Positions 1 through 64,000 of a stretch of 64,000 nt of DNA are shown piece by piece. The stretch lies in NCBI GenBank assembly GCA_030525285.1, contig JAUNFA010000006.1, forward strand, positions 1 to 64,000, given 5' to 3'. The first letter of the stretch is position 1; each line of letters opens with the position of its first letter. This DNA comes from Bacillota bacterium. Lineage in GTDB: Bacteria; Bacillota; Clostridia; Peptostreptococcales; Anaerovoracaceae. Both the position numbers and the translations under genes were made by a program. The notes beneath the pieces were generated by a model. It ran no database searches and was not told the origin of the DNA. It worked only from the letters and a program-made list of their open reading frames with translations.

Positions 1-40
1 AATAATCGATCTGTTCTTTAATAGAGAAATACGCACATTA

Positions 41-71
41 AAAGCACGTAATTTTGGTTACGTGCTTTTTT
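41..71 (+). terminator. Rho-independent terminator of an upstream gene
   Basis: A perfect 11-bp stem (AAAGCACGTAA, 41-51, with TTACGTGCTTT, 58-68) closes a 6-nt loop and runs into a T tract. The gene it ends lies outside the window. No open frame is visible between base 1 and the hairpin. Confidence 0.85.
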
Positions 72-124
72 ATTGTCAATAGGTTGTGTATAATGGATGG
101 AGTAATTAAAAAAGGAGAACTGAC

Positions 125-694
125 GTGAATTTTAAGGAAGTATACAGCAAGATGTACCTTGCAATTATAACTGTAGAAAACGATTGGGGATACCATCTGG
201 AGACTTTATGGTACGGAACTGATGCCAAAAATTTGGCACTTATGATTATGGATGTCATGGGTTCCTGGTATTTGCCAAACAAAGAACAATTTAACCGTGA
301 CATAACTGGATTTTACGAGAGACTTGAAGAAGCGACGGCCGAAAATGCAGACGAAATTACTCCAAATAAAGCAATCTCTTTCAAAGAATTGAGCGGCGAA
401 AAATTCAGAGCTAATGGCCTCAGTCTCAGGGTTACAACGACAAACAATCTTTTTGACATGTATAAATTTGTTGCCAATGAAACCTTTGAAATATTTGCGC
501 AAAAAGGCGAGAAAGCCGAAGATTTCAAGGATTTTACGGAATTTGTAGACTATCTTGAGAAAACATATGAGCTGGATGAACCTATTGTGAATGCTCTTAA
601 AGCACCTAATGAAGTCTCAATTTCAGCAGCATTATACGCTATTGATCTTAAGTATGGATACAGCCAGAGACATTTCATACAGCAAGATAATTAG
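125..694 (+). CDS. Conserved-looking hypothetical protein, 189 aa
   Basis: I do not recognise this protein. The GTG start at 125 is chosen because AAGGAGA lies about 7 nt upstream; the next in-frame ATG (codon 10) has no such site. A TATAAT box at 89-94 could drive it, but no matching -35 is seen at the right distance. The protein is soluble: no signal peptide or membrane segment, mixed alpha/beta composition, acidic, with a charged middle (residues 60-85) and aromatic clusters near the N terminus. It stands alone between the upstream terminator and the promoter of the next gene. Function unknown. Confidence 0.7.
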   Translation: MNFKEVYSKMYLAIITVENDWGYHLETLWYGTDAKNLALMIMDVMGSWYLPNKEQFNRDITGFYERLEEATAENADEITPNKAISFKELSGEKFRANGLSLRVTTTNNLFDMYKFVANETFEIFAQKGEKAEDFKDFTEFVDYLEKTYELDEPIVNALKAPNEVSISAALYAIDLKYGYSQRHFIQQDN

Positions 695-728
695 AAGGTT
701 AAAAATAGATAAAATTTTAACGGCTTGG

Positions 729-757
729 TTGACATTCCAGTAGCGAGAGAGTATGCT
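729..757 (+). promoter_or_regulatory. Sigma-A type promoter for the ammonia-lyase gene
   Basis: TTGACA at 729-734 and TATGCT at 752-757 are separated by exactly 17 bp. Transcription would start near 764, giving a leader of about 77 nt that contains a short CGAAGAA/TTCTTCG hairpin and a 12-bp tandem repeat before the ribosome binding site. Confidence 0.7.
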
Positions 758-800
758 TAAACCATACGAAGAAGAAGTAAGTTTCTTCGAAAATATAACA

Positions 801-824
801 CTAATTATACTTCTAATTATACTT
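801..824 (+). repeat. Perfect 12-bp tandem repeat in mRNA leader
   Basis: CTAATTATACTT occurs twice head to tail (801-812, 813-824), ending one base before the AAGGAGG ribosome binding site at 825-831. The unit is AT-rich and would keep the region before the start codon unstructured. Confidence 0.85.
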
Positions 825-840
825 AAGGAGGAAATAGAAA

Positions 841-1352
841 TGAAGACACCTTTAGATTGCATTATGGAAAGAGAAAACAACCCACAGATGATTGGTGAAT
901 ACGTTTCCCTGAAGTCAAGAATGTCAGCTGGCGATGCTCACTATGCTGGTGAACTGGTAGAAGGAGCTCATATCGTAACTGCTTGGGGAGATGTTGGTAC
1001 TGAACTGGCAATCAGACTCTTCGGAGACGAATCATTATTCGTTGGATATTCAGAAGTTAGATACACTGCTCCTGTATTTGCAGGTGACTGGATGGAATAC
1101 GGCGGATACATCGAAAAGGTTGGTAACACATCATTTACTTGCAAGTTCTTCGCATACAAGTGGATGAAGGATTCAAAGGACGAAAACGGCAACGTAATCA
1201 ACGGATCAGGTGCTGAAATGGTTAACCCACCTGAACTGTGTGCATACGGAACTGGTACTCTGATGGTTGCTAAGCACCTGCAGAGACCTGAATTCGGAGA
1301 TCCTAAGTTCGCAGCAGACGCTAAGGCAGCTGGAGCAAAGGCATTTGCATAA
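841..1352 (+). CDS. kal: 3-aminobutyryl-CoA / beta-alanyl-CoA ammonia-lyase (hotdog fold)
   Basis: Predicted to eliminate ammonia from a 3-aminoacyl-CoA (3-aminobutyryl-CoA in lysine fermentation, or beta-alanyl-CoA), giving crotonyl- or acrylyl-CoA. The 170-aa product starts at the ATG at 841 behind AAGGAGG; an open frame reaching back to 753 lacks a ribosome site. Stretches recalled from the Clostridium propionicum enzyme are present in order: SAGDAHYAGELV, WGDVGTELAIRL, GYSEVRYTAPVFAGDWMEY and TSFTCKFFA, followed by a PPELC segment, the usual hotdog layout. The gene is monocistronic, with its own promoter and terminator and none of the kam/kdd/kce lysine genes beside it. Which of the two substrates it uses cannot be told from sequence alone. 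Confidence 0.82.
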
Positions 1353-1384
1353 GTCTAACATAGTGCATAATATTAAATAGTTGA

Positions 1385-1413
1385 GGACCGTGCTCAATGA
1401 GCACGGTCCTTTT
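1385..1413 (+). terminator. Terminator after the ammonia-lyase gene
   Basis: A 10-bp GC-rich stem (GGACCGTGCT, 1385-1394, with AGCACGGTCC, 1400-1409) with a 5-nt loop and a short T run. Confidence 0.85.
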
Positions 1414-1421
1414 GTGCATAT

Positions 1422-1463
1422 AAAACAGTAACCCGGGGTAGATGTACCTCGGGTTACTGTTTT
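1422..1463. terminator. Bidirectional terminator between convergent genes
   Basis: The arms AAAACAGTAACCCG (1422-1435) and CGGGTTACTGTTTT (1450-1463) pair perfectly, and the hairpin extends inward through GGTA/TACC to a tetraloop. A-rich and T-rich flanks make it usable from both sides. It separates the ammonia-lyase gene from the minus-strand gene at 1495-2886. Confidence 0.85.
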
Positions 1464-1494
1464 AGTCATGGTATTTGATTTTTGTTCTATAGCT

Positions 1495-2886
1495 TTATTT
1501 TTCGAAGGTTACAGTACATGAGCCCATTTCCTTGTTGCTCTGACTGTCGTAAATCTTGAAATTGAGCTTGCCTTCAGCTCCCATGAATGCAATTGGATAA
1601 GAGAAATGTGCAGTTATTTTGGAACCGCTTTTCCATTGAGAATTGAGAGACTGAGTTTCCTTGAAGCCGCCAGGCCATGTTACAACGTAATAGAGACTTA
1701 TGGTTTCGTCAGGTTCTCCACCGCTGAGCGAAGCATGGAAGAAGACTGTATCAAATCTGCTGAAGGTAGTCTGATTAGTTGAATAATCGTCCTCAGAGCC
1801 GTTAGCAACGATTTTCATGTGCCAGGCATAGTATTTATCATAAATGGAATTAATGCCCGGATAATTCATTTCCTTAAGCTCTGCAAGGTAAGATTCGAAG
1901 GTGTCACCACCTTTTGAAACATGGTCCTTGACGTATTGATACTTCACAGCATTAATTTTGTCTTTTATTTCGTTGGTGTCATTCATGTCCTGTGCGGTAC
2001 GGTATGCTTCTAGAGCTTTGTTATACTCTTTGCTTTTGAGGTGATTGTCTCCCATGCTGATATAGCAGTCCCGTATCATTTTGACGCTGTCCTCATAGTC
2101 ACCGAGTGACTGGAATTTTTCGATGGCCTCTTCATATTTTCCCGACTCCATCATGGCAAGAGCGGATTCATATTCCTTAGCAGGGGTTGCTATGAATGTA
2201 TATATGTAATAGACTCCACCGGCAAATACAAGGGCAATGACTACAATCAATGCAATAATGATATTTCGTTTCTTATGGCTCTTAGGCGGGGAGGTCGTTT
2301 CAACAGGAACAGGAATCGGTGTCTCAGTTTCAGGCCTGTTGCCGGTAACAGCCACCTCAGATGAAGGTTGTACGGCGGGTGCCTTTATGGGTTTGATATT
2401 ATCAATATCTTCAGCAGATGAAGACTCCCTATGAAGGAGGACGGCCTTGTTGTATTCTGCCTCCTTGTCTATGTTGTTCTGGGTTTTCTTGACACGCTCA
2501 CCGAGAACACTTTCCTTTTCATCAGGCTTGTGCAATATGAACAGGCTGCGCAAAAGTTCCCTTTCTAAACCGCAACCGACACAGACATCACCTCTGTTTA
2601 TGTGACCACAGCTGCATGACCAGTAATCGCCGAATTCTTCAAACCAGTATTTAGGCTTGACCGGACGGGAAGAGAGCTGTTCCATGACCTCATCATACAG
2701 TGGATCCTGTGGAGTGAGAGGCCGGGGTTCATATACTTTTGTTTTGTTTTTGTCCTGTGAATTTCCCGACACATTTTCGGCGGAGATTTCATTATGAGAT
2801 GAGTCTTTAATTTTATCTTTTAAATCCCGCGGCAGTGTCTGAGTCAAAGAGCCGGTCTGACGTGGGTATTCCTTGCTAATCTTCAA
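1495..2886 (-). CDS. Zinc-ribbon, single-pass membrane protein with TPR-like repeats
   Basis: 463 aa, starting at TTG (2886) with AAGGAG about 8 nt upstream. From the N terminus: a polar disordered stretch, a zinc-finger-like segment with four cysteines (CSCG then CVGCG, about residues 91-105), a Pro/Thr-rich linker, a basic stop (SHKKR), one strong transmembrane helix (about 208-232), and an extracytoplasmic half. That half has two TPR-like units (MMESGKYEEAIEKF, HLKSKEYNKALEAY) and a beta-rich C-terminal domain of about 110 aa. The topology suggests a cytoplasmic zinc ribbon and an outer-face sensor or binding domain. The family is common in Clostridia but its function is not known to me. 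Confidence 0.75.
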   Translation of the reverse strand: MKISKEYPRQTGSLTQTLPRDLKDKIKDSSHNEISAENVSGNSQDKNKTKVYEPRPLTPQDPLYDEVMEQLSSRPVKPKYWFEEFGDYWSCSCGHINRGDVCVGCGLERELLRSLFILHKPDEKESVLGERVKKTQNNIDKEAEYNKAVLLHRESSSAEDIDNIKPIKAPAVQPSSEVAVTGNRPETETPIPVPVETTSPPKSHKKRNIIIALIVVIALVFAGGVYYIYTFIATPAKEYESALAMMESGKYEEAIEKFQSLGDYEDSVKMIRDCYISMGDNHLKSKEYNKALEAYRTAQDMNDTNEIKDKINAVKYQYVKDHVSKGGDTFESYLAELKEMNYPGINSIYDKYYAWHMKIVANGSEDDYSTNQTTFSRFDTVFFHASLSGGEPDETISLYYVVTWPGGFKETQSLNSQWKSGSKITAHFSYPIAFMGAEGKLNFKIYDSQSNKEMGSCTVTFEK

Positions 2887-3024
2887 AACAATTTCTCCTT
2901 TTTGTTGTTATTTGAGCAGTAATATTATAGCAACTTTGTTATTTTCAAACAAGTTTCTTAAATTGTTTGAATTGTTTTAAAAACGTTGAAATTTCAGTAT
3001 TTTCAAGAATATGCAATGTATTTT

Positions 3025-3073
3025 GTATTATTTTTAATACATCGTTGACAGCATATTAGTAACATTGTAAAGT
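3025..3073 (+). promoter_or_regulatory. Promoter and palindrome upstream of nifJ
   Basis: The 314-bp space between the TTG of the minus-strand gene (2886) and the nifJ start (3201) is AT-rich and holds no gene. TTGACA at 3045-3050 and TAAAGT at 3068-3073 are 17 bp apart. Directly upstream of the -35 lies the perfect inverted repeat GTATTA-TTTT-TAATAC (3025-3040), a possible operator. It does not match the Rex or NrdR sites I know. Confidence 0.55.
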
Positions 3074-3158
3074 AGTACTATGCACTCTAAAGTGTTTGAT
3101 GGAATTAGTAGCAGATTCCACCTGATTCGGAATTTGCATATTATATCACAGAACATAA

Positions 3159-6746
<3,588 letters not shown>

Positions 6747-6781
6747 AGTTACAGGTCATAAAAAAGCATATGAAATTAACG

Positions 6782-6822
6782 ATAAGAGATGTTCAGTCAA
6801 TTGAACATCTCTTATTTATTTC
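6782..6822 (+). terminator. Terminator after nifJ
   Basis: A 14-bp perfect stem (6782-6795 with 6802-6815, core AAGAGATGTTCA) is followed by TTATTT. Confidence 0.85.
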
Positions 6823-6849
6823 CCTTATGGGAGCACGAAACTTTTGATA

Positions 6850-6878
6850 TTTACTATGAATATTTGGCGATGTATAAT
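6850..6878 (+). promoter_or_regulatory. Promoter close to the start codon of the metallo-hydrolase gene
   Basis: TTTACT (6850-6855) and a perfect TATAAT (6873-6878) are 17 bp apart. The start codon at 6891 is only 12 nt beyond the -10, so the transcript would have almost no leader. Confidence 0.6.
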
Positions 6879-6890
6879 AATTAAAGAATT

Positions 6891-7775
6891 ATGGAAGTAA
6901 GAAATGTGCAGTTAGAACAAGCAGGTGAACGAACATATATAGTAAAAGGCAGGACCAATACGGGGATATATTGTATTGATGACAGCAGAGTTGCAATCAT
7001 AGATACAGGATTCGCAGATTGTGGGAGTATCATTGACAATCTCATTTCGGAGAGAGGCTGGAAGCCGGAATATATCGTCAATACCCATTCACATATTGAT
7101 CATACCGGCGGTAACAAATACTTTAACGACAAGTATCATATACCGTCATACATGATGAAAAGAGAAATCATGTTTGCTCAGGATCCTGAACTGGAAGCTG
7201 CATACATGAATGGCGGATATCCGGCCAGAAAACTCAGAGAAGGTTTCGCAAGACCTGCAGGAGTTGATTACAGAGATATAGAAGGCACAGAACTTAAGGG
7301 CATTGAATATACCGATTTACCGGGGCATTCACCGGAGATGATAGGCATAAGAACAGATGATGGTATATGGTTTACAGGAGATGCTTATTTGAGCAAAGGA
7401 TATTTAAAGAATCACATGTTTGCATTCATCTATCAGATTGACAGATTTGTTGAATCCCTTGAGAAGCTGAGAAAGATGGAAGGAAGTCTGTTCATACCCT
7501 CTCATGGTACAGTCGAGGAAGACATAACCGATACAATAAGACTAAATCTGGATAATATAGAAAGAATGTCGGAATTTTTTCTCGATATCTGTGCAGAGGC
7601 GAGAGGTATCGATGAAATATTGAAGTGTATGTTTGAGAAGCTGAACATGCCAAGGGGCATAGGTTATTATGCCATGGCATCATCGACGGCAAGAAGTTTC
7701 CTGTCATACCTTCAGGATAAAGATGAATTACAATGTCAATTTCTTGACAATGTAAATAAATGGTATAGAAAATGA
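6891..7775 (+). CDS. Metallo-beta-lactamase-fold hydrolase
   Basis: 294 aa. The binuclear metal motif HxHxDH is present as THSHIDHTGG (about residues 65-74), with further ligands in LPGHSPE, FTGDAYL and PSHG, so the active site is intact. The C-terminal third (after about 205) is helical and may shape substrate specificity, as in glyoxalase II-like or RNase-unrelated MBL proteins; the substrate cannot be named. The ATG at 6891 has no convincing Shine-Dalgarno sequence. A GTG four codons later has GGAAG nearby and is an alternative. The gene lies 15 bp before gap, which has its own strong ribosome site, so the two are probably co-transcribed. Confidence 0.85.
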   Translation: MEVRNVQLEQAGERTYIVKGRTNTGIYCIDDSRVAIIDTGFADCGSIIDNLISERGWKPEYIVNTHSHIDHTGGNKYFNDKYHIPSYMMKREIMFAQDPELEAAYMNGGYPARKLREGFARPAGVDYRDIEGTELKGIEYTDLPGHSPEMIGIRTDDGIWFTGDAYLSKGYLKNHMFAFIYQIDRFVESLEKLRKMEGSLFIPSHGTVEEDITDTIRLNLDNIERMSEFFLDICAEARGIDEILKCMFEKLNMPRGIGYYAMASSTARSFLSYLQDKDELQCQFLDNVNKWYRK

Positions 7776-7790
7776 TAGGAGGTATTTGCT

Positions 7791-8813
7791 ATGTCAACAA
7801 AAATTGCAATCAATGGATTTGGTAGAATAGGTAGACTTTCCTTTCGTCAGGTGTTTGGAAACAGCAACTTTGAAATAGTTGCCATTAACGATCTTACAAG
7901 TCCTGACATGCTGGCTCATCTTCTTAAGTATGACTCCGTACAGGGTTCATATGCACAAGATCATGAAGTAGTTGCAGGAGAGGCTTCAATTACAGTAGAC
8001 GGTAAGGAGATTCCTGTATATGCACAGGCTGATCCGTCAAATCTTCCATGGAGAGAACTTGGGGTAGATATTGTTTTGGAATGTACAGGTTTCTTTGCTT
8101 CCAAGGCAAAGTCACAGGCACATATTGATGCAGGTGCCAAGAAGGTTCTTATTTCAGCTCCTGCAGGAAACGACCTGCCTACAATCGTATATGGAGTAAA
8201 CCATGAGACTCTGACTAAGGAAGATACAATTGTATCTGGTGCATCATGTACAACAAACTGTCTGGCACCAATGGCCAAGGCACTGAATGAATACAGAGAA
8301 GTCAGAACAGGATTCATGACAACAATTCATGCATACACAGGCGACCAGATGATTCTGGATGGTCCTCACCGCAAGGGTGACTTCAGAAGAGCAAGAGCAG
8401 GCGCTATTAACATTGTTCCTAACAGTACAGGCGCTGCCAAGGCAATCGGTCTCGTTATTCCTGAACTGGCAGGCAAGCTTATTGGTTCAGCCCAGAGAGT
8501 TCCTGTACCAACAGGATCAATTACAATCCTGGACGCTACGCTCAAGGACATGACAGACAGCGTTTCAGTTGAAGGCCTCAATGCTGCTATGAAGGCTGCA
8601 GTATCAGAATCCTTCGGATATACTGAGGAAGAACTGGTATCAAGCGATATCGTTGGAATGAGCTATGGTTCACTGTTTGATGCGACTCAGACACTGGCAA
8701 GACAGTGCGGTACACATATCTTCGAGGTAAGAGTCGTAGCATGGTATGATAACGAAATGAGTTACGTTAACCAGTTGGTAAGAACATTAGGACATTTGGC
8801 AACATTGCTGTAA
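7791..8813 (+). CDS. gap: Glyceraldehyde-3-phosphate dehydrogenase, type I
   Basis: Glycolytic enzyme converting glyceraldehyde 3-phosphate, NAD and phosphate to 1,3-bisphosphoglycerate. At 340 aa it has normal length. The Rossmann start [10 protein letters not shown], the catalytic SCTTNCLAP (Cys153) and the C-terminal WYDNEMSY are all present. A TAGGAGGT ribosome site precedes the ATG. Codon bias is strong. The gene ends at a 19-bp-stem terminator shared with convergent deoC. Confidence 0.96.
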
Positions 8814-8864
8814 AGAGAGTAATATAACTATAGTAAGAGAGTTATAGGACAAAAAGAGTTGGTA

Positions 8865-8908
8865 AAAACCGCTACAACCCTTTAAATTCAAAGGGTTGTA
8901 GCGGTTTT
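8865..8908. terminator. Bidirectional terminator of gap and deoC, overlapping deoC coding sequence
   Basis: The arms at 8865-8883 and 8890-8908 (core AACCGCTACAACCC) pair over 19 bp around the loop AAATTC, with T runs on both outgoing strands. The deoC stop codon lies at 8888-8890, so the right arm also encodes the last six residues of DeoC. Confidence 0.9.
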
Positions 8909-9556
8909 ACTTTTCATAATTGAAACTGACGCACTGCATCCGAGACGTGATGCTCCGGCATCAATAAAACGCTGTGCATCTTCAAGAGTTCTGATGCCTC
9001 CGGATGCTTTGATAGATACATTCGGACCTATATTAGAAGCCATTAACTTAATATCATCTACGGTAGCTCCACCTGTACTGAATCCGGTGGAAGTTTTGAT
9101 AAAATCCGCTCCTGATTCTGTAACCAGCTTGCATGCTTTGATTTTTTCATCATGGGTCAGAAGACAGGTCTCGATAATTATTTTGAGCAATGCCTTTTCC
9201 CGGTGGCATATGTCAGCAAGCTCCTTAAGCTCTGAAACAATCGTATCATATTTGCCGTCCTTGAGATTTCCGATATTTATTACAGTATCTATTTCCGACG
9301 CACCCTCCTTGATAGCGCGAGCGGCTTCAAATACTTTAACATCTTTTGACATAGCTCCAAGGGGGAATCCGACAACAGCGGCAACCTTCACATCACTGTT
9401 TTGAAGCGCTTCTGCACACATGGCGACATTGGAACCGTTCACGCATACAGATGCAAAGGAATATTCAGCAGCCTCACGGCAAAGTTTCATTATTTCAGCT
9501 TCGGTTGCGTCAGCTTTGAGAAGGGTGTGGTCAAAATATTTGCTAAATGGTTTCAT
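8888..9556 (-). CDS. deoC: Deoxyribose-phosphate aldolase
   Basis: Class I aldolase splitting 2-deoxyribose 5-phosphate into acetaldehyde and glyceraldehyde 3-phosphate, in nucleoside salvage. The 222-aa protein has normal length. The Schiff-base lysine lies in DFIKTSTGF; VVGFPLGA, the second lysine in SIKASGGIR, and GASRLGCSAS are present. AGGAGG precedes the ATG at 9556. No other deo gene adjoins it. The C-terminal KTATTL is encoded by the terminator stem and looks like a neutral extension beyond the family's usual end. Confidence 0.94.
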   Translation of the reverse strand: MKPFSKYFDHTLLKADATEAEIMKLCREAAEYSFASVCVNGSNVAMCAEALQNSDVKVAAVVGFPLGAMSKDVKVFEAARAIKEGASEIDTVINIGNLKDGKYDTIVSELKELADICHREKALLKIIIETCLLTHDEKIKACKLVTESGADFIKTSTGFSTGGATVDDIKLMASNIGPNVSIKASGGIRTLEDAQRFIDAGASRLGCSASVSIMKSKTATTL

Positions 9557-9683
9557 TTAATCCTCCTTTGATTGTGATAGACATTTTCATTATATCATAT
9601 CTGTTATTCTCATAGCATTAATGTGTTATATTTGGTTTGATATAGTTTATAACTATGACAAACAACAGTAATTTGATATTGCT

Positions 9684-9729
9684 CAATAGCGATGTGACTA
9701 TTGTTTTTCTCCTAGTGTGTAAGTATAAT
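9684..9729 (+). promoter_or_regulatory. Promoter of the methionine operon with an inverted repeat
   Basis: TTGTTT (9701-9706) and TATAAT (9724-9729) are 17 bp apart. An inverted repeat CAATAG (9684-9689) / CTATTG (9698-9703) overlaps the -35 and may be an operator. No SAM (S-box), T-box or cobalamin riboswitch is recognisable in the 205 bp between deoC and metF. Confidence 0.5.
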
Positions 9730-9761
9730 TTAAAAGAATAATAGATAGGAGATGATTAAAT

Positions 9762-10628
9762 ATGAAAATTCCAGAACTGTTTGAACAAAAGAAACCGGTT
9801 TTTTCTTTTGAAATTTTCCCGCCAAAGAGGGAGTCAAACATAGAAAGCATATATAAGACGGTTGAAGGCCTCAAAGAGTGTAACCCTGATTTTATCAGCG
9901 TTACATATGGCGCAGGAGGTAGCGAAAATAATTATTTCACATGTGATATAGCCTCGAGAATTAAGCACGAATATGGCATAGAACCACTAGCACATCTTAC
10001 CTGTGTCAATTCATCAAAACTTGATGTAAGAATCATGATTGAAAGATTCATCGACGCTGAAATAGAGAACATAATGGCATTGAGAGGGGATATTGTTCCC
10101 GGTACGGAGCGTCAGGAAGATTTTGAACATGCTAACGATCTTGCCATTGAACTGCAGCGCAAGTGTCAGGAGAGAATTGAAATCCTGGGTGCATGCTATC
10201 CGGAAGGACATTATCAGAGCAAGTCAATAGACGAAGACATTCAGAATCTCAAATACAAAATAGGTGCAGGCGTTAAGGTTCTCATCACTCAGCTTTTCTT
10301 TGATAACGATAAATTCTATTCATATCTGGGCAAGGCCAGAAATATGGGAATTAAAGTTCCTGTAACGGCAGGAATAATGCCAATCGTCAAGAAATCTCAG
10401 ATTGAGAAAACCATTAAGCTGAGTGGTTCAAGCATCCCAGCCGAATTCGCAGCAATGATTGATAAATATCAGAATGACCCTGAATCGCTGTATGACGCGG
10501 GTATTGATTATGCTATAAGGCAGGTTAGAGATCTCATATTAAACGGTACGGATGGCATACATATCTACACAATGAACAATGCGGATGTAGCCAGACGTGT
10601 ACATAGTGGAGTTAAGGACTTACTATAA
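9762..10628 (+). CDS. metF: 5,10-methylenetetrahydrofolate reductase
   Basis: Flavoprotein reducing methylene-THF to methyl-THF, the methyl donor for the MetH encoded two genes on. At 288 aa it is a standard TIM-barrel MetF: FSFEIFPPKRE with the catalytic Glu, VTYGAGGS, the LTCVNSS segment, NIMALRGD and ACYPEGH are all seen. The ribosome site is ATAGGAGAT. Its stop overlaps the next start (TAATG), so translation is coupled. Confidence 0.93.
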   Translation: MKIPELFEQKKPVFSFEIFPPKRESNIESIYKTVEGLKECNPDFISVTYGAGGSENNYFTCDIASRIKHEYGIEPLAHLTCVNSSKLDVRIMIERFIDAEIENIMALRGDIVPGTERQEDFEHANDLAIELQRKCQERIEILGACYPEGHYQSKSIDEDIQNLKYKIGAGVKVLITQLFFDNDKFYSYLGKARNMGIKVPVTAGIMPIVKKSQIEKTIKLSGSSIPAEFAAMIDKYQNDPESLYDAGIDYAIRQVRDLILNGTDGIHIYTMNNADVARRVHSGVKDLL

Positions 10629-11269
10629 TGAATATTGAAGTTACAAAATCCATTGACAGAAATAAATGGAAAAGTATGCTCGGCATCAAAGGTGACGATG
10701 AGGGTTCGCTGAAGGCGCAGCTTGATGAAGCCGAGAAGCTGATTATTGAATGGGCATCACCAAAGGGAATATACAAAGTAATGGATGTGTCACAGATAAA
10801 GCTTGAGGGCTTCTCCATACAGAAACATCTGGAGGGTTGTGACAAAGTGGCTGTAATGGCGGTGACAATAGGTGCAGGAATTGATGCTCTGCTTCGTACG
10901 AAACAGGTAAATGACATGGCCTCTGCAGTAATAATCGACTGCGGAGCGTCGTTATATATAGAAGAGGCGTGCGATGCTTTTGAAGAACACATACGCAATG
11001 AGGTGGGAATGTTCACAACTCCAAGGTTCAGTCCCGGTTATGGAGATTATCCGCTCAGATACCAAGAAAATATTCTGAGATATGTAGATGCACAGCGCAA
11101 GATAGGAATTAACATTACCGACGATTATTTAATGGTACCCAGAAAGTCGGTAACTGCACTTATAGGCATTTCAGATCATCAGGTATCAGGGCGCCTGGCA
11201 ACCTGCGGAGAGTGTGTTCTCAAAGATAAATGTACATTAAGAAAAGAAGGTAGATATTGTGGCGATTGA
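10628..11269 (+). CDS. Stand-alone methionine synthase reactivation-domain protein
   Basis: 213 aa, matching the C-terminal activation (AdoMet-binding) domain of cobalamin-dependent methionine synthase as a separate polypeptide. The domain feeds an electron and an AdoMet methyl to oxidised cob(II)alamin. The typical RFSPGYGD motif, the helical body and MVPRKSVTALIGIS are visible, and the C terminus carries CGECVLKDKC, a cysteine cluster often seen in such proteins. It is coupled to metF by TAATG and overlaps metH by 11 nt, which supports the assignment, because the MetH here lacks this domain. Confidence 0.87.
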   Translation: MNIEVTKSIDRNKWKSMLGIKGDDEGSLKAQLDEAEKLIIEWASPKGIYKVMDVSQIKLEGFSIQKHLEGCDKVAVMAVTIGAGIDALLRTKQVNDMASAVIIDCGASLYIEEACDAFEEHIRNEVGMFTTPRFSPGYGDYPLRYQENILRYVDAQRKIGINITDDYLMVPRKSVTALIGISDHQVSGRLATCGECVLKDKCTLRKEGRYCGD

Positions 11270-13673
11270 TTTTAAAAAAGGAATTTTCATTCTGGATGGG
11301 GGCATGGGGACTATGCTTCAAGAAGCGGGCATGAGTCCCGATGAATCATCTGCGGAGTTTGGCATTAATAATCCACAGATTCTGACTGATATACATAACA
11401 AATATGTGGATGCAGGTTCTGACATAATATATGCCAGCACGTTCAGCATTAACGGGCGCAAGCTTGATAAGCTGGGAATGGGACTGCAGCAGGCAGTGGA
11501 TGTTGTAATGGACGCGGCGATAGCATCCAGAGAACGTGCTATGAAGCTTTATGGCAGAGAGGTTAAGGTAGCTCTTGATGTGGGTCCTATAGGTCAGCTT
11601 CTTGAACCTATGGGAACTCTTTCCTTCGAAGAGGCATACGACATATTTGCGGAGCTTATCAGAGCAGGTCGTGATAAAGCAGATCTTATTGCAATAGAAA
11701 CTATGACAGATCTCTATGAGGTGAAAGCGGCACTTCTTGCAGCTAAGGAAAATTCGAAGTTGCCTGTAATAGTGTCGATGAGTTTTGAATCAAACGGACG
11801 TACATTCACAGGAACAAGTCTTGAGGCTATGGCTCTGACCCTTGAGGGGCTTGGGGCAGATGCTGTCGGAATAAACTGTTCTCTCGGACCTGAAGAAATA
11901 CTGCCAATGATTAAACAGCTTGCAACTTTTACGAAACTACCGGTTTTTGCAAAACCAAATGCAGGTCTGCCAGATCCAAACACGGGAGCATATGCCATGA
12001 GTGCAGAGGATTTCGTGAAACAGATGACGGAATATTTCAGAGAGGGCATCGGTATTCTGGGAGGGTGTTGCGGCACAGATCCGGAATTTATCAGAGGTCT
12101 TAAGGAGGCCTCCGGGGAATTCAAGGCTGCTGACATAAGTGGTAACAGAAATCTCAAAGTGTGCAGCGGCAATACAGTGGTTGATGTTAATCATGTAACT
12201 GTAATAGGCGAGAGAATCAATCCTACAGGCAAGAAAAGGCTGAAGCAGGCACTTATAGACGAAGATTACGACTATATACTTTCTCAGGCTATTGAGCAGA
12301 TTGACGCCGGAGCAGAAATTCTGGATGTTAACGTAGGTGTTCCCAAGCTTGACGATGTGAAGATGCTTCCAAGGGTAGTGAAGCAGCTTCAGGCCATAAC
12401 AGGTCTTCCATTGCAAATAGATTCGGGTAATCCTGAAGCTATTGAAGCGGCTCTCAGGGTATATAATGGCAAGGCCATTGTAAATTCCGTAAACGGGGAA
12501 GAGGCTATTATGGAAAAAATTCTTCCAATAGTAAAAAAATACGGGGCTGCGGTAGTGGGGCTCACCCTTGACGAGAATGGAATTCCTAATGTTGCAGAAG
12601 AAAGATTCGCAATTGCTGAGCGCATTCTTGCAAAGTGCCTGGAATACGGTATTCCGAAAGAAAATGTCATCATAGACTGTCTGACACTTACGGTATCAGC
12701 CCAGCAAAAGGAAGTCGTAGAGACCCTTAAGGCAATGAGGATGGTTAAGGAAAGACTGGGTCTTAAGACATGTCTGGGTGTATCAAACATCAGTTTCGGA
12801 CTTCCTGCAAGAGCCATAATAAACAGAACCTTCCTGACCATGGCTATGGAATGCGGTCTTGATCTGCCAATAATAAATCCTAACAATGAGGATATGATGG
12901 CATCCATATCAGCATTTCACGTTCTTCATAATATTGACCGAAATTCAGTAAAATTTATTGAAAAATACGGTAATGTGGATGTAATATCCTCAATTTCATC
13001 AAAAAAAGATAATATTTCCACAGATTCAACAAAAAACAGCAGCGAACATGATGTATTCTATACCATAGAGAAAGGTATAGGCAGTGAAACTGTCGATCTG
13101 GTTAAAAAGCTGCTGGATAATGAAGACGAGATGACCGTCGTCAATAAGTATCTAATTCCGGCACTGGATAAAGTGGGAAAAGGATTTGAGAAGGGTACGA
13201 TATTTCTTCCTCAGATGCTTCAGGCGGCACAGGCGGCACAGGCAGGATTTGATATTATTAAGGAGAGACTTGCCTCAAAAGACCAGAAACAGGTATCACA
13301 AGGACCGATAATAATTGCTACAGTTAAGGGTGATATTCACGACATAGGCAAGAACATTGTCAAGGTCATCATGGAGAATTACGGATTTGAGATGATAGAT
13401 CTGGGCAAGGACGTATCGCCGGATCTGATTGTTGAGACGGTACTTGCCAGAGATGTGCGTATGGTTGGACTCAGTGCGCTTATGACTACAACGCTCAAGA
13501 GCATGGAGGAAACCATTGTTAAAGTTAAAGAAGTTAAACCTGACTGCAAAATTTTTGTCGGAGGCGCTGTGCTTACAGCAGACTATGCCGAAAAAATAGG
13601 AGCTGATTATTATTGCAAAGACGCACTTAAATCAGTAGAAGCAGCTCAGGAGGTATTTAATGGGCAGATTTAA
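11259..13673 (+). CDS. metH: Cobalamin-dependent methionine synthase (without reactivation domain)
   Basis: Transfers the methyl group of methyl-THF to homocysteine through cobalamin. 804 aa, GTG start inside the preceding gene. Domains: homocysteine-binding barrel (1-290) with zinc cysteines Cys207 and Cys270/271 (GGCCG); pterin-binding barrel (about 315-575, GERINPTGKK); a Ser/Lys-rich linker (about 580-600); B12 cap helices and a Rossmann B12 domain (600-804) with GDIHDIGKN, cobalt ligand His694. The AdoMet domain of the roughly 1200-aa enterobacterial form is missing and encoded separately upstream. All key residues are intact. Confidence 0.94.
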   Translation: MAIDFKKGIFILDGGMGTMLQEAGMSPDESSAEFGINNPQILTDIHNKYVDAGSDIIYASTFSINGRKLDKLGMGLQQAVDVVMDAAIASRERAMKLYGREVKVALDVGPIGQLLEPMGTLSFEEAYDIFAELIRAGRDKADLIAIETMTDLYEVKAALLAAKENSKLPVIVSMSFESNGRTFTGTSLEAMALTLEGLGADAVGINCSLGPEEILPMIKQLATFTKLPVFAKPNAGLPDPNTGAYAMSAEDFVKQMTEYFREGIGILGGCCGTDPEFIRGLKEASGEFKAADISGNRNLKVCSGNTVVDVNHVTVIGERINPTGKKRLKQALIDEDYDYILSQAIEQIDAGAEILDVNVGVPKLDDVKMLPRVVKQLQAITGLPLQIDSGNPEAIEAALRVYNGKAIVNSVNGEEAIMEKILPIVKKYGAAVVGLTLDENGIPNVAEERFAIAERILAKCLEYGIPKENVIIDCLTLTVSAQQKEVVETLKAMRMVKERLGLKTCLGVSNISFGLPARAIINRTFLTMAMECGLDLPIINPNNEDMMASISAFHVLHNIDRNSVKFIEKYGNVDVISSISSKKDNISTDSTKNSSEHDVFYTIEKGIGSETVDLVKKLLDNEDEMTVVNKYLIPALDKVGKGFEKGTIFLPQMLQAAQAAQAGFDIIKERLASKDQKQVSQGPIIIATVKGDIHDIGKNIVKVIMENYGFEMIDLGKDVSPDLIVETVLARDVRMVGLSALMTTTLKSMEETIVKVKEVKPDCKIFVGGAVLTADYAEKIGADYYCKDALKSVEAAQEVFNGQI

Positions 13674-14103
13674 TATGTGGATACAGCGCTGTCTGTATGG
13701 CAGATATGGTATTGACAGCCTGAACCGTTTCCTGCTTGGAGCAGGACTTGTGATGATTGTGGTAGGAATGTTTTATCACAGATATTGGTTAAGGTTGCTG
13801 ACTGTATTGATTCTCATATTAATATATTGCAGGATGTTTTCGAGGAACTTTGTTGCAAGATCCAGAGAAAATCAGAGATTCCTGGAGATTGTCGGCAGGC
13901 GTAAGGCGGCTACATGTGGCAGCTACAGGTCCGGCACAGGTTACGGATGCACGGGCGGTAGGGGATGCAGACCTCAGAAAGACAAGACCCACAAGATATT
14001 GCGTTGTCCTTCATGTGGTGAGAAGCTGAGAGTACCGAAGGGCGTAGGTAAAATCAGCATTAAATGCCCATATTGTTCTTTGAAATTCATCAAAAAAGTA
14101 TGA
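13660..14103 (+). CDS. Small membrane protein with C-terminal zinc ribbon
   Basis: 147 aa. The ATG at 13660 has a perfect AGGAGG 7 nt upstream and overlaps the metH 3' end by 14 nt. Two hydrophobic helices (about residues 25-60) are followed by a basic, Gly/Cys-rich linker (TGYGCTGGRGC) and a CPSCGEKLRVP...IKCPYCSLKF zinc ribbon of the type used to bind nucleic acid or protein. Function unknown. Its position suggests co-transcription with metH rather than a role in methionine synthesis. The same architecture (membrane helices plus zinc ribbon) is common in Clostridia. Confidence 0.75.
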   Translation: MGRFNMWIQRCLYGRYGIDSLNRFLLGAGLVMIVVGMFYHRYWLRLLTVLILILIYCRMFSRNFVARSRENQRFLEIVGRRKAATCGSYRSGTGYGCTGGRGCRPQKDKTHKILRCPSCGEKLRVPKGVGKISIKCPYCSLKFIKKV

Positions 14104-14129
14104 CATTATACATACAAATGTTGAGATTG

Positions 14130-14166
14130 CACCGAATGGAGATTTCTGCCATTCGGTGTATTTTTA
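14130..14166 (+). terminator. Terminator of the methionine operon
   Basis: CACCGAATGG (14130-14139) pairs with CCATTCGGTG (14149-14158), followed by TATTTTTA. Confidence 0.85.
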
Positions 14167-14185
14167 TGTATTTACAATAAAAAGG

Positions 14186-14243
14186 TTGATACTGCCACCC
14201 AATATCTGCTATAATTCAGTGGTCAGAACCACAATATGTGGTG
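14186..14243 (+). promoter_or_regulatory. nrdD promoter with two NrdR-like boxes
   Basis: TTGATA (14186-14191) and TATAAT (14210-14215) are 18 bp apart. Two 16-bp elements centred on AATAT lie at 14196-14211 (CACCCAATATCTGCTA) and 14228-14243 (ACCACAATATGTGGTG). They are exactly 32 bp apart, the three-turn spacing typical of NrdR box pairs. The first overlaps spacer and -10, the second lies just downstream of the start site, as expected for repression by NrdR. Confidence 0.72.
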
Positions 14244-14305
14244 ATTGTTAGTTTGAAGTTATTATAGTAAAAGTATATTGGAATTATCAGGCAAGAGGGT
14301 TGAAT

Positions 14306-16465
14306 ATGAAGATTATCAAGAGAAACGGAGCAGAGGTTGAATTTGACATTACCAAGATTATAGTTGCGATTACCAAGGCAAATGATGCAGTGGATTACCG
14401 CGCCAGAATGACACCTGTACAGATTCAGAGAATTTCGGAAAGTGTTGTTCTAAACTGTGAACAGCTGGGTAGATCGCCATCAGTTGAAGAGGTTCAGGAC
14501 ATGGTGGAGCATCAGATTATGGCGCACGGTGCATTTGAAGTTGCCAAGGCATATATTACATATAGATACACAAGAACTCTGGTAAGACAGTCGAATACAA
14601 CAGATGACAAAATCCTCAGCCTTATAGAATACAACAACGAAGAGGCCAAGCAGGAAAATTCAAACAAGAATCCTGTAATAAACTCAACCATGAGAGATTA
14701 TATGGCGGGTGAAGTGTCGAGAGACATTACAAACAGATTACTTCTTCCTGAGGATATTGTGGAAGCACATAATGAAGGTATCATACATTTCCATGATACG
14801 GATTATTTCGCGCAGCGCATGCACAACTGCGACCTTGTTAATCTGGAAGACATGCTCAATAACGGTACTGTAATTACAGGAACACTTATCGAGAGACCTC
14901 ACAGCTTTTCTACCGCATGCAATATTGCTACACAGATTATTGCACAGGTAGCATCGAATCAGTACGGTGGACAGTCAATTTCCCTGACTCATTTGGCACC
15001 ATTTGTTCAGGTGAGCAGAGAAAAAATCATGAAACACGTTCAGGAAGAAAATGAAATCTCCGGTGTTCACATGACGGCAGAACAGATAGAAAAGATTGTT
15101 GAGAAGAGATTGAGACAGGAAGTCAGCAAGGGTGTACAGACAATCCAGTATCAGGTAGTGACTCTGCTTACAACCAATGGACAGGCACCTTTTGTAACCG
15201 TATTTATGTACCTTGGAGAGGCCAAGAGCGAGCAGGAGAAGAAGGACCTGGCTATGATTATAGAAGAGGTTCTTATTCAGCGACATAAGGGCGTTAAGAA
15301 TGAAAAGGGCGTGTGGGTGACACCAGCATTCCCTAAGCTCATATACGTTCTTGAAGAGGATAATGTTCACGAGGATTCGGAATATTATTATCTGACAGAG
15401 CTTGCTGCCAAGTGTACAGCGAAGAGAATGGTTCCCGACTACATTTCAGAGAAGAAGATGAAGGAACTTAAGGAAGGCAACTGCTTCCCTGTAATGGGAT
15501 GCAGAAGTAACTTGTCACCTTGGAAAGATGAGAACGGTAATTACAAATTCTACGGCAGATTCAATCAGGGAGTTGTTACAATAAACCTTGTGGACGTGGC
15601 TCTTTCTTCAGACAGGAATCTGGACAGATTCTGGAAAATCTTTGACGAAAGACTGGAACTATGCTACAGAGCACTGATGTGCAGACATAACAGACTCAAG
15701 GGCACACTTTCCGATGCGGCACCTATACTTTGGCAGTATGGAGCATGTGCAAGACTTAAGAAGGGCGAAACAATAGATAAACTTCTTTATGGTGGATATT
15801 CAACTATTTCTCTGGGATATGCAGGCCTTTGTGAATGTGTTAAGTACATGACCGGCAAGTCTCATACAGATGCCAGTGCGACACCTTTTGCCATTGAGGT
15901 GATGAAGCATATGAATGAAGCCTGCAACAAGTGGAAGGAAGAGACATCAATCGGTTTCGGTATTTACGGAACACCTCTGGAATCCACAACATACAAGTTT
16001 GCCAAGTGCCTGCAGAAACGTTTTGGAATCATTGAAGGCGTTACAGATAAGGGATATATTACAAACAGTTACCATGTACATGTTACAGAAGATATTAATG
16101 CCTTTGATAAGCTTGCCTTTGAGGCCAAGTTCCAGGATCTTTCGACGGGCGGTGCAATAAGCTATGTTGAGGTTCCGGATATGCAGAACAACATTGAAGC
16201 GGTTCTTGAGATAATAAAGTTCATATACGACAATATCATGTACGCAGAGCTTAATACCAAGAGCGACTTTTGTCAGGAATGCGGATTCGATGGTGAAATT
16301 GAAATCGTAGAAAAAGACGGCAAGCTTGTCTGGAGATGTCCTCAGTGCGGTAACACGGACCAGGATAAGATGAATGTGGCAAGAAGAACATGCGGTTATA
16401 TCGGAACGGAATTCTGGAATCAGGGCCGTACTCAGGAAATTAAGGAGAGAGTTCTTCACCTTTAA
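14306..16465 (+). CDS. nrdD: Anaerobic ribonucleoside-triphosphate reductase (class III)
   Basis: Glycyl-radical enzyme making dNTPs from NTPs without oxygen. 719 aa from the ATG at 14306, which has AGAGGG 7 nt upstream; the frame opens earlier at TTG 14300. An N-terminal ATP-cone (about 1-95, KRNGAEVEFDITKI) gives allosteric control. The C-terminal zinc site uses Cys656/659 and Cys678/681, and the radical glycine is Gly697 in RRTCGYIG. The activase gene nrdG is not adjacent as usual, but 24 kb away at 40598. Confidence 0.96.
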   Translation: MKIIKRNGAEVEFDITKIIVAITKANDAVDYRARMTPVQIQRISESVVLNCEQLGRSPSVEEVQDMVEHQIMAHGAFEVAKAYITYRYTRTLVRQSNTTDDKILSLIEYNNEEAKQENSNKNPVINSTMRDYMAGEVSRDITNRLLLPEDIVEAHNEGIIHFHDTDYFAQRMHNCDLVNLEDMLNNGTVITGTLIERPHSFSTACNIATQIIAQVASNQYGGQSISLTHLAPFVQVSREKIMKHVQEENEISGVHMTAEQIEKIVEKRLRQEVSKGVQTIQYQVVTLLTTNGQAPFVTVFMYLGEAKSEQEKKDLAMIIEEVLIQRHKGVKNEKGVWVTPAFPKLIYVLEEDNVHEDSEYYYLTELAAKCTAKRMVPDYISEKKMKELKEGNCFPVMGCRSNLSPWKDENGNYKFYGRFNQGVVTINLVDVALSSDRNLDRFWKIFDERLELCYRALMCRHNRLKGTLSDAAPILWQYGACARLKKGETIDKLLYGGYSTISLGYAGLCECVKYMTGKSHTDASATPFAIEVMKHMNEACNKWKEETSIGFGIYGTPLESTTYKFAKCLQKRFGIIEGVTDKGYITNSYHVHVTEDINAFDKLAFEAKFQDLSTGGAISYVEVPDMQNNIEAVLEIIKFIYDNIMYAELNTKSDFCQECGFDGEIEIVEKDGKLVWRCPQCGNTDQDKMNVARRTCGYIGTEFWNQGRTQEIKERVLHL

Positions 16466-16513
16466 ACTGATACCGAGAACAAATAAAAAAGAATAATACA
16501 CTTAATATAAATT

Positions 16514-16550
16514 AAAAAATCAATCGCAAAAATTTGCGATTGATTTTTTT
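16514..16550 (+). terminator. Terminator after nrdD
   Basis: A 17-bp stem (16514-16530 with 16533-16549, core ATCAATCGCAAA) is followed by T residues. It marks the left edge of the mobile island. Confidence 0.88.
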
Positions 16551-16603
16551 GCTATTTCCAGAACGGCAAAACTGTAACAATCAAACTCCAAACGCGTTAA
16601 TAT

Positions 16604-17120
16604 TTTTGCCGATAATGTGGTATACTATATGATATTAACGTGGTATTTGATGGATTTATGGCGGAGGATCATAGATGCGATATCTTTCAGTTGCTGAAAT
16701 AGCGAAAAAGTGGGATGTGTCAGAGCGCAGTGTTAGAAATTACTGTGCCCAGGGGCGTGTGAACGGTGCGTTTCTTACCGGCAAGACATGGAACATTCCG
16801 GAAAACGCAGAAAAACCGGAGCGTGCCAACAAAAGAAAAGAAGAGCCGATTACTCTTTTGGATATTCTAAAAGAGCAGAAGGTAAGTAAATATTCCGGTG
16901 GGATCTACCATAAAACACAGATTGATTTGACATATAATTCCAACCATATGGAAGGAAGCTGCCTGACGCACGATCAAACCCGATGTATCTTTGAAACCAA
17001 CACCATCGGCATAGAAAAAGAAGTGCTGAATGTGGATGACGTGATTGAAACAGCAAATCACTTCCACTGCATTGACATTATTATTGATCATGCAAAAGCA
17101 GCTCTGACGGAGAAGCTCAT
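16604..17120 (+). repeat. Direct repeat copy A, 517 bp (with 19298-19814)
   Basis: Matches 19298-19814 at a constant offset of 2694 bp with about four mismatches that I can see. It contains the promoter -10 region, the leader, the ribosome site and the first 149 codons of the Fic gene. The two copies diverge sharply on both sides. Confidence 0.95.
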
Positions 17121-17124
17121 TTGA
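16675..17124 (+). pseudogene. Truncated 5' copy of Fic gene (149 codons)
   Basis: Nearly identical to residues 1-149 of the Fic protein at 19369, then ends in Leu-Ile-stop where the repeat ends. It keeps the N-terminal helix-turn-helix-like segment (SVAEIAKKWDVSERSVRNY, 4-22) and the inhibitory-helix motif SNHMEG (Ser89-Gly94), but lacks the catalytic HPFxDGNGR motif. The GGAGGAT ribosome site is intact, so a short protein could still be made. It is called a pseudogene because of the truncation; a role as a free inhibitory fragment is only a hypothesis. Confidence 0.8.
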
Positions 17125-17169
17125 TTTAAAATTTCATACACAGAAATTATAAAATTGTGCGTGGAATTA

Positions 17170-17197
17170 TTGATTAATTCAATTTGAATGATACAAT
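17170..17197 (+). promoter_or_regulatory. Promoter with internal palindrome before the AbiEi-like gene
   Basis: TTGATT (17170-17175) and TACAAT (17192-17197) are 16 bp apart. The spacer contains the perfect inverted repeat ATTCAA-T-TTGAAT (17177-17189), well placed for autorepression by the encoded wHTH protein. Confidence 0.5.
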
Positions 17198-17258
17198 AAA
17201 ATATAAGCACAAAAGTGGATTGAGTGTGTGTGGTTTTTAATAAAAAGTTGGTGAATAC

Positions 17259-17864
17259 GTGAATAAGAAAACTCTTTCAAAACAGGTGATTATAGAAAAG
17301 GGCGGTATTGCAAAAACATCAGATTTTGTTGTAGCTGGCATACCCGCTGTTGACATTGTAAATCTTTGTAACACCGGATACCTTGAACGCATTCGACACG
17401 GATATTATCAACTTGCCGATGGGAACACATCTTCTGAAGAACAGCTTATTGCAACATTGATTCCAAAGGCAATTATTTGTGTGGAATCGGCTCTTTTTCA
17501 TTATGGCTATAGTGACTTTGCACCTCGGAAATGGTCGATTGCTGTTCCGAGATCTATATCTCGAACAAAATTGGATATAGATGCACTGACGTTGCAAACC
17601 TACTATGTGCAATCGGAAATATATGAACTGGGTAAAACAACTGCCGATTTTAACGGCGTCGTACTTCCTATATATGACCGAGAGCGTACAATCTGCGATT
17701 GCTTCAAATATCGTTCAAGGCTTGATCATGAAATATTTAGTAAGGCATTGAATGCTTATGCAAAGGATGAGAAGAAGAATCTGCAAAATCTTTCTATATA
17801 TGCAAAAAAGCTAAGGGTGTACAAGAAGGTCAACGAATTGATGTCGGTGCTGCTGGATGGCTGA
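17259..17864 (+). CDS. AbiEi-type transcriptional regulator / antitoxin-like protein
   Basis: 201 aa from a GTG at 17259 with a weak ribosome site (TTGGTGA). The N terminus is a winged-helix of the AbiEi_4 type: KGGIAKTSDFVVAGI, then LCNTGYLERIRHGYYQLA. The C-terminal half (CVESALFHYGYSDFAPRKWSIA to CDCFKYRSRL) matches the AbiEi antitoxin core. In type IV systems AbiEi represses its own operon and opposes the AbiEii nucleotidyltransferase. No AbiEii gene follows, so this is either an orphan or paired with the DUF1016 protein. Base composition is more AT-rich than the neighbours. Confidence 0.78.
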   Translation: MNKKTLSKQVIIEKGGIAKTSDFVVAGIPAVDIVNLCNTGYLERIRHGYYQLADGNTSSEEQLIATLIPKAIICVESALFHYGYSDFAPRKWSIAVPRSISRTKLDIDALTLQTYYVQSEIYELGKTTADFNGVVLPIYDRERTICDCFKYRSRLDHEIFSKALNAYAKDEKKNLQNLSIYAKKLRVYKKVNELMSVLLDG

Positions 17865-17968
17865 TATTGTTGTATTTGTGCTCATGTGGTTACCTGAATT
17901 ATTTAAAAATTGTATATGAGCATCTTATATAGAGAAAATAATGATAGGAATTATATGAAAGCGAGGCG

Positions 17969-18979
17969 ATGAATGTGTTAATGAATACAACTGAGTATCT
18001 CTCCATTATCGAAAATATCAAGAGCGAAATCAGGGCTGCACAGTACCGTGCAGCAGTTCATGTAAATGCAGATATGCTGCTTCTTTATTATGATATTGGT
18101 TGCGTAATCAATGAACATAAATCATGGGGAAACAAGTTTATTGATAACCTTGCAGCAGATATTCGGATTGCTTTTCCAGAAAGCAAAGGATATTCTGTTC
18201 GTAATTTGAAGTATATGGCAAAATTCGCAGAGATTTATCCAGACCGAGAATTTGTGCAACAGGTTGTTGCACAAATTCCATGGGGTCACAATATAGTTCT
18301 TCTGGATAAGGTCGCTGATATGGATGAACGTAAATGGTATATTAAAAAGTCAGCGGAAAACGGCTGGTCTCGAAATGTTCTCGTCCATCAGATTGAAAGC
18401 AACTTGTATCAGAGACAGGTTCTGGCAGATAAAGTTACAAATTTTGATCACCGCTTACCGTCTCCGCAAAGTGAACTTGCGGTGCAGACAATGAAAGACC
18501 CATATGTATTTGATTTTATTCCTTTCCGGGAAGATATGCTCGAACGGGATATTGAGCAGGCACTTGTTAGGGATGTCACCAAGCTCCTTCTGGAGCTTGG
18601 AACAGGGTTTGCATTTCTGGGAAACCAGTATCATTTGAATGTAGGCGGCGATGATTTTTACATTGATTTGTTGTTCTATAACCTGAATCTTCGCTGTTAT
18701 GTAGTTATCGAATTGAAAACCGGTGATTTCAAGCCAGAATATGCTGGTCAGCTAAACTTTTATCTGTCAGCCGTGGACGGCATTTTGAAAAAAGAGCAGG
18801 ATAATCCATCCATTGGTTTGCTTCTGTGCAAAAGCAAAAATAATGTGGTCGCAGAATATTCGCTCAAAGATATTTCAAAGCCAATTGGTGTAAGCGAATA
18901 CAAAATAACTAGTAGTTTGCCGGATAATCTGGAAAAGCAGTTGCCATCTGTTGAAGATATTCAGAAACGGATTAAATGA
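17969..18979 (+). CDS. DUF1016 / YhcG-family PDDEXK nuclease
   Basis: 336 aa. The N-terminal DUF1016_N domain (about 10-150) contains the family signature YYDIGCVINEH and YSVRNLKYMAKF. The C-terminal half is a PDDEXK nuclease fold with the acidic/lysine core DFYIDLLFYN...VIELKTGDFKPEYAGQ (about residues 225-260), which keeps D, E-x-K and Q. Such proteins occur in restriction and defence islands. The start is uncertain: GAGG at 17963-17966 is too close to the ATG at 17969 and better spaced for the GTG at 17975. It lies about 105 bp after the AbiEi-like gene on the same strand. Confidence 0.85.
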   Translation: MNVLMNTTEYLSIIENIKSEIRAAQYRAAVHVNADMLLLYYDIGCVINEHKSWGNKFIDNLAADIRIAFPESKGYSVRNLKYMAKFAEIYPDREFVQQVVAQIPWGHNIVLLDKVADMDERKWYIKKSAENGWSRNVLVHQIESNLYQRQVLADKVTNFDHRLPSPQSELAVQTMKDPYVFDFIPFREDMLERDIEQALVRDVTKLLLELGTGFAFLGNQYHLNVGGDDFYIDLLFYNLNLRCYVVIELKTGDFKPEYAGQLNFYLSAVDGILKKEQDNPSIGLLLCKSKNNVVAEYSLKDISKPIGVSEYKITSSLPDNLEKQLPSVEDIQKRIK

Positions 18980-18999
18980 GTCACTGGCTAATTATCAGA

Positions 19000-19190
19000 C
19001 TCTGGACTTACCTTGCCGATTTGAACAAGCAGGTACAGGAGCGTTTGTCCCTGATTGTTGAGCAATGAAGGTATCTGAGGGCGTAACAGAGAATCTGAAA
19101 GCCAGTGATCAGATGGCCTGGGTTGGAGTCATGAATAGTATCTATAACCGGGCAGAAGAAATTGTGTTGGAAGAAATCGTATATAGATAA
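19000..19190 (+). pseudogene. tnpV remnant (frameshifted transposon protein)
   Basis: From 19000 the frame reads LWTYLADLNKQVQERLSLIV and reaches TGA at 19066. The continuation MKVSEGVTENLKASDQMAWV and onwards lies one frame over (19065-19190). Together they match the C-terminal half of TnpV, a small protein of clostridial transposons. One missing A at about 19065 explains the frameshift. The N-terminal half is absent. Confidence 0.75.
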
Positions 19191-19196
19191 TATCTT

Positions 19197-19228
19197 GCCG
19201 GACTTCATTTTTGATGGAGTCCGGCTTT
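19197..19228 (+). terminator. Terminator after the tnpV remnant
   Basis: GCCGGACTTCA (19197-19207) pairs with TGGAGTCCGGC (19215-19225) and is followed by TTTCT. The T tract is short. Confidence 0.7.
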
Positions 19229-19291
19229 CTATATCCAGAAGCAGTATTTCCCGTGTCGGCAAAAAGTACAACAATTCAGTCTTGAAAGCTA

Positions 19292-19320
19292 TTGATATTT
19301 TGCCGATAATGTGGTATACT
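19292..19320 (+). promoter_or_regulatory. Promoter of the intact Fic gene
   Basis: TTGATA (19292-19297), a 17-bp spacer and TATACT (19315-19320). The -35 lies just outside the direct repeat, so copy A has the same -10 but a weaker upstream hexamer (TTAATA with an 18-bp spacer). Confidence 0.6.
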
Positions 19321-19814
19321 ATATGATATTAGCGCGGTATTTGATGGATTTATGGCGGAGGATCATAGATGCGATATCTTTCAGTTGCTGAAATAGCGAA
19401 AAAGTGGGATGTGTCAGAGCGCAGTGTTAGAAATTACTGTGCCCAGGGGCGTGTGAACGGTGCGTTTCTTACCGGCAAGACATGGAACATTCCGGAAAAC
19501 GCAGAAAAACCGGAGCGTGCCAACAAAAGAAAAGAAGAGCCGATTACTCTTTTGGATATTCTAAAAGAGCAGAAGGTAAGTAAATATTCCGGTGGGATCT
19601 ACCATAAAACACAGATTGATTTGACATATAATTCCAACCATATGGAAGGAAGCTGCCTGACGCACGATCAAACCCGATGTATCTTTGAAACCAACACCAT
19701 CGGCATAGAAAAAGAAGTGCTGAATGTGGATGACGTGATTGAAACAGCAAATCACTTCCACTGCATTGACATTATTATTGATCATGCAAAAGCAGCTTTG
19801 ACGGAGAAGCGCAT
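19298..19814 (+). repeat. Direct repeat copy B, 517 bp (with 16604-17120)
   Basis: The right-hand copy, contiguous with the complete Fic gene. See copy A for extent and identity. It encloses the -10, the leader and codons 1-149. Confidence 0.95.
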
Positions 19815-20259
19815 CAAAGAACTTCACTTGGTTTTGAAGAACGGCACCAGCGATTCCAGAAAAGAATGGTTTGCTGTTGGAGATTATAAGAAACTTCCAG
19901 ATGAAGTCGGTGATAGAGATACAGCCCTTCCGGAAGAAGTTGCCGATAAAATGAAGGCCTTGCTGGCAGAATATAACGCTAAGGAAGAAAAGACCTTTGA
20001 GGATATTCTGGACTTTCATGTGAAGTTTGAGCGGATTCATCCGTTCCAGGACGGTAACGGTCGTGTGGGCAGATTGATCATGTTTAAGGAGTGCCTGAAA
20101 TATAATATTGTTCCGTTCATCATTGAGGACAATCTGAAGATGTTCTATTACCGTGGACTAAAGGAATGGGACAACGAAAAAGGCTATCTGACCGATACCT
20201 GCCTGACCGCACAGAACAAGTATAAAACGTATTTGGATTATTTTAGGATTGGGTATTAA
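19369..20259 (+). CDS. Fic-domain protein (predicted AMPylase) with N-terminal HTH
   Basis: 296 aa. Fic enzymes usually transfer AMP from ATP to hydroxyl groups of target proteins. An N-terminal MerR/excisionase-like helix-turn-helix (1-45) is followed by an inhibitory helix with the (S/T)xxxE(G/N) motif as Ser89-x-x-x-Glu93-Gly94, then the Fic core. The core has the complete catalytic motif HPFQDGNGRVGR starting at His224. This order (inhibitory helix N-terminal, same chain) is class II, so self-inhibition is expected. Ribosome site GGAGGAT. The stop codon directly abuts an integrase remnant in another frame. Confidence 0.9.
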   Translation: MRYLSVAEIAKKWDVSERSVRNYCAQGRVNGAFLTGKTWNIPENAEKPERANKRKEEPITLLDILKEQKVSKYSGGIYHKTQIDLTYNSNHMEGSCLTHDQTRCIFETNTIGIEKEVLNVDDVIETANHFHCIDIIIDHAKAALTEKRIKELHLVLKNGTSDSRKEWFAVGDYKKLPDEVGDRDTALPEEVADKMKALLAEYNAKEEKTFEDILDFHVKFERIHPFQDGNGRVGRLIMFKECLKYNIVPFIIEDNLKMFYYRGLKEWDNEKGYLTDTCLTAQNKYKTYLDYFRIGY

Positions 20260-20262
20260 GCA

Positions 20263-20412
20263 AGAAGCGATGTGCAGAAAATAATTTACAAAATGGGACA
20301 TACGGATGTAAGCATAGCGCTTAATGTCTATACGCATGTTAACTTCGAAGATGCTGAGAAGGAAGTGGAACGTATGAAGGAAAGTCTGAAGCTGGCAAAA
20401 GAGGCTTTTTGA
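20263..20412 (+). pseudogene. C-terminal remnant of a tyrosine recombinase (integrase)
   Basis: In the frame following the Fic stop codon, 20263-20412 reads RSDVQKIIYKMGHTDVSIAL followed by NVYTHVNFEDAEKEVERM and ends in TGA. MGHTDVSIALNVYTH matches the conserved LGHssi(x)TT(x)xYTH end of phage-type integrases, including the nucleophilic Tyr. Only about 49 residues remain, with no start codon or catalytic Arg boxes. It marks the right side of the island. Confidence 0.85.
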
Positions 20413-20435
20413 GGCAAAAAGGAGCATTGAATTAT

Positions 20436-21650
20436 ATGATTAAAATACTATTTATCTGCCACGGCAATATTTGCCGCTCAACCATGTGCGAGTTTGTGCT
20501 CAAGGACATGGTGGCTAAGGCCGGAATTGATTCGTATTTTGAAATTGATTCGGCGGCAACAAGTCGTGACGAACTCGGTAATGATACAGATCCGAGAACC
20601 AGACATAAACTGGACGAAGAAGGAGTACCATATGCGAAGCGCAGGGCACGTCAGGTAGTGGCAGAGGACTATGATTATTATGATATGTTAATATGCGCTG
20701 ATGACGCAAATGTGTGTAACACTGCAAGAATATGTGGCGGTGACCCGGAGCGCAAGATTGTCAAACTTATGGAGTTTGCAGGGAGTGACAGAAGTATTGC
20801 CGACCCTTGGTACACACACGATTTTGATGCAACATATGATGATGTTGCAGAGGGTTGTGAAGCTCTGTTAGTCAGACTCATGGAAGAAGCGAAACCCACA
20901 CACCTGGAGATTTTCAGGGAGCATGAAGAACTTTGCGGCTTTTTTACATTCAAAGAGGCAGCTGTTAACGGTTCGCCTTTTAACAATCCGCAGTTCTTTG
21001 AGAAGCTGGATATAGCTGATACGGTAAAGGTGTGGCCAAAGCAGGTTCACGGGACGGATATAGCAGTAATCGGTGCTGAAGATATTAATGTGGGCAGTTC
21101 TGACGGGGAGAATCAATCTGATAAGGTGAAGCACATAGTGATACCGGATACAGATGGAGCGGTAACCAACGTTACGGGAGTATTATTAACAACCGTTCAT
21201 GCGGATTGTTTGCCGGTATACTTTTATGACAGGGAGCATAGAGCAATAGGTCTGGTTCATGCAGGTTGGCGCGGTACTTGTGGAGGAATAGCTCCACAAT
21301 GTGTGAAACGCATGGCTGAAGAGTATGGAGCGGATCCGTCTGAAATTCAGGTATTTATAGGTCCCGGAATAGGCAAGTGCTGTTTTGAGGTTGGCCATGA
21401 AGTGTATGATGAATTTAAGGAAAAGTGGAGTTTTGCAGATGATTTTTCTTTGAAAAAGGATGATAAATTCTTCATGGATCTTAAGGGAATCAACAAACGA
21501 GAACTTATTGAGGCGGGTGTTAAGCCTGAGAATATTGGAGTATCAGACCACTGTACATTTCATGAGCCGGAGCTGTTCTGTTCATACAGAAGAGAAGGTG
21601 GCACGTATATGAGAATGGGAGCAGGTCTTGTAATTAAGGATAAGCATTAG
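20436..21650 (+). CDS. Fusion: low-molecular-weight protein tyrosine phosphatase + PgeF/YfiH laccase-domain protein
   Basis: 404 aa from the ATG at 20436 (AAGGAG upstream). Residues 1-150 are a complete LMW-PTP: P-loop CHGNICRS (Cys8-Ser15) and the general acid in DPWYTHD (Asp123). Residues about 155-404 are a YfiH/PgeF domain: KQVHGTD, VHADCLPVYFYD, VHAGWRGTCGG and FCSYRREGGTYMRM, with the His/Cys metal and purine site kept. PgeF proteins act on purine nucleosides. The two families are normally separate genes. The frame is continuous with no internal stop, and both active sites look intact, so the fusion seems functional. Confidence 0.88.
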   Translation: MIKILFICHGNICRSTMCEFVLKDMVAKAGIDSYFEIDSAATSRDELGNDTDPRTRHKLDEEGVPYAKRRARQVVAEDYDYYDMLICADDANVCNTARICGGDPERKIVKLMEFAGSDRSIADPWYTHDFDATYDDVAEGCEALLVRLMEEAKPTHLEIFREHEELCGFFTFKEAAVNGSPFNNPQFFEKLDIADTVKVWPKQVHGTDIAVIGAEDINVGSSDGENQSDKVKHIVIPDTDGAVTNVTGVLLTTVHADCLPVYFYDREHRAIGLVHAGWRGTCGGIAPQCVKRMAEEYGADPSEIQVFIGPGIGKCCFEVGHEVYDEFKEKWSFADDFSLKKDDKFFMDLKGINKRELIEAGVKPENIGVSDHCTFHEPELFCSYRREGGTYMRMGAGLVIKDKH

Positions 21651-21666
21651 AAGCTAAGGAGAATAA

Positions 21667-22419
21667 ATGAAGCTTATATCATGGAATGTTAATGGAATAA
21701 GGGCGGCGATGGGCAAAGGATTTTGCGAGGCCATGATTGAACAGAATGCGGATATCATATGCATTCAGGAAACAAAAATGCAGGAGGGACAGGCAGATGT
21801 GCCTCTTGAAGGATACTATCAGTACTGGAATTCAGCAGAAAGGAAAGGGTATTCAGGGACGGCTGTTTTTAGCAGAATAGAGCCGTTAAATGTGACCCGT
21901 GGAATAGGCATCTCGGAACATGACAAGGAAGGTCGTGTTCTGACATGTGAATATGATGATTTTTATCTGGTGAATGTATATACACCGAACTCACAGAACG
22001 AACTCAAACGACTGGATTACAGGATGACATGGGATGACGAATTCCGAGGATATCTTAAAAAACTGGAAGAAACCAAGCCGGTTATTACATGTGGTGACTT
22101 CAATGTTGCACATAAGGAAATCGACATTAAAAATCCGAAAACAAACAGACGAAATGCCGGATTCACAGACGAAGAAAGGGAGAAGATGACAATCCTTCAG
22201 CAGGAAGGATTCATAGATACTTTCAGATATTTTTACCCTGAGCTTGAACATGTATATTCCTGGTGGAGCTATCGATTTAATGCTCGCAAGAATAACGCTG
22301 GATGGAGAATTGACTATTTTCTGGTTTCACAGGCTTTGGCAAGTCGTCTTCAGGATGCTGAGATTCTCACAGACATATTCGGCAGCGATCACTGTCCGGT
22401 AACCCTTACAATCAGTTAA
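21667..22419 (+). CDS. xthA: Exodeoxyribonuclease III / AP endonuclease
   Basis: 250-aa EEP-fold DNA repair nuclease that incises abasic sites and trims 3' ends. Family signatures: SWNVNGIRA, IICIQETKMQ with the metal-binding Glu, NVYTPNS, CGDFNVAHKEID, WRIDYFLVS and the terminal GSDHCPV. Normal length. AAGGAG precedes the ATG. It begins 16 bp after the phosphatase/laccase fusion gene and is followed within 31 bp by a HAD gene, so the three probably share a transcript. Confidence 0.95.
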   Translation: MKLISWNVNGIRAAMGKGFCEAMIEQNADIICIQETKMQEGQADVPLEGYYQYWNSAERKGYSGTAVFSRIEPLNVTRGIGISEHDKEGRVLTCEYDDFYLVNVYTPNSQNELKRLDYRMTWDDEFRGYLKKLEETKPVITCGDFNVAHKEIDIKNPKTNRRNAGFTDEEREKMTILQQEGFIDTFRYFYPELEHVYSWWSYRFNARKNNAGWRIDYFLVSQALASRLQDAEILTDIFGSDHCPVTLTIS

Positions 22420-22449
22420 TGCAGTATTACAATAAAGAGGAAAAAGCAA

Positions 22450-23154
22450 GTGTACAAAATAGTGTTGTGGGACGTAGATGGAACTCTTCTGAATTTCAGT
22501 GCGTCCGAAAAAGCTGCCCTAAGAAGGTTATTTGCAGAGTACGGATTTGGCGAATGTACAGACGAAATGCTGGCAGACTACATTAAAATAAATCGCAGAT
22601 ACTGGAGAGCTCTCGAGCGGGGTGAGCTTACCAAACCGGAAATACTGGTGTACAGATTCAGAGAATTTCTGGAAAAGTATGGATTGAATGCACATGTTGC
22701 TGTGGAGTTTAATGCTAAGTATCAGAGTTATCTCGGGGATACAATTGTGTTTGAGGAAGGTGGTCTTGAGGCTGTGCAGGCATTGAAGGGCAAGGTTGTT
22801 CAATGTGCGGCAACTAACGGAACCATCGAAGCTCAGAAGAAAAAACTGAGGGAGTCCGGTCTTGACAAGCTTTTTGATTATCTTTTCATTTCAGATGAAA
22901 TCGGCATCGAAAAACCAGGCAGGGGTTTCTTTGATACAGTATGGGAAACTTTGGAAAAAGATGGTGTGCGATTTACAAAGAATGATGTAATAATTATCGG
23001 AGACTCGTTGACGAGTGATATGCAGGGTGGTGTTAATGCAGGCATAGCCACATGCTGGTTTAATCCGCATGGCATTGAGAATAATTCACAGTTGAATCTT
23101 GATTATGAGATATCAAGCCTGTCTCAGGTGTTGGCAATAATCGGAGCACTGTGA
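22450..23154 (+). CDS. HAD-superfamily phosphatase, YjjG-like (pyrimidine nucleotidase type)
   Basis: 234 aa from a GTG at 22450 with AGAGG upstream. HAD motif I is WDVDGTLLNF (nucleophile Asp8), followed by a helical C1 cap, motif II ATNGT, motif III lysine in GIEKPGRGFF, and motif IV IIGDSLTSDMQGG. The cap and EKPGRGFFDT resemble YjjG house-cleaning nucleotidases, which remove non-canonical pyrimidine nucleotides. The exact substrate is uncertain. Confidence 0.88.
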   Translation: MYKIVLWDVDGTLLNFSASEKAALRRLFAEYGFGECTDEMLADYIKINRRYWRALERGELTKPEILVYRFREFLEKYGLNAHVAVEFNAKYQSYLGDTIVFEEGGLEAVQALKGKVVQCAATNGTIEAQKKKLRESGLDKLFDYLFISDEIGIEKPGRGFFDTVWETLEKDGVRFTKNDVIIIGDSLTSDMQGGVNAGIATCWFNPHGIENNSQLNLDYEISSLSQVLAIIGAL

Positions 23155-23193
23155 TAAAATATATAAAAGAATTACTTTAAGGAGGTAAGAATC

Positions 23194-23706
23194 ATGATTT
23201 CAAAGAAAGTAGTAGACCTGCTCAACAATCAGGTTAATAAGGAATTCTATTCAGCATATCTGTATCTTGAATTTGCTAATTATTACAAAGAAGAAGGCCT
23301 TGACGGATACTATAACTGGTATTACGTTCAGGCTCAGGAAGAGAGAGACCATGCAGTTCTGTTCATGCAGTATCTGCAGCAGAACGGTGAAAAGGTTGTT
23401 CTTGAAGCAATCGATAAACCGGGAGTTACTATTGAGAACTTTATGGATCCACTTAGAGAAGGTGCTGCTCACGAGAGATATGTTACTGAACTCATTAACA
23501 CAATCTATGCTGCAGCATATGAGGAACATGACTTCAGAACAATGCAGTTCCTCGATTGGTTCGTTAAGGAACAGGCTGAAGAAGAAGAGAATGCTGATGA
23601 TATGATTAAGAAGTTTGAACTCTTCGGTGATGACAGCAAGAGCCTTTATATGATTGACCAGGAACTGGCAGCAAGAGTATATGCAGCTCCATCACTGGTA
23701 TTGTAA
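23194..23706 (+). CDS. ftnA: Ferritin (non-haem, bacterial)
   Basis: 170-aa four-helix iron-storage protein. Ferroxidase ligands are visible as EFYSAYLYLEF, EERDHA and EEEENADDM, and the QVNKEFYSAY start is typical of FtnA. AAGGAGG precedes the ATG. The gene ends at a good terminator. No Fur-like box was recognised in the 39-bp upstream gap. Confidence 0.95.
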   Translation: MISKKVVDLLNNQVNKEFYSAYLYLEFANYYKEEGLDGYYNWYYVQAQEERDHAVLFMQYLQQNGEKVVLEAIDKPGVTIENFMDPLREGAAHERYVTELINTIYAAAYEEHDFRTMQFLDWFVKEQAEEEENADDMIKKFELFGDDSKSLYMIDQELAARVYAAPSLVL

Positions 23707-23760
23707 TAATTCATGTGACATTTGAATCTCATGGATTATGTTTATGAATTAAACTGAATT

Positions 23761-23810
23761 AAAACCGGCTTGCAAAGAGGTGAAACACCTCAGAGCAGGC
23801 CGGTTTTTTT
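23761..23810 (+). terminator. Terminator after ferritin gene
   Basis: The outer stem AAACCGGC/GCCGGTTT and the inner stem GAGGTG-AAA-CACCTC form a branched-free hairpin followed by seven T residues. It separates ftnA from the convergent minus-strand gene. Confidence 0.85.
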
Positions 23811-23828
23811 GAAATCCATTGTATGAAA

Positions 23829-24869
23829 TTATACAATACCAACTGCATGCTGTACGATAAGCGACACTACAGCTACCGCAAACCAGCAGCAAAGTCCTAG
23901 ACATATGGGTTTAATACCGTTAGTGAGAAGTTTCCTGATGTTGGTATTTAGCCCTATTGCGGTCATGGCCATAATAATCATGAATTTACCTATTTGAACA
24001 AGGCCTGATGCAACGGTAACCGGTATTGGCAGGAATGTGTTAAGAATTGCAGATGCAAGGAATCCAAGGACAAACCAGGGGAATATTCTCACAATGCTGA
24101 AGTTGCCCGAGGGACTGGATTCGGATCCTGTGGCAGTTCTTTTGAGTTTTCGCGTTGTATATATAGCGAGAACAAGTGTTATTGGAATAATCATAAGTGT
24201 CCTCGTCAGTTTGACTATGGTTGCAAAGGCAAGGGCTGTGTTGTTTCCTGCGGCATTACTCCATGCTGCGCTTGCGGCAACAACTGATGAAGTATCATTA
24301 ATTGCCGTTCCTGCCCACATGCCGAAGCCGGTATCGGACATTCCTATAAGTCTGCCGAGAGCTGGGAAAATGAATACAGCTATAATATTGAACAAAAATA
24401 TTGTAGATATTGCTTGTGCTACATCTTCATCTTTGGCACGTATTACAGGGGCGGTTGCAGCAATTGCAGAGCCTCCGCATATTGAAGTGCCGACACCGAT
24501 TAAAGTAGTCGTATTGCCGTCGACTTTCAAGGCTTTGCCTGCAAAAAAGGCGGTAAGAAATGATGCCGACAATGTAAAAATTATTACCGCCAGTGACTGA
24601 GTACCGACTTTAATGACGTTAAACAGATTCATTTCAAATCCCAGAAGCACAATTGAGTATTGAAGGATATATTTTGATGTGAATTTAATACCACTGTCTA
24701 ATCTGGCAGGTCGCTTGAATAGTGCCAGAAGCATGCCCATGAGAATGCCGAATACCGGACCGCCGATAATGGGAAAACTTTTGCCCAGTAAGAATGCCGG
24801 AAGTGCGATTAGAAAGCAACATCCTATTCCAATCAACATTTCTTTTTTAAAAAAATTTTGTTTTGTCAT
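23829..24869 (-). CDS. YeiH-family (UPF0324) putative sulfate/anion exporter
   Basis: 346-aa integral membrane protein with about 9-10 hydrophobic helices. Family signatures FPIIGGPVFGILMG, GVGTSICGGSAIAA and GTAINDTSSVVAA are all present. YeiH/YeeE-like proteins are annotated as putative sulfate exporters, but the substrate is not proven. AAAGGAG precedes the ATG. On the minus strand TATAAT (24919-24924) may be its -10. It is divergent from the copper operon, with 139 bp between the two start codons. Confidence 0.85.
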   Translation of the reverse strand: MTKQNFFKKEMLIGIGCCFLIALPAFLLGKSFPIIGGPVFGILMGMLLALFKRPARLDSGIKFTSKYILQYSIVLLGFEMNLFNVIKVGTQSLAVIIFTLSASFLTAFFAGKALKVDGNTTTLIGVGTSICGGSAIAATAPVIRAKDEDVAQAISTIFLFNIIAVFIFPALGRLIGMSDTGFGMWAGTAINDTSSVVAASAAWSNAAGNNTALAFATIVKLTRTLMIIPITLVLAIYTTRKLKRTATGSESSPSGNFSIVRIFPWFVLGFLASAILNTFLPIPVTVASGLVQIGKFMIIMAMTAIGLNTNIRKLLTNGIKPICLGLCCWFAVAVVSLIVQHAVGIV

Positions 24870-24939
24870 TTATGTATTTAACTCCTTTTGCAGTGTGTAT
24901 TTATGCTATCAACGAAACATTATAACATTGTAAAGCATC

Positions 24940-24968
24940 TTGACATATACCCCTAGGGGGTATATTAT
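24940..24968 (+). promoter_or_regulatory. csoR-copA promoter with CsoR operator in the spacer
   Basis: TTGACA (24940-24945) and TATTAT (24963-24968) are 17 bp apart. The spacer is filled by TATACCCCTAGGGGGTATA (24946-24964), a perfect 8-bp inverted repeat around TAG. This is the GC-rich core typical of copper-sensing CsoR operators. Apo-CsoR bound here would block RNA polymerase; Cu(I) would release it. Confidence 0.88.
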
Positions 24969-25008
24969 TTCCATATAATTTATAAGAAGAGAGGTGCTAA
25001 AGGTAATC

Positions 25009-25344
25009 ATGAAAGAAGATAATTGCTGTGCCTGCAAGCACAATCGGGCAGAGGGTGAGAGTCCGGACAGAAGTACAATACGACCGGACAGCGAATATAA
25101 ACAGCTGATGAACAGATTGTCACGAATTGAAGGTCAGATTAAGGGAATTCGCGGCATGCTTGAAAAGGACGCATATTGCACAGACATCATAACTCAGGTG
25201 AGTGCAGTGAATGCGGCACTTAACGCATTTAACAGACAGCTGCTCACAAGTCATATTAAAGGCTGCGTTACGAGAGATATACTTGAGGGAAGGGAAGACA
25301 GTGTAGAGGATCTTCTCACAACACTCCAAAAACTGATGAAATAA
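25009..25344 (+). CDS. csoR: Copper-sensing transcriptional repressor
   Basis: 111-aa all-helical repressor. The copper ligands Cys57, His82 and Cys86 have the same spacing (25 and 4) as in known CsoR proteins. RLSRIEGQIKGIRGML is the family signature. A Cys-rich N terminus (CCACKHN) is extra. The ATG at 25009 with AAAGG 8 nt upstream is preferred over a GTG at 24994. It is followed by copA in the same operon. Confidence 0.92.
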   Translation: MKEDNCCACKHNRAEGESPDRSTIRPDSEYKQLMNRLSRIEGQIKGIRGMLEKDAYCTDIITQVSAVNAALNAFNRQLLTSHIKGCVTRDILEGREDSVEDLLTTLQKLMK

Positions 25345-25386
25345 CGGTTAAACAATAATGCAACGGTAATCTGAAGGGAGAAAAAT

Positions 25387-27630
25387 ATGAGAAAATACAA
25401 TATTACCGGTATGGGATGCGCTGCGTGCAGCGCCAGAGTTGAGAAGGCAGTAAGTAAGCTGCCTGGTGTAGAAAAATGTTCAGTAAGTCTTATTACAAAT
25501 TCAATGGGCATTGAGGGAAGTGCTTCAGACCATGAAATCATAACAGCTGTGGAGGAGGCAGGATACGGGGCGTCAGTTGCTTCAGAGGAATCAACACAGG
25601 CAGAAGAAGACCCTCTGGGGGACCCGGAGAGAAAGCTGCTTAAACGAAGACTTAAATATTCAATAATACTTCTGGTGGTCATAATGTATATGACCATGGG
25701 CCAGCTTATGCTAGGACTTCCAGGGCTGCCCCTTAATGATATTGAACTTGAAATAATTGCTGCGGTGCTGACACTGGCAGTAATGGTAATTAACGGCAGA
25801 TTTTATGTGAATGGAGTAAAAAGCATATTGAGGCGTGCTCCCAATATGGATGCTTTGGTGGCGATAGGTTCAGGTGCTGCTTTCGGATACAGTATGTGGA
25901 TACTGATTGATACGATTATGTCAGTGGGAGGTGTTGCAAATATCAGGGAACAAACAGAGAGTATGGGAATCTCAGGCAATATGTTTCTTGAATCTGCAGC
26001 CATGATTCTGACTTTGATTACATTGGGTAAATATCTTGAGGCCAGATCCAAAGGTCGCACAGCCGATGCTCTCAGGAATCTTATGCGTCTGGCACCGGAA
26101 ACAGCAACGCTTATCATTGATGAACAACAGGTCCAGGTACCCGTGGAGCAGGTAAAGCCCGGAGACATCTTTGCAGTAAAACCCGGTGAAAAGATTCCTG
26201 TAGACGGGGTAGTCGAAGAGGGTATAAGTGCAGTTAATGAATCGGCACTTACAGGTGAAAGTATACCCGTTGACAAATTCACAGGTGATGCTGTCTCTGC
26301 GGCAACGGCAAACACTTCAGGATATCTGATATGCAGGGCGACACGCGTGGGAAAAGATACGACTTTTGCTCAAATAATCAGATTGATGGATGAAGCAGCG
26401 GCGACCAAGGCGCCAATTGCAGGAATGGCGGACAAGGTAGCGGGAATCTTCGTACCAGTTGTTGTTGCCATTGCAGTCATTGTGTTTGCAGCGTGGCTCA
26501 TTAGCGGAGCATCTGTGGCAGAAGCGCTTAACTTCAGTATCAGTGTTCTGGTAATCAGCTGTCCATGTGCACTGGGTCTTGCGACGCCAGTTGCAGTAAT
26601 GACAGGAACCGGTGCAGGAGCAACTCACGGGATACTTTTCAAAACAGCGGAAGCCCTTGAAGAAACCGGCAAGGTATCGGTAGTTGTTCTTGATAAGACA
26701 GGAACGGTAACTGAAGGACATCCAGTTGTTACAGATGTTGTTGAAGGGGATGGCTACAGCAAAGACAATTTGTTAAGATTAGCTTATTCCCTGGAAAGCA
26801 TGAGCGAGCATCCCCTGGCACAGGCTGTATGTGAGTATGCCAGGTCAGAGCATATGAGAACGAAGAAAATTACAGAATTCACTGCAATGCCGGGTAATGG
26901 AATAATGGGGTTCATGGACGGTATGCAGGCATGTGCAGGAAGCCTGGAACTGATTGAAAGTCAGATAGACATATCTGATTCGGACAGAGCAAGGGCGGAA
27001 GCAATGGAAAGAGAAGGAAAGACTGTAATGTTTTTTTCTTTGGACGGGGAACTTGCAGGTCTTATTGCAGTAGCTGATAATCTGAAGGAAGATGCACCGG
27101 CTGCAGTAGAGCAGATTAAATCCTTGGGTATTAATGTTGTTTTGCTGACCGGAGATAACGCCGAAACTGCACGAGCGGCCGGCAATGCTACAGGTATTGA
27201 TAATGTCATTGCACAGGTTATGCCTGCTGATAAGGAAAGGGTTCTTACGGAGCTTGCTGAAGAAGGAAAGACTGCCATGGTAGGAGACGGTATCAATGAC
27301 GCACCTGCTCTGGTCAGAGCTGACGTGGGTATTGCAATAGGTGCTGGAACTGACGTGGCCATAGATGCGGCTGACGTGGTTCTGATGAGCAGCAGACTTA
27401 CGGATGTGGCTGCGGCTGTACGCCTAAGCAGAAGGACTGTAAGAATCATAAAACAGAATCTTTTCTGGGCATTCATATATAACATAATAGGCATTCCAAT
27501 TGCGGCAGGTGTTCTGGCAGGAGCGGGAATTGTGCTCAATCCAATGATTGCAGCGGCCTGCATGTGTCTGTCAAGCGTATGTGTGGTTACTAACGCATTG
27601 AGGTTAAATAAAGAAACAGTGAATAATTAA
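25387..27630 (+). CDS. copA: Copper-exporting P1B-type ATPase
   Basis: 747-aa Cu(I) efflux ATPase of the cell membrane. One N-terminal heavy-metal domain (GMGCAAC, Cys11/Cys14), paired membrane helices, A-domain TGES, membrane CPC (Cys392/Cys394), phosphorylation DKTGT (Asp436), nucleotide-binding SEHPLA, hinge GDGINDAP, and terminal helices with YNIIGIP and the MxxSS segment. All motifs are intact. GAAGGGAG precedes the ATG. It is controlled through the CsoR operator upstream. Confidence 0.95.
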
Positions 27631-27634
27631 AATT

Positions 27635-28468
27635 ATGGATACAAAAGTCAGGACAAATGAAAAACTTGAAATATTAAAAGATTATCTGCGTGGTCTTGGC
27701 AGAGTGGCAGTTGCCTTTTCGGGAGGCGTTGACTCGACTCTTTTGCTTGATGTTGCAAAAGAGGTGCTAGGTGAAAACGCCGTGGCTGTTACAGCAGTAT
27801 CAGAACTGTTCCCCGATAGTGAGAACAGTGAAGCTGACAGATTTTGCGTGGATAAGGGAATAAAGCAGATTCATGTACGGGTCAGACCTCTTGATATACC
27901 GGAGTTTACGGCTAATCCTCCGGATAAGTGCTATGTATGCAAAAGATTCATTTTTAAAGAAATTATGGACGTTGCAGACAGAGCGGCAGTATGTGAAGGA
28001 TCAAATAAATCCGATGAGGGTGATTATCGTCCGGGAATGAAAGCAATAGCTGAACTGGGAGTACACAGCCCATTGAGAGAGGCGGGGCTTACTAAGGATG
28101 AAATAAGGACTCTATCAAAGGAGAGAAATTTAAGCACATGGTGCAAGCCTTCATTTCCATGTCTGGCGACTAGAATAGCATACGGCGAGAACATTACTCC
28201 CGAAAAAATTGCAATGGTTGAAGCGGCGGAGAATTATATTTTTAAATTGGGAATAAATCAGGGAAGAGTTCGCATGCACGGTGATATTGCAAGAATTGAA
28301 GTTGACAGGGAGAGTATCGTCAGAATGGCGGAACACTCGCAGCAAATATGTGATTATATTACCGGTTTGGGGTTCAGATATGTTACACTTGACCTGGCCG
28401 GTTACGAAATGGGAAGCATGAACAGAATACTCGAAAAAAGTGAATGTGTTCACGCAGATAATGGATAG
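27635..28468 (+). CDS. larE: LarE-like ATP-dependent sacrificial sulfur transferase
   Basis: 277 aa, PP-loop ATP pyrophosphatase (SGGVDSTLL, about residues 31-39). LarE family features: VTAVSELFPDSE, CYVCKR, EGSNKSDEGDYRPG and WCKPSFPCLATR. The extra cysteines (CYVCK plus the CKPSFPC pair) resemble LarE forms that bind an iron-sulfur cluster rather than sacrificing a cysteine. LarE makes the nickel-pincer cofactor of lactate racemase-type enzymes; no larA, larB or larC lies in this window. It follows copA by 4 bp, so it is co-transcribed. Sulfur transfer to another acceptor is possible. Confidence 0.85.
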   Translation: MDTKVRTNEKLEILKDYLRGLGRVAVAFSGGVDSTLLLDVAKEVLGENAVAVTAVSELFPDSENSEADRFCVDKGIKQIHVRVRPLDIPEFTANPPDKCYVCKRFIFKEIMDVADRAAVCEGSNKSDEGDYRPGMKAIAELGVHSPLREAGLTKDEIRTLSKERNLSTWCKPSFPCLATRIAYGENITPEKIAMVEAAENYIFKLGINQGRVRMHGDIARIEVDRESIVRMAEHSQQICDYITGLGFRYVTLDLAGYEMGSMNRILEKSECVHADNG

Positions 28469-28494
28469 ACAAGTTATAACAGGGAGGTATGAAA

Positions 28495-29094
28495 ATGACA
28501 GAGAACATTTCAAGAGAAGAGGCATTTCAGCTGCTTAAGGAACATAATAAGGATGCTTTTCACATCCAGCATGCCATTACGGTGGAAGCGGTTATGAAGT
28601 GGTTCGCACAGGAACTTGGCTTTGGAGATGAGGCAGAATACTGGGGAATTGTAGGGCTTCTTCACGATATTGATTTCGAGGAATATCCTGAAGAACATTG
28701 TCTTAAGGCACCCGAAATTCTGCGTAATGCAGGTGTGAGCGAGGATATTATTCATAGTGTGGTAAGCCATGGATTCGGCATAACAGTGGAAGTTGAGCCG
28801 GAACATGACATGGAAAAAGTGCTGTTTGCCGCTGATGAGCTAACAGGACTTATCTGGGCATGTGCTTTGATGAGACCTTCACAGAGCACCAAAGATATGG
28901 AACTTAAATCTCTGAAGAAAAAGTACAAGAATCTTAAGTTTGCAGCAGGTTGTTCAAGAGATGTTATCAATCGCGGAGCAGAGATGCTCGGCTGGGAACT
29001 GGCAGAGCTTCAGCAGAAAACTCTGGACGCAATGAAAGCTACAGAAGACGAAATCAACGAAAAATTCGCAGAATATGAGGCGTCAGTTTCATAG
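28495..29094 (+). CDS. HD-domain metal-dependent phosphohydrolase-like protein
   Basis: 199 aa from the ATG at 28495 (GGGAGG 7 nt upstream; the ATG at 28489 is too close). The HD motif LLHDIDFEEYPEEH and a following VVSHGFG are present, along with the preceding HIQHAITVEAVM, giving the H...HD...D set of metal ligands. Small HD hydrolases of this type are often misnamed; the substrate is unknown. It is followed by an M20 peptidase gene 9 bp on. Confidence 0.82.
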   Translation: MTENISREEAFQLLKEHNKDAFHIQHAITVEAVMKWFAQELGFGDEAEYWGIVGLLHDIDFEEYPEEHCLKAPEILRNAGVSEDIIHSVVSHGFGITVEVEPEHDMEKVLFAADELTGLIWACALMRPSQSTKDMELKSLKKKYKNLKFAAGCSRDVINRGAEMLGWELAELQQKTLDAMKATEDEINEKFAEYEASVS

Positions 29095-29103
29095 AGGTAG
29101 GTT

Positions 29104-30219
29104 ATGACAATAAAAAAAGAAGATATAGTTAAAGATTTCGTGGAACTTACGAAAATTGACAGAGAAAGTTTCTGTGAGAGGGATATTGCTCGAGAACTTA
29201 CTGTAAGACTTGAAAACATGGGCTTTCAGGTTACTGAAGACAACGCTGGAGAAGACATCGGCGGAAATGCAGGCAACATCTATGCTTTTCTCAAGGGCGA
29301 CATTGAAGGCTCGCCGATTCTTTTCTCCTGTCATATGGATACTGTAGGACCAGGCAAAGACAAAAGAGCCATTATAGACGGAGATATTATAAGAAGTGAC
29401 GGTACAACAGTTCTGGGAGGGGATAATCTGACTGGAATTCTGCCGGTGCTTCACGGAATTGGTGAAGCTGTTGGATCAGGGAAACCCAAAAGGGATATTG
29501 AGATTCTTTTTACAGTGGCTGAAGAGGTTTTTACAAAGGGTGCCAAAGCATTTGATTTCGAGTGTATCAAGGCCAAAGATGCATATGTTTTAGATGTGGA
29601 CGGTGAACCCGGGGAAGTAGCACTTAGTGCACCGTCCATTATACAGTTTAATGCTGTAATGCATGGACGTGCGGCCCACGCAGGTTTCGCCTGTGAAGAG
29701 GGCAGGAATGCCATTATGGCTATGACTAAGGCTGTGTCGCAGATGGTACAGGGAAGACCCGATTCTAGCAGCACCTTCAACGTGGGGAAAATTGAGGGAG
29801 GACTGGCAACCAACATAGTTTCTGAAACGTGCAGTATTATTTGCGAAGCAAGAAGCATGAATCATAAGAAGTGCGAAGAAATCGTCGAAAAGAATCGGCA
29901 GATTCTTCAGGATGCTGCCGATGAGTTGGGATGCCGGCTTGAATTCGAATCCTTCGTGCCTGTACGCGCAATGAAGGTAGAAGAGAATGAGGCGGTTGTA
30001 AAAAGATTTGTCAAGGCATGTGAAAGTATCGGAATCAAACCGGTACTCAAACAGACTTTCGGAGCAAGTGACGGAAACTATTTTAACCAGGTAGGCATAC
30101 CTGCAGTGGTTGTCGCTACGGGAATGTCCAAAGCTCATTCAACCCAGGAATATTGTCATATCAGTACAATGGTTGTAAATGCCGAACTTGTTACGGCAAT
30201 TGTTTCACAGCCAGAGTAA
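29104..30219 (+). CDS. M20-family metallopeptidase, peptidase T-like
   Basis: 371 aa. Metal site residues SCHMDTVGPG, GGDNLTG, AEEVFTKGA (catalytic Glu) and DVDGEPGE, the dimerisation lid GRAAHAGFACEEGRNA, and a C-terminal HSTQEY His ligand. The sequence fits the PepT/PepT2 branch (di- or tripeptide hydrolysis in the cytoplasm). The ribosome site is GAGGTAGG. It is probably translated from the same message as the HD protein gene. Confidence 0.9.
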   Translation: MTIKKEDIVKDFVELTKIDRESFCERDIARELTVRLENMGFQVTEDNAGEDIGGNAGNIYAFLKGDIEGSPILFSCHMDTVGPGKDKRAIIDGDIIRSDGTTVLGGDNLTGILPVLHGIGEAVGSGKPKRDIEILFTVAEEVFTKGAKAFDFECIKAKDAYVLDVDGEPGEVALSAPSIIQFNAVMHGRAAHAGFACEEGRNAIMAMTKAVSQMVQGRPDSSSTFNVGKIEGGLATNIVSETCSIICEARSMNHKKCEEIVEKNRQILQDAADELGCRLEFESFVPVRAMKVEENEAVVKRFVKACESIGIKPVLKQTFGASDGNYFNQVGIPAVVVATGMSKAHSTQEYCHISTMVVNAELVTAIVSQPE

Positions 30220-30249
30220 GAACAGAAATTAAGACTAGGAATATCGATA

Positions 30250-30291
30250 GAGTATCGCAGCTCATAAATTGGGCAGTGATACTCTTTTTTT
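30250..30291 (+). terminator. Terminator before cysK
   Basis: GAGTATC (30250-30256) pairs with GATACTC (30278-30284) across a long loop, followed by seven T residues. Confidence 0.65.
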
Positions 30292-30295
30292 GTAG

Positions 30296-30324
30296 TTGAC
30301 AATACCGAATCGTAAGATTATAAT
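30296..30324 (+). promoter_or_regulatory. Consensus sigma-A promoter of cysK
   Basis: A perfect TTGACA (30296-30301), 17-bp spacer and perfect TATAAT (30319-30324). The leader contains AAATAAAACAT twice and no recognisable riboswitch. Confidence 0.88.
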
Positions 30325-30401
30325 CAACATATCAAATAAAACATACTAAACAGATAGGAAAACATTAAATAAAACATGAATCATTGTATGGGAGGTTAAA
30401 A

Positions 30402-31334
30402 ATGGCAAATATTTATGAAGGAACTTTAGGATTGATCGGTAATACACCGCTGGTTGAAGTCAAGAATATTGAGAAGGAACTGGGACTTGAAGCACGACTT
30501 CTTGTGAAGCTTGAATATCTGAATCCTGCAGGCAGTGTTAAGGATAGAATTGCCAAGGGAATTATAGAAGATGCCGAAGCTAAGGGAATTCTCAAGGAAG
30601 GTGCGACAATTATTGAACCGACATCGGGAAATACGGGAATAGGAATTGCGTCAATTGCTGCAGCTAAGGGATATAAAGCAATCCTGACAATGCCTGAAAC
30701 AATGTCCGTAGAGAGAAGAAACATTCTCAGAGCCTATGGTGCGGAAATAGTACTTACAGAGGGTTCCAAAGGAATGAAGGGTGCCATTGAAAAAGCTGAC
30801 GAACTGGCTGAGGAAATCGACAACAGCTTCATTGCGGGACAGTTTGTCAATCCGTCAAATCCTGCAACACACAAGGCAACAACGGGACCAGAAATATGGA
30901 GAGATACCGATGGACAAGTAGACGTATTTATTGCAGGTGTGGGTACCGGTGGTACATTGACAGGTACGGGTGAGTACCTGAAGGAGCAGAATCCTGACAT
31001 TAAGGTGGTCGCTCTAGAACCTGAAGCTTCGCCTGTTTTGTCAAAAGGTCAGGGCGGACCTCACAAGATTCAGGGAATAGGTGCCGGATTTGTGCCGGAT
31101 GTGCTTAATACTGAAATTTATGATGAAATTATTACTGCTGATAACGAAGTTGGATTCGAAACAGCTAAATACCTTGCGAAAAAAGAGGGTATTCTGGTTG
31201 GAATTTCATCAGGTGCAGCGCTGTGGGGAGGAATTCAGCTTGCCAAGAGAGAAGAGAATAAAGGCAAAACAATAGTAGTTCTGCTGCCTGACAGCGGTGA
31301 CAGATACTATTCAACACCAATCTTCATAGAATAA
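30402..31334 (+). CDS. cysK: Cysteine synthase (O-acetylserine sulfhydrylase)
   Basis: 310-aa PLP enzyme making cysteine from O-acetylserine and sulfide. The PLP lysine is in [10 protein letters not shown], with TSGNTGIG, the phosphate loop [10 protein letters not shown] and [10 protein letters not shown]. The ATG at 30402 has GGGAGG upstream; an upstream in-frame start at 30384 lacks one. Single gene behind a very strong promoter. Confidence 0.95.
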
Positions 31335-31409
31335 TAAATAAACGTGGAAGAAAAAGAATGATTTTGATATAATCGTACTGAAACACAGTGATGATGAAAG
31401 GAGAGTCAG

Positions 31410-31583
31410 ATGCCACTTTTAATCATTTTGGGAATTCTGGTTGCGATAATCGGTACGGTTATATTCATTGTGAATAAACGTGAATCTGACCGCTTCATTG
31501 AGATGCAGTCAAAAAACAACAGAAGAGAAGAAGCGGAGAACCTGAATACTTTTAACAGTAATCCGGAGCATCATCAGGATTAA
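31410..31583 (+). CDS. Small single-pass membrane protein, 57 aa
   Basis: Short frame with good signals: AAAGGAGAG 7 nt before the ATG at 31410, and an extended -10 promoter TGATATAAT ending at 31373. The product begins MPLLIILGILVAIIGTVIFI, a clear transmembrane helix, followed by a basic and polar tail of about 35 residues ending in HHQD. A terminator at 31607 closes the unit. Function unknown. It may be one of the many small membrane proteins missed by length cut-offs. Confidence 0.7.
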   Translation: MPLLIILGILVAIIGTVIFIVNKRESDRFIEMQSKNNRREEAENLNTFNSNPEHHQD

Positions 31584-31606
31584 GTTCATATTGTTTGAAA
31601 ATAGAG

Positions 31607-31637
31607 CCCCTCACAGCTTGCATTGTGAGGGGTTTGT
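31607..31637 (+). terminator. Terminator after the small membrane protein gene
   Basis: CCCCTCACA (31607-31615) pairs with TGTGAGGGG (31624-31632), then TTTGTGTG. Confidence 0.75.
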
Positions 31638-31713
31638 GTGTGAAGAGGACATTTGACGAGGTAGATGTCAAATATGGAAGCACATAAAATTTTAGGGTTG
31701 AAAGGATAGAACG

Positions 31714-33270
31714 ATGAGTAATGACTACAGACAAATTCACAGTGACTGGCTGGTAAATTGCACAGCATACAAGGCCGAACTTCTTACAATGAGTAATGAT
31801 GAAATTGCAGATGCTTTTGGCAGTGAATTGAAGTTTGGAACGGCAGGCCTAAGAGGAATTATGGGTGCAGGAACAAACAGGATGAATGAATTTGTCGTAA
31901 GGAGAGCCACCCAGGGACTGGTGGAGCATCTTAAAAATAATTATGATAATCCGACAGTTGCAATTGCTTACGATAGCAGAAACAATTCGAGAGAATTTGC
32001 TGAAGAAACCGCAAGGGTTCTGGCGGGGAACAGTATACGAACATATATTTACAAGGAAATAATGCCTGTACCGGTGCTGTCATTTACGGTAAGGAAGCTG
32101 GAATGTACATGTGGCATTGTCATAACGGCCAGTCATAATTCGCGGGAATATAACGGGTACAAGGTTTATGGATCTGACGGAGCACAGATTCTGGAATCCG
32201 AAGCGGCAAGCATTTTGGAGCATATAAGTCATGTGGACATGTTCAGAGGAGTGAAGGTCGCAGAATTTAAGCCATCATCCGAGGGCCTGATTTCATATGT
32301 TAGTGAAGATGTATATGAAGAGTACATGAACGCAATGCTGGAAGCTTCAGACATTGCCTCAGAAAATGATGTCGATATTCTCTATACTCCACTTAACGGG
32401 TCAGGATTGAGACCTGTTACAGATATGTTCGCAAGATGTGGATTCAAAGCAAGAATAGTTAAGGAACAGAGAGATCCTGATGGAGATTTTCCTACATGCA
32501 CATATCCTAATCCTGAAAAACCGGAAACATACGAAAGGGCACTGGCTGAGGCTGATGGCTGTGACATTATCATTGCAACTGATCCGGATTGTGACAGAGT
32601 TGGATGCATGGTAAATCAAAAGGGTGAATACAAACTTCTATCCGGCAACGATATTGGAACGATAATCACTTACTATCTTTGCGGCCTTGAAGGCTTGGCA
32701 GGAAAGACCATTGTTTCATCACTTGTAAGCACGCCTATTATTGAGACGATTGCAGATTATTATAATGTCAAGGTTACTCGTACCCTGGTAGGATTCAAAT
32801 GGATAGGTGCACAGATGAATTTGCTTGGGGAAGATTTTATCTTCGGATTTGAGGAGAGTAATGGATATCTTACAGGACTTTATGCTAGAGATAAGGATGG
32901 TGTCTGCGGGGCACACATGATATGTTCCCTTGCAGCACATTACAAGGTACAAGGCAAAACTCTTATTGATGTACTTGATGAAATATATGACAAATTCGGT
33001 ACATGTATTAATGAGACAATAAGTCTGGAGACGGAGGTGGCACCTCTTATGGCGAAGGTAAGGGGAGCAGCGATACCGGGAATTATTGATTATGCTCCCG
33101 GAATATGCGGACTTCCTGCAGCGGACATAATACAGATGAATTATGTTGATGACAGCAGACTTATCATCAGACCATCGGGTACGGAGCCTAAGGTTAAGCT
33201 CTATGTTTCGGCTTCAAGCAAGGAGCGAATTGATGAAATCGTTGAGGCATTGAATAAAATTATCGGATAA
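31714..33270 (+). CDS. Phospho-sugar mutase (phosphoglucomutase/phosphomannomutase)
   Basis: 518 aa, alpha-D-phosphohexomutase superfamily. FGTAGLRGIMGAG, the phosphoserine loop TASHNSREYNGYKVY, metal loop ATDPDCDRVG, sugar loop GFEESNGY and phosphate site RPSGTEPKVKLY are all intact. It interconverts hexose 1- and 6-phosphates. It is closest to the bacterial PgcA-like branch but some 50 residues shorter than those I recall, so glucose versus mannose specificity is open. AAAGGA precedes the ATG. Confidence 0.9.
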   Translation: MSNDYRQIHSDWLVNCTAYKAELLTMSNDEIADAFGSELKFGTAGLRGIMGAGTNRMNEFVVRRATQGLVEHLKNNYDNPTVAIAYDSRNNSREFAEETARVLAGNSIRTYIYKEIMPVPVLSFTVRKLECTCGIVITASHNSREYNGYKVYGSDGAQILESEAASILEHISHVDMFRGVKVAEFKPSSEGLISYVSEDVYEEYMNAMLEASDIASENDVDILYTPLNGSGLRPVTDMFARCGFKARIVKEQRDPDGDFPTCTYPNPEKPETYERALAEADGCDIIIATDPDCDRVGCMVNQKGEYKLLSGNDIGTIITYYLCGLEGLAGKTIVSSLVSTPIIETIADYYNVKVTRTLVGFKWIGAQMNLLGEDFIFGFEESNGYLTGLYARDKDGVCGAHMICSLAAHYKVQGKTLIDVLDEIYDKFGTCINETISLETEVAPLMAKVRGAAIPGIIDYAPGICGLPAADIIQMNYVDDSRLIIRPSGTEPKVKLYVSASSKERIDEIVEALNKIIG

Positions 33271-33312
33271 TCGGAGTATGTAACAAAAGTAATGCTGCAG
33301 AAGGGAGCAACC

Positions 33313-34689
33313 ATGGTAAACAAAGGAAAAATTGATACAAAACTGCTCTTGGCAGCACTTGACTCGTCACATGATGGAATACATATTTTGGATAAAAGCG
33401 GTAATACTTTATATATAAATCAGACCTGCTGTGAAATGGAAGGTGTAATGGCAGAACAGGTGCACAATCATAATGTTAAGGAACTGGTTGAGCAGGGTAT
33501 ATATTCTGATTCTGTAACACTTAAAGTCTTGGAAACAAACCAGGTTGTCAGCATTATGCAAAAGGCATTCAATGGTAGATTACTTCTTGTGACTGGCACG
33601 CCCATATATGAAAATGGCGTACTAGATAAAATTTTTGTAAACACAAGGGATATAACAGAACTTAACGAACTTCGTGAACAACTTTCAAAGGCATCCGATA
33701 CTGCAATCAGATATAAGCAGGAACTGGAAGTTCTCAGACGTGAACGTGCAACCAACAATATTGTTTGCAGAAGTAAAGAAATGGATAAAACACTTAAGAT
33801 TGCGAAAAACGTGGCAGGTGTAGATTCAACTATCCTTATTACAGGGGAATCAGGTGTCGGTAAAGGAATGCTTGCTAAGTTCATTCATGATAACAGTACA
33901 AGGTGTAATGGTCCATTTATAACAATTGATTGCAGTGCAATTCCGGAATCACTTTTTGAATCTGAATTGTTCGGATATGTAAGTGGAGCTTTCACCGGTG
34001 CCGCAAAAGGTGGTAAAAAAGGTCTCATGGAATTGGCTGATGGGGGTACAGTATTTCTTGATGAGATTGGCGAATTGCCTATGGCAATGCAGGCGAAACT
34101 ATTAAGAGCAATTCAGGATAAGGTTATTCTTCCGGTTGGAGGAGACGAATACAAAAAACTTGATGTCAGATATATTTCGGCAACTAATAAAAAGCTTGAG
34201 GATATGGTTGCCGAAGGAACATTTAGAGAGGATCTCTACTACAGATTAAATGTAGTCCCTCTTGAAATTCTGCCATTAAGACAACGCAGGGACGATGTTA
34301 TTCCAATTTTGGCTGAGATTGTAAACAGGATTAATGACAGGTATGGCTGGGAGAAGACTTTTGATGATAAGTTTGTCAGGGAGTGCCTTGAGTATAGTTG
34401 GCCAGGTAATGTAAGACAGCTTGAAAATGTTATAGAGAGGGTAATGGTAAGTTCTGATAAAAATAAAATCAGTGCTGATACGCTCAGTGGGGTAATAGAA
34501 TCTGCAGATATTGTACCGGATACCATTGAAGGGGCATCTGAATATCAGAAACTTATTGCAGATTATGATACAAAATTGTTGATGAGACTTATAGAGTCAG
34601 AAGGTTCAATAACACTTGCTGCAAAAAAGATAAATGTGGCACCGTCGACAATAAGAAGAAAATTACAAAGATATGGGAAAAACAAGTGA
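33313..34689 (+). CDS. Sigma-54-dependent transcriptional activator with PAS sensor
   Basis: 458 aa from the ATG at 33313 (AGAAGGGAG upstream; the frame opens at 33292). Domain order: PAS (about 10-115, [18 protein letters not shown]), a short coiled segment (120-145), AAA+ (about 150-385) with Walker A GESGVGKG from Gly178, the sigma-54 contact loop GAFTGA from Gly225 and Walker [11 protein letters not shown], then a Fis-type HTH at the C terminus ([17 protein letters not shown]). It has no receiver domain, so it should sense a small molecule through PAS. It lies directly upstream of a -24/-12 promoter and is its likely activator. Confidence 0.93.
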
Positions 34690-34791
34690 TGCAAAAGTGC
34701 ACGTAGATGCAAAAATGCACTAAAATGATTATGAACCATAAAAATAAACATTTACACAGATTATGAGGAGAAGCAGAAGTGCAAAAATGCA
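34690..34791 (+). promoter_or_regulatory. Three TGCA-N4-TGCA sites, candidate upstream activator sequences
   Basis: TGCAAAAGTGCA (34690-34701), TGCAAAAATGCA (34708-34719) and TGCAAAAATGCA (34780-34791). The third extends to a perfect 7-bp inverted repeat AAGTGCA-AAAA-TGCACTT (34777-34794). All lie 95-200 bp upstream of the -24 element, the usual place for binding of a Fis-type activator dimer. The first begins at the base after the activator gene's stop codon. Confidence 0.75.
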
Positions 34792-34812
34792 CTTTCGCTT
34801 CTCCTCGTTTTT
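34765..34812 (+). terminator. Terminator of the activator gene, enclosing the third activator site
   Basis: GAGGAGAAGC (34765-34774) pairs with GCTTCTCCTC (34797-34806), followed by GTTTTT. The inner part of the hairpin is the third TGCA-N4-TGCA palindrome. Confidence 0.8.
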
Positions 34813-34886
34813 ATTATGGCAAAACAAGTGAGCTTGTAAACCATTGCAATTACGCGCATCAAGCGTTTTTTTGAAAAAACTTAAAT

Positions 34887-34902
34887 TTGGCATAGATATT
34901 GC
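34887..34902 (+). promoter_or_regulatory. Sigma-54 (-24/-12) promoter
   Basis: TTGGCATAGATATTGC has GG at 34889-34890 and GC at 34901-34902, exactly 10 bp between them, matching TGGCAC-N5-TTGC. Transcription would start near 34914, 31 nt before the first gene of the operon. Confidence 0.9.
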
Positions 34903-34944
34903 ATTTAGTATTAGTAAATACATAACTAAGGAGGGTAATTGACT

Positions 34945-35898
34945 ATGACTAAGTACAGACCATTAAATTCACTTGAAAGTCCAAGATTTGCAGAAGTAAA
35001 GACTTTCATGAGACTGCCATACGTTAAAACTACCGAAGATATTGATTTTGCGGTTGTGGGTGTTCCTTTTGATACGGGAGTTACTTACAGAACTGGACAG
35101 CGATTTGGTCCTAATGCAATCAGAGATATTTCATCACTGATTAAACCATACAATGTACCGCAGGATATAAATGTTGTTGAGGAACTTTCGGGTGTAGATT
35201 ACGGTGATGTTCCTGTTAATCCGGGATTTATTCTTGACTCATATGACAGGATGGTTAATACACTTTCCCCACTGATTGATGCAGGTGTAATTCCTGTCTG
35301 TATGGGTGGGGACCACTCAATTACACTTGGTGAATTGAGAGCTGTTGCAAAGGCATATGGGCCGGTGGCACTTGTTCATTTTGACTCACATTTCGATACA
35401 ATTGATAGCTATTTTGGTGAAAAATACAATCACGGAACAGTATTTGCGAGAGCTGTAGAAGAGGGACTCATTGATGTTGAGCATTCGATTCAAATTGGCA
35501 TGAGGGGAACCTTTTACGACCGAACAGATTTAACCGGATCTGAAGACCTAGGATTCAAAGTAATTACAAGCTTTGAAATGAGAGATATTGGTCTTGCTGA
35601 GGTTAAAAAACAGATAAAGGAAAGGGTGGGAGATGCTAAAGCTTTCCTGACGTTTGATATTGATTTTGTAGATCCGGCATATGCTCCGGGAACAGGAACA
35701 ATTGAGGTTGGCGGATGGACAGGTCCAGAAACTCTTGATCTTGTCAGATCATTAAAAGGTATTGACTTTGTAGGGTATGACCTTGTGGAAGTGATGCCGT
35801 CCGCAGATCCTTCACAGATAACAGCATTTCTTGCAGCGAATATTATGTTTGAATTTATTTCACTTATTGCGCTTCAGAAAAAGGATGGAGGTAAATAA
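34945..35898 (+). CDS. Agmatinase-family ureohydrolase (guanidino-compound amidinohydrolase)
   Basis: 317 aa from the ATG at 34945 (AAGGAGGG upstream; TTG at 34939 is too close). A Mn-dependent arginase-fold enzyme, expected to release urea from a guanidino compound. The metal ligands are in GGDHS, FDSHFDT and FDIDFVDP; the substrate-loop KYNHGTVFARA and RTGQRFGPNAIR are typical of agmatinase, guanidinobutyrase and guanidinopropionase. The family's usual DAHxD is DSHFD here, which keeps the ligands. It is the first gene of the sigma-54 operon and is followed 2 bp later by a creatininase gene. Substrate unproven; agmatine is less likely given the neighbours. Confidence 0.87.
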   Translation: MTKYRPLNSLESPRFAEVKTFMRLPYVKTTEDIDFAVVGVPFDTGVTYRTGQRFGPNAIRDISSLIKPYNVPQDINVVEELSGVDYGDVPVNPGFILDSYDRMVNTLSPLIDAGVIPVCMGGDHSITLGELRAVAKAYGPVALVHFDSHFDTIDSYFGEKYNHGTVFARAVEEGLIDVEHSIQIGMRGTFYDRTDLTGSEDLGFKVITSFEMRDIGLAEVKKQIKERVGDAKAFLTFDIDFVDPAYAPGTGTIEVGGWTGPETLDLVRSLKGIDFVGYDLVEVMPSADPSQITAFLAANIMFEFISLIALQKKDGGK

Positions 35899-35900
35899 TC

Positions 35901-36647
35901 ATGACTGTGATGATGAATGAAATGACATGGCAGGATTTTGCGGATAAGAAGGATGATGCTGTTGTATTTCTTCCTGTAGGTTCAACAGAACAACATGGAC
36001 CGATGCTTCCGCTATCGGTAGACCAGATTATTTCAACCGGATTGGCCAAGATGCTTGCTGAGAGAGTGGACGGAATTGTTGCCCCATGTATTAGTTATGG
36101 TTATAAGTCGGCACCTCTTTCAGGAGGAGGTCCTGCATTTCCGGGAACAATCGACATGAATGCGGTGACGTTGATGAATCTTGTTGAAGATGTTCTTGAA
36201 GAGTTGATTCATGACGGTGTTAAAAAGATTTTCATTATGAATGGTCATTTTGAAAATGAAGCTTTCATTCGTGAATCTATGGACTTGGTTTCAAGAAGAC
36301 ATGAAGATGTAATTCTTTTTGAAAGCAGTTGGTGGGATGTAATGTCTGACGATGTCATGGCTCAAGTATTTGATGAAGTTGAGTATCCGGGAATTGAGCT
36401 TGAGCATGCAGGAATTCTTGAAACTTCAATGACAATGTTCTTCAGACCGGAACTTGTTAAATGGGAAAGATTCGTAGAGGATGGTGTTGAGGCATTTTTG
36501 CCATATGGAATCTATCCGGCTTCAAGATGTGAGGTGTCAGAAACAGGACTTCTGACCACAGCAAGAACTTCATCTTCTAAAAAAGGGAAACTATTGGCAG
36601 ACGATATTACGAACGCATATGTGAAATTAATTGAAGAATGGTTTTAG
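35901..36647 (+). CDS. Creatininase (creatinine amidohydrolase) family protein
   Basis: 248 aa. Creatininase opens the lactam ring of creatinine to creatine. The resemblance extends beyond the general family. It covers LPVGSTEQHG with the metal-binding Glu/His/Asp set, YGYKSAPLSGGGPAFPGT, MNGHFENEAF (His, Glu), the WWDV tryptophan region, ELEHAGILETS and the C-terminal TARTSSSKKGKLLADD, all in the order of Pseudomonas creatininase. One variation is Met in GPMLPL where many relatives have His. GGAGG precedes the ATG. Other members of this family hydrolyse different cyclic substrates, so creatinine is a strong but not certain prediction. Confidence 0.82.
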   Translation: MTVMMNEMTWQDFADKKDDAVVFLPVGSTEQHGPMLPLSVDQIISTGLAKMLAERVDGIVAPCISYGYKSAPLSGGGPAFPGTIDMNAVTLMNLVEDVLEELIHDGVKKIFIMNGHFENEAFIRESMDLVSRRHEDVILFESSWWDVMSDDVMAQVFDEVEYPGIELEHAGILETSMTMFFRPELVKWERFVEDGVEAFLPYGIYPASRCEVSETGLLTTARTSSSKKGKLLADDITNAYVKLIEEWF

Positions 36648-36714
36648 GTTATTGGAAGTTATTGAAACAGTGTGTTAGATAAGGAATTTTTTGATTAATA
36701 AAAGAGGTGATTAT

Positions 36715-38151
36715 ATGGGCAAAAAATTCATAGATAATCCGACAAACGGAGCGGAACTTAGGCTTATTGACTTAGGTTACAAGCAAGAACTTCAGAGAGG
36801 ACTATCGGTTCCGGGGAATGTAATAATGGGACTTGCGAATGTATCTCCTGTAATGGCAGCGTTCACATATGCGCTTGCAGCCTTCGCAACAGTTGGTACA
36901 GCTACAGCAGGAGGTACTCTACTCCAGTGCATCAATGTACTATGTATAGGTTTGATTCTTGGCGAACTGGGATCGATATATCCGGTATCGGGAGGATTGT
37001 ATTCAATCACGAGTTATGTGCTTCCGAAGCCTCTCGTATTTTTAGGAGTATTTAATTTTATGATTCAGGCCTTTATATACATACCGGCAATAGCAATGGG
37101 AGTAGGTGCATATATGCAGATTTTGTTCCCTCAGTTACCACAGGGTACATTAGCATGCAGTATTATATCAGCATCATCAATTATTCTGGCTTTGCTTATT
37201 GGCCTGAATTCAATCATACTTAATAACAGAGTTACTACAGTATTTCTCATTGTTCAGCTAATTATCGTATTCGTATTCCTATACGTATGCTTTGCCAATC
37301 CGGCAAGAAGTCTTGGAGATGTCGTGCTTAATCCGCAGATAATCGGAGCTTCAGGTGAACTTGAGCCGGCATCAATGATAACAATTCTTACAGGCATGGG
37401 AATCATGTGCGCAGCAATAGATGGTTATGGTGCATCACTCGGATTTTCTGAAGAGACTAAGGGATCATGCAAGGGCGTAGGTAAAGCCGTATTCTGTACA
37501 GCTCTCCTTACACTGCTGTTGGTGGGAGCATGTGACGTATTCTCAATGGTGGCAGCACCGGATCTTAAAGAATTCCTTACAGCAGATTCACCACTACTGT
37601 ATGTAATTCAGTCATATATGGGTCCTGTATGGACGACACTACTTAATGTAGGAATTATTATTGCATCATTTGGCTGTAATATAGTGCTCATCAATTATAT
37701 GGCAAGAGTACTGTGGACAGGTGGCAGAGACAGACTCTGGCCGGATGCGATTAACAGACAGTTGTGCAAAGTATCCGGAAAATCTCAGGTACCGTATGTT
37801 GGACTGTTGGTAATTGCAGTTGTTGACTGTGTACTTGTATTTGCATCCGATATTGTAACTATGATTACATTTGGTGGAATGAGTGCAGCAGTTGTATATC
37901 TCCTTATCGCTATTGGCTCGATTAGAAGCAGAATTGTTGATAAAGATATTACAAGACCGTTTAAGATGCCGTTATTCCCGATTCCATCAATTCTTGTCAT
38001 TTGTTTCTTATGTATAGCGATTGGTTCGCAGACACCAAGTGATCTTATGATTGTGGGTATAATCCTTGTGATTGCAATGCTATACTATCTGCTCTATTAC
38101 AGACCAAGAGAAAAGAGAGAAGCAAGAGAAGGAGAAAATAAGGAGGCGTAA
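36715..38151 (+). CDS. APC-superfamily amino acid/amine permease
   Basis: 478 aa from the ATG at 36715 (AAGAGGTGA upstream). About 12 hydrophobic segments, with the APC start QRGLSVPGNVIMGLANVSP and the consensus loop GELGSIYPVSGGLYS in helix 2. The C terminus is charged and cytoplasmic (YYRPREKREAREGENKEA). In this operon it should import the substrate of the hydrolases. The transported compound cannot be read from sequence. Confidence 0.88.
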   Translation: MGKKFIDNPTNGAELRLIDLGYKQELQRGLSVPGNVIMGLANVSPVMAAFTYALAAFATVGTATAGGTLLQCINVLCIGLILGELGSIYPVSGGLYSITSYVLPKPLVFLGVFNFMIQAFIYIPAIAMGVGAYMQILFPQLPQGTLACSIISASSIILALLIGLNSIILNNRVTTVFLIVQLIIVFVFLYVCFANPARSLGDVVLNPQIIGASGELEPASMITILTGMGIMCAAIDGYGASLGFSEETKGSCKGVGKAVFCTALLTLLLVGACDVFSMVAAPDLKEFLTADSPLLYVIQSYMGPVWTTLLNVGIIIASFGCNIVLINYMARVLWTGGRDRLWPDAINRQLCKVSGKSQVPYVGLLVIAVVDCVLVFASDIVTMITFGGMSAAVVYLLIAIGSIRSRIVDKDITRPFKMPLFPIPSILVICFLCIAIGSQTPSDLMIVGIILVIAMLYYLLYYRPREKREAREGENKEA

Positions 38152-38154
38152 TCC

Positions 38155-38769
38155 ATGAATAAAGCAATATTAATAGCCGGTTGTGAGGGCAATGTAGGTA
38201 AGGCAGCAGTAGCAAAATTCAAGGCGAATGGATGGCAGGTAGCCGGCATAGATATCAAGGAGAAAAGTACGTCAGATGTAGACAAATACATTTCCGTAGA
38301 TATTAAAGATACTGAGGCTGTAATTGCGGCTGCTGATGAAATCGATGCTGTTATGCCAATTGACGCTGTATTCAATGCAGCAGGGTATGTGCTGGATAAG
38401 GCATACGAAGATACAACTGTAGATGAATGGCAGGAATTATTAACAACGATTCTTGGGGGAGCGGGAAATCTTTGCAAGGCTGTAGCTCCTAAGATGGTAA
38501 AACGTCATGAAGGCAAAATTATTCTACTTTCATGTGATTATGCAAAACAATCGGATGTGGCTGTTGTAGATGCAGTTGCTGCAAATACTCTGCACGGATT
38601 CGGTAAAAGTTTCGGAGTTGAAATGGCCCCTGAAAACGTCCGCGTTAATGTAATGTATGCGAATACACCATTGGATATCGAATCGGTAACAGAAACGGTA
38701 TTTTATCTGGCGGATAAGGATACATATACATCAGCACAGGTTGTAGCAGTTACCGGGGAAGTGTTTTAG
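38155..38769 (+). CDS. Degenerate short-chain dehydrogenase/reductase-like protein
   Basis: 204 aa, shorter than usual. A Rossmann start IAGCEGNVGKAA keeps the glycine pattern, and FNAAGYV matches NAAG. The catalytic region is altered: LLSCDYAKQSDVAVVDAVAANTLHGF has no YxxxK where SDRs have it. NAD(P) binding is plausible but reductase activity is doubtful. It may be a structural partner of the two complete SDRs that follow. GGAGG precedes the ATG. The gap to the permease stop is 3 bp. Confidence 0.78.
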   Translation: MNKAILIAGCEGNVGKAAVAKFKANGWQVAGIDIKEKSTSDVDKYISVDIKDTEAVIAAADEIDAVMPIDAVFNAAGYVLDKAYEDTTVDEWQELLTTILGGAGNLCKAVAPKMVKRHEGKIILLSCDYAKQSDVAVVDAVAANTLHGFGKSFGVEMAPENVRVNVMYANTPLDIESVTETVFYLADKDTYTSAQVVAVTGEVF

Positions 38770-38780
38770 GAGGTAGTAAA

Positions 38781-39560
38781 ATGAAATATGCTGAAATGAA
38801 AAACAGAAAAGTTCTTATTACCGGAGGCACGCAGGGTATTGGAGAAGCCATGGCTGAGACATTTATAGCCGATGGTGCGGATGTTGTAATAAATGGGCGT
38901 GTTCTCAACGAGAAGGTGCAGAAAGTTTTGGATAGAACTGGTGCAAGAGCTTCTATGGGAAGTATTATGGATCCGGCTACCGCTGAAGGAGTTGTAAAAA
39001 ATGCCGCAGAAATTATGGGAGGACTTGATGTGTTGATTTGCAATGCTGCTGGAATGAGCATGGCACCATATCTTGAAAGTGTTCCTGAAGAATGGTGGTC
39101 TCAGATTAAGATTAATTTGTCTGGTCATATGGCTTGCATTAGAACAGCGCTTCCGATAATGAAGGCAAATGGAGGAGGTACAATTATCCTGACCAGTTCA
39201 TTTTTCGGAACAATCGGTTGGAATAATGCTACAGGATATGGTTCATCAAAGTCAGGATTGCTTGCATTGGGGCAGTATCTTGCTAGAGCATACAAGGATG
39301 ATAACATTAAGGTTTGTACGATTATCCCTGGTGTTATTGATACGCCGCAGTTAAATGTTGATGCTAATGACCTAGGTATTTCACTTGATGAAGTACGTGA
39401 AATGTATGCTAATGACATTGCAATGGGAAGACTTTCAAGACCATCAGAAATTGCAGAAACAGCCCTATACATGGCAAGCGATGCAGGACGAAAGGCGCTT
39501 AACGGAAGACATATCATTGTAAGTGGTGGTGAATACAGATCAACACCATATTATATTTAG
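38781..39560 (+). CDS. Short-chain dehydrogenase/reductase
   Basis: 259-aa classical SDR: cofactor motif TGGTQGIGE, CNAAG, catalytic Ser in ILTSSFFG and YGSSK, and IIPGVIDTP. The R in INGRV after strand 2 hints at NADP(H), but this is weak. Ribosome site AGGAGGTAG. Third-from-last gene of the sigma-54 operon; probable oxidoreductase on a hydroxyl or keto group of the pathway intermediate. Confidence 0.88.
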   Translation: MKYAEMKNRKVLITGGTQGIGEAMAETFIADGADVVINGRVLNEKVQKVLDRTGARASMGSIMDPATAEGVVKNAAEIMGGLDVLICNAAGMSMAPYLESVPEEWWSQIKINLSGHMACIRTALPIMKANGGGTIILTSSFFGTIGWNNATGYGSSKSGLLALGQYLARAYKDDNIKVCTIIPGVIDTPQLNVDANDLGISLDEVREMYANDIAMGRLSRPSEIAETALYMASDAGRKALNGRHIIVSGGEYRSTPYYI

Positions 39561-39588
39561 ATAGGTTGTATATCATAGGAGGAGCGAT

Positions 39589-40347
39589 ATGAAAAAGTTA
39601 GAAAATAGAGTGGCTGTTATCACCGGTGGTAGCCGTGGCATAGGCAGAGGCATTGCAATAGAATTTGCAAAAAATGGTGCTAATATCGCATTATCGTATC
39701 ACTCGAATGAAGCCGCCGCAGCTGAAACTGTTGCAGCGTGTGAAGAGTATGGAGTTAAGGCAATTGCAATAAAATGTAATGCAGGTGTTAGTGCAGAAGT
39801 ACAAGCTATGGCTAAAAAAGTTGAAGAAGAGTTCGGTGCAATTGATATTCTGGTAAATAATGCGGGAACAATCAGCCTTGAGGTAACAGTGGAAGAAATG
39901 GAAGAAGCAGAATGGGACAGAGTTGTTAACACTGATTTAAAGGGCGTATATCTCAATTGCAAATACTTTATTCCGCTTATCAAAGCGCGGAAAGGAGACA
40001 ATGTTGGCAAAATTATCAACATTTCATCGGAACTGTCCAAGAAGGGAAGAGTGGCATATGGCGCATATGCGGCTTCGAAAGGCGGCATCAATTCATTAAC
40101 AATGTGTCTGGCTCTGGAACTGGCTCCGGAAATTAACGTCAATATTGTTGCTCCGGGTCCTATAGAAACCGACATGATTTTGGCTGATATGGCACCTGAA
40201 TGGGTTGAAAAAGAAAAAGACATCCCACTTAAGAGACTTGGAAAAGTTGAAGAAATCGCAGCAACTGCGCTGCTTATCGCATCAGACGACGGGGATTTCT
40301 TCTGTGGGCAGTTCATAAGCCCTAACGGCGGAGCGGTATTCTTTTAA
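39589..40347 (+). CDS. Short-chain dehydrogenase/reductase (FabG-like)
   Basis: 252-aa classical SDR: TGGSRGIGRG, NNAG, NISSELSKKG, catalytic YAASKGG and VAPGPIETDM. It resembles FabG-type 3-oxoacyl reductases, like many catabolic SDRs. AGGAGG precedes the ATG. It is the last gene of the operon, with a terminator at 40411. Confidence 0.88.
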   Translation: MKKLENRVAVITGGSRGIGRGIAIEFAKNGANIALSYHSNEAAAAETVAACEEYGVKAIAIKCNAGVSAEVQAMAKKVEEEFGAIDILVNNAGTISLEVTVEEMEEAEWDRVVNTDLKGVYLNCKYFIPLIKARKGDNVGKIINISSELSKKGRVAYGAYAASKGGINSLTMCLALELAPEINVNIVAPGPIETDMILADMAPEWVEKEKDIPLKRLGKVEEIAATALLIASDDGDFFCGQFISPNGGAVFF

Positions 40348-40410
40348 TACGTACACACATGGTTTTAACAGAATTTATTAAACAAAATTCATTGATGATT
40401 TAAATAGCAT

Positions 40411-40451
40411 ATGGATGCTACCCATTAGTTTAACAGGTGGCATCCATTTTG
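40411..40451 (+). terminator. Terminator of the sigma-54 operon
   Basis: ATGGATGCTACC (40411-40422) pairs with GGTGGCATCCAT (40436-40447, one G-T pair), then TTTTG. Confidence 0.8.
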
Positions 40452-40597
40452 TTTGTAATATGAATTTAAACTAGTTTTCTGCATATTGTTAATCCGCATG
40501 TTCGCCTGTCGGTTAATGTTGAAAGATTTGAATTTGGAGTGTAGAATTATCGTGAAGTATTGAAACGGAATTCGATAAATCTTGAAAGGAAGAATTA

Positions 40598-41119
40598 ATG
40601 CATTACGGTGAAATAAAAAACTGCGATATCGCCAACGGACCCGGAGTTCGCGTGACACTTTTTGTATCTGGATGTACTAACCACTGCCCCAATTGTTTCC
40701 AGCCTGAGACCTGGGATTTTGAATACGGTCAGACTTTCACAGACGACACAATGGAAGAACTTGTAGGGATGCTGGATAAATCATATGTCAATGGATTTAC
40801 TGTCCTTGGCGGTGAGCCGATGGAACCGAGAAATCAGCAGGATCTTCTGCCGATTTTGAAGAGCATTCGCGACAGATTGCCACAGAAGAGCATATGGATA
40901 TATACAGGGTTTACATATGAGAAACTTACCGATGAGAATTCGTATTGCAGAACGGATGCTACTGACGATATTCTCGGTATTGCTGATGTTCTTGTAGATG
41001 GAAGATTTGTAGAGGAACTGAAAAATTTGAGACTGAAGTTTCGTGGTTCCTCCAATCAGAGAATAATAGATTTGACTGCTACCCGTGAAAAGGGTGAGAT
41101 AGTTATTATGGATGTATGA
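40598..41119 (+). CDS. nrdG: Anaerobic ribonucleotide reductase activating protein (radical SAM)
   Basis: 173 aa. Generates the glycyl radical on NrdD using AdoMet and a [4Fe-4S] cluster bound by CTNHCPNC (CxxxCxxC). The start MHYGEIKNCDIANGPGVRV and VLGGEPMEPRN are NrdG signatures. GAAAGGAAG precedes the ATG. No NrdR-type AATAT box pair was recognised upstream. Its partner nrdD is at 14306. Confidence 0.94.
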   Translation: MHYGEIKNCDIANGPGVRVTLFVSGCTNHCPNCFQPETWDFEYGQTFTDDTMEELVGMLDKSYVNGFTVLGGEPMEPRNQQDLLPILKSIRDRLPQKSIWIYTGFTYEKLTDENSYCRTDATDDILGIADVLVDGRFVEELKNLRLKFRGSSNQRIIDLTATREKGEIVIMDV

Positions 41120-41197
41120 GTTTAACGCAGGAATTGTGTGCAATTTCTCCGATGTTTGGTGTATAATATTTAGTGATATTTTTGAGGGAGAAAAATA

Positions 41198-42049
41198 ATG
41201 ACGGTTAAACTTATAGCACTTGATCTTGACGGAACATTGCTGACAGACGACAAGAAAGTCAGCAGTGGCAACAGAGAAGCAATACATTGGGCAACGGAGA
41301 AGGGTGTTGATGTGGCTTTTGCAACCGGAAGAAGCATTGGCATTATCCCCCCTGACGCCTTTAGCATACCGGATATAAGGTACATGATTACTTCTAACGG
41401 AGCGATTGTAAGCGATCGCCTGAACGGCATGATAAGTCATGAATACATTCCGGCAGAAGCTGTGGATATGCTGACAGAGTTGCTTTGCAGAAGAGAGGAC
41501 ATGGTAGAAGTCTTCGTTAACGGAACGGCGCATACCCAGAGGATTTATAATGAAGAAATCTGTGAAGCGGTGAAGAGAGGGCAGAATCCATATTATTACT
41601 ATTATCACAGAGTTTCTGAAGATGATATATTCGGTTTTATGAAAAAGAACCGTAATGTAATTGAAATGATAATTGTCAATTTCCAAAGAGGTGAGGATCC
41701 TCGGATGAAGCTCATGACAAAGGACCAGATAGAACAGATTCCGGGGCTTTGTGCCACAACTTCGCTCCCGTATAATATTGAGATTGTAAGTGGCACTGCA
41801 GGTAAAGGAAATGCCCTTGTAAAGCTTGCGGAGCTTCTTGGCATAGAGCGTGATCAGGTGGTATCCATGGGTGACAGTTTGAACGATATGACCATGCCGG
41901 ACGTATCGGGTATATGTGTAGCCATGGGAAACGGTCGTGAGGAAGTCAAGGATCAGGCAGACATTGTCACAAAGAGCAATATGGACGACGGAGTAGCTGC
42001 GGCAATTTATGAAATACTGGGAAGCGGCAGTCAGGAGGAAAGCAAATGA
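41198..42049 (+). CDS. Cof-type HAD phosphatase
   Basis: 283 aa, HAD subfamily IIB: motif I LDLDGTLLTDDK, motif II VAFATGRS, C2 cap, KGNAL lysine and motif IV GDSLNDMTM, with the terminal MGNGREEVK typical of Cof proteins. It probably dephosphorylates sugar phosphates, FMN or PLP; the substrate cannot be chosen. GAGGGAG precedes the ATG and a TATAAT lies at 41162-41167. It overlaps crcB by 4 nt (ATGA). Confidence 0.9.
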   Translation: MTVKLIALDLDGTLLTDDKKVSSGNREAIHWATEKGVDVAFATGRSIGIIPPDAFSIPDIRYMITSNGAIVSDRLNGMISHEYIPAEAVDMLTELLCRREDMVEVFVNGTAHTQRIYNEEICEAVKRGQNPYYYYYHRVSEDDIFGFMKKNRNVIEMIIVNFQRGEDPRMKLMTKDQIEQIPGLCATTSLPYNIEIVSGTAGKGNALVKLAELLGIERDQVVSMGDSLNDMTMPDVSGICVAMGNGREEVKDQADIVTKSNMDDGVAAAIYEILGSGSQEESK

Positions 42050-42417
42050 TTAGAGTGCTTTTGGTAGGACTTGGTGGCGGAATAGGTGCCATGGGAAGAT
42101 ATCTTATGGGCAGAATCCCAATTGCCAATATTCCTTATCCGGTCAATACGTTTGTAATAAATGTGATAGGAGCATTCCTTATAGGTCTGTTTCTGGCAGC
42201 TGGCAGCAGGATGAACGTTACAGATTCCAAGCTGATTCTGTTTCTTACGACAGGAGTATGTGGAGGGTTTTCGACACTTGCAGCTTTGTCTGCAGAATCT
42301 TTGACAATGTTACAGAGTGGCAGATTTCTGGGATGCCTTTTGTATTGTACAGCTACATTCGCAGTATGTATTACAGCTACATACATGGGAACATGTATTG
42401 CCAAAATAGGAATATAA
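42046..42417 (+). CDS. crcB: Fluoride-specific ion channel Fluc
   Basis: 123 aa, four membrane helices. GGGIGAMGRYL, the central NVIGAFLIGLF and CGGFSTLAALSAE (the pore Phe/Thr track) match Fluc. It exports fluoride as a dual-topology dimer. A single crcB is expected to form a homodimer. No crcB (fluoride) riboswitch was recognised in front of the operon. Confidence 0.9.
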   Translation: MIRVLLVGLGGGIGAMGRYLMGRIPIANIPYPVNTFVINVIGAFLIGLFLAAGSRMNVTDSKLILFLTTGVCGGFSTLAALSAESLTMLQSGRFLGCLLYCTATFAVCITATYMGTCIAKIGI

Positions 42418-42433
42418 AATATCTATAGATATT
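42418..42433. promoter_or_regulatory. 16-bp perfect palindrome before the His-rich GTPase gene
   Basis: AATATCTATAGATATT is fully self-complementary and lies in the 53-bp gap between crcB and the CobW-family gene. It may be an operator. It does not match the Bacillus Zur box I know. Confidence 0.4.
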
Positions 42434-42470
42434 AACCATAAATATATTGTAGTAGAAGGGAGAACATATA

Positions 42471-43544
42471 ATGACAAAAGTTGATATTGTATCAGGATTC
42501 CTTGGAGCAGGAAAAACGACTTTCATCAAAGAAATGATTGCGAAGGTGTACAAAGGACAGAAAGTGGTTCTCATAGAAAATGAATTCGGTGAAATCGGTA
42601 TAGACAGTGGGTTTATGAAGAATGCCGGTATAGAAGTGACGGAAATGAACAGCGGATGTATCTGCTGTACTCTTGTTGGTGACTTTGCTCGTTCGCTCAA
42701 ACAGGTGGTTGAGCAGTTTTCGCCTGAAAGAATAGTAATAGAACCATCGGGTGTGGGAAAATTGAGTGATGTAGCTGCAGCGGTGGCAGATGTAAGTATG
42801 GAAGCCGGAATTACGATTAACAGCCGTATCACAGTTGTTGACGGTAAGAAAGCCGGAATGTACATGAAGAACTTCGGTGAGTTCTATAACAATCAGATTG
42901 AAAATGCTACAACTATAGTCATAAGCAGAACGCAGAACATGGATGAGGATAAGCTGAAGGAATGCATTTCTCTTATCAGAGAAAAGAATGAGGAGGCTTC
43001 AATCATCACAACACCATGGGATAAGCTTGAAGGTGAAGCGATAGAGGCTGCTATAGGACATGGACAGAATCTTGAAAAGGAGCTTATGGAAGAATACATG
43101 CGTGAGCATGAACATTACGAACATCACGACCACGACCATCATCATGAACATGACCACAATCACGGTGAAGACTGCACATGCGGATGTCACGACCATGATC
43201 ATCATGAGCACGATCACGACCACGACCACGACCATGATCATCATAAGCACGACCACGATCATCATGCAGATGAAGTTTTTGACAGCTGGGGTATCGAGAC
43301 AGTGCATGTATTTACAAAATCAGGTATAGAAGACATTATGGGTCTGTTTGGAACTACTGATGATTTCGGAACAGTGCTTCGTGCAAAGGGTATCGTAGAA
43401 ATTGAAGACGGTAACTGGGTGGAATTCGACATGGTGCCTGAAGAAGTGGAAATCAGAGAAACAACACCGGATTACATTGGCAGAATCTGCGTTATAGGAG
43501 CTGACCTTAACAAGGACGAGCTTGCCAAGGTATTTGATAAATAG
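42471..43544 (+). CDS. CobW/COG0523-family GTPase with long His/Asp-rich metal-binding loop
   Basis: 357 aa. Walker A GFLGAGKTT, the family CxCC metal motif as GCICC, EPSGVG, and a C-terminal CobW_C domain. Between about residues 212 and 268 the chain is almost entirely His, Asp and Glu, plus a CTCGCHD segment, a likely reservoir or sensor for zinc, nickel or cobalt. COG0523 proteins act as metallochaperones (e.g. ZagA, ZNG1). AGAAGGGAG precedes the ATG. It is followed by a second CobW homologue 18 bp on. The metal cannot be named from sequence. Confidence 0.9.
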   Translation: MTKVDIVSGFLGAGKTTFIKEMIAKVYKGQKVVLIENEFGEIGIDSGFMKNAGIEVTEMNSGCICCTLVGDFARSLKQVVEQFSPERIVIEPSGVGKLSDVAAAVADVSMEAGITINSRITVVDGKKAGMYMKNFGEFYNNQIENATTIVISRTQNMDEDKLKECISLIREKNEEASIITTPWDKLEGEAIEAAIGHGQNLEKELMEEYMREHEHYEHHDHDHHHEHDHNHGEDCTCGCHDHDHHEHDHDHDHDHDHHKHDHDHHADEVFDSWGIETVHVFTKSGIEDIMGLFGTTDDFGTVLRAKGIVEIEDGNWVEFDMVPEEVEIRETTPDYIGRICVIGADLNKDELAKVFDK

Positions 43545-43562
43545 TAAGGAGGCGGGAAGATA

Positions 43563-44510
43563 ATGGATATTCCGGTATATTTATTTACAGGACTCCTTGA
43601 CAGTGGCAAAACTACATTTATCAAGGAGGTAGTAGGAGAAGAGAGCTTCCTTGATCCGGGAGCAACAGCAATGCTCCTGACAGAACAGGGTGAAATCAGT
43701 TATGACGAAGAATTTCTGATAAAACATAATATTGCTGTTGAAGTAATTGAAGACAAAGAAGAGATGAAACCGCTTCTCTGGAAACGTATGGAGATGATGA
43801 ACAAGCCGAAACAGATTCTTATTGAATACAATGGAATGTGGGAGCTGGACGATCTGTTTAACAGCGGAATTCCGGAAAACTGGTTTCTTGCAGGCGTGTA
43901 TTCTACAGTTAACGGTGAAACCATCGACATGTATATCCAGAACATGCGCAAAATGTTCATGGAGCCTTTGAGAACTTCGGACCTTATAATAATTAACAGA
44001 TGTGATGAGAGCATTGACAGGCAGAAGTACAGAAGGAATTTCAAAGCACTGAATCCTCAGGTTCAGGTAGGCTTCGAAAGACCTGATGGTACTATGTATC
44101 CGAATCAGCAGGAAGAACTTCCTTTTGATGTAAATGGAGACAGAATTGTAATAGACGATATGGACTATGGCCTCTGGTATATAGACGCAATGGATGCTCC
44201 GGGAAGATATATGTACAAGGAAATTGAGTTCACGGCGAAGTATTGTGCCAGCAACAATGAGAATATCAAGTATTTCGTACCGGGAAGACACGTTATGACA
44301 TGCTGCGAAGACGATATTCAGTTCCTTGGATACGTGTGCAGCTTTGAGGAACAGCCAGGTTTTGAACACGGTGACTGGGTAAGGGTCGTTGTAAGTTTTG
44401 ATTTTGGTCCATGTGATGTATACGGTCCGGGTGAAGAGGGACCGATTCTTACGCTTATTGATATTAAACCGGCAGAGAAGCCCGAACAGGAGCTGGTATC
44501 ATTCACATAG
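43563..44510 (+). CDS. CobW-like GTPase fused to a YcgQ/DUF1980-like C-terminal domain
   Basis: 315 aa. The N-terminal half is CobW-like (FTGLLDSGKTTFIKE, IINRCDES) but lacks the CxCC motif. The last 100 residues (about 215-315), with EIEFTAKY, FVPGRHVMTCCEDD, GDWVRVVVSF and DIKPAEKPEQELVSF, follow the pattern of the C-terminal domain of YcgQ/TIGR03943 proteins. Those are zinc-regulated partners of YcgR permeases and stand near CobW genes in Bacillus. The TCC pair may bind metal. AAGGAGG precedes the ATG. This fusion with the preceding metallochaperone suggests a metal-delivery pair. Confidence 0.75.
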   Translation: MDIPVYLFTGLLDSGKTTFIKEVVGEESFLDPGATAMLLTEQGEISYDEEFLIKHNIAVEVIEDKEEMKPLLWKRMEMMNKPKQILIEYNGMWELDDLFNSGIPENWFLAGVYSTVNGETIDMYIQNMRKMFMEPLRTSDLIIINRCDESIDRQKYRRNFKALNPQVQVGFERPDGTMYPNQQEELPFDVNGDRIVIDDMDYGLWYIDAMDAPGRYMYKEIEFTAKYCASNNENIKYFVPGRHVMTCCEDDIQFLGYVCSFEEQPGFEHGDWVRVVVSFDFGPCDVYGPGEEGPILTLIDIKPAEKPEQELVSFT

Positions 44511-44553
44511 GAATATGCGATTTGCGAATAAAATAATTAGACTACACATACAG

Positions 44554-44593
44554 GCACATACTTGTTTTAAAAGGTATGTGCTTGTGTTATAAT
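44554..44593 (+). other. Hairpin and -10 element between operons
   Basis: GCACATAC (44554-44561) pairs with GTATGTGC (44574-44581), followed by TTGTGTT, a weak terminator. A perfect TATAAT at 44588-44593 would serve the following flavin reductase gene, but no good -35 at 16-18 bp is present. Confidence 0.45.
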
Positions 44594-44644
44594 GTGCATA
44601 GATTTTACATAATTACTTACAAAGGCTTACAGTAAGGAGTAAAA

Positions 44645-45286
44645 GTGAAGGTATTGTTAATAAACGGCAGCCCTCATCAGTACGGTTGTACTTATACGGC
44701 TTTGAGAGAGGTGGCAGATACCCTTGAAAAAAATGGTGTTGCTACCGAAATCTACCATATAGGTCCGGGAGATGTGAGAGGTTGTGTAGGATGCGGTAAC
44801 TGTTTCAAAACAGGAAAATGCATTTTTGACGACGGAGTAAATGAGATATCCGGTCGTCTACTTGAATTTGACGGGATAGTTGTTGGTTCACCGGTATACT
44901 TTGCAGGCGCCAGTGGACAGTTGTGTTGTTTCCTGGACAGACTGTTCTACAGCAACTATAACAATAACAGACTGGCAGGCAAGTTCGCGGCTGCTGTTGT
45001 TTCGTGCAGACGAGGCGGTGCCAGCAGTGCTTTTGATAGAATTAACAAATATTTTACGATAAGCAATATGCCTATCGTATCATCTCAGTACTGGAATCAG
45101 GTTCATGGCAACAAACCTGAAGAGGTAAAGCAGGATCTTGAGGGAATGCAGACGATGAGAACTCTCGGAGAAAACATGGCGTACCTGATAAGAGGCAGAG
45201 ACGCAGGTGTCAGAGAACATATACCGTATCCACAGTACGAACAGGTTCAGATGACTAATTTTATCAGAAAAGAAAAGAAGGACTGA
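44645..45286 (+). CDS. Flavodoxin-like NAD(P)H-dependent oxidoreductase (iron-sulfur flavoprotein type)
   Basis: 213 aa from a GTG with AAGGAG upstream. The flavodoxin-fold start VLLINGSPHQYGCTYTAL, CVGCGNCFKTGKC (cysteines as in iron-sulfur flavoproteins and related NADPH-dependent FMN reductases) and GSPVYFAGASGQ are present. It probably reduces flavins or small electron acceptors. It is the first gene of a four-gene set with TPR, DUF4037 and DUF4125 proteins (gaps of 2 bp, 2 bp and 13 bp). Confidence 0.85.
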   Translation: MKVLLINGSPHQYGCTYTALREVADTLEKNGVATEIYHIGPGDVRGCVGCGNCFKTGKCIFDDGVNEISGRLLEFDGIVVGSPVYFAGASGQLCCFLDRLFYSNYNNNRLAGKFAAAVVSCRRGGASSAFDRINKYFTISNMPIVSSQYWNQVHGNKPEEVKQDLEGMQTMRTLGENMAYLIRGRDAGVREHIPYPQYEQVQMTNFIRKEKKD

Positions 45287-45288
45287 TT

Positions 45289-46092
45289 ATGTACGATAAG
45301 CGGATAGATATCGGCAGGTTTTATGAAGGCCTTGACATAATGTTCAATCGCAAGAACAAAATGGAAACAATGTCATACATGGAGAGCTGGCTAAGAGAAG
45401 CAGAAGGAATGGGTGACCTTGAGGGAATCGTCGCCGTATGCAATGAGCTGGGTGGCCTTTGCAGAGCAATCGGAGAAAACGAAAGGGCGAAGGAACTGTA
45501 TGACAGAGTGCTTACAGGACTTACGGAACTTGGTCTTGACAAGACGGAGCATTATGCAACAGCTCTGATTAATGCTGGAGATGTATACGTTTATACCTTT
45601 GAGTATGAGAAAGCTCTTGAATGTTTCATGGCTGCCAGAACGATTCTCATAGATTGCGGAATGTCAGGCGATTACAGGATGGCCGCGTTATGCAATAACA
45701 TCAGCATGGTATACAGAAACACTAGCAGATACGATAAGGCTGAGGAAGCTCTCGACATTTCTTTTAACATAATAAAGGGACTGCCTGATTGCAGAGGAGA
45801 ACTGGCTACGACTTATGTCAATCTGGGAGAGCTTCAAGTGAAGCAGAACAAGCTTGAAATGGCAGGTTTGAGCTTTGAAGAAGCCTGTAGGATATATGAG
45901 GAGGACGGAGGCATGAATCCTCATTATTCGTCTGCTTTTGCAGGGCTTGGCAACGTGTATTATCTTAAGGGTCAGAGAACATTAGCTATTGAATGTTATC
46001 AGAAGGCACTTAAATTAATAGAAAGAGATTTCGGAAGGACTGACTATTACAGAATGGTCGAGAAGAACCTTTTGAAAGCGAAAGGATTCTAA
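45289..46092 (+). CDS. Tetratricopeptide-repeat protein
   Basis: 267 aa, helical throughout, with about five TPR-like units of 34-40 residues (for example CNELGGLCRAIGENERAKEL, ALINAGDVYVYTFEYEKALE, TYVNLGELQVKQNKLEMAGL). No signal peptide and no enzyme motif, so a scaffold or regulator in the cytoplasm. AAAAGAAGG precedes the ATG. It is transcribed with DUF4037 and DUF4125 genes, whose products may be its partners. Confidence 0.82.
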   Translation: MYDKRIDIGRFYEGLDIMFNRKNKMETMSYMESWLREAEGMGDLEGIVAVCNELGGLCRAIGENERAKELYDRVLTGLTELGLDKTEHYATALINAGDVYVYTFEYEKALECFMAARTILIDCGMSGDYRMAALCNNISMVYRNTSRYDKAEEALDISFNIIKGLPDCRGELATTYVNLGELQVKQNKLEMAGLSFEEACRIYEEDGGMNPHYSSAFAGLGNVYYLKGQRTLAIECYQKALKLIERDFGRTDYYRMVEKNLLKAKGF

Positions 46093-46094
46093 TA

Positions 46095-47036
46095 ATGAAG
46101 GGAATGGAACTGGCGTCTGCATACTTTGAACAGTATGGCAGACAGATAATAGATTATCAGCTGCCCCAGTACAAGGAGTATATGGCGGCCGGGCTTGTAG
46201 GCGAGGGATCTGAATGTCTTGGCTTTGATGATGAATTTTCTACGGACCATGACTTTGGACCTGCCTTTTGCATATGGCTTCCTGAAACAGTTTACCGTCA
46301 GGTGGGAAATCAGGTGCAGAAGGCTTACGACTGTATGCCAAGAGATTATCTGGGATATACAAGGGTAGAGATGCCACAGGGTGCGGGAAGAGTGGGCGTA
46401 ATGTCCATAGAGAGCTTTTACCTTAAATATATAGGAATGACACATGCTCCTCAGGATAATATGGAGTGGTTCAGAATACCGGAAAGCTATCTTGCTACGG
46501 CTACTAACGGCAGTGTTTTTGTTGACAATTACGGGCAGTTTTCGGATATAAGAGCAAGGCTCAAGAGCTTCTATCCTGCAGACGTAGTCAAAAAGAAGCT
46601 TGCAGCAAGACTTGCCCTAATGGGACAGTCGGGTCAATATAATTATTCACGCTCTGTAAGACGAGGAGACTTCCAGGCAGCATATTTCGCCTGCAGTGAA
46701 TTTATAAAAAACGCAATGGGTGCATTGTATCTTCTCAATGAGACTTATATGCCATATTATAAATGGGTGTTTAGGGGAGCAGAGAATTTCAGAATACTTC
46801 CGGATGCTGTGCAGATGCTTCGTCAGCTTACAGCGATTTCGGATACGGCGGAAAATTCTGCCCACAAGGAACAGATTATCGAATCAATTTCAGTATCCGT
46901 GGGAATGGAACTTAACAGACGCGGATTCACCAGAACATCGGATTCTTTCCTTGTATCTCATGGTGAGGAAATCATGAGAAGCATTGAAGATTCCAGATTG
47001 AGAAACATGCATATAATGCATGATGTTACGAGATAA
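46095..47036 (+). CDS. DUF4037 protein, nucleotidyltransferase-like
   Basis: 313 aa. The N-terminal LVGEGSECLGFDDEFSTDHD resembles a nucleotidyltransferase-fold G-S...D-x-D site (GEGSE... DHDFGP), followed by a helical C-terminal region. DUF4037 has no established reaction as far as I know. The gene starts 2 bp after the TPR stop and precedes a DUF4125 gene. Target unknown. Confidence 0.8.
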   Translation: MKGMELASAYFEQYGRQIIDYQLPQYKEYMAAGLVGEGSECLGFDDEFSTDHDFGPAFCIWLPETVYRQVGNQVQKAYDCMPRDYLGYTRVEMPQGAGRVGVMSIESFYLKYIGMTHAPQDNMEWFRIPESYLATATNGSVFVDNYGQFSDIRARLKSFYPADVVKKKLAARLALMGQSGQYNYSRSVRRGDFQAAYFACSEFIKNAMGALYLLNETYMPYYKWVFRGAENFRILPDAVQMLRQLTAISDTAENSAHKEQIIESISVSVGMELNRRGFTRTSDSFLVSHGEEIMRSIEDSRLRNMHIMHDVTR

Positions 47037-47049
47037 AGGGGTGCATGGC

Positions 47050-47697
47050 ATGAGAGATGATATTAGAAGAACAGCAACACCCAAGGACCATCTTATCAAT
47101 GAGATAATTGATATTGAATGGAACATGTTTGATAAAGTTAACAACATAGGCGGCAGAGCCGGATGTCAGGACGACGGATGGACATTCTATGTTAACAGAT
47201 ACAGTCAGTTTGCCATTTACAATGTGGATGTTTTGTCTATGTACAGGGAGGATCTGGCAGAGGCTCAGATGCAGGGCAGGAATCTGATTACGGAGAAATA
47301 TGCCTATATGATGGAATTCACGGACAAGGCAAATTACGATGCAAATCTTAAAGCATACATGCCTGTGCCATCAGAAGAAAAGATTGACCTTATAGAAAAG
47401 ATATTGAGAATTCTGGTTATGAAGGAAGCTGAATTCGCGGAGATGTATCCTGGAATAAGCGGTAACAGCAGGCCTATCACAGGTGTAAACAAAATGGATG
47501 TTTCCTTTATGGTCTATACTATCGGTGAGCTTAAGACCTATTCTGAAAGAACTCTTAAAGGAATGTACGGAGCACTCGAAGAGCTTATTGCCAAGGGAGT
47601 TAGTCCCTCATATCTGATTCACAGGAATACCGTTGAGTTTTATGGCTATGAAGATCTTGATGATGCGGAGAACAAAATACTGCTGGGACGAGTATAA
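47050..47697 (+). CDS. DUF4125 family protein
   Basis: 215 aa from the ATG at 47050 (AAAGGGG upstream; an in-frame ATG at 47020 overlaps the previous gene). All-helical, soluble, with conserved-looking IIDIEWNMFDKVNN and GGRAGCQDD segments. It is the last gene of the trio. Function unknown. Confidence 0.78.
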   Translation: MRDDIRRTATPKDHLINEIIDIEWNMFDKVNNIGGRAGCQDDGWTFYVNRYSQFAIYNVDVLSMYREDLAEAQMQGRNLITEKYAYMMEFTDKANYDANLKAYMPVPSEEKIDLIEKILRILVMKEAEFAEMYPGISGNSRPITGVNKMDVSFMVYTIGELKTYSERTLKGMYGALEELIAKGVSPSYLIHRNTVEFYGYEDLDDAENKILLGRV

Positions 47698-47741
47698 TCA
47701 GAAACTAAAAAGCTTAAGTTTTGTGTGTATTGGAGAGTATT

Positions 47742-48575
47742 ATGATTGTTAATGGAGAGGAATTGTATTCAATCGGCGAAGTGAGCAAAATCTGCAATGT
47801 GTCGAAGAAGACATTACGATTCTACGACAAGATTGATTTGATATCACCGGATTATATTTCTGAAGAAAGTAAATACAGATACTACAGCAAAGAGACTCTT
47901 CTCTTCGTTCCAATTATCAAGTATTACAAGCAGATGGGCTTTAAGCTGGAAGAAATGAAGAACCTTCTGGATGGTGATACTTATGATGTTCAGCTTTTGG
48001 GATTTGGTCAGAAAATCGAAGAACTTAGGACAGAGCGTGAGAATATCAATGTGGCATACAAATCTGTTAAAGATTGGTACAATCTGATTCAGGAAGCAGA
48101 AAGTGTAATTGAAAACAATGTTACGGAAGTGGGCATCAAGTTTGTGGATTCCGTTACAACCTGCTGTATGATGCAGGAATTCCACCACAATTACAGGGAA
48201 TCTATAATAAACATTGAATGGACAAACCATCTGGATGAGATTAATCAGGCGATAACCGGTGCAGTACAGATTTATTTTCCTAATGCTAAAGAGAAACTGG
48301 AAGGAAAAGATACTAAAGCAATAATTTTCCAAAGAAATGTGCGTGACATTACAGATGGTGAGACGATTACCGTAGGTGGAAGGATGATGATTTCGGCATA
48401 TCACATAGGTCCTCATGATACATTAAACAAAACATATGCTAAGATATATGAATGGGCCGAAGCTCACGGATATAAATGCGGTGAATCGGCAATAGAGAGG
48501 TATGTTACGGATTACTGGACAATCAAACATGCGACGGAGTTTGTAACAGAGATTCTTATAGATATTGTAAAATAA
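47742..48575 (+). CDS. MerR-family regulator with GyrI-like effector domain
   Basis: 277 aa from the ATG at 47742 (GGAGAG upstream). N-terminal MerR winged helix (YSIGEVSKICNVSKKTLRFYDKIDL), a long dimerisation helix (about 80-125), and a C-terminal effector domain of the BmrR/GyrI type (about 130-277). The domain is suited to binding an organic, often cationic, ligand. It lies just upstream of the choline locus and is the likely regulator of the long-spacer promoter at 48874. A cationic inducer such as choline fits the domain type but is inference. Confidence 0.88.
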   Translation: MIVNGEELYSIGEVSKICNVSKKTLRFYDKIDLISPDYISEESKYRYYSKETLLFVPIIKYYKQMGFKLEEMKNLLDGDTYDVQLLGFGQKIEELRTERENINVAYKSVKDWYNLIQEAESVIENNVTEVGIKFVDSVTTCCMMQEFHHNYRESIINIEWTNHLDEINQAITGAVQIYFPNAKEKLEGKDTKAIIFQRNVRDITDGETITVGGRMMISAYHIGPHDTLNKTYAKIYEWAEAHGYKCGESAIERYVTDYWTIKHATEFVTEILIDIVK

Positions 48576-48588
48576 AGTGGATGTTCCA

Positions 48589-48631
48589 AAACATTCCCCT
48601 TAGGGTATTACCCTAAGGGGAATGTTTTTTG
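48589..48631 (+). terminator. Terminator after the MerR gene
   Basis: An 18-bp perfect stem (core ACATTCCCCTTAGGG, 48589-48606 with 48612-48629) and six T residues. Its inner part, TAGGGTATTACCCTA, repeats the TACCCTA element seen in the promoter downstream. Confidence 0.9.
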
Positions 48632-48754
48632 ACTTTTTGGTAAAGGTTTACAATTACTTTGGTATAGGGTAATCAGAATAAGAATGTGTTAAAAGTTGAA
48701 AGTGTGTGTGATGAAAAATTTAAAAAAGATTTAACCGTTGAAAATTCAAGGATA

Positions 48755-48986
48755 GAGCACTGTTTGCAACATAAGAAAAACAATGAAATGTTAGTGCTCC
48801 CTTTACCTTTTAAGATTGGACATGTTCTGTTCTGACATAAAAAATGTTTTTTAATCAAAAACGAAATTTATATTTGACGTACCCTACGGGCGAATGTTGT
48901 ATCATTAAACTACGTAATATTATGAAGAGTTCTCTTGGGAGCACAGATTTTTTAAATATTACACACCATAAGGGGGTAGGGAGCAC
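48755..48986. repeat. Four copies of a GAGCAC motif in the long intergenic region
   Basis: The 491-bp gap (48576-49066) holds no gene I can support. It contains GAGCAC (48755-48760), its complement in GTGCTCCC (48794-48801), and GGGAGCAC twice (48937-48944, 48979-48986, exactly 42 bp apart, four helical turns). The downstream pair lies in the mRNA leader, together with complementary AATATTAC and GTAATAT stretches. It could be an operator set or a structured leader; no known riboswitch matches. Confidence 0.5.
48874..48905 (+). promoter_or_regulatory. MerR-type long-spacer promoter of the choline microcompartment operon
   Basis: TTGACG (48874-48879) and TATCAT (48900-48905) are separated by 20 bp. 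A CCC-TAC-GGG dyad begins directly after the -35, the classic arrangement for activation by a MerR-family protein. It lies within the 491-bp region between the MerR and transporter genes. Confidence 0.65.
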
Positions 48987-49066
48987 GGGAAGTAATATCG
49001 TAAACGGTATTATGTGCATATCTTTTGTTATTGTTCATTATCAAAATCAAAAAGGAGGAAAAAATA

Positions 49067-50182
49067 ATGGGCGAAATGAATGTTGCGTCAGCAGCTCTTG
49101 AAGCTAAGAAGGCGCAGGAAAAATCATACCGCAAGAAGGGTATTTTTATCGCATTGATGTCAGGTTTTCTGTATGGTGGTTACACAGCATTCATGACACA
49201 GGGCATGGCAACAGGAATCTGGGTTGACTATTATGGTGCAACTGGTGTTGCTGCTGGACTTTCAGCATTCGCACTGGTTTACACACTGTCAGCTGTAGGT
49301 GCTGCAGTAAACGACCTTTGCTCAGCAATCTGGACAGTTATCTACGCAGGAATTATCGGAAGACTTGGTGACTTCGCAAGATGCATTAATACTAAACCAG
49401 GAAGAATCCTGATCTTAGCTGCTATCATCGGTGGTCCTATCGCATCAACTTGCTACGTTATCGGTCTGCAGATGGCAGGTTCAATCATCGTTCCTATCGC
49501 TGCACTCAACGCAGCAATCGGTGCTATCATCGGTAGAATTCTTTACAAGCAGCCTCTTACAGGCGGCATGATCTGTGGTATCGCAATCTGCTTCATCTCA
49601 GCAGTAATAATCGGTCTGTTCGGATACGGAATGCCTGAAGGCGGTATAGGAAGTATCTTCGGTAACATTTCAGGTCAGGCAGGACTTGGTATGTTTGCTG
49701 CATTCCTGGCTGCAGTTGGCTGGGGTGTTGAAGGTGCTGTAGGCGGATACGCTTGCTGCATGGTTGATACAGAAGTTGCTATCTGTATTCGTCAGTGCAC
49801 ATCAGGTATTGTTAATGCTGTTATCCTTTGCACAATTCTCGGAGCAATGGGTGGAGATGGAGCTGGCAAGGGTCTGAGCCTCGTTGCTGGAGCAATGACA
49901 GACGGTCCTTCAATCTGGATGTTCTTCATCGCAGGTATATTCGCATCATGGTCATTCAAGTTCTGGTACAAGGGTGCTTCAATGTGTGGTGCAGCTCTTG
50001 GTATGGGTTGTAACGGAATGTACGCATTCTGGGGACCATTCTACTGCCTCATCGTTTGCGGCCTTATTTTCGGAGCAGATGGTTACATGCTCGCATGGCA
50101 GGGCTGGGTTGGTGCTATCATCATGGCATGTGGTATCATGGTTCTTGCTATTTCACAGGATAGAGCTTCAAGAGCAGCTTAA
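49067..50182 (+). CDS. Drug/metabolite-transporter-like membrane protein (EamA type)
   Basis: 371 aa from the ATG at 49067 (AAGGAGG 8 nt upstream; the frame opens at 49025). After a charged N terminus there are about 10 hydrophobic segments of the DMT pattern, rich in Gly, Ala and Cys. Being first in the choline operon, it is likely to import choline or export trimethylamine. Other choline loci carry small EmrE-like proteins of the same superfamily. Codon use is strongly biased. Confidence 0.8.
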   Translation: MGEMNVASAALEAKKAQEKSYRKKGIFIALMSGFLYGGYTAFMTQGMATGIWVDYYGATGVAAGLSAFALVYTLSAVGAAVNDLCSAIWTVIYAGIIGRLGDFARCINTKPGRILILAAIIGGPIASTCYVIGLQMAGSIIVPIAALNAAIGAIIGRILYKQPLTGGMICGIAICFISAVIIGLFGYGMPEGGIGSIFGNISGQAGLGMFAAFLAAVGWGVEGAVGGYACCMVDTEVAICIRQCTSGIVNAVILCTILGAMGGDGAGKGLSLVAGAMTDGPSIWMFFIAGIFASWSFKFWYKGASMCGAALGMGCNGMYAFWGPFYCLIVCGLIFGADGYMLAWQGWVGAIIMACGIMVLAISQDRASRAA

Positions 50183-50203
50183 TGACAAAGGAGGACATAT
50201 AAA

Positions 50204-50470
50204 ATGAAACCATTATTCTTTGCAGTACTTAAGTACTTTGCTGCAGGTAACGAAGCTTGCAGAGCAGATGTACAGGCAGCACTGGCTGCTGATTACAGCA
50301 ATTTCAAAGCATTCAAAGACAAGGCAATGGATTTAGCTCTTATGACAGCTTGTTCAAACGGTCTTATCGATGAAAGCAGATACGAACTGGATGAAAACGG
50401 TAACCTGGTTATTTACTACAAGTCAAGCCAGGAAGGTATCGACACAATTAACAGCTACATTGCTGACTAA
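50204..50470 (+). CDS. Small conserved-looking protein of the choline operon, 88 aa
   Basis: Strong ribosome site (AAAGGAGG) and biased codons show it is expressed. The product is soluble, helical in the first 65 residues (MKPLFFAVLKYFAAGNEACR) with a short beta-like C terminus (NGNLVIYYKSS). I do not recognise a family. It lies between the transporter and the first shell gene and is closed off by a hairpin at 50487. Confidence 0.75.
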   Translation: MKPLFFAVLKYFAAGNEACRADVQAALAADYSNFKAFKDKAMDLALMTACSNGLIDESRYELDENGNLVIYYKSSQEGIDTINSYIAD

Positions 50471-50486
50471 TTAAAATTGTTTATAT

Positions 50487-50512
50487 CGCCGAAGACAATT
50501 TTGCCTTCGGCG
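50487..50512 (+). other. Intercistronic hairpin without T tract
   Basis: CGCCGAAG (50487-50494) pairs with CTTCGGCG (50505-50512). There is no U run, so it is more likely an RNA-stabilising or processing element, perhaps giving different mRNA levels for transporter and shell genes. Confidence 0.55.
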
Positions 50513-50553
50513 AGTTATAAATTGTTTTATGGAATTTGAAAGGAGAATTTAGC

Positions 50554-50853
50554 ATGAGGTATTATGCGAATGAAGCTCTCGGAATGATTGAATCAGTTGG
50601 CATGGTTCCGGTGCTTGATGGTTGCGACAAAATGCTGAAGGCTGCTGATGTAGAATTGATTGGATATGAAAATGTCGGATCAACTCTTGTTACAATGTTC
50701 ATTAAGGGCGATGTTGCAGCAGTTAAAGCTGCTGTTAAAGCCGGAGCAGAGGCCGCTGAAAAGCTTGGCAATCTGACAGCTGCCAGAGTAATTCCACGTC
50801 CAATTAGACCAATCGGAGACATCGTATCAATTTATGATGTCGATGAGCTATAG
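50554..50853 (+). CDS. Microcompartment hexameric shell protein (BMC-H) 1
   Basis: 99 aa from the ATG at 50554 (AAAGGAG upstream). Canonical BMC fold: [60 protein letters not shown], and the ending VIPRPIRPIGDIV. Six copies form a flat tile of the shell facet with a small pore. It stands 18 bp before a second shell gene. Confidence 0.92.
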   Translation: MRYYANEALGMIESVGMVPVLDGCDKMLKAADVELIGYENVGSTLVTMFIKGDVAAVKAAVKAGAEAAEKLGNLTAARVIPRPIRPIGDIVSIYDVDEL

Positions 50854-50871
50854 GAAGGAGAGGATTATAAT

Positions 50872-51183
50872 ATGGCAAGATCAGAAGCATTAGGAATAAT
50901 CGAAACTTTTGGTATCGTTTATTGTATCGAAGCTGCCGATGCTATGTGTAAGGCTGCAGATGTTGAACTTATTGGGTTCGAAAACACTGCATCAGGTTAC
51001 ATTTCAGCACTGGTAGAAGGCGATGTTGGCGCTTGCAAGACTGCAGTTGCAGCAGGCGTTAAAAGATTAGAAGAAATCGAAGGAAATCTTTACAGTAAGG
51101 TTGTAATTGCAAGACCGCATGAAGACCTGCAGAAGATTACAAGGATTTACACTGTTGAAGATCTGCTTCCTTATGAAGATTAA
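50872..51183 (+). CDS. Microcompartment hexameric shell protein (BMC-H) 2
   Basis: 103 aa. Canonical BMC-H: ALGIIETFGIVYCIEAADAM, VELIGFENTASGYISALVEG and VVIARPHEDL. The region that lines the pore (ASGYIS) differs from the first hexamer (VGSTLV), so the two tiles probably differ in pore chemistry. GGAGAGG precedes the ATG. Confidence 0.92.
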   Translation: MARSEALGIIETFGIVYCIEAADAMCKAADVELIGFENTASGYISALVEGDVGACKTAVAAGVKRLEEIEGNLYSKVVIARPHEDLQKITRIYTVEDLLPYED

Positions 51184-51228
51184 TCTCAATTAATCCGATA
51201 TTAAGCAGAAAGAAATGGAGAGTTGCAA

Positions 51229-52716
51229 ATGAACTTAAACATTATTGATAACGATTTGCTCTCTATCCAGGAAGCTCGAATTCTGGCGGAAAACGCACAT
51301 GAAGCCCAGCAGTCAATGGCTGATTTTACCCAAAAGGAGCTGGATGCTATCGTTGAGCAGGTAGCAGCGGCTGCGTCGGCACATGCAGAGGAACTGGCTA
51401 AGATGTCAGTTGAAGAAACAGATTATGGCAGATGGGAAGACAAATTCATCAAAAACAGATTCGCCAGCGAATTTCTTATGGCAAATCTCAGAGGAATGAA
51501 ATATGTCGGCATCGTAGACGTTGATGAGGAAAAGAAGATAGCGGATGTGGGAGTGCCAATGGGTGTTTTAGTAAGCCTTTGCCCTGCGACAAGCCCGGTA
51601 TCAACCGCTATATACAACACACTCATCGCTATTAAGTCGGGAAATGCGATAATCTTTTCGCCACATCCAAGAGCAATTAAAACAATTGGAAAGGTTATGG
51701 ACATTATGATTCAGGCAGCCGAAGAGGCAGGACTTCCACAGGGAGCACTGGCATATCTTCAGACTGTTACTAAGTCCGGAACCATTGAATTGATGAATCA
51801 TTCTGCAACCGCTCTGGTTATTAATACCGGTGTACCCGATATGCTGGATTACGCGTATCAGTCAGGCAAGCCGGTCATTTATGGCGGTGCGGGAAATGGC
51901 CCGGCCTTTATTGAGAGAACAGCCAACATTAAACAGGCTGTAACCGATATAATCGCCAGCAAAACTTTTGATAACGGTGTAGCTTCAGCAGCTGAACAGT
52001 CAGTAGTTGTAGACAAATGCATCGAGGGAGAAGTCAGAAGTGAATTTATTGCTAACGGGGCTTATTTCATGACAGATGAAGAGGCCGAAAAACTCGGTAA
52101 GCTATTTTACTTCAAGGACGGCTCACTTAATCCTGAGCTTTCAGGAAAGTGTGCGGCAGACCTTGCTAAGTGGGCTGAAATTCCAGCTCCACAAGATGTG
52201 AAGCTGCTGATTGCCGAACAGAAGTATGTATCGGAAGATAATCCTTATTCCAAGGGTAAACTTCTTCCTGTACTTTCATACTTCATTGAAGATGACTGGA
52301 TGAATGCATGCGAGAAGTGCATCGAGCTTCTCCTTACTGAGAGACAGGGACATTCATTAGTAATTCATTCCAATGATCCTGAAGTAATAGAGCAGTTCGC
52401 CGTTAAGAAACCGGTCGGAAGAGTTCTTGTCAATACACCTGCCGTATTCGGCAGTATGGGTGCGACGACAAATCTTTTCCCTGCATTTACCCTGGGAAGC
52501 GGATCAGCAGGACAGGGTATAACATCCGACAATGTATCACCGAAGAATCTGACATATACCAGAAAAGTGGGATATGGGGTAAGAAGAATCGGTGAGCTGG
52601 GAATAGGAACACCGGCGGATTCGGCAACAAAGAGCAATACTTTGCCTGAAGGAAACACGAGCGGTCTGCAGACACTGCAGGCACTTTTGGAACAGGCATT
52701 GGCAAATATTAAATAA
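51229..52716 (+). CDS. Aldehyde dehydrogenase homologue lacking the catalytic cysteine
   Basis: 495 aa from the ATG at 51229 (GGAG upstream). It is a full-length acylating aldehyde dehydrogenase fold, related to the second enzyme at 62593 and to AdhE/PduP. The NAD-binding regions (CPATSPVSTAIYN, FSPHPRA, GGAGNGPAFIERTA) are kept. The active-site segment reads SKTFDNGVASAAEQS where relatives have SKTFDNGxICASEQS, so Ser253 replaces the catalytic Cys. The N-terminal helix (LLSIQEARILAENAHEAQQS) and a C-terminal helix after a flexible linker (LQTLQALLEQALANIK) look like encapsulation peptides. It may be a structural or cofactor-binding partner. Confidence 0.88.
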   Translation: MNLNIIDNDLLSIQEARILAENAHEAQQSMADFTQKELDAIVEQVAAAASAHAEELAKMSVEETDYGRWEDKFIKNRFASEFLMANLRGMKYVGIVDVDEEKKIADVGVPMGVLVSLCPATSPVSTAIYNTLIAIKSGNAIIFSPHPRAIKTIGKVMDIMIQAAEEAGLPQGALAYLQTVTKSGTIELMNHSATALVINTGVPDMLDYAYQSGKPVIYGGAGNGPAFIERTANIKQAVTDIIASKTFDNGVASAAEQSVVVDKCIEGEVRSEFIANGAYFMTDEEAEKLGKLFYFKDGSLNPELSGKCAADLAKWAEIPAPQDVKLLIAEQKYVSEDNPYSKGKLLPVLSYFIEDDWMNACEKCIELLLTERQGHSLVIHSNDPEVIEQFAVKKPVGRVLVNTPAVFGSMGATTNLFPAFTLGSGSAGQGITSDNVSPKNLTYTRKVGYGVRRIGELGIGTPADSATKSNTLPEGNTSGLQTLQALLEQALANIK

Positions 52717-52754
52717 GTTATAACTCAGCATAGAATAGAAAGAAGGTAATAGAT

Positions 52755-55343
52755 TTGGATATTCGCGAATTTTCAGAACAGATTGCAAAGGCAACTGAGA
52801 ATATGTCAGAAGCTGAAAAGAATAACCTTATGAAGATGTTCCAGCAGGTTTCAAGCGAAATCGAAACAGTACCAGCTCAGCCGGCAGCTAATAATAATAA
52901 TGGAGAATTCATCTATTATTCATCAACTGCGGCTCCTACAACTGAGGTTGACGAAGATGGAGTACCTGTTGGCCCAACACAGAGAATTTCGAACCTTAAG
53001 GCAAACTTCCTTAAGCAGGTTCCTTCAATTTCAACACACAGAGCCCAGGCCTTCACTAAGGTAACTAAGGAAAACCCAGGTCTTCCTAGAATCTTACTCA
53101 GAGCTAAGTGTTTCAGATACGCTTGCGAAACAGCACCACTTGTAATTCAGGACGACGAGCTCATCGTTGGTGCTCCTAACGGTTCACCAAGAACTGGTGC
53201 ATTCTCACCTGATATCTGCTGGTACTGGCTGGAAGAAGAACTGGATACAATCGGAACACGTCCACAGGATCCATTCTACATTTCAGAAGAAGACAAGAGA
53301 ATTGTTACTGAAGAACTCATTCCATTCTGGAGAGGCAAGTCAGTAAGTGAATGCTGTTATGAACAGTACAAGGAAGCAGGCATCTGGCCTCTGACTCAGG
53401 AATCATACGTAACAGACTGCTCATACCACGCAGAAAACGGTGGTGGTGACTCAAACCCTGGATATGACGTTATCCTTATGAAGAAGGGTATGATGGACAT
53501 TCAGCAGGAAGCAAAGGATCACCTTGCTAAGCTTGATTACGAAAACCCTGAAGATCTGGACAAGATTTACTTCTACAAGGCGGCTATTGAAACTACTGAA
53601 GGCGTTATGACATATGCAAGAAGAATGTCAGAATACGCAGCTCAGATGGCAGCTCAGTGTTCAGATCCTAAGAGAAAAGCAGAACTGATGAAGATTTCAG
53701 AAGTTAATGCTAAGGTACCTGCTCACAAGCCTGAAAATTTCTACGAAGCAATTCAGGCAGTATTCACTATAGAATCGCTGCTTCCTGTAGAAGAAAACCA
53801 GACTGGTATGTCAATCGGAAGAGTTGACCAGTACATGTACCCATTCTACATCAATGACATTAAGTCAGGCAGAATGACAAACTTCGAAGCATTTGAACTG
53901 GCAAGCTGTATGCTTATCAAGATGTCGGAAATGATGTGGCTTACAAGTGCGGGCGCATCAGAATTCTTCGCAGGATACCAGCCATTCGTTAATATGTGCG
54001 TAGGTGGTCTGACAAGAGACGGCAGAGATGCTACAAACGAACTGACTTACCTGCTCATGGATGCTGTAAGACATACTAAGATCTACCAGCCATCACTGGC
54101 TTGCAGAATCAACAATAAGTCACCACAGAAGTATATGAAGAAGATTGTTGACGTTGTTCGTGCAGGAATGGGATTCCCAGCATGTCACTTCGACGATACT
54201 CACATCAAGATGATGCTCGCTAAGGGCGTTTCAATTGAAGATGCAAGAGACTACTGCCTCATGGGTTGTGTAGAACCTCAGAAGTCAGGAAGACTGTATC
54301 AGTGGACTTCAACAGCTTATACTCAGTGGCCAATCTGTATCGAACTGGTACTTAACCATGGTGTTCCACTCTGGTACGGCAAGCAGGTTGCTCCTGACTA
54401 TGGTGATATCGAACAGTATAAGACATACGAAGAGTTCGATGCTGCTGTAAAGGAAATGATCAAGTATGTTACTAAGTGGACTTCAGTAGCAACTGTAATT
54501 TCACAGAGAGTACACAGAGAAAAGGCTCCAAAGCCACTCATGTCCCTCATGTTTGAAGGATGTATGGAAAGTGGTAAGGACGTATCAGCAGGTGGTGCAA
54601 TGTACAACTTCGGACCTGGTGTTGTATGGTCAGGACTTGCTACATACATGGATTCAATGGCAGCAATCAAGAAGCTGGTATTTGATGACAAGAAATACAC
54701 AATGACGCAGCTGAACACAGCACTTAAGGCTGAATTCAAGGGATATGAACAGGTTAAGGCTGACTGTCTGGCTGCTCCTAAATATGGTAATGATGATGAC
54801 TATGTTGACTATATCGGTGCAGACCTTATAAACTTCACTGAAATGGAACACAGAAAGTTTAAGACTCTCTACTCAGTTCTGTCGCACGGTACATTATCAA
54901 TTTCAAACAACACTCCATTTGGTCAGCTCCTTGGAGCATCAGCAAATGGTCGTGATGCTTGGACACCACTTTCAGATGGTATTTCGCCTACTCAGGGTGC
55001 AGATAAGAAGGGCCCTACTGCTATTATTAAGTCAGTTTCAAAACTGGCAAATGATAACATGAACATCGGTTTGGTACATAACTTCAAGCTGATGTCTGGA
55101 CTTCTTGATACTCCAGAAGGTGAAAACGGAATCATCACTCTGTTAAGAACAGCATGTGCATTCGGTAACGGCGAAATGCAGTTCAACTACATTGATAACA
55201 AGACTCTTATTGATGCTCAGAAGCATCCTGAACAGTACAAGGATCTGGTTGTTCGTGTAGCAGGATACAGTGCATTCTTTACAGAACTGTGCGAAGACGT
55301 ACAGAACGAAATTATCAGCAGAACAACGCTGAACAACTTCTAG
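52755..55343 (+). CDS. cutC: Choline trimethylamine-lyase (glycyl radical enzyme)
   Basis: 862 aa. Cleaves choline to trimethylamine and acetaldehyde inside the shell. It starts at a TTG (52755) with AAGAAGG 9 nt upstream. CutC rather than another glycyl-radical enzyme: [18 protein letters not shown] gives Cys505, Glu507, Thr518 and Tyr522, and GGGD gives Asp232. All are spaced as in Desulfovibrio CutC (Cys489, Glu491, Thr502, Tyr506, Asp216). The radical glycine is Gly837 in RVAGYSAFF. An N-terminal amphipathic helix (4-35) and Asn/Pro linker (to about 55) precede the barrel. It has the short-form (type II) length, without the long N-terminal extension seen in Klebsiella. Confidence 0.95.
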
Positions 55344-55383
55344 AAACAATTAGTTTCAACTCACGGACGGGAGACATGAACAA

Positions 55384-56328
55384 ATGGTAGATAAGAATGT
55401 ATTAGAAAGAAAGGCATTCATATTCAACAGACAAAAATACAATATGTATGATGGACCCGGCGTAAGGACTCTGGTGTTTTTTAAGGGATGTCCGCTTCGT
55501 TGCAAGTGGTGTGCCAACCCTGAAGGACTTCACAGAAAATATCAGATTATGCTGAAACCAACAACATGTGTATCATGCGGCGCATGTGTTCCGGTTTGTC
55601 CGCAGAATCTGCACAGTATATCCGCTGACGGAGAGCATCTCATTGACAGAGATCATGACTGCATAGGTTGTGGTAAATGCGTTGAAAGCTGTCTGTATGA
55701 TGCACTTAAGGTTGCAGGAGAGCAGGTGCCGATATCCGAGCTTCTTGATTACGTACTGGAGGACAGAGCATTTTATGAACAGTCCGGCGGTGGCGTAACA
55801 CTCGGCGGCGGAGAATGTACCGCACAGCCTGAGGCTGCTATCAGCCTTTTGCAGGCCTGCAAGAACGAAGGCATTAATACAGCAATTGAAACGTGTGGAT
55901 ATACGAAAAAGGACAATATTCTGAAATATGCAGAATACGTTGACCTCTTTCTCTTCGACCTGAAGCACATTGATCCGGAAAGACATTTTGAACTTACGGG
56001 AGTAAGAAATGAAGTGATTCTCGAAAATCTTGAAGAACTCATCATGAAACGTAAGAATGTCAGAGTCAGGATGCCCATGCTGAAGGGGATAAACGACAGT
56101 GAGGCCGAAATTAAAGGAGTTATTGAGTTCCTGAAGCCATTTAGAGTTTTTAAGAACTTTAAGGGCATTGATCTTCTTCCATATCACAAGCTGGGTGTCA
56201 ACAAATATACTCAGTTGGGAATGGAATATCCGATTGAAGGAGACCCAAGTCTTAGCGAAGAAGATCTGGATCGTATAGAAGGTTGGATTAAGGAATATGA
56301 TTTCCCAGTCTCAGTTATCAGACACTAG
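55384..56328 (+). CDS. cutD: CutC-activating radical SAM enzyme
   Basis: 314 aa. Installs the glycyl radical on CutC. The AdoMet cluster site is Cys36-x3-Cys40-x2-Cys43 (GCPLRCKWC). Two ferredoxin-type clusters follow (Cys62/65/68/72 and Cys93/96/99/103), as in activases of the pyruvate formate-lyase group for BMC enzymes. TLGGGECTAQPE is the GGE motif. GGGAG precedes the ATG at 55384. It lies 40 bp after cutC. Confidence 0.95.
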   Translation: MVDKNVLERKAFIFNRQKYNMYDGPGVRTLVFFKGCPLRCKWCANPEGLHRKYQIMLKPTTCVSCGACVPVCPQNLHSISADGEHLIDRDHDCIGCGKCVESCLYDALKVAGEQVPISELLDYVLEDRAFYEQSGGGVTLGGGECTAQPEAAISLLQACKNEGINTAIETCGYTKKDNILKYAEYVDLFLFDLKHIDPERHFELTGVRNEVILENLEELIMKRKNVRVRMPMLKGINDSEAEIKGVIEFLKPFRVFKNFKGIDLLPYHKLGVNKYTQLGMEYPIEGDPSLSEEDLDRIEGWIKEYDFPVSVIRH

Positions 56329-56347
56329 TCATAGAAAGGTATAAATT

Positions 56348-56698
56348 ATGGCGGGATTTGATAAAACAGTGGACCGTGTCATAGAAGAATCGGTACCGGG
56401 TAAACAGGTCACCATTGCGCACTGCATTGCATCGCCAATGTATGACATATACGAAAGACTCGGAATCGAAGATAGAGGTGCCATCGGAATACTGACATTA
56501 TCACCATATGAAACTGCAATAATTGCAGCAGATATTGCGACTAAGACTGCAGATGTGGAAATCGGTTTCTTGGACCGTTTCACAGGGTCCGTGGTTATCT
56601 CAGGAGACGTTCAGAGTGTTGAAACTGCCCTCAAAGCAGTAACAGATACACTGGAAAAACTACTGGACTTTACCACAGTTCCGGTAACGAGAACGTAA
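56348..56698 (+). CDS. Circularly permuted shell protein, EutS/PduU type
   Basis: 116 aa. A permuted BMC hexamer: an N-terminal extension ([19 protein letters not shown]) that forms a small beta barrel over the pore, then [20 protein letters not shown] and [19 protein letters not shown]. Corresponds to the CutR-like class of choline microcompartments. GAAAGG precedes the ATG. The EutP gene starts 2 bp after its stop. Confidence 0.92.
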
Positions 56699-56700
56699 TT

Positions 56701-57171
56701 ATGAGAAAAAAGCGAATTATGGTGATAGGACCTAGAGGATGTGGCAAAACAACCTTGGTAAATTACATTAACAACTATGATGGTCCATTAAGAAAAACTC
56801 AAGATACTATTTACACTGACAGAACAATAGATGTACCAAGTGCATATATTGAAAATGCATGGATGTACAAACATATAATTGCCATGGCACAGGATGCCTC
56901 GTGCATACTGCTTCTGCTGGATCAGTCCAGAACAACGGAAGTATATTCCCACGGCTTTGCAAGAGCATTCAGATGTCCTGTAATAGGGGTAATATCAAAA
57001 TGCGATTTGATGCCTGAAAACAAGGAGATATGTGAAAGGCAGTTTGAGTTCATAGGTGTAAGAAAACCATTCTTTGAAATCAGCGTTCCCAATGGAATTG
57101 GCGTTGATGAATTAGAAAAACATATACTGGAAATAAAGAAAGGAAAGGGCTTAAATGAAGTTCATAACTGA
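56701..57171 (+). CDS. eutP: EutP/PduV-family small GTPase
   Basis: 156 aa. P-loop GPRGCGKTTL (about residues 9-18), DxxG region and the guanine-specificity motif SKCDL (NKxD variant). EutP/PduV proteins associate with shells and may affect their placement; their exact role is unsettled. Weak ribosome site and 2-bp gap suggest coupling to the preceding gene. It overlaps the next gene by 17 nt. Confidence 0.88.
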   Translation: MRKKRIMVIGPRGCGKTTLVNYINNYDGPLRKTQDTIYTDRTIDVPSAYIENAWMYKHIIAMAQDASCILLLLDQSRTTEVYSHGFARAFRCPVIGVISKCDLMPENKEICERQFEFIGVRKPFFEISVPNGIGVDELEKHILEIKKGKGLNEVHN

Positions 57172-57847
57172 AACCGATTTAAGGGATTTATATAAGATCC
57201 AGCCCTTTACGGACTACGATTTGCAGGAGGGAGAACGGCTTACTCCCGGGGCTAGACAATTTCTGCTGGACAGGGGCGTAGATCTTTATGATAGAAATGA
57301 TCCTTACGCTGACATCGGAACGGGAAACAGTGTTGTGGGAAACAGCACGGGGACCCAGAAAGCAGAAACGGCTAAACCTTTGGGCGATAGGAAAAAAAGG
57401 TTATTCTGTGCTAAATTCAATGTACTGAAGGCTGATTTCCTTATTGCTGCGAAAGATCTGCTTGAACTGGACGTATGTACTTCACAGCAGCTGACAGGAC
57501 TGTACAGACAGTTCGCGAAGCTGAGCCAGGTGGCTGAAGGTAAGTGCGACGTACCGGATCTTAACTGTAATGCATGTACCGGTATCACAGGAGAAAATTT
57601 CTCATGTTGTATTGGAGCATGCTTTGAGATAACAGAATTTCACATGCAGATGCCAAAAGGAAAAGAAATGCTTATACTTGCAAAACTAAGAAGCGAGTTA
57701 GAAGCATTCGATGTTGAAGCAGAAGAACTAGTAAGCGATGCTAAACTGCAGCAGCAGCTGACAGCTAAGCTTAACCAGATCATTAACAGTATTTCACAGA
57801 TGATATGTGCAGCGATGGGAGGTAGCGAATGTCAGAGAAAAGCATAG
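57155..57847 (+). CDS. EutT-like protein (corrinoid adenosyltransferase fold)
   Basis: 230 aa. The N terminus FITETDLRDLYKIQPFTDYD with RLTPGARQFLLDRG is the shared EutT/EutQ head domain (about 1-50). The rest is helical, with LRSELEAFDVEAEEL like the EutT core. Six cysteines, including NCNACTG and SCCIGAC (about 130-150), could bind metal. Cobalamin is not needed by CutC, so an active adenosyltransferase would be surprising here; a changed role is likely. AAAGG precedes the ATG. Its end overlaps eutJ by 19 nt. Confidence 0.72.
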   Translation: MKFITETDLRDLYKIQPFTDYDLQEGERLTPGARQFLLDRGVDLYDRNDPYADIGTGNSVVGNSTGTQKAETAKPLGDRKKRLFCAKFNVLKADFLIAAKDLLELDVCTSQQLTGLYRQFAKLSQVAEGKCDVPDLNCNACTGITGENFSCCIGACFEITEFHMQMPKGKEMLILAKLRSELEAFDVEAEELVSDAKLQQQLTAKLNQIINSISQMICAAMGGSECQRKA

Positions 57848-58677
57848 AGTTCGATTATTGTGATCAGCTGGTCGCAGATTTCGAAAAAGTATGCGAGCAT
57901 CCCATCAAAAGCAAATCTTCTGTGTATTATACAGGAGTCGATCTTGGAACAGCGTGCGTTGTCATAGCTGTTTTGGATGAAAACAAAAGACCTGTTGCGG
58001 GTGCATACAGATACGCAGATGTAGTTCGCGATGGAATGGTAGTTGACTATATAGGTGCCGTTCAAATCGTGAGAGAATTAAAGCAACAAATAGAGGAACA
58101 ACTTGGCATTGAGGAGCTGATTTATGCAGCCGGTGCCATTCCGCCAGGAACTGACACACTTGACGGTGGGGCAGTAAAGAATGTAATTCAGGGAGCAGGA
58201 TTTGAGTGTACAAATCTCCTTGATGAGGCCAATGCCGCAAACAATGTGCTGTGCATGAAAAACGGAGCAGTTGTTGATATCGGCGGCGGTACTACAGGAA
58301 TTTCAATTCTTAAAGATGGCGAGGTAGTAAACGTAGTCGATGAACCGACAGGCGGTACACATTTCTCACTTGTAATATCAGGTGCATACGGCAAATCTTT
58401 TGAAGAAGCGGAACTCTACAAGAGAAATCCGAAGAATCACAGAGAGCTGACACCGGTAATCAAACCTACAATTGAGAAGGTAGCATCAATAATCTCAAAT
58501 CACATTCAGGGATATCAGGTTGACGAAATATCTCTGGTAGGCGGAACATGTTGCTTCACAGGTATTGAGGATATTATTGAAAAGAAGACCGGGGTTTTTA
58601 CACGTAAACCTAAAAACCCTATGTTTGTAACCCCTCTGGGCATTGCCTTGGGATGCAAACAGGAAGACGAACTGTAG
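57829..58677 (+). CDS. eutJ: EutJ-like Hsp70/actin-fold protein
   Basis: 282 aa. ATPase-fold motifs: phosphate 1 TGVDLGTACVVIAVLDE, phosphate 2 VDIGGGTTGISI and adenosine motif LVGGTCCFTGIEDI. EutJ is proposed to be a chaperone for microcompartment enzymes. GGGAGG precedes the ATG. Full length. Confidence 0.9.
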   Translation: MSEKSIEFDYCDQLVADFEKVCEHPIKSKSSVYYTGVDLGTACVVIAVLDENKRPVAGAYRYADVVRDGMVVDYIGAVQIVRELKQQIEEQLGIEELIYAAGAIPPGTDTLDGGAVKNVIQGAGFECTNLLDEANAANNVLCMKNGAVVDIGGGTTGISILKDGEVVNVVDEPTGGTHFSLVISGAYGKSFEEAELYKRNPKNHRELTPVIKPTIEKVASIISNHIQGYQVDEISLVGGTCCFTGIEDIIEKKTGVFTRKPKNPMFVTPLGIALGCKQEDEL

Positions 58678-58692
58678 ACAGGAGGCGCTAAC

Positions 58693-58995
58693 GTGGAATT
58701 CAAAATAATCAAATCACCATCTCCCGGCACAATTGACATTCTTATGAGGAGGAAGGGCTCACTCAAAGGAGAAAATCCTCCATGTATTGATGCCATAGGG
58801 CTTGTGCAGGGCAGAATGATTGAAATGGTTGTTGCTGCAGATATTGCAGAGAAGGCCGTTGGTGTAACAGTCGAAGATATCAGAGGATCTTGTCCGCAGA
58901 ACATGATTCTGTTGGCAATATTCGGAGATACAGCTTCAGTTGAGTCTGCCCTGGCTCAAATCAAGCAGGAAGCGGAAGGAGATAAGTATTCATGA
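58693..58995 (+). CDS. Divergent circularly permuted shell protein
   Basis: 100 aa from a GTG with CAGGAGG upstream. The strand order is that of EutS (C-terminal strands first: FKIIKSPSPGTIDILM), then AIGLVQGRMIEMVVAADIAE and a weakly conserved end. It is more divergent than the 56348 protein and lacks its long barrel segment. Probably a minor shell tile. Its stop overlaps the next start (ATGA). Confidence 0.8.
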   Translation: MEFKIIKSPSPGTIDILMRRKGSLKGENPPCIDAIGLVQGRMIEMVVAADIAEKAVGVTVEDIRGSCPQNMILLAIFGDTASVESALAQIKQEAEGDKYS

Positions 58996-59258
58996 TAACT
59001 GCAAAAATCATTGATAACATCTGGGCAACCAGAAAAGCTGATTGTCTGAATGGTTTGAAATTCATGCAGGCTGAAATCATTGGTGGAGGCATTGACACTG
59101 GAAAGAAAATCATCGTTGTAGACACTATCAGCGCAGGTATCGGCGATCGTGTTGTTGTAACAACCGGATCTTCAGCCAGAAGAATGCTTGGAAATGATAA
59201 TATCCCAGTTGACGCAGTAGTAGTCGGAATAATCGACGAAGATTGCGAATTTGAATAA
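58992..59258 (+). CDS. Pentameric vertex shell protein (EutN/CcmL type, BMC-P)
   Basis: 88 aa: ITAKIIDNIWATRKADCLNG start, IVVDTISAGIGDRVVVTTGS and a terminal VDAVVVGIIDE, the typical EutN pattern. Five copies cap the vertices of the shell. Only one such gene is seen here. Coupled to the preceding gene by a 4-nt overlap. Confidence 0.93.
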   Translation: MITAKIIDNIWATRKADCLNGLKFMQAEIIGGGIDTGKKIIVVDTISAGIGDRVVVTTGSSARRMLGNDNIPVDAVVVGIIDEDCEFE

Positions 59259-59271
59259 GTGAGGTGTGAGG

Positions 59272-60603
59272 ATGAGTCTAATTGACCAGATAAAGGACGC
59301 CGGAATCATTGGTGCGGGTGGAGCAGGATTTCCAACCCATGCAAAACTCACATCACAGGCAGAATATATACTCATGAACGGAGCAGAGTGTGAACCTCTG
59401 CTTAGAGTAGACCAGCAGCTCATGAACATTTACCCTGATGAAATTATCAAGGGTTTTGAAATGGCTGGAAGACAGGTTGGAGCCAAGAAGGCGATAATCG
59501 GTATTAAAGGAAAGCATCACGATGTTATCGACAAGCTCAACGAGAGAATCGATGCATTAAATGTTGGTGATTTCGTAGAAGTTGGAATTTTGCCGGACGT
59601 ATATCCGGCAGGTGACGAGCAGGTTCTTGTTTATCAGCTAACAGGAAGAGTAGTACCTGAGACAGGAATTCCTATTATGGTAGGATGCGTTGTAATGAAC
59701 TCAGAGACTGCACTTAATGTGTACAAGGCTTCACAGGGAATTCCTGTTACAGAAAAGTACATTACCGTTGCAGGCGATGTACCTACAAGAGTAACAGTTA
59801 AGGTACCTGTAGGAACACCTGTAATAGATGTACTGAAGCTTAGTGGAATAGAAGACTTCTCAGATTACGCAGTAATCGGAGGAGGCCCTATGATGGGACC
59901 TATTCTGCCTGACATTAACGGATACGTCACCAAAAAAGATAAGGGATTTCTGATTCTCAAGAAGGATCATCCGCTTATCGTAAGAAAATCAGTAACTCCG
60001 GAACAGGCAAGAAGAGTTAATAAGGCTACTTGCGAACAGTGTAGAATGTGTACTGACATGTGTCCAAGATACCTTCTGGGACATGACATGCAGCCACACA
60101 AGATGATGAGAGTTCTCAACTATGGTCTTACTAACGATCCGGAGGCATACAAAATTGCATCACTTTGCTGTCAGTGTAATATGTGCGAACTGTTCGCATG
60201 TCCTGCAGGACTCCATCCAAAGATGGCAAATCTGCATTTCAAGGGACTGCTTGCTGAACAGGGCATCAAGTACAAACCTGAAAAGACAGAGTTTGAACCT
60301 AGGAAGATGAGAGATTATCGTCTCGTTCCAAGTAAGAGACTGATTGCAAGACTGGGACTTAAGGATTTCGATCAGGCAGCTCCAATGAGCGATATTGCAA
60401 TCAATCCTGAGACAATAAGAATTGCAATGAGACAGCATGTTGGTGCACCTGCATCACCGGTAGTAACTGCCGGACAGCAGGTACAGGCAGGACAGATGAT
60501 TGCAGCTGTTCCTGAAGGAGCTCTGGGTGCAGCAATGCATACAAGCATCAACGGAACTGTATCAGAAGTTACAGCCGACTATATTGAGATAAGGAGGAAC
60601 TAA
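59272..60603 (+). CDS. PduS/RnfC-like flavo-iron-sulfur protein
   Basis: 443 aa from the ATG at 59272 (GAGGTG upstream). RnfC-like NADH/FMN-binding start (IIGAGGAGFPTHAKL, NGAECEPLL), SLBB domain (about 165-215), and two cluster motifs CEQCRMCTDMCP and CCQCNMCELFACP for [4Fe-4S]. In propanediol compartments the homologue PduS reduces cobalamin; in a B12-free pathway it more likely moves electrons from NADH across or inside the shell. It is followed 2 bp later by a PduT-like trimer with an iron-sulfur cysteine. Confidence 0.9.
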   Translation: MSLIDQIKDAGIIGAGGAGFPTHAKLTSQAEYILMNGAECEPLLRVDQQLMNIYPDEIIKGFEMAGRQVGAKKAIIGIKGKHHDVIDKLNERIDALNVGDFVEVGILPDVYPAGDEQVLVYQLTGRVVPETGIPIMVGCVVMNSETALNVYKASQGIPVTEKYITVAGDVPTRVTVKVPVGTPVIDVLKLSGIEDFSDYAVIGGGPMMGPILPDINGYVTKKDKGFLILKKDHPLIVRKSVTPEQARRVNKATCEQCRMCTDMCPRYLLGHDMQPHKMMRVLNYGLTNDPEAYKIASLCCQCNMCELFACPAGLHPKMANLHFKGLLAEQGIKYKPEKTEFEPRKMRDYRLVPSKRLIARLGLKDFDQAAPMSDIAINPETIRIAMRQHVGAPASPVVTAGQQVQAGQMIAAVPEGALGAAMHTSINGTVSEVTADYIEIRRN

Positions 60604-60605
60604 GG

Positions 60606-61154
60606 ATGCAAAAGGCAATCGGAATGGTTGAATTTAACAGCATTGCCAAGGGCATTTATGCAGCAGACCAGATGGTTAAGATTTCAGAAGTAGAAATCGT
60701 TACTGCAACTACATCATGCCCGGGTAAGTATATTGCCATCGTAACAGGCGATGTTGCAGCTGTTGAAGATTCAGTAAGAATCGGAGAAAAAATGGCTGAG
60801 GAATTCTTTGTAGACTCTATAGTTATTCCAAATGTTGAACCAAGTATTTTCCCTGCTATTACAGGGGCTACAATGCCAAGCAGAATTCAGGCAATTGGAA
60901 TCATGGAATCATTCTCCTTAGCTACAATGATTATCTGTGCCGACCAGATTATGAAGGCCGGCGAACTGGAAGCTATCGAGCTGCGTCTTGGTAACGGAAT
61001 CGGCGGTAAAGCATACTTCACTTACACAGGTGATGTAGCAGCCGTTCAGTCAGGTACCGATGCAGGTCTTGCGATGGCTAAGAAGAAGGGACTTCTTGTA
61101 AATGCAGAAGTAATTCCTTCACCGTCAGATTTGGTAATACCTGCACTTTTATAG
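60606..61154 (+). CDS. Tandem-domain trimeric shell protein, PduT type (BMC-T)
   Basis: 182 aa with two BMC domains (AIGMVEFNSIAKGIYAADQM from 4; AIGIMESFSLATMIICADQI from about 98). Cys38 in SCPGK is at the same position as the PduT cysteine that holds a [4Fe-4S] cluster at the pore of the trimer. With the neighbouring RnfC-like protein it may pass electrons through the shell. AAGGAGG precedes the ATG. Confidence 0.92.
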   Translation: MQKAIGMVEFNSIAKGIYAADQMVKISEVEIVTATTSCPGKYIAIVTGDVAAVEDSVRIGEKMAEEFFVDSIVIPNVEPSIFPAITGATMPSRIQAIGIMESFSLATMIICADQIMKAGELEAIELRLGNGIGGKAYFTYTGDVAAVQSGTDAGLAMAKKKGLLVNAEVIPSPSDLVIPALL

Positions 61155-61220
61155 AGAAGTAACGGTATATCATATAAGCAAAAGTATAGCTAAGTGCAAA
61201 ACACGAAAGGATGTGAAAGC

Positions 61221-61892
61221 ATGAAAAAACTGATTTGTGCAGATTGCGTTGAAAAAGCCGCAGAGCAGGGTCAGAAAGTAATCTACATCGATGAATGCAC
61301 GTTAATCACACCATCAGCAAAAGACGCTGCTGCTGCAGAAGGAATCGAATTCTGCTGCGGAGAAGCTCCTGCTCCATGCTGTGAAGAACCTGCTAAGGCT
61401 CCATGTGAAGCTCCGGCTGCGTGCGAAGCTCCTGCAGGAAACGGAATTGACAGTAACGTTATCTACAATGCTCTTAAGGCTCTTCTGGATAATGGTATGC
61501 TGGATAAGGTTGCAGACATTTGCGGTCAGAATATCCCATACGTTTCAGAATCATCATGTGACAATGTTGTTAAGCTTGTAAGAGGAAACTCAGCACAGTG
61601 GCTGCCACTCTTTGAAGAAGGTCCGCTGGTAGATAAGGTTTATTACAACGAGCTGGTAAATGCAGACGATGGTTCACAGATTAATGCCGGTTTCATCACA
61701 ATCGACAACTGCGAATTCCCATGGCTTACAGAATGCCAGGAAATGTATTACATCGTTGAAGGAACATTAACAATCAAGAAGGGCAATCAGACATTTGTTG
61801 CTAATGCCGGAGATGTAATGTTCTTTGATAAGGGCGCAGACCTTACATTTGGCTCACCAAACAAGATGAAAGCATTTTATGCAACACACTAA
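61221..61892 (+). CDS. EutQ-like cupin protein with Cys/Pro/Ala-rich linker
   Basis: 223 aa from the ATG at 61221 (AAAGGATG upstream; the frame opens at 61194). A EutQ/EutT head domain (1-48, KKLICADCVEKAAEQGQ, LITPSAKDAAA), an unusual linker (about 48-75) with seven cysteines among Pro, Ala and Glu, a helical stretch, and a C-terminal cupin (about 135-223, CQEMYYIVEGTLTIKKG, AGDVMFFDKGADL). EutQ has been linked to acetate kinase activity in Salmonella; the linker is not usual for it. Confidence 0.85.
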   Translation: MKKLICADCVEKAAEQGQKVIYIDECTLITPSAKDAAAAEGIEFCCGEAPAPCCEEPAKAPCEAPAACEAPAGNGIDSNVIYNALKALLDNGMLDKVADICGQNIPYVSESSCDNVVKLVRGNSAQWLPLFEEGPLVDKVYYNELVNADDGSQINAGFITIDNCEFPWLTECQEMYYIVEGTLTIKKGNQTFVANAGDVMFFDKGADLTFGSPNKMKAFYATH

Positions 61893-61910
61893 TTTAAGGA
61901 GGAATACTAA

Positions 61911-62546
61911 ATGGAAGCATTAGGTATGATTGAAACTTACGGTCTTGTACCTTCCATCGAAGCAGCTGACGCAATGCTGAAGGCTGCAGAAGTAAGACTT
62001 CTGGAAAGAACGTTCGTAAAGGGCGGACTCGTGACAATTACAGTTACAGGTGATGTTGCAGCTGTTAAGGCCTCAGTAGATGCAGGCGCAGCAGCAGCAG
62101 CAAGACTTGGCGAAAGAGCACTCGTTACTCAGCATGTTATTCCTAGACCACACGTTGAAGTTGGTGAACAGATTGTTAACCCAATCCCACTGGCTGAACT
62201 TCGTGCAAAGGAAGCTGAAACATCCGCTGATGACGAGGATGGTCCCAGTAGCGTAGTCGAAGAAATTAAGCCTGAGGCTGAAACTGTCAAGACAGTAGAT
62301 AATGCAATTAAGGAAGAAACTGCAGCTCCTGTAAAGGCTGATGTTGAAGATCTTACAAAAGAAGCAATAGATGCCATGGTAGCTGAAGAGGGCGTTGATG
62401 CAGCAATGGAAGTTCTCGGCGGAATTAAGGTAGTTAAGCTGAGAGCAATTGCGAGAGAGTACGACGGACTCGAAATTGCAGGCAGAGAAATCTCCAAGGC
62501 AAACAAGTCAGTTCTCCTTGATGAAATCAAGAAGTATTACGAATAA
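61911..62546 (+). CDS. Hexameric shell protein with long C-terminal extension
   Basis: 211 aa. Residues 1-88 are a canonical BMC-H domain ([20 protein letters not shown]). Residues 90-150 form an acidic, low-complexity linker. Residues about 172-210 ([19 protein letters not shown], then a [15 protein letters not shown] helix) resemble the helix-extended loop-helix of SAP or Rho_N domains. EutK and PduK also have tail domains, but of other types. The tail may bind nucleic acid or cargo. AAGGAGG precedes the ATG. Confidence 0.88.
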
Positions 62547-62592
62547 GGACAGTTAAAACAGACATAATACATTTTAAAGGAGGCACCATTTT

Positions 62593-64000
62593 ATGGAAAA
62601 TATCGATTATGATTTAAGGTCGGTACAGGAAGCAAGAGATCTGGTAAGACTTGGACAGATTGCTCAGGAACAGATTGCTAACTACAACGCAGATCAGATT
62701 GATAGAATTATTCGTAACATGGTTCGCGTAGCTGAAGAAAATGCAGTTTCACTGGCTCAGATGGCAGTAGAAGAAACTGGATTTGGTAAAGTTGCAGATA
62801 AAACTTACAAGAACCATATGGCATCAACACTTCTGTATGATGCAATCAAAGATATGAAGACAATCGGCATTGTAAACGAAGACCCGATTGCAAGAACTAT
62901 GGACGTTGCTGACCCTGTTGGTCTGCTTATGGGTATCGTTCCATCAACAAACCCAACATCAACAGCAATCTTCAAGTCAATCATTGCAATCAAGTCAAGA
63001 AATGCTATTGTATTCTCACCACATCCATCAGCAGCTAAGTGTACACTGAGAGCAGCTACTCTCATGCGTGACGCTGCAGTTCAGGCTGGAGCACCTGCTA
63101 ACATCGTTGGATGCATCTCAATGCCTTCAATGCCTGCTACAGATGAACTGATGCATGCTAAGGATATTAAGATGATTATTGCAACAGGCGGTCCTGGAAT
63201 GGTTAAGGCATCATACAGTGCTGGTAAACCTGCACTGGGTGTTGGAGCTGGTAACTCACCTGCATACATCGAAAGAACAGCTAATGTTCAGCAGGCAGTT
63301 ACAAACATCATCGCATCAAAGACTTTCGACAATGGTACAATCTGTGCATCAGAACAGTCAATCGTATGCGAAGAATGCAACAAGGATGCTGTAATCGCTG
63401 AATTAAAGAGACAGGGTGCATACTTCATGTCACCTGAAGAAACTGAAAAGGTTTGCAAGCTCCTCTTCAAGAACGGACATTCAATGAATGCAAAATTCGT
63501 AGGTAGAGCTGCTAACGTTATCGCATCTGCTGCAGGTATCACAGTTCCTGAGAACACAACAGTTCTCGTAGGACCTCAGAACGGCGTAGGCGATGGTAAC
63601 CCTCTTTCATACGAAAAGCTGACTACAGTTCTCGCATTCTATGTAGTTAAGGATTGGCACGAAGCTTGCGAGCTTTCAATCGAACTGCTGCAGAACGGTA
63701 TCGGACATACAATGAGTTTACATACTGAAGATAAGAACATTGTTCTTGAATTCGCAAGAAAGCCTGCATCAAGAATTCTGGTTAACACAGGTTCATCAAT
63801 GGGTGGTACAGGTGGAAGCACAGGTCTGCTCCCATCATTCACACTGGGGTGTGGTACATTCGGCGGATCATCAACTTCAGAAAACGTAGGTCCAATGCAG
63901 CTGATCAACCTGAAGAAGGTTGCATACGGTATCAGACCTGCTAACACTCTGGTTCAGGATGACCCAACATTCAATCACCCTGAACTGGCAGGAGCTGCAC
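62593..64000 (+). CDS. CoA-acylating aldehyde dehydrogenase, incomplete at window end
   Basis: 469 codons are visible and the frame continues past 64000. AAAGGAGG precedes the ATG at 62593. The active site is complete: Cys251 in SKTFDNGTICASEQS. PSTNPTSTAIFK, FSPHPSA and GAGNSPAYIERTA are typical of the EutE/PduP/CutF group. It should oxidise acetaldehyde from CutC to acetyl-CoA with NAD. The N terminus (DLRSVQEARDLVRLGQIAQE) has the helix expected of a microcompartment-targeting peptide. It is a homologue of the 51229 protein, which has Ser at this position. Confidence 0.93.
   Translation, partial: MENIDYDLRSVQEARDLVRLGQIAQEQIANYNADQIDRIIRNMVRVAEENAVSLAQMAVEETGFGKVADKTYKNHMASTLLYDAIKDMKTIGIVNEDPIARTMDVADPVGLLMGIVPSTNPTSTAIFKSIIAIKSRNAIVFSPHPSAAKCTLRAATLMRDAAVQAGAPANIVGCISMPSMPATDELMHAKDIKMIIATGGPGMVKASYSAGKPALGVGAGNSPAYIERTANVQQAVTNIIASKTFDNGTICASEQSIVCEECNKDAVIAELKRQGAYFMSPEETEKVCKLLFKNGHSMNAKFVGRAANVIASAAGITVPENTTVLVGPQNGVGDGNPLSYEKLTTVLAFYVVKDWHEACELSIELLQNGIGHTMSLHTEDKNIVLEFARKPASRILVNTGSSMGGTGGSTGLLPSFTLGCGTFGGSSTSENVGPMQLINLKKVAYGIRPANTLVQDDPTFNHPELAGAA

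Follow-up and report, generated by a model that had tools for sequence, protein, structure and literature searches.

Among the nitrogen compounds of vertebrate hosts, creatinine and creatine are abundant; the former also serves as a marker of kidney function. The classical pathway of creatinine degradation combines a creatininase with an M24 creatinase, and to our knowledge all degradation routes with assigned genes use either an M24 creatinase or a deaminase. The classical gene arrangement is found in genome G172 (locus L047), where a creatininase scoring over the cut-off of the TIGR04448 model adjoins an M24 creatinase and a cytosine permease; this creatinase, L047_7, matches a solved creatine amidinohydrolase with an E-value of 3e-171. 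In G308, G886, G961 and G1059, an over-cut-off creatininase of the same clade as the one described below adjoins cytosine-deaminase-like genes, whose products are deaminase-type amidohydrolases that would act on the ring rather than hydrolyse a guanidino group. For Tissierella creatinophila, a creatininase and a cytosine-deaminase-like gene are both listed and a creatine amidinohydrolase was reported missing (PMC5364220). Among the ureohydrolases, GbuA (3nio) and GpuA (3nip) act on straight-chain guanidino acids, and the dimethylguanidine and metformin hydrolases DmgH/MefH, likewise ureohydrolases, accept substituted guanidines.

The operon analyzed here occupies positions 34690-40347 on the plus strand of the window, i.e. 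the whole 64-kb stretch of DNA that was studied. In common with the classical pathway, it has a TIGR04448 creatininase as its putative first step and the same proposed intermediates, but it carries a ureohydrolase, an APC permease and extra SDRs, whereas L047 has an M24 creatinase and an NCS1 permease. The six genes follow a sigma-54 promoter in the order ureohydrolase, creatininase, APC permease, SDR1, SDR2 and SDR3 (Table 1). Gaps inside the operon measure 2 to 67 bp, and a gap of 249 bp carrying the regulatory sites separates the activator gene from the ureohydrolase gene. Profile matches and coordinates agree with the initial annotation, which had described a PAS/AAA+ activator, a -24/-12 promoter and six tightly packed genes. 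The ATG starts listed for the ureohydrolase and the permease are the probable ones; a GGAGGG- or GAGGTG-like site precedes each. Searches of the window for tRNA and Rfam matches, riboswitches included, returned none.

Table 1. Positions of genes and regulatory elements of the operon within the window.
Feature	Position	Strand	Evidence
PAS + sigma-54 AAA+ + Fis-type HTH activator	33292-34689	+	Pfam PF00158 223 bits, PF00989 PAS, HTH
Two TGCA-N4-TGCA palindromes, probable activator sites	34690 and 34708, within 34690-34719	.	comparable sites just 3' of activator gene in L045, L041, L065
Probable terminator hairpin of activator gene	34763-34811	+	fold -31.4 kcal/mol, z -7.6, then T run
Sigma-54 -24/-12 promoter TGGCATAGATATTGCA	34888-34903	+	pattern match; equivalents precede the ureohydrolase in L045, L041, L065, L066
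Ureohydrolase (arginase fold)	34939-35898, probable ATG start 34945	+	PF00491 288 bits, cut-off 22
Creatininase	35901-36647	+	TIGR04448 290.5 bits, cut-off 235
APC-superfamily permease	to 38151; probable ATG start 36715, not 36691	+	PF13520 E 9e-28
SDR1, degenerate, without catalytic Tyr-Lys and substrate loop	38155-38769	+	ortholog alignment
SDR2, intact YxxxK SDR	38781-39560	+	64-88% identity among five operons
SDR3, intact YxxxK SDR, FabG-like	39589-40347	+	70-83% identity among five operons

The assignment to sigma-54 combines the -24/-12 promoter, the adjoining AAA+ activator and the presence of an RpoN gene in the window's genome. The strict -24/-12 pattern occurs a single time on the plus strand of the window, and a search for sigma-70 promoters gave none that stands out above shuffles. 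Three TGCA-N4-TGCA sites had been reported upstream of the promoter. All are present, at 34690, 34708 and 34780, but the third forms the apex of a 20-bp hairpin with a T run behind it, probably the terminator of the activator gene, and one site of L041 likewise sits at a hairpin position; the more careful reading is that of two upstream sites plus a terminator, rather than three sites. In L045, L041 and L065, the orthologous operons are likewise preceded by a promoter and two such sites. The palindromes are missing from L066, where GGCAATTTTGC-like sequences were instead detected by eye.

The complete order from the activator to SDR3 is present in three further genomes, namely G036 (same genus), Anaerovorax odorimutans SL.3.17 (L041) and G710 (another genus of the same family), and partially in two more. 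G013 retains the creatininase through SDR3, and the upstream part of its contig resembles an assembly join in which the creatininase is fused to the start of an ABC-ATPase. In G538, a member of another family, a 3.9-kb contig carries the genes for activator, ureohydrolase and creatininase. The activator orthologs that precede the operon in L045, L041 and L065 are 51-53% identical, and those of the APC permease are 58-82% identical in four operons. The initial annotation had made its proposal depend on the six genes being kept together, and the neighbourhoods are conserved. The operon is real and conserved and, as read from its promoter region, regulated.

The extended motif blocks that the creatininase was said to share with true creatininases are genuine: the protein matches the solved Pseudomonas putida enzyme with a phmmer E-value of about 1e-49 (36% identity) and, among the NCBIfam models, passes the cut-off for creatininase and stays below those for MftE and IolN. 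It is 46-53% identical to creatininases that adjoin an M24 creatinase or a cytosine-deaminase-like gene, and 49-53% identical to those of the four deaminase-type clusters. Glu34, His36, Asp45, His120 and Glu122 (P. putida numbering), which we take to be the binuclear metal ligands, are all kept. The same applies to Trp154, presumably a substrate-gate residue together with Trp174; the latter is replaced by Ile in the window, L045 and L052 and is Trp in L041, L065 and L066. The enzyme would be expected to turn creatinine into creatine.

For the step after ring opening, an M24 creatinase had been noted as absent from the locus, and a search of the window's genome agrees: nothing better was found there than part of a 257-aa frame with 29% identity, compared with the full ortholog adjoining the creatininase in G172. 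The other operon-bearing genomes likewise yielded no M24 ortholog, only weak matches with 22-30% identity. The candidate for this step, the ureohydrolase, is about 41% identical to guanidinobutyrase 3nio, guanidinopropionase 3nip and an agmatinase of known structure. It belongs to the same superfamily and keeps the metal-ligand motifs GGDH, DSHFD (DxHxD) and FDID (DxD), but it adjoins a creatininase, and the substrate assigned to it is a proposed one. The Phe of the DSHFD motif is found in the four full-operon ureohydrolases and is absent from the other relatives aligned. The operon-type enzymes form a clade (support 100/99), with which L066 (G538) is not resolved, and this clade is nested in a larger ureohydrolase group of the order that has other neighbours. 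A second ureohydrolase, 54% identical, is encoded elsewhere in the window's genome. Creatine was not hydrolysed by human AGMAT (PMC9772407) or by the comammox guanidinase (PMC11410670). DmgH hydrolyses dimethylguanidine (PMC11399263), which leaves room for disubstituted guanidines, creatine among them, as ureohydrolase substrates, and by analogy creatine appears chemically reasonable; DmgH/MefH differ from the present case in being heteromeric and nickel-dependent and in their substrates and context. No arginase-family creatinase was found in the searched literature.

The function is best argued from the neighbours of the over-cut-off creatininase clade. Creatininase-family loci of the phylum sample were split at the TIGR04448 cut-off, and neighbours within about 1.5 kb were surveyed. 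Besides the creatinase and deaminase-type partners described above, a ureohydrolase adjoins the over-cut-off creatininase in G164 and G174, both of which also carry BMP-type transport proteins, and a cytosine-permease-like gene is the sole listed partner in G213, on a 3-kb contig. Among the 31 sub-cut-off loci, none has a creatinase, deaminase-like, ureohydrolase or cytosine permease partner. Ureohydrolase adjacency amounts to 3/6 over the cut-off versus 0/31 below it (Fisher test by hand, about 0.003, with small numbers and the loci's own sequences among the queries). The pairing of ureohydrolase and creatininase to which the initial annotation drew attention recurs here with a distant ureohydrolase lineage: the G164 and G174 enzymes form a well-supported separate deep branch and are about 30% identical to the window type. 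Given this distance, the pairing either has more than one origin or dates back very far. The idea that the creatine amidinohydrolase missing from T. creatinophila corresponds to a window-type ureohydrolase was also considered and is unsupported, as the genomes of another family with the strongest creatininases place a cytosine-deaminase-like gene next to them and lack a close ureohydrolase.

In the proposed mechanism, the activator would sense a ligand through its PAS domain and switch on the sigma-54 promoter, and the APC permease would import the compound. The binuclear-metal creatininase would then open the cyclic amide of a 2-aminoimidazolin-4-one ring, yielding a guanidino acid, which in the case of creatinine is creatine. 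The arginase-fold ureohydrolase would take over the part of the M24 creatinase and hydrolyse this acid to urea plus an amino acid, which in the case of creatine is sarcosine. SDR2 and SDR3 together with the degenerate SDR1, possibly as a heteromer, would act before or after the hydrolase steps. The main reading proposed is therefore a catabolic operon under sigma-54 control whose substrate is creatinine or a very close 2-aminoimidazolin-4-one, with a probability of roughly 0.6. Coupling of ring opening with urea release is probable and is the firmer part of this proposal, while the chance that creatinine itself is the natural substrate is put at slightly under even. To regard the arginase-fold enzyme as a hydrolase of creatine, or of a near relative of creatine, is the most economical interpretation, and its support comes from the recurrent partnership. 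Points in favor of a creatinine-type operon are the over-cut-off creatininase with its ligands and Trp154, the synteny, the partner genes, the absence of an M24 creatinase and the DmgH precedent. It is opposed by the rejection of creatine by AGMAT and the guanidinase, the misplaced SDRs, the change of Trp174 to Ile, the lack of GRDB in the window's genome and the non-NCS1 permease. A more far-reaching version must be regarded as tentative, its odds being nearer to one in three: in anaerobes, creatine would be split into sarcosine and urea by a creatinase of arginase fold that was recruited next to creatininase on two or more occasions, and a decorated creatinine-like substrate would be processed by SDRs forming a heteromeric complex in which one subunit is dead. 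Together these would make up a third, undescribed route of creatinine degradation.

The three SDRs belong to the operon in all four complete copies, and its most conserved genes include SDR2 and SDR3. In all five orthologs of SDR1, the catalytic Tyr and Lys are missing, as is the substrate loop; across 297 genomes of the order SDR1 scores over 300 bits in four only, all operon-bearing, followed by a next best score of 102 bits. SDR2 has no match beyond the operon at an E-value of 1e-50 in 398 genomes of the phylum. The catalytic motifs of SDR2 and SDR3 are intact, and the nearest solved protein to SDR3 is FabG 4jro. The combination of two intact enzymes with a degenerate, operon-specific SDR1 argues for a complex containing a non-catalytic subunit; BbsCD of benzylsuccinate degradation is such a complex with a non-catalytic SDR subunit. 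The initial annotation considered the SDRs a misfit for simple creatinine breakdown. This stands, and nothing was found that explains them. GRDB-type reductase is present in the genomes of G036 and A. odorimutans SL.3.17 and absent from the window's genome (G000, 94.7% complete) and from G013, for which reason sarcosine reductase was rejected as the next step of the pathway. Since an SDR is required nowhere between creatinine and its products sarcosine and urea, and GRDB is missing from G000, the substrate may bear an additional alcohol or carbonyl; alternatively, the SDRs may act on the released acid.

The strongest competing explanation follows from this trio. It assumes a modified creatinine-like ring, e.g. 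a hydroxylated 2-aminoimidazolin-4-one or a glycocyamidine derivative, from which the hydrolases open the ring and remove urea while the SDRs oxidise or reduce the side chain or the released amino acid. The constant presence and high conservation of the SDRs, the essentially operon-specific nature of SDR1 and SDR2 and the Ile replacing Trp174 in the window's genus would agree with such a substrate. In G164, the creatininase/ureohydrolase pair is accompanied by GlyA, an enzyme of Kbl type and a dehydrogenase with NAD-epimerase fold, a hint at the handling of glycine or beta-hydroxy amino acids. However, the activator, ureohydrolase and creatininase of G538 occur without a detected SDR2 ortholog (genome 76% complete, contig ending 218 bp past the creatininase), and members of this creatininase clade that lie outside the operon family adjoin plain creatinine/creatine gene types. 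A modified ring is considered rather unlikely, at about one chance in four. Advanced-glycation hydroimidazolones and creatol were also considered as substrates, and a search for evidence found none. It is less probable still that the two hydrolases do not act consecutively, the ureohydrolase serving linear guanidino acids in the manner of guanidinobutyrase or guanidinopropionase and the creatininase a separate amide in the same regulon. Those two enzymes are its best solved relatives, and its relatives in the order at 54-61% identity have no creatininase neighbour, but ureohydrolase and creatininase are adjacent and co-directional in two distant lineages, and the operon-type ureohydrolase is a distinct clade. 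Finally, a creatininase homologue acting like IolN (3-dehydro-scyllo-inosose hydrolase) on an SDR-oxidised guanidino-cyclitol would suit a set of SDRs, a creatininase-family hydrolase and guanidino hydrolysis, but is very improbable, as the match to the IolN model NF041098 is weak (77 bits, cut-off 245), the creatininase cut-off is reached and the tree groups the protein with creatininases adjoining creatinase and deaminase genes.

Viewed as an operon for creatinine or a close relative, the locus would represent a variant of creatinine catabolism and a plausible new route for a human waste compound in an anaerobe. If the arginase-fold enzyme hydrolyses creatine, genomes annotated with both 'agmatinase' and 'creatininase' would have to be counted as creatinine degraders, and ureohydrolases would widen their substrate range to a compound rejected by the characterised members tested. 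The operon-specific SDR set represents a second, separate puzzle. The G+C content of the operon does not differ from that of its flanks, which vary from genome to genome. Of 37 tested genomes of the genus, only 3 have the close creatininase, counting that of the window, and the operon is thus an accessory module.

The gene content of the apparent operon at L048, a locus where creatininase and ureohydrolase occur in the same gene set, suggests that a cyclic guanidino compound is used there in a glycine-linked way. At L068, the ureohydrolase is 60% identical to that of the window, and the layout of the locus parallels that of the window operon, although the ring-opening family differs, being represented by the arylformamidase-like cyclase.

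Coordinates of the features discussed
Locus	Positions	Content
L048	7522-17853	Apparent operon: BMP-type ABC transporter, GlyA-like protein, ureohydrolase, creatininase, Kbl-type acyltransferase, NAD-epimerase-fold dehydrogenase
L068	8944-13661	Sigma-54 activator, then ureohydrolase adjoined by arylformamidase-like cyclase and NCS1-like permease
L079 (G000:C3)	8984-11437	Second ureohydrolase of the window's genome, adjoining a 484-aa permease-like protein
L047	6294-15256	Consecutive genes: M24 creatinase, creatininase, cytosine permease, two MttB-like proteins
L052	2665-3537	In-frame fusion of the G013 creatininase with the beginning of an ABC ATPase
Window	42471-44510	Two CobW-related GTPases side by side

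No NCBIfam match was obtained for the permease-like protein at L079. Elsewhere, at L071, L072, L073 and L075 of other genomes, a gene of similar size likewise adjoins a related ureohydrolase. Judged by eye, two proteins at the M24 creatinase locus look like MttB-type methyltransferases. The fusion point at L052, a locus at which ureohydrolase is absent, is probably a contig misjoin. The CobW-related GTPases, the first of which has a long His-rich stretch, are likely metal chaperones, encoded near the operon yet outside its limits.
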